DNA of 14,502 nucleotides from Desulfobacterales bacterium (GTDB taxonomy: Bacteria > Desulfobacterota > Desulfobacteria > Desulfobacterales > BuS5). Both the position numbers and the translations under genes were made by a program. The stretch spans positions 1 through 14,502 of the forward strand of contig JAERRQ010000342.1 of NCBI GenBank assembly GCA_016735355.1. The letters are read 5' to 3'. Of the stretch, positions 1-14,502 are shown one piece after another (the first letter of the stretch is position 1; each line of letters opens with the position of its first letter). The notes under the pieces were generated by a model that saw only the letters and a list, made by a program, of their open reading frames with translations, was not told the DNA's origin and did no database searches.

Positions 1-157
1 ATTACCCGAGGGAGTGGAGATGGTCATGCCTGGTGATAATGTAACGATAACGGCTGAGTTGATAACACCCATAGCGATGGAGGCGGAGTTAAGGTTTGCC
101 ATCAGAGAAGGCGGTCGAACCGTCGGCGCAGGTGTTGTGAGTGAAGTGATCGAATAG
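1..157 (+). CDS. tuf: Elongation factor Tu, C-terminal 51 residues (partial, first tuf copy)
   Basis: The reading frame enters at base 2 and ends at TAG 155-157. It encodes the end of EF-Tu domain III, including the family-typical stretches [16 protein letters not shown] and [10 protein letters not shown]-Tu is the GTPase that delivers aminoacyl-tRNA to the ribosomal A site in the cytoplasm. Only the tail is visible, so the GTPase domain cannot be checked here. rpmG starts 27 bases downstream on the same strand, the common tuf-rpmG-trnW-secE-nusG order. A second tuf begins near the right edge of the window, so the genome has at least two copies. Confidence 0.96.
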
Positions 158-184
158 ACAAACTATTATATAGAGGATCCGCCG

Positions 185-334
185 GTGAGAATTATTACTA
201 CTCTTGCATGTAGTGAGTGCAAACAGAGAAACTATACGACTACTAAGAATAAGCGTACGACACCCGATAAACTACAATTTAATAAATACTGTAAATTTTG
301 TAGAAAACATACTCGTCATAAAGAGACGAAATAG
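185..334 (+). CDS. rpmG: 50S ribosomal protein L33
   Basis: This encodes 49 residues from a GTG start. The start is supported by AGAGGAT at 172-178, with the GAGG core ending eight bases before the codon, and the protein begins in the usual way ([12 protein letters not shown]). L33 is a small protein of the large ribosomal subunit near the E site. Four cysteines form two CxxC pairs (C9/C12 and C36/C39), so this is the zinc-ribbon (C+) form. The length matches the family. The gene is too short for common length cut-offs. It sits between tuf and tRNA-Trp and is probably co-transcribed with tuf. No convincing terminator follows it. Confidence 0.95.
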
Positions 335-392
335 TGCCAGAACGCAAAATAGAAAATTTCTTCAAATTCACGGAAGATGATCAATTTTTAAA

Positions 393-450
393 TCAGGTTT
401 GACCCCCAGGAATACATTAAGTAGTTTTAGGGTTAAAAATTTGAACCTGA
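393..450 (+). repeat. Short inverted repeat in the rpmG-tRNA-Trp spacer
   Basis: TCAGGTT (393-399) and AACCTGA (444-450) are perfect 7-bp complements separated by 44 bases. The remainder of the 335-530 spacer is AT-rich with no recognisable gene. The pair could be a weak processing structure ahead of the tRNA or chance. A TTGACC at 399-404 overlaps the first arm but lacks a good -10 partner. Confidence 0.25.
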
Positions 451-530
451 CGAAGCCATTGGGAGAATTAGCAGTTTTAGTTTAGTTTTAAATAGCCAAT
501 TCTGGAAATAGATCATTTGGAAGCCTTTGC

Positions 531-606
531 AGGCCAGTAGCTCTAACGGCAGAGCACCGGACTCCAAATCCGGGTGTTGGGGGTTCAAATCCCTCCTGGC
601 CTGCCA
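531..606 (+). tRNA. trnW: tRNA-Trp (anticodon CCA)
   Basis: This is a 76-nt cloverleaf. The acceptor stem AGGCCAG (531-537) pairs with CTGGCCT (596-602), followed by discriminator G and an encoded CCA end. The D stem is GCTC/GAGC. The anticodon stem CCGGA/TCCGG encloses the 7-nt loop CTCCAAA with anticodon CCA at 564-566. The T arm has the loop TTCAAAT. The CCA anticodon reads UGG, so the charge is tryptophan. The placement between rpmG and secE is a common bacterial arrangement, so the tRNA is probably cut from a longer transcript by RNase P and 3' nucleases. Confidence 0.97.
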
Positions 607-611
607 ATTCT

Positions 612-646
612 TTAACTCTTTAAATCTATATATTCTATAGAGTTAA
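612..646 (+). other. Hairpin just downstream of tRNA-Trp
   Basis: TTAACTCT (612-619) and AGAGTTAA (639-646) form an 8-bp perfect stem around a 19-nt AT-rich loop, starting six bases after the tRNA CCA end. No T-tract follows, so a full intrinsic terminator is unlikely. A processing or 3'-end-protection structure is possible. Nothing else is seen in 647-752 before the secE ribosome binding site. Confidence 0.35.
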
Positions 647-767
647 CGCAGGCTAAAGTGTTTATAAATGATAGAAAGCTTTCAAGCCGCCTGGCCTTAT
701 AGCCTTTTAGCGTTTTGTCATATATGTGGATTTTTCTTAAGTTAATGACATTGAGGTTAGAATTATA

Positions 768-1130
768 ATGGGACGTTTGCAGAAAAAGAAAACATCACAT
801 GTAAAAACAAAAAAGAAAAAACAGGAATCTGCGTCCGGATTATCAGAGGTTAAAAATAATCCTGCAGCAAATTCAAGAAAAGAGCGAAATATATCTATCA
901 ATAGATCTTTGACTAAAAAAGTTCCTTCGGACGGTAAGCTTGCTGTAAAATTGAATAAAGGTTTGCAGTTTCTAAGGGAAGTCAATGTTGAACTTAAAAA
1001 GGTCACTTGGCCTACAAGAAAGCAGACAGTTGGATTGTCAGTGGTGGTTATAGTATTGGTTTTGATAATATCTTTATTTCTTGGGTTAATCGATGTCGGT
1101 TTATCAAGTCTTATTCGTCTTATTCTTTAG
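768..1130 (+). CDS. secE: Preprotein translocase subunit SecE
   Basis: This encodes 120 residues. SecE is the small essential membrane subunit that clamps SecY in the SecYEG translocon. The conserved amphipathic helix with the family signature ELKKVTWPTRKQT lies at about residues 75-87. One membrane-spanning helix follows at about 88-110, rich in V, I and L. The N-terminal 65 residues are an extra polar segment, strongly basic at residues 6-19 and predicted to be cytoplasmic and disordered. The start is ATG with GAGG at 753-756, 11 bases away, which is rather distant. The nusG ribosome binding site lies immediately after the stop, so secE and nusG are coupled in one transcript as in most bacteria. 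Confidence 0.95.
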   Translation: MGRLQKKKTSHVKTKKKKQESASGLSEVKNNPAANSRKERNISINRSLTKKVPSDGKLAVKLNKGLQFLREVNVELKKVTWPTRKQTVGLSVVVIVLVLIISLFLGLIDVGLSSLIRLIL

Positions 1131-1150
1131 TAGGATAAGGAGAAAAAATA

Positions 1151-1678
1151 ATGGCCTTTAAATGGTATATTATTCATGTTTATTCAGGGTTTGAAACTAA
1201 AGTTATTACAGCCTTGGAGGAGCGAATTGCCTCATCTCCTCACCCTGAAAAATTTGATCAAGTTCTTCTCCCTACGGAAGAGATTGTTGAACTTGTCAAA
1301 GGCAAAAGGAAGACTTCATCCAGAAAGTTTTATCCCGGATATATACTTGCTAGAATGGAGCTTGATCAGGAGACTTGGCATATTGTCAATAATACACCAA
1401 AAATTAGTGGATTTCTTGGTGGCAGAGAGACCCCTACACCTATTTCCGATGTGGAGGCTGAAACTATATTAAATAGGATGGAGGTCGGCAAACTTCAGCC
1501 TAAGCCTAAGTACTATTTTGAGCCTGGCGATGATGTGCGTGTAATTGACGGCCCTTTTAATAGCTTTACAGGAATTGTTGAAGAAGTAAATTCTGAAAAG
1601 GGCAAGATAAAGGTTTTGGTTAGTATATTCGGCCGCGCGACACCGGTAGAGTTAGATTTTGTACAGGTTACAAAGTGA
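1151..1678 (+). CDS. nusG: Transcription termination/antitermination factor NusG
   Basis: This encodes 175 residues, the usual length. NusG binds the clamp helices of RNA polymerase beta' through its N-terminal NGN domain (residues 1 to about 115), seen here from the opening KWYIIHVYSGFE and the motif FYPGYIL at 60-66. The C-terminal KOW domain (about 122-175) contains GDDVRVIDGPF and contacts Rho or ribosomal S10. The factor promotes processive elongation and links transcription with translation. The start is ATG with AAGGAG at 1137-1142, eight bases upstream. Its polymerase partner RpoC is encoded in the same cluster. No insertion or unusual residue was noticed. Confidence 0.97.
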   Translation: MAFKWYIIHVYSGFETKVITALEERIASSPHPEKFDQVLLPTEEIVELVKGKRKTSSRKFYPGYILARMELDQETWHIVNNTPKISGFLGGRETPTPISDVEAETILNRMEVGKLQPKPKYYFEPGDDVRVIDGPFNSFTGIVEEVNSEKGKIKVLVSIFGRATPVELDFVQVTK

Positions 1679-1696
1679 TAAGGAGTAAGAATTAAA

Positions 1697-2122
1697 ATGG
1701 CTAAAAAAATTATTGCAATGATAAAACTGCAGGTCACGGCGGGTAAAGCCAACCCTTCCCCTCCAATAGGCCCGGCACTTGGGCAGCATGGTGTAAATAT
1801 TATGGATTTCTGTAAAGCATTTAATGCTAGAACTGCAGATAACGATGGTATGATAATACCTGTTGTTATAACTGTATATCAAGACAGAACCTTTACTTTT
1901 ATCACCAAAACGCCCCCAGCTTCTGTTTTACTTAAAAAGTCGGCAGAAATAGCTAAAGGCGCTGGTGATCCGAAACGTGACAGAGTCGGTAAAGTGACTA
2001 GGAAACAGGTAGAAGATATTGCCAATATGAAGATGGTCGACTTAAATGCCAATGATTTGGATGCAGCGTGTAGAATCATTGAGGGTACTGCAAGAAGTAT
2101 GGGGATAGAAGTCGGTCAGTGA
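1697..2122 (+). CDS. rplK: 50S ribosomal protein L11
   Basis: This encodes 141 residues, a typical length. L11 binds the GTPase-associated centre of 23S rRNA at the base of the L7/L12 stalk, and takes part in factor binding and the RelA response. The proline-rich N-terminal domain (residues 19-38) contains [11 protein letters not shown], the region that contacts thiopeptide antibiotics. The C-terminal rRNA-binding domain holds a [13 protein letters not shown] segment near residues 95-103. The start is ATG with AAGGAG at 1680-1685, directly after the nusG stop, so translation is likely coupled. rplA follows after a 146-nt spacer containing a structured element. That spacing is longer than in many clusters. 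Confidence 0.97.
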
Positions 2123-2138
2123 TAGACTTCCAACTAAA

Positions 2139-2230
2139 TTATTTCATTGCATTATCGCTTAAAACCTTAGGTCAACGTGCTTGCAAGTACGATTTCTTCA
2201 GGTTTTTTTTCTTTAGCATTGTAATTAATT
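2139..2230 (+). repeat. Structured palindromic element, copy A (rplK-rplA spacer)
   Basis: This roughly 90-nt element resembles a second copy at 3109-3196. Three stacked stems can be drawn. The outer stem is ATTTCATTGC (2141-2150) with GCATTGTAAT (2216-2225), 8 of 10 paired. The middle stem is AAAACCT (2161-2167) with AGGTTTT (2200-2206). The apical stem is CGTGCT (2176-2181) with AGTACG (2186-2191) around TGCA. Eight T residues follow the middle stem, so the middle plus apical hairpin could act as an intrinsic terminator or attenuator. Its role is unknown: an autoregulatory leader (for example for L1) or an interspersed palindromic repeat are both possible. Confidence 0.6.
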
Positions 2231-2268
2231 ATTTGGAAAATCTATAGGAAAGGAGTGATTGAGAGAAG

Positions 2269-2973
2269 ATGCCTAAGCGTGGTAAAAAGTACTTGGAATC
2301 GATAAAAAAGGTAGATGCCGAGGCAAGTTATAATTTTGATGAAGGCGTAAAGTCTTCGATAGATTCGTCTTATGCCAAATTTGATGAATCTGTTGATATG
2401 GCTGTCCGTCTTGGAGTTGATCCCAGACATGCCGATCAGATGGTTCGCGGAACAGTAGTTTTACCAAATGGAATCGGCAGGGATGTTAAAGTTTTGGTTT
2501 TTGCTAAAGGTGAGAAAGAGAAAGAGGCTCTTGATGCCGGAGCGGATTTTGTAGGCAATGATGATATGGCGGAAAAAATTAAAGGGGGGTGGTTTGGCTT
2601 TGATAAAGCTGTTGCCACACCGGATATGATGGGTTCGGTAGGAAAAATTGGAAGAATTCTAGGGCCAAGAGGTCTCATGCCTAATGCAAAAACAGGGACT
2701 GTAACTTTTGATGTTGCCAAAGCCGTCAAGGAACTTAAAGCCGGAAAAATTGATTTCAGGGTGGAAAAAGCCGGAATTGTACATGCGACAGTAGGCAAAG
2801 TATCTTTTGGTGTAGAAAAGCTGGTTCAGAATATAGCCGCTTTTATAGAGACAATACTTCGCCTTAAACCGGCTTCAAGCAAGGGGATATATATAAAAGG
2901 CATCGTCATATCAACAACTATGGGACCGGGCATTAAATTAGATACGGTCCATATCAAGGATTTAGTCAAATAG
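2269..2973 (+). CDS. rplA: 50S ribosomal protein L1
   Basis: This encodes 234 residues, the normal family size. L1 forms the mobile stalk on the E-site side of the large subunit and in many bacteria represses its own mRNA. The family regions are present: N-terminal GKKYLE at residues 5-10, the central segment [18 protein letters not shown] (nt about 2650-2703), and the C-terminal [11 protein letters not shown]. The start is ATG. AAAGGAG at 2249-2255 lies 13 bases upstream, a long gap, and a weaker GAGAGAAG directly precedes the codon. The structured repeat copy A lies just upstream, a plausible place for control. A terminator-like hairpin follows the stop codon. Confidence 0.97.
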
Positions 2974-3018
2974 TGATTTTTTATTAAAAAATATTAGTGC
3001 CACTTATACTCAAAATAG

Positions 3019-3087
3019 AAAAAATCTTATTGCACAAAATTTAACGGATATTATTACCAATAATAGAGCGCTTTAAGATTTTTTTTT
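3019..3087 (+). terminator. Nested AT-rich hairpin with T-tract after rplA
   Basis: AAAAAATCTTA (3019-3029) pairs perfectly with TAAGATTTTTT (3074-3084), an 11-bp stem. Nested inside is TATTATT (3049-3055) with AATAATA (3059-3065) around a 3-nt loop. T residues run 3079-3087. The arrangement is terminator-like, but the stem is AT-only at its base and the loop is large. It could end or attenuate rplK-rplA transcripts before rplJ. Confidence 0.5.
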
Positions 3088-3108
3088 GTTTTATATATTT
3101 ACACAAAA

Positions 3109-3196
3109 TAATTTCACTACGTATCGGTCAAAACCTTCGGTCAATGTGCTACTTATGCGTCTACCTCAGGTTTTTCCATCTATCCTTGTGAAATTA
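3109..3196 (+). repeat. Structured palindromic element, copy B (rplA-rplJ spacer)
   Basis: This is the second copy of the element at 2139-2230. The shared core is AAAACCT, T-x-GGTCAA, GTGCT, then TCAGGTTTTT, and both copies end in AATTAATTAT. The outer stem TAATTTCAC (3109-3117) with GTGAAATTA (3188-3196) is perfect here over 9 bp. The middle stem AAAACCT (3130-3136) with AGGTTTT (3168-3174) is conserved. The apical stem survives mostly as wobble pairs. Only five T residues follow the middle stem, so termination would be weaker than for copy A. It lies about 200 bases upstream of rplJ. Confidence 0.6.
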
Positions 3197-3220
3197 ATTA
3201 TCTAAAAAGATAAGATCTAT

Positions 3221-3285
3221 CAAAGACCGTAGGTACACTTTTGGTTGAAAATGTCGTGTTTAATCGGTAAAGCCGGCCCGCATAG
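3221..3285 (+). promoter_or_regulatory. Candidate ribosomal protein L10 leader
   Basis: The segment opens with CAAAGACCGTAGGT, which resembles the conserved 5' side of L10 leader RNAs, the mRNA site bound by L10 or the L10-L12 complex. ACCG (3226-3229) can pair with CGGT (3265-3268), and ACAC (3235-3238) with GTGT (3256-3259). The internal loop TAGGT/TTAAT between them could form a kink-turn. It lies upstream of rplJ as expected, but about 110 bases from the start codon. The match is from memory of the family and was not scored with a covariance model. Confidence 0.5.
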
Positions 3286-3356
3286 ATAGTATAGAACTGA
3301 AATAATAGCGATTTGTTGTAATCACTTATTCCTTTTCTTAATTAATCAAGAGTTGT

Positions 3357-3387
3357 CCTCCAGTTGTAGCATATTAATGAAAGGAGG
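3357..3387 (+). promoter_or_regulatory. rplJ Shine-Dalgarno and possible sequestering arm
   Basis: The strong site AAGGAGG at 3381-3387 lies nine bases before the rplJ ATG. CCTCC at 3357-3361, 21 bases upstream, is a perfect complement of the GGAGG core. A five-pair GC helix could therefore hide the ribosome binding site and would suit translational control by L10. Pairing was judged by eye only. Confidence 0.4.
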
Positions 3388-3396
3388 TGTTAGTCC

Positions 3397-3921
3397 ATGA
3401 ATTTGGAAGAAAAGAAACAGATTGTTCAAGATCTGCATGAGAAATTTTTAAAATTTCAGGTTGTAATCTTGACAGATTATAAGGGACTTGATGTCACTAA
3501 GCTCAATACCTTACGACGGCAGTTAAGAGAGGTTGATTCAGAATATAGGGTAGTTAAAAATTCGTTTCTTGTAAGAGCTTGTGAAAACACGGATGCCGAG
3601 TTGATAAAAGATTCTTTTACCGGTCCAAGCGCTATAGCTTACAGTTATAATGATCCGGTTGCGCCAGCCAAAGTTTTAACTACATTTGTCAAAGAGCATA
3701 AAGAACTTGAAATTAAAAATGGCGTTTTGAATGGTAAGGTGATTGATTTAAACGCTATTAAAGCTTTGTCTGATTTGCCGTCGCGCGAGATTCTGTTAGG
3801 TATGCTTTTGTCGGCTGCTAACGGCGTGCCGACAGCTTTTGTCAGAGCGCTGAATGATGTTCCCATAAAGATGTTGAATGTACTACAGGCAATTAAAGAT
3901 CAAAAAGAAGCTAATGCTTAG
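3397..3921 (+). CDS. rplJ: 50S ribosomal protein L10
   Basis: This encodes 174 residues, within the family range of about 165-180. L10 anchors the L7/L12 stalk. Its N-terminal domain binds 23S rRNA and its C-terminal helix carries L7/L12 dimers. Family motifs are visible: N-terminal LEEKKQIVQDLHEKF, then VVILTDYKGLDV (about residues 22-33), YRVVKNSFLVRA (about 50-61) and FTGPSAIAY (about 74-82). The C-terminal helix near residues 150-174 is predicted to bind the L7/L12 dimers. The start is ATG with AAGGAGG nine bases upstream. rplL follows after 58 bases, the universal rplJ-rplL pair, and the upstream leader elements suggest autoregulation. Confidence 0.97.
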   Translation: MNLEEKKQIVQDLHEKFLKFQVVILTDYKGLDVTKLNTLRRQLREVDSEYRVVKNSFLVRACENTDAELIKDSFTGPSAIAYSYNDPVAPAKVLTTFVKEHKELEIKNGVLNGKVIDLNAIKALSDLPSREILLGMLLSAANGVPTAFVRALNDVPIKMLNVLQAIKDQKEANA

Positions 3922-3979
3922 TTGTAGGCAAAAAGAATGCTGATTACTATGCTGTTTACGTATTTGGAGGAAATTGATA

Positions 3980-4363
3980 ATGGCAGATATAAAAAAAGAT
4001 GATGTAATTGAGTTTATAGCCAATATGTCGGTTCTTGAGCTATCTGAGATGGTTAAGGAGATGGAAGAGAAATTCGGTGTCTCAGCTGCAGCCCCGGTTG
4101 CCATGATGGCGGCAGGCCCTGCAGATGGGGGAGCGGAGAAGGCTGATGAAAAAACCGAGTTTGATGTTATCTTGACTGCATTTGGTGATAAAAAAATTCA
4201 GGTAATCAAAGAAGTAAGAGCAATTACCGGCCTTGGGCTTAAAGATGCCAAGGCGCTTGTGGACGGTGCCCCTGCTCCTGTAAAGGAAGGTATCGCAAAG
4301 GATGAAGCGGAAAAAATCAAGTCCCAGCTTGAAGATGTAGGAGCACAGATCGAGGTAAAATAG
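3980..4363 (+). CDS. rplL: 50S ribosomal protein L7/L12
   Basis: This encodes 127 residues. L7/L12 is the multi-copy stalk protein that recruits and activates the translational GTPases. The N-terminal dimerisation domain (to about residue 35) contains [17 protein letters not shown]. An Ala/Gly-rich hinge follows (about 37-55). The C-terminal domain carries the factor-binding segment [20 protein letters not shown]. The ATG at 3980 is chosen because GGAGG at 3966-3970 is nine bases upstream. The in-frame TTG at 3974 would be only three bases from that site. Its product joins L10 in the stalk complex. High translation demand fits the strong ribosome binding site. Confidence 0.97.
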
Positions 4364-4402
4364 ATAAACTCTTTTTTGTGACCTGAATTGACCGGTTAGC
4401 CT

Positions 4403-4511
4403 TTAGCTGTTAGCTTAATGATTACAAGATGTTTTGCGATGACAAATTTTCACCCATCGGGTGTTATTTCTTGCTAATGTAATACCTTGATTTTTTAAGG
4501 CTAACAGCTAA
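4403..4511 (+). repeat. Long-range inverted repeat in the rplL-rpoB spacer
   Basis: TTAGCTGTTAGC (4403-4414) is a perfect 12-bp complement of GCTAACAGCTAA (4500-4511). The helix extends by TTAA (4415-4418) with TTAA (4495-4498) across one bulged G. Inside the loop is a small hairpin, CACCC (4451-4455) with GGGTG (4459-4463). The left arm also contains three TTAGC units at a 7-base period (4396, 4403, 4410). E. coli has an attenuator and an RNase III processing site in the same intergenic position, so a cleavage or attenuation role is plausible here, though not shown. Confidence 0.55.
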
Positions 4512-4549
4512 TCGCTCAACTTAGGTGTGAGTTGTTTCATTTAAATAAT

Positions 4550-4610
4550 GTTTGATCAAGAATCCGGGCATCTTAACCAATATCCGGATTCTGAAAACCT
4601 TTCATCAAAC
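4550..4610 (+). promoter_or_regulatory. Two-stem structure in the rpoB leader
   Basis: GTTTGAT (4550-4556) pairs with ATCAAAC (4604-4610). Inside it AGAATCCGG (4559-4567) pairs with CCGGATTCT (4584-4592) around a 16-nt loop. Both helices are perfect. The element ends seven bases before the GGAG of rpoB, so it could influence rpoB translation or mRNA stability. It is distinct from the inverted repeat at 4403-4511. Confidence 0.5.
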
Positions 4611-4626
4611 TCATTTTGGAGATGCC

Positions 4627-7600
4627 ATGTCGGAAAGCTCTTTGGCAAACAAACGGATTAGGAAAAATTTCGGTAAAATTCGTAAGATCATTGAGATACC
4701 GGATCTTATTGGCGTGCAGAAGCAATCTTATAAACGCTTTCTGCAAATGGACGTGCCACCCGAAAAGCGTGAAGATATCGGTATGCAGGCGGTATTTCAA
4801 TCTGTTTTTCCCATAAACGATCTCACCGGAACATCTTCTCTTGAATTTGTTTCGTATAGATTTGTTGATATAAAGAATAGCGTGGAAGAATGTATAAGCA
4901 GAGGGATGACGTATGAGATACCGATAAGCATTACTGTCAGGCTGGTTGTATATGATCTGGATATTGAAACAGGGGTTTCCAGTATCCGTGATATTAAGGA
5001 GCAGGAGGTATATTTCGGAACTATTCCACTGATGACCGAAAAGGGTACATTTGTAATAAATGGAACTGAGCGGGCCGTTGTAAGTCAGCTTCATCGATCA
5101 TCAGGAGTTTTTTTCAGCCATGATCAGGGAAAAACCCACTCAAGCGGAAAGGTTATCTATTCTGCCAGAATAATTCCCGTACGCGGTTCGTGGATCGATA
5201 TGGAAATAGACCCTAAAGGTGTCGTTTATATCAGGATAGACAGACGACGCAGATTTCCGATTACTATTCTTTTCAAAGCATTTGGATATACTACCGAAGA
5301 TATCCTTTCTTATTTCTATCATAAAGAGAAGATTATTGTTCGTGACGAATTTATTTATAAATCTCTCAAAGGGAAATATGACCTGTTGAAGAGTCTTAAG
5401 GGTTGGCGGGCCTCTTATGACGTAGAGAATCCCGAAACGGGGGAGGTTTTTGTTAAAGAAGGTCGTCTCTTTACTCAGAAAGCTATCAGGCAGATTAAAG
5501 CGGCTGAATTAGATATGATTCAGATTTCCAGGGAAGATATTGCTAACAGCGTTTTTGCATCTACCTTGCTTGATCCGAAAACTGATACCCCCATCGTGCG
5601 TGCCAATGATCAGGTTGATGATGATCTGCTTGAACGATTGAGGGTTGCAGGAATTAATGAATTTGAACTGCTTGTTATTGATGGAGTAATCGGCAGTGAT
5701 TCTATGCATAAGACTATTTTGCTGGACAAAACCGAGTCAAAGCTGGAAGCGCTTATCGAAATTTACAGAAGACTCAGACCTGGAAATCCAGCTACACAGG
5801 AGGTTGCCCAGGATTTTGTTGACAAGCTGTTTTTCAGATCCACTTATTATGATCTTTCCAATGTAGGCCGCATGAAGATTAATCAGCGTCTCGGAATAGG
5901 GAGTCTGGCTGATTTAAGGGTGTTGCGAAAAGAAGATATTCTGTGCACAACAAAAGCTCTTATTGATCTGAAGGATACACAGGGAATCGTTGACGATATT
6001 GATCATTTGGGTAATCGAAGAATACGAGCTGTTGGAGAGCTTCTTGAAAATCAGTATCGTATTGGACTTGTCCGCATGGTTCGTGCCATTAAAGAGCGGA
6101 TGACTCTGCAAGAGGTAGATGCATTAATGCCTCATGATCTGGTTAATCCCAAACCGGTTACGGCTGTGGTAAGAGAGTTTTTCGGAACCAGTCAGCTTTC
6201 ACAGTTCCTTGATCAAACCAATCCTCTTTCGGAAACAACACACAAACGGAGACTCAGCGCTCTGGGACCGGGGGGGCTAACGCGTGAACGTGCCGGTTTT
6301 GAAGTTAGGGATGTACATCCCTCACATTATGGTCGGATATGTCCCATAGAGACTCCCGAGGGTCCGAATATAGGGCTTATCGTATCCCTTAGCACCTATG
6401 CCAGGGTGAATGACTACGGTTTTATTGAAACACCATACAGGGTTGTGGAGAACGGTAAAGTTTCAAATACTATAAAGTTTCTGGATGCTTTTGAAGAAAA
6501 GGATCATCCTCTGGCCCAGGCGAATGCCCCTATTGATGAAAATGGATGCTATATCAATCCGCTTGTTACTTCACGTGTTACCGGTGAGTTTATGATGGTC
6601 AAACAAGAAGATATCGAGTTCATGGATATCTCTCCGAATCAGCTTGTTAGCATTTCTGCGTCTCTTATTCCTTTTTTGGAAAATGATGATGCCAACAGAG
6701 CATTGATGGGTTCAAACATGCAGCGTCAGGCGGTTCCGTTGTTAAATGCTTCGGCTCCCTTGGTCGGTACGGGTATTGAAGGTGTTGTGGCTAAAGATTC
6801 CGGTGTTACACTGGTGGTAAAACGGGATGGTGTAGTTATATATGTTGATGCTTCTCGTATAATAATAAAGCATGATTTGGGAGAACAGCATGATGGCAAA
6901 GTTCAGGGTGCTCCTGTTACCATATATAAACTTTCTAAGTTTATACGTTCAAATCAGAATACATGCTTTAATCACCGTCCAATAGTAAAAAAAGGTCAAA
7001 GGGTAAAGGCCGGAGAAATAATTGCCGATGGATCTGCCACCGAGAAGGGTGAACTTTCCCTTGGCAAGAATGTAATGGTGGCGTTTATGCCTTGGGCGGG
7101 ATATAATTTTGAAGACTCTATTCTTGTTAGTGAAAGACTTGTCAGGGATGGGGTATATACATCTATTCACATTGAAGAGTTTGAAGTAGTGGCGCGTGAT
7201 ACAAAAATAGGGAAGGAAGATATTACGCGTGATATACCTAATGTTGGCGAGGAAGCACTGAGGAATCTTGATGACAGTGGTATTATAAGACTTGGAGCGG
7301 AAGTGGTTCAGGGAGATATTTTAGTTGGAAAAATTACTCCAAAGGGCGAGACGCAGCTTTCCCCGGAAGAAAAACTGCTTCGGGCAATATTCGGTGAAAA
7401 GGCCGGTGATGTCAAGGATACTTCACTTCGGGTTCCTCCCGGAGTTGAGGGGATAGTTATTGATGCTAAAATTTTTTCAAGAAGAGGTATTGATAAAGAT
7501 GAACGTACCAGCCAGCTTGAGAACAAAGAGATAGCAACCCTTGAGAAAGATAGGGATGATGAGTTTGGAATGCTTGACGAAGTCGTCAGGATGCGACTTG

Positions 7601-8751
7601 AGGAATTGCTGGTGGGGCAGAAATGCCTCTCTCTTGTGCAGCAGAATACAACGGTTTTTATTGCCAAAGACAGCCTGATCGAATCGAGTAATCTGGCCGG
7701 AATTCCATTAGCACTTCTCGATGGCATAATATTGCAGGATCATGAAAGAGCTGAAAATGTATACGATCTTTTGGATCTTTACAAAGAGCAATGTGATAGT
7801 TGCAGTGATGCTTTTGATAAAAAGATAAAACGGTATGGGAAAGGTGACGACCTTCCGCCTGGCGTTATTAAAATGATAAAAGTCTATGTGGCGATGAAAA
7901 GGAAGCTTTCGGTGGGAGATAAGATGGCAGGCCGTCATGGAAATAAAGGCGTTGTTTCCAGAATTCTTCCTTTGGAGGATCTTCCCTATTTTGAAGATGG
8001 TACTCCGGTAGATATGGTGTTGAATCCACTTGGTGTCCCTTCTCGTATGAATGTCGGACAGATTTTGGAAATACATTTGGGAAGAGCCGCAAAGGGCTTG
8101 GGCGATCAGCTCAACATGCTGCTGGAAGAAAATAGACTTACCGATCTTAGAGATAAATTAAAACGTATATTTTCATTAAAGACGCAAACTGAAATGATAG
8201 ACAGCTTTGATGACCGGGATTTAATGGATTTTGTTTCCAATTATAAGAATGGTGTTCATATGGCTACGCCTGTTTTTGACGGCGCCAAAGAGGATGAGAT
8301 AAAGTCTCTTCTGGATGAGGCTGGAATTAGCACTTCAGGTCAGGCGACGCTGTACGACGGCCGATCAGGGGAAGCTTTTAGTGAAAAGATAACAGTGGGC
8401 GCAATGTATATGTTAAAGCTCCATCATCTTGTTGATGATAAAATACACGCCAGATCTATCGGTCCTTATTCTCTTGTTACGCAGCAACCTTTGGGTGGAA
8501 AGGCTCAGTTCGGAGGCCAGCGGTTTGGGGAGATGGAAGTCTGGGCCATGGAGGCTTATGGGGCTGCTTACGCTTTGCAGGAGTTTTTGACTGTAAAGTC
8601 AGATGATATGGCTGGACGAACTCGCATTTATGAGAGGATCGTTAAAGGCCAAAATCTGCTGGAACCTGGAATTCCGGAGTCTTTTAAAGTCCTTACAAAG
8701 GAATTGCAGAGTTTGGGCCTGAACGTGACATTATTGGAGAATGAAAATTAG
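4627..8751 (+). CDS. rpoB: DNA-directed RNA polymerase subunit beta
   Basis: This encodes 1374 residues. RpoB forms one half of the RNA polymerase catalytic cleft and binds the product RNA. The N-terminal RIRKNFGKI segment is canonical. The rifampicin pocket is present with wild-type-like residues D529, H539 and S544, equivalent to E. coli D516, H526 and S531. The catalytic-cleft motif [11 protein letters not shown] supplies K1099 and K1107. The C-terminal region has [20 protein letters not shown]. The ATG at 4627 is chosen over an in-frame TTG at 4552 because GGAG at 4618-4621 is five bases away and the 25 extra residues lie inside a structured leader. rpoC follows after 20 bases, so the two are co-transcribed. 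Confidence 0.98.
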
Positions 8752-8771
8752 AATGGTATCGAGGTAAGCTT

Positions 8772-11700
8772 TTGGAAACATTATACGATTTTTTTGCCAA
8801 ACCGATGGACCCTAAAAGATATTCCGGTGTAAAAATAGAGTTGGCATCACCGGAGCAGATCCGTAAATGGTCGTTTGGGGAGATTAAGAAACCCGAAACA
8901 ATAAATTACAGGACATTTAAACCTGAACGTGATGGTCTTTTTTGTGCCAAGATTTTTGGTCCTACCAAGGATTATGAATGTAATTGCGGCAAATATAAAC
9001 GTATGAAGCATAGGGGGGTTATCTGTGAAAAATGCGGCGTTGAAGTAATACAGTCAAAAGTCCGCAGAGAAAGAATGGCTCATATCGAGCTCGCCTCACC
9101 TTGCGCGCATATATGGTTTTTGAAGAGTCTGCCCAGCAAAATCGGCACTCTTCTAGACATGACCTTAAAAAATCTTGAGAAAGTACTCTATTTTGACTGT
9201 TATATAGTAATGGATCCCAAGGATACCGAGTTAACGCGCGGGCAGTTGCTGTCTGACGACAAGTATTATGAGGCCCTTGATACTTTTGGGGAGAATTTTG
9301 AGGTCGGCATCGGCGCTGAGGCTGTTAAAAAGATGCTGGAGAATGTTGATCTTGAAGCGGAATATGCTCAGCTAAGAATAGATATCCAGAACACCGGCGC
9401 CATTGCCAAGCGCCAGAAATATTCTAAAAGACTGAAGGTAATTGATTCTTTCAGGCGTTCAGGCTTGAATCCGGTCTGTATGATAATGGAGTGTATTCCT
9501 GTCCTGCCGCCTGATTTGCGTCCGCTTGTTCCTCTTGAAGGCGGAAGATTTGCGACTTCCGATCTTAATGATCTTTACCGGAGGGTAATTAATCGTAATA
9601 ATCGTTTAAAACGTCTTATAGACTTAAAGGCACCTGATATTATAGTTCGCAACGAGAAGAGGATGTTGCAGGAAGCCGTTGATGTACTATTTGATAACGG
9701 AAGACAGGGCAGGGTCATTTTAGGTACCAATAAACGTCCCTTAAAATCCTTAAGTGATACATTAAAGGGTAAGCAAGGGCGGTTCCGTCAGAATCTGCTC
9801 GGAAAAAGGGTCGATTATTCCGGTCGTACTGTTATTACTGTAGGGCCTAATCTCAGGTTGCATCAGTGCGGTCTTCCAAAGAAAATGGCTCTTGAGCTCT
9901 TTAAACCTTTTGTTTATTATCGCCTTGAAAAAAAAGGCATAGTTTCTACTGTCAAGAGTGCCAAAAAAATAGTAGAAAAAGAAACGCCGGAGGTTTGGGA
10001 TGCTTTGGATGAGGTTGTGAAGGAATATCCTATTTTCCTTAACCGCGCTCCCACTCTTCATCGATTGGGAATACAGGCCTTTGAACCTATACTAATAGGG
10101 GGCAAGGCTATTCAGCTTCACCCGCTTGTTTGCACTGCATTTAATGCCGATTTCGACGGGGATCAGATGGCAGTTCATATACCCCTTTCCATTGAATCAC
10201 AGATTGAGGCCAGGGTATTGGTTCTGTCCAGCGATAATATTCTTTCCCCTGCTAATGGCAAACCTATCATTGTTCCAAGTCAGGATATTGTTCTAGGTAT
10301 ATATTACATGACTAGAGGAATTAGCGGTTTGCCAGGTGACGGTACGCTATTTTCAAGTTTGGAAGAGGTTCGCTCAGCCTTTGACGCAGGTGCGATTGAT
10401 CTTCATTCTAAAATCATAGTACGTATCAATGGTGTAAGGGAAGAGACCACGGTCGGCCGGGTTTTGCTGTACGAGATCCTGCCCAATGAAAAGGTCTTTA
10501 GCTTTAACCATATAATTGTTTCGACAGAGGAAGATGCGAAGAGCATATTGGATAGCTTGAAGAACGGAGGCTCTTTTAAAGAGTTATCGATTGAATATTC
10601 AAATAACCAGGATGAAGAGAATAACGCTTTTCTGACCAAGGAAGAATTTAACAGGTTTTTTAATATAAAAAGCGAGGAAGCCGATAAACTTTATTCGCAA
10701 GAACCCGGAACATATAGTGAAATCTTTTTTGATGGTGATCTCTACCATCTTTTTGAGGTGGTAGCCAAGAAGCCTGATATAGCTTTTGATATAATAAATA
10801 AAGTAATGGATAAAAAGTCTCTTGGCCAACTTGTCGATTCCGTATACAGGAACCTTGGGCCGAAGGCTACTGTGATACTTGCAGACCGCTTGAAGGATCT
10901 AGGTTATGAATATTCGACTAAGGGAGGGTTATCAATATCCATAGATGCTATGATAATTCCTCCGGCAAAACAGGATATAATTAAAAGAGCTGACGCACAG
11001 GTTAATGAGATAGGCAGGCAGTATACGGAAGGTCTCATAACCCAGGGTGAAAAATATAATAAAGTCGTCGATATATGGGCTAAAGCTACTGATGACGTTG
11101 CCAATGAGATGATGAATGCCATGAAAATGGTTTCTCCCATGGATAATGAGGATGTCGATATTGTTATTAATAAAGACAGTCAATCCGGTCCTACAGAAAG
11201 TTTTAATCCTATTTATATGATGGCCGATTCCGGAGCAAGGGGCAGCAAGGATCAAATGAGACAATTGGCGGGGATGAGGGGGCTTATGGCGAAACCGTCA
11301 GGTGAAATTATAGAGACTCCCATTAATGCCAATTTTAGAGAGGGTCTTTCGGTTCTGCAATATTTCATTTCCACCCACGGAGCAAGGAAGGGATTGGCTG
11401 ATACAGCATTAAAGACGGCAAATTCAGGATATCTTACAAGGCGGTTGGCCGATGTTGCCCAAGACTGTACGGTAATTATGCATGACTGCGGCTCTGTTAG
11501 CGGCATCCAGGTAGAGCCTCTAATGGAGGGCGGAGAGGTTATTCAGCGTCTGGGTGAAAGGGTATTGGGACGTGTAGCTGCTGAGGATGTTATAGATCCT
11601 TTTACGGATGAACTGCTTGTCAAGATGGGTGAATATATTGATGAGGCTGATGTTAAAAAGATAGAAGCCGCAGGTATTATTATTGTAAAAATCAGGTCTG

Positions 11701-13160
11701 TATTGACGTGTAAGGTTAAAAATGGAGTATGTATTAAGTGTTATGGTCGTGATCTTGCTCATGGGAGGCCGGTTGAGATAGGTCAGGCAGTAGGAATTCT
11801 GGCCGCCCAGTCTATAGGCGAGCCTGGAACCCAGTTGACAATGCGGACATTTCACATCGGAGGAACAGCCAGCCGAAGGGTTGAGCAGGCTGATATCCGA
11901 GTAATGTCGGATGGTAAGGTAAAGTATATAAGTCTTAACGCTGCGGTTAATTCAGAGAATAAGATGGTTGTAATGAATCGAAAAGGTGGTGAATTTGCAA
12001 TTATTGGCAACACAGGCCGGGAATTAGAGCGTTTTCCTGTAATTTACGGAGCTCATATAAATCTGAATGAGGGTGATAAAGTAAAGCCGGGAGATTTGCT
12101 TGCAACCTGGGATCCCTTTACAACACCTATTTTGACCGAGGTGGGGGGAGATGTCAAATTTGGGGATATAAACCTGGGAAAAACAATGCAGGTGAAAGTA
12201 GACCCTGTGACAGGAAAATCGAGTCGCATGATAATCGAATCAAAAAACGTAGAGGAACGTCCGAGGATTTCCATTAAAGACAAGAGCGGCAAGACAGCCG
12301 ACATGAAGTCCTCTGAGGGCAAAGCTCGTTATTATCTGCCTGTGGACGCTATACTCCTGGTTGAAGAGGGGGATAGTGTAATGCCTGGAGATGTGATCGC
12401 CAAACTGCCGCGAGCGACAACCAAGACAAAAGATATTACAGGAGGTCTGCCAAGGGTTGCCGAGCTTTTTGAAGTTCGCAAACCAAAAGAGATGGCTATT
12501 CTGAGTGCAATTGACGGGTATGTATCAATTAGAAAAGGCACAAAAAAAGGAAAACGGAAAGTTACAATTACCCCTGTCGACGTTGGAGATAAAAAGGAGT
12601 ATTTGATTCCCCAGGGTAAACATATCAATGTTTATGAGGGCGATTATGTAAAGGCGGGCGAACATCTTATCGGAGGTTCAGCAAATCCGCAGGATATTCT
12701 GAACATTAAAGGTGAGATTGCATTGGCTCGTTACCTGGTAAATGAAGTGCAGGAAGTGTATAACCTGCAGGGCGTCCGTATCAATGATAAACATATTGAA
12801 GTTATAGTGCGTCAGATGATGAAGCGTGTAAAGATTATTGATTCGGGGGATACCGATTTTATTATTGAGGAACAGGTCGATCGCATTAGGTTTGAAGAGA
12901 CAAACAGCGCTGTTATGGAGAATGGGGGTAAACCGGCTGTTGCCGAGTCGTTGATTCTCGGAATAACCAAGGCATCGCTAAGTACCGAAAGCTTTATTTC
13001 GGCAGCTTCTTTTCAGGAGACAACAAAGGTGCTGGCGGAAGCGAGTATTTCAGGCAAAGTTGATCATCTTAAAGGACTTAAAGAGAATATTATTATGGGT
13101 AGACTGATTCCTGCTGGTACCGGCTTTCCCGAGCATGGTGCTTTCGATATTGAAATATAA
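8772..13160 (+). CDS. rpoC: DNA-directed RNA polymerase subunit beta' with an inserted parvulin-like domain
   Basis: This encodes 1462 residues from a TTG start, with GAGGT at 8761-8765 a few bases upstream. RpoC carries the polymerase active site. The first zinc site is C70, C72, C85, C88. The catalytic NADFDGD motif gives D460, D462 and D464. The bridge-helix region contains [14 protein letters not shown] (from about residue 812). The second zinc site is C906, C980, C987, C990. The trigger loop includes MRTFHIGG (about 1024-1031), followed by the large proteobacterial trigger-loop insertion up to [16 protein letters not shown]. The C-terminus matches the family ([14 protein letters not shown]). 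Unusually, about residues 572-670 have no counterpart in E. coli beta' and resemble a peptidyl-prolyl isomerase. The frame is open throughout. Confidence 0.97.
10485..10781 (+). other. PpiC/parvulin-like domain inserted in RpoC
   Basis: These are residues about 572-670 of beta'. The flanks [10 protein letters not shown] and [13 protein letters not shown] align with the continuous E. coli stretch around VPKGLPYSIVNQALGKK, so the segment between is an insertion. It opens with [19 protein letters not shown] and continues with [12 protein letters not shown]. It closes with [19 protein letters not shown], the order and spacing of a parvulin rotamase (a HILV-type strand, a helix, SFxELAxxYS, then GxxSxxxxxxxGYHIxxV). 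The two histidines typical of the fold are present (H580, H659). The central GGDLG motif is degraded to NNAFL, so catalysis is uncertain. A binding role on the polymerase surface near the secondary-channel rim is an inference. Confidence 0.75.
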
Positions 13161-13182
13161 TTTTTTATATTTCAATATCGAA
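13143..13182 (+). repeat. 18-bp perfect hairpin overlapping the rpoC stop codon
   Basis: The last five sense codons and the stop codon of rpoC (13143-13160) are followed by a TTTT loop (13161-13164) and the exact 18-base reverse complement (13165-13182). The stem is AT-rich and is not followed by a T-tract (AATAATG comes next), so it is not a standard intrinsic terminator. A 3'-end stabiliser, RNase III target or operator are alternatives. Confidence 0.6.
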
Positions 13183-13257
13183 TAATGTCGCTATGTTACA
13201 TAAAATTTTTCTTTACAGCTTATTTTTTGTATTTATTAAAATATCGATATAAAATGC

Positions 13258-13286
13258 TTGACAATATGTTGCCTTACATTTATAAT
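13258..13286 (+). promoter_or_regulatory. Consensus sigma-70 promoter for the rpsL-rpsG-tuf unit
   Basis: TTGACA at 13258-13263 and TATAAT at 13281-13286 are both exact consensus hexamers with the optimal 17-base spacer. Transcription would start near 13293, about 43 bases before the rpsL ATG. The 10-bp palindrome ATATCGATAT at 13241-13250 lies just upstream and could be an operator. The site implies that the str genes do not rely on readthrough from rpoC. Confidence 0.85.
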
Positions 13287-13335
13287 AAATCTTTTATCAG
13301 CGTTGCAGAAGAACAATAAAATTAAAGAGGATGAA

Positions 13336-13707
13336 ATGCCGACGATTAATCAATTGGTGAGAAAAGGTAGAAAGCGGATAAAGAGGAAGACCAATACACC
13401 GGCGCTTAAGGGTGCGCCACAAAAAAGAGGTGTATGCACCCGTGTTTATACTTCAACGCCAAAGAAGCCGAATTCCGCGTTACGTAAAGTCGCCAAAGTC
13501 AGGTTGACAAGCGGTGCAGAGGTTACAGCATATATTCCCGGTATCGGTCATAACCTTCAGGAGCATTCTGTTGTTCTTGTTCGTGGCGGTCGGGTTAAGG
13601 ATCTCCCAGGTGTAAGATATCATATCGTCAGAGGCATTCTTGATACTCTTGGCGTGGAAGATAGAAAACATGGAAGGTCCAAATATGGTGTAAAGAAACC
13701 TAAATAG
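13336..13707 (+). CDS. rpsL: 30S ribosomal protein S12
   Basis: This encodes 123 residues, the standard length, beginning [13 protein letters not shown]12 lies at the decoding centre and governs accuracy. K43 and K88, the residues usually altered in streptomycin resistance, are both lysine, and D89, the methylthiolated aspartate in E. coli, is present. The start is the ATG at 13336 with AAAGAGG at 13324-13330. A longer in-frame start at 13258 is rejected because it coincides with the -35 hexamer. rpsG follows after 95 bases. A perfect consensus promoter lies upstream, so expression is expected to be strong. Confidence 0.98.
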
Positions 13708-13802
13708 GGTTTATAGCTCGTCGTATAAGCAACTCAAAATTTTATCTTAAAGTTTGTAAAGGTCAAATCTTTTAATTAATCAAATGTGAAGTGGTTTGGA
13801 AT

Positions 13803-14273
13803 ATGCCCAGAAGAAGAGAAGTTCCGCATAGGAAGGTTGTACCCGATTCCAAATATAATAATACTTTGGTATCAAGATTTATTAAATCAATCATGAAGGA
13901 CGGAAAAAAAAGTCTTGCTGAGTCGATTGTGTATGAAGCCTTTGATATTATTGAGAAAAAGACTAATGAGCCGCCAGTGGACATTTTTGAGAATGCTTTG
14001 AAAAATGTGCAGCCAATGATTGAGGTGAAGTCGCGGCGAGTCGGTGGTTCAACCTATCAGATACCGACGGAAATCCGACCTTCACGAAGAAATGCATTAG
14101 GTATCAGATGGATAATTGGTTTTGCTCATAAAAGATCTGAAAAAGGGATGGCCAAAAAGCTTGCCGCTGAATTCCTGGATGCTTTTAATAAAAGAGGAGC
14201 CTCTGTTAAAAAGAGGGAGGATACTCATAAAATGGCTGAAGCTAATAAGGCGTTTGCCCATTATCGCTGGTAG
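13803..14273 (+). CDS. rpsG: 30S ribosomal protein S7
   Basis: This encodes 156 residues, the typical length. S7 nucleates assembly of the small-subunit head and contacts E-site tRNA. The canonical start [12 protein letters not shown] fixes the ATG at 13803. The ribosome binding site is weak (TTTGGA about five bases upstream). An in-frame GTG at 13791 would add only MVWN and has no better site. Family stretches include [15 protein letters not shown], the S7 signature near [14 protein letters not shown], and C-terminal [20 protein letters not shown]. In E. coli S7 represses translation of its own operon through the rpsL-rpsG spacer. The spacer here (13708-13802) is of similar size, but no clear structure was found in it. 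Confidence 0.97.
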
Positions 14274-14328
14274 AAAACGTTGTTTTTTGAAGAATTTACT
14301 TCCGCATTAAGAGGGGAGGGTATTAGAG

Positions 14329-14502
14329 ATGGCAAAGGAAAAGTATGAGAGGACCAAGCCGCACGTAAATGTTGGCACAATAGGGCATATTGATCATGGC
14401 AAGACGACATTGACTGCAGCAATAACAAAACATAATGGCTTAAAAGGTCTGGCTGATTTTGTTCCTTTTGATCAGATAGACAAAGCGCCTGAAGAGAAGG
14501 AG
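14329..14502 (+). CDS. tuf: Elongation factor Tu, N-terminal 58 residues (partial, second tuf copy)
   Basis: The ATG at 14329 has the strong site GAGGGGAGGG at 14311-14320. The first residues, [20 protein letters not shown], and the P-loop GHIDHGKT at residues 19-26 are characteristic of EF-Tu. The frame continues past the window through [10 protein letters not shown], just before switch I. The [12 protein letters not shown]-terminus and the spacing of DKAPEEKE exclude EF-G, so this is a second tuf placed directly after rpsG rather than after fusA. The region present at the left edge is the C-terminus of the other copy, so the two visible pieces do not overlap and cannot be compared. Confidence 0.97.

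Follow-up and report, generated by a model that had tools for sequence, protein, structure and literature searches.

The rpoC gene of a bacterium assigned to Desulfobacterales (assembly GCA_016735355.1, contig JAERRQ010000342.1) raises the question of what an interruption of approximately 97 residues in a conserved part of the RNA polymerase β' subunit is, and what it might do there. The stretch of DNA analysed, referred to here as the window, comprises 14,502 nucleotides, and a Pfam scan of nine ORFs together with rpoC models gave the gene order secE-nusG-rplK-rplA-rplJ-rplL-rpoB-rpoC-rpsL-rpsG. The host protein scored 1735 bits against the TIGR02386 rpoC model (cut-off 963.5).

Alignment with insert-less relatives (L053, L060 and L061), in which an unbroken EIVP-x-E(I/L)P(F/Y) runs across the site, places the inserted part at approximately residues 572-668, confirming the claim of a preliminary description of this DNA that about 97 residues interrupt a conserved β' stretch. 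That description had placed the insert at 10485..10781; the start held, while the end lay two residues too far, falling at 10775 by the same alignment (Table 1). It had also considered a frame error improbable, and an assembly or frame error as the source of the insert is ruled out by the uninterrupted rpoC frame and by a second copy in a genome of the same genus (G002; 2 contigs, 97% complete), where the insert is present at 87% identity. Since a member of the same genus has it, the insert is not an assembly artefact. Restriction of the insert to the genome of the window is likewise ruled out, as it is present in many independent genomes.

Table 1. Positions in the window of rpoC, its insert and the insert residues compared with Pin1; fractions are counts among 64 inserts.
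Feature	Position	Strand	Basis or detail
rpoC, RNA polymerase β' subunit, host of the insert	8772-13160	+	single open frame, TTG start, 1462 aa
Host segment 5' of the insert	10212..10484	+	matched by E. coli β'
Inserted parvulin (PpiC-type) domain, residues 572-668, ~97 residues, after P571	10485-10775	+	alignment with insert-less relatives; Rotamase; fold
H580, taken as Pin1 H59 equivalent, kept	10509..10511	+	His in 47/64
N612, taken as catalytic Cys/Asp (Pin1 C113) equivalent, lost	10605..10607	+	Cys/Asp 5/64, Ser 37/64
N618-A619, what is left of the GGDLG loop, which is shorter by three residues than in most relatives	10623..10628	+	alignment
F626, taken as Pin1 M130 (substrate pocket) equivalent, now Phe	10647..10649	+	Phe in 46/64
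F630, taken as Pin1 F134 (substrate pocket) equivalent, kept	10659..10661	+	Phe/Tyr in 61/64
H659, taken as Pin1 H157 equivalent, kept	10746..10748	+	His in 51/64
F661, two residues past the second His	10752..10754	+	Phe in 64/64; Ile in 14 cellular parvulins
Host segment 3' of the insert	10776..11051	+	aligns from E. coli β' residue 586 onward; structure compared only to residue 720

The preliminary description had read the insert as a PpiC-like rotamase and proposed a Pfam search. The isolated insert (99 amino acids) matched Pfam Rotamase (PF00639) with an E-value of 6.2e-5 and 24.3 bits, above the cut-off of 21.7. In a Pfam scan of the whole RpoC protein, the insert region matched only Rotamase_2, below the cut-off (E-value 0.12), and searching the genome of the window with Rotamase at an E-value of 1 or lower found two other genes and missed rpoC. 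Judged by these scores, the copy in the window is a weak member of the parvulin family. Across the order, 45 of 48 inserts, including that of the window, matched Rotamase at an E-value of 0.01 or lower (best 6.9e-13), and when 25 genomes from the order were searched with Rotamase, rpoC itself was matched in 8 at 1e-5 or lower (best 2.7e-12, in G022). In the reverse direction, a profile built from 77 inserts recovered the parvulins of all 30 loci (best 1.8e-21, weakest 2.7e-7), with a PpiD-type protein scoring highest, and gave zero matches against 1869 reversed ORFs. Chance similarity to parvulins is ruled out by the insert profile, the reversed-ORF control and the 45 of 48 Rotamase matches. 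In a domain tree, a branch (99*) separated 73 inserts from the remaining rows, which is what a single origin predicts; the tree does not fix the donor of the parvulin because it rests on only 110 columns for 103 rows (L034, L035, L036 and L051 were left out).

To examine the fold, the structure of RpoC residues 470-800 was predicted from 81 sequences (pLDDT 81, pTM 0.62). Block means across the insert and its junctions in this model were 86-97, except for 66 at residues 610-619, the site of the lost GGDLG loop. The predicted fold of the insert is that of a parvulin, as anticipated in the preliminary description; it matches PrsA, SurA and PpiD and is complete, with four helices inside the domain in a model of the insert. 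Foldseek E-values for the first model of the insert were modest, the best being 1.7e-4. Both a profile match and a structural match to parvulins, whose absence the preliminary description had named as grounds for dropping its reading, were thus obtained. That the insert is not a parvulin, or reflects an annotation or assembly error, could be argued from the whole-protein scan below the cut-off, the Rotamase search that missed rpoC in its own genome and the modest Foldseek values, but given the fold match, the Rotamase matches, the insert profile and the occurrence of the same insert across many independent genomes, we regard this as almost certainly wrong. Profile, fold and tree evidence agree that the insert is a true PpiC/parvulin domain. 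Some copies deviate in length: the L062 insert (genome G048) has approximately 27 additional residues around the first helix, and smaller additions occur at other places in the inserts of L046 and L091.

The same model was used to evaluate the host. With the insert skipped, host residues 485-720 superimposed on E. coli β' 486-637 over 138 residues at 1.4 Å, and the modelled host fold beside the insert is intact. Host alignments extending into the rim helices gave an rmsd near 12 Å; this part of the model is therefore unreliable and was set aside. The first E. coli β' residue past the insertion site is 586, which puts the site at approximately 585/586. The cyanobacterial RpoC1 model matches the protein of the window as far as residue 570 and the RpoC2 model from residue 674/675 onward, indicating that the insert falls at, or close to, the break in cyanobacterial rpoC, a coincidence that is approximate, as 46 positions of the RpoC1 model were unmatched. 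The cyanobacterial split has been described, in the part of PMC10120043 available, as a surface loop of the enzyme. That this region is split in one lineage and extended in another marks a permissive site in β'. In the rpoC of G062 (C216:10329-14843), the query matches 1-566 and 527-1461 overlap yet are consecutive in the gene, which suggests that approximately 40 residues ahead of the insert have been duplicated or expanded.

By the E. coli alignment, the insertion site lies in sequence before the part of β' that we take to form the rim helices, and it could be imagined that the insert guards the secondary channel, contacting the rim helices and altering access of GreA, DksA or (p)ppGpp. A precedent would be cyanobacterial SI3, which shields the Gre/DksA site in organisms without these factors (PMC10802570, PMC10120043, as far as the accessible text of each goes). 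Among 25 genomes of the order, however, GreA and DksA/TraR-type zinc fingers were each found in 24, the sole genome without a GreA or DksA-type gene being 66% complete, so access is probably not abolished, and we consider such a guard very unlikely. The retention of both genes rules out the insert as a replacement for Gre/DksA. The preliminary description had imagined nascent proteins, secondary-channel factors or the first ribosome as possible targets of the domain; for these ideas, the retention of GreA and DksA shows no more than that the insert does not take their place.

The distribution of the insert was determined by mapping RpoC across Desulfobacterota, as the preliminary description had suggested. 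In a class sample of 147 genomes, all of the order of the window, 139 matched residues 481-760, and 135 of these carried the insert, either end to end in one piece (131) or in pieces (4; G048, G106, G119 and G165). The remaining genomes, G021, G025, G080 and G115, were without it. In a phylum sample, 143 of 148 genomes matched; 5 of these belong to the order, and all 5 carry the insert. It was not seen in the other 138 (0/138), among which no listed match spans the site, although two of these genomes gave a single weak match only. The best E-value among the matches listed for these genomes was 8.4e-35, compared to values of 1e-70 or better in carriers matched without a break; wherever the listed matches include both halves, the two adjoin in the DNA. 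The insert is order-wide and limited to one lineage within the phylum surveyed. Two irregular loci were also seen: in G165, rpoC pieces with the insert lie on contigs C16 and C114, one of them frame-broken, possibly representing two strains or copies, and in G114 (C288:4623-5477) there is one in-frame TAG within the rpoC match.

Gain and loss were reconstructed on a tree of 85 RpoC proteins, 73 insert-bearing and 12 insert-less, which was built without the insert columns by a quick method that left 25 of 82 inner branches open. The tree requires four changes, and the starred branches also force four. With an outgroup, parsimony on this sampled tree gives one gain (branch support 97), early in the order, and at least three losses. 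By the same criterion, the early branches L053, L060 and L061, which are without the insert, never had it. One apparent loss, in the draft genome G080, is nested among five insert-bearing genomes of the same genus, and this genome keeps both insert edges (PRDNI and KRPEIPF) as a scar around an in-frame deletion. Another, in family f23, is common to two genera; the f23 proteins L057 and L058 have a short unrelated linker (SLPEHT or SLPAHE) in place of the VP-x-EIPF of insert-less relatives.

To assess selection, dN/dS was estimated from 12 close non-overlapping pairs picked from close pairs. The value for the insert was 0.296 (bootstrap 0.24-0.36; 0/300 reach 1) versus 0.089 for the remaining rpoC, and none of 114 overlapping 96-residue segments elsewhere in rpoC equalled it, the next being 0.17. 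The excess varies by pair, with L022/L063 showing none (insert 0.15, rest 0.16). Identity to the window among insert-bearing relatives was 24-42% in the insert and 73-84% elsewhere in RpoC; this range excludes L002 (insert 87%, elsewhere 96%) and L036 (27% and 47%, partly aligned). The insert is under relaxed purifying selection, being constrained and yet the loosest tested part of rpoC. Such a pattern bears on the idea that the insert is tolerated filler in a permissive loop, ligand-free and contributing no more than slightly to structure or stability. The dN/dS that tops every segment tested, the location at, or close to, the rpoC1/rpoC2 break of cyanobacteria and the three losses, one by in-frame deletion within a genus, all speak for filler, while a dN/dS well under 1, the retention in 135 of 139 genomes and the invariance of F661 speak against it. 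A requirement simply to remain folded could account for some of this opposing evidence. On balance, we find the filler explanation unlikely.

We then compared the putative active site with those of known parvulins, using 64 inserts less than 80% alike and 14 cellular parvulins. Columns of the insert were equated with Pin1 numbering by what we take to be equivalent motifs. The roles of the Pin1 residues follow the available part of PMC6468809. The cellular parvulins were picked by a motif that includes the GG and the second histidine, so their invariance at these columns is a consequence of the selection. The alignment agrees with the preliminary description that H580 and H659 are kept and that the GGDLG motif is lost: at the GGDLG columns, the first Gly was found in 9, the second in 52 and the last in 60 of the 64 inserts, and three columns are deleted in the copy of the window. 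Both histidines are kept in 42 of the 64 inserts, with one or both gone in 22, and only 4 combine both histidines with Cys/Asp. At the C113 position, the cellular parvulins have Cys/Asp in 10 cases and Gly in 4. Of the 64 inserts, 17 retain the Ser/Thr that precedes the second histidine and 47 have lost it.

The consequences of such substitutions differ among the parvulins in which they have been reported. In PIN1At, kcat/Km drops 7-18 fold when the Cys is replaced with Asn or Ser, and for human Pin1 C113S a reduction of 20-50 fold is cited (both in the accessible text of PMC8716364). On the tolerant side, according to the available part of PMC2678132, half the activity of B. subtilis PrsA survives the D154A change and the Pin1 histidines are replaceable, and Pin1 M130Y is active (PMC6468809, in part). 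Weighing the falls in PIN1At and Pin1 C113S against the tolerance of PrsA D154A and of the Pin1 histidines, the isomerase activity of the insert is likely to be reduced and possibly nil. The possibility that the insert is a working prolyl isomerase, which the polymerase would bring to proteins as they emerge or to RNA polymerase subunits as they assemble, would accord with the histidine pair of the window copy and of the 42 inserts noted above, with the 4 that also have Cys/Asp, with a predicted fold that is complete, and with the behaviour of PrsA D154A. Nevertheless, 59 of 64 inserts have lost Cys/Asp, 47 have lost the Ser/Thr ahead of the second histidine, and the GGDLG loop is missing from the window copy, so that a working isomerase seems to us unlikely.

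For a substrate groove that is kept and partly re-made while catalysis has eroded, binding is the most fitting role. The explanation we favor, which we judge to be an even call, is that the insert is a peptide- or factor-docking module anchored to RNA polymerase, with weak or no isomerase activity. The parvulin domain, fixed to the polymerase, would serve as the docking module, and its former substrate groove (F626, F630, F661 and the histidine pair) would bind a peptide segment of a partner or nascent chain. Prolyl isomerization would be weak or absent, since Cys/Asp and, in most copies, the active-site Ser/Thr are gone. We infer that the attachment is fixed from the pLDDT of the model and its short junctions. 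The insert would tune transcription, or the coupling of transcription to other processes, without driving it; this is in keeping with the insert having been lost more than once while the polymerase was retained. Binding with little catalysis has been reported for TbPar42, a parvulin without measurable activity that still binds substrate peptide weakly (about 10 mM; available part of PMC6468809). Several points run counter to docking. The insert evolves approximately three times faster than the rest of the protein, which equally fits passive filler. Moreover, one or both histidines are gone in 22 of 64 inserts, and the activity of PrsA D154A, of Pin1 with replaced histidines and of Pin1 M130Y suggests that changes of this kind may leave catalysis in place.

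In comparison with the cellular parvulins PrsA, SurA, PpiD, Par10 and Pin1 (PF00639), the inserts are homologous in sequence and predicted fold, and most keep the histidine pair and the pocket Phe. They differ in being mostly without Cys/Asp, in the frequent loss of the Ser/Thr (47/64), in having Phe at the Met position of the pocket (46/64), in a six-residue addition after the pocket Phe relative to the 14 aligned cellular parvulins, and in their location inside RNA polymerase. TbPar42 has a PPIase domain of the same fold and differs in keeping the histidines together with the cysteine (PMC6468809, in part).

As an insertion in β', the parvulin resembles the lineage-specific domains BEAN, HABAS/SBHM and SI3, which are likewise in-frame and lineage-fixed with the host intact (available part of PMC11515920). 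The same survey, published in 2024, lists seven insertion locations, one of which, the middle of β'-bD4, is near, and may coincide with, the site described here; the insertion domains it names in β' are BEAN, HABAS and small-left-claw, rather than a parvulin. Its main text, as available, contains neither parvulin, rotamase nor prolyl and no word beginning with Desulfo, and it names Thermodesulfobacteria once. Parvulin, rotamase and PPIase likewise go unmentioned in the available part of a 2026 survey of domain insertions (PMC13114784). No BEAN domain was among the 50 insert-model matches listed, and the four modelled helices distinguish the insert from HABAS, a barrel-sandwich hybrid of beta strands only, as in the SI3 tail (PMC10120043, in part). 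A description of a parvulin in β' was absent from the literature searched (titles and the starts of abstracts), although Lane and Darst 2010 and Iyer, Koonin and Aravind 2004 may list it. In the protein database, Rotamase is already annotated on at least two insert-bearing RpoC proteins (P0003 and P0004). Each of two database searches for insert-bearing proteins of RpoC length listed at least 2, one of which was in either case the protein of the window or an identical one. Lineage-specific β' insertions are well known, and the parvulin insert, visible in databases, is apparently undescribed as far as our search extended. A folding domain fixed in β' over most of an order, with three losses, provides a natural experiment on the function of such insertions.

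The cyanobacterial polymerase offers two further comparisons. In rpoC1/rpoC2, approximately the same region is broken, but there the chain is cut and here it is extended. For SI3, a trade-off with Gre/DksA has been proposed (available part of PMC10802570), whereas the insert coexists with GreA and DksA. In eukaryotes, Ess1/Pin1 acts on the CTD of Rpb1, so that there too a parvulin is paired with the largest subunit of RNA polymerase, but as a separate protein on a phosphorylated tail, while the insert is built into β' (PMC4496705, in part). We tentatively raise the possibility that the Desulfobacterales polymerase has a built-in peptide reader, a parvulin isomerase turned docking groove that would recognize a segment containing proline, whether in a transcription factor, a ribosomal protein or a nascent chain, and would couple transcription to it. 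This would constitute a possible and testable physical link of transcription with peptide recognition, and a bacterial, within-subunit counterpart of Ess1/Pin1 acting on Rpb1, a comparison that the orthology of β' and Rpb1 makes concrete.
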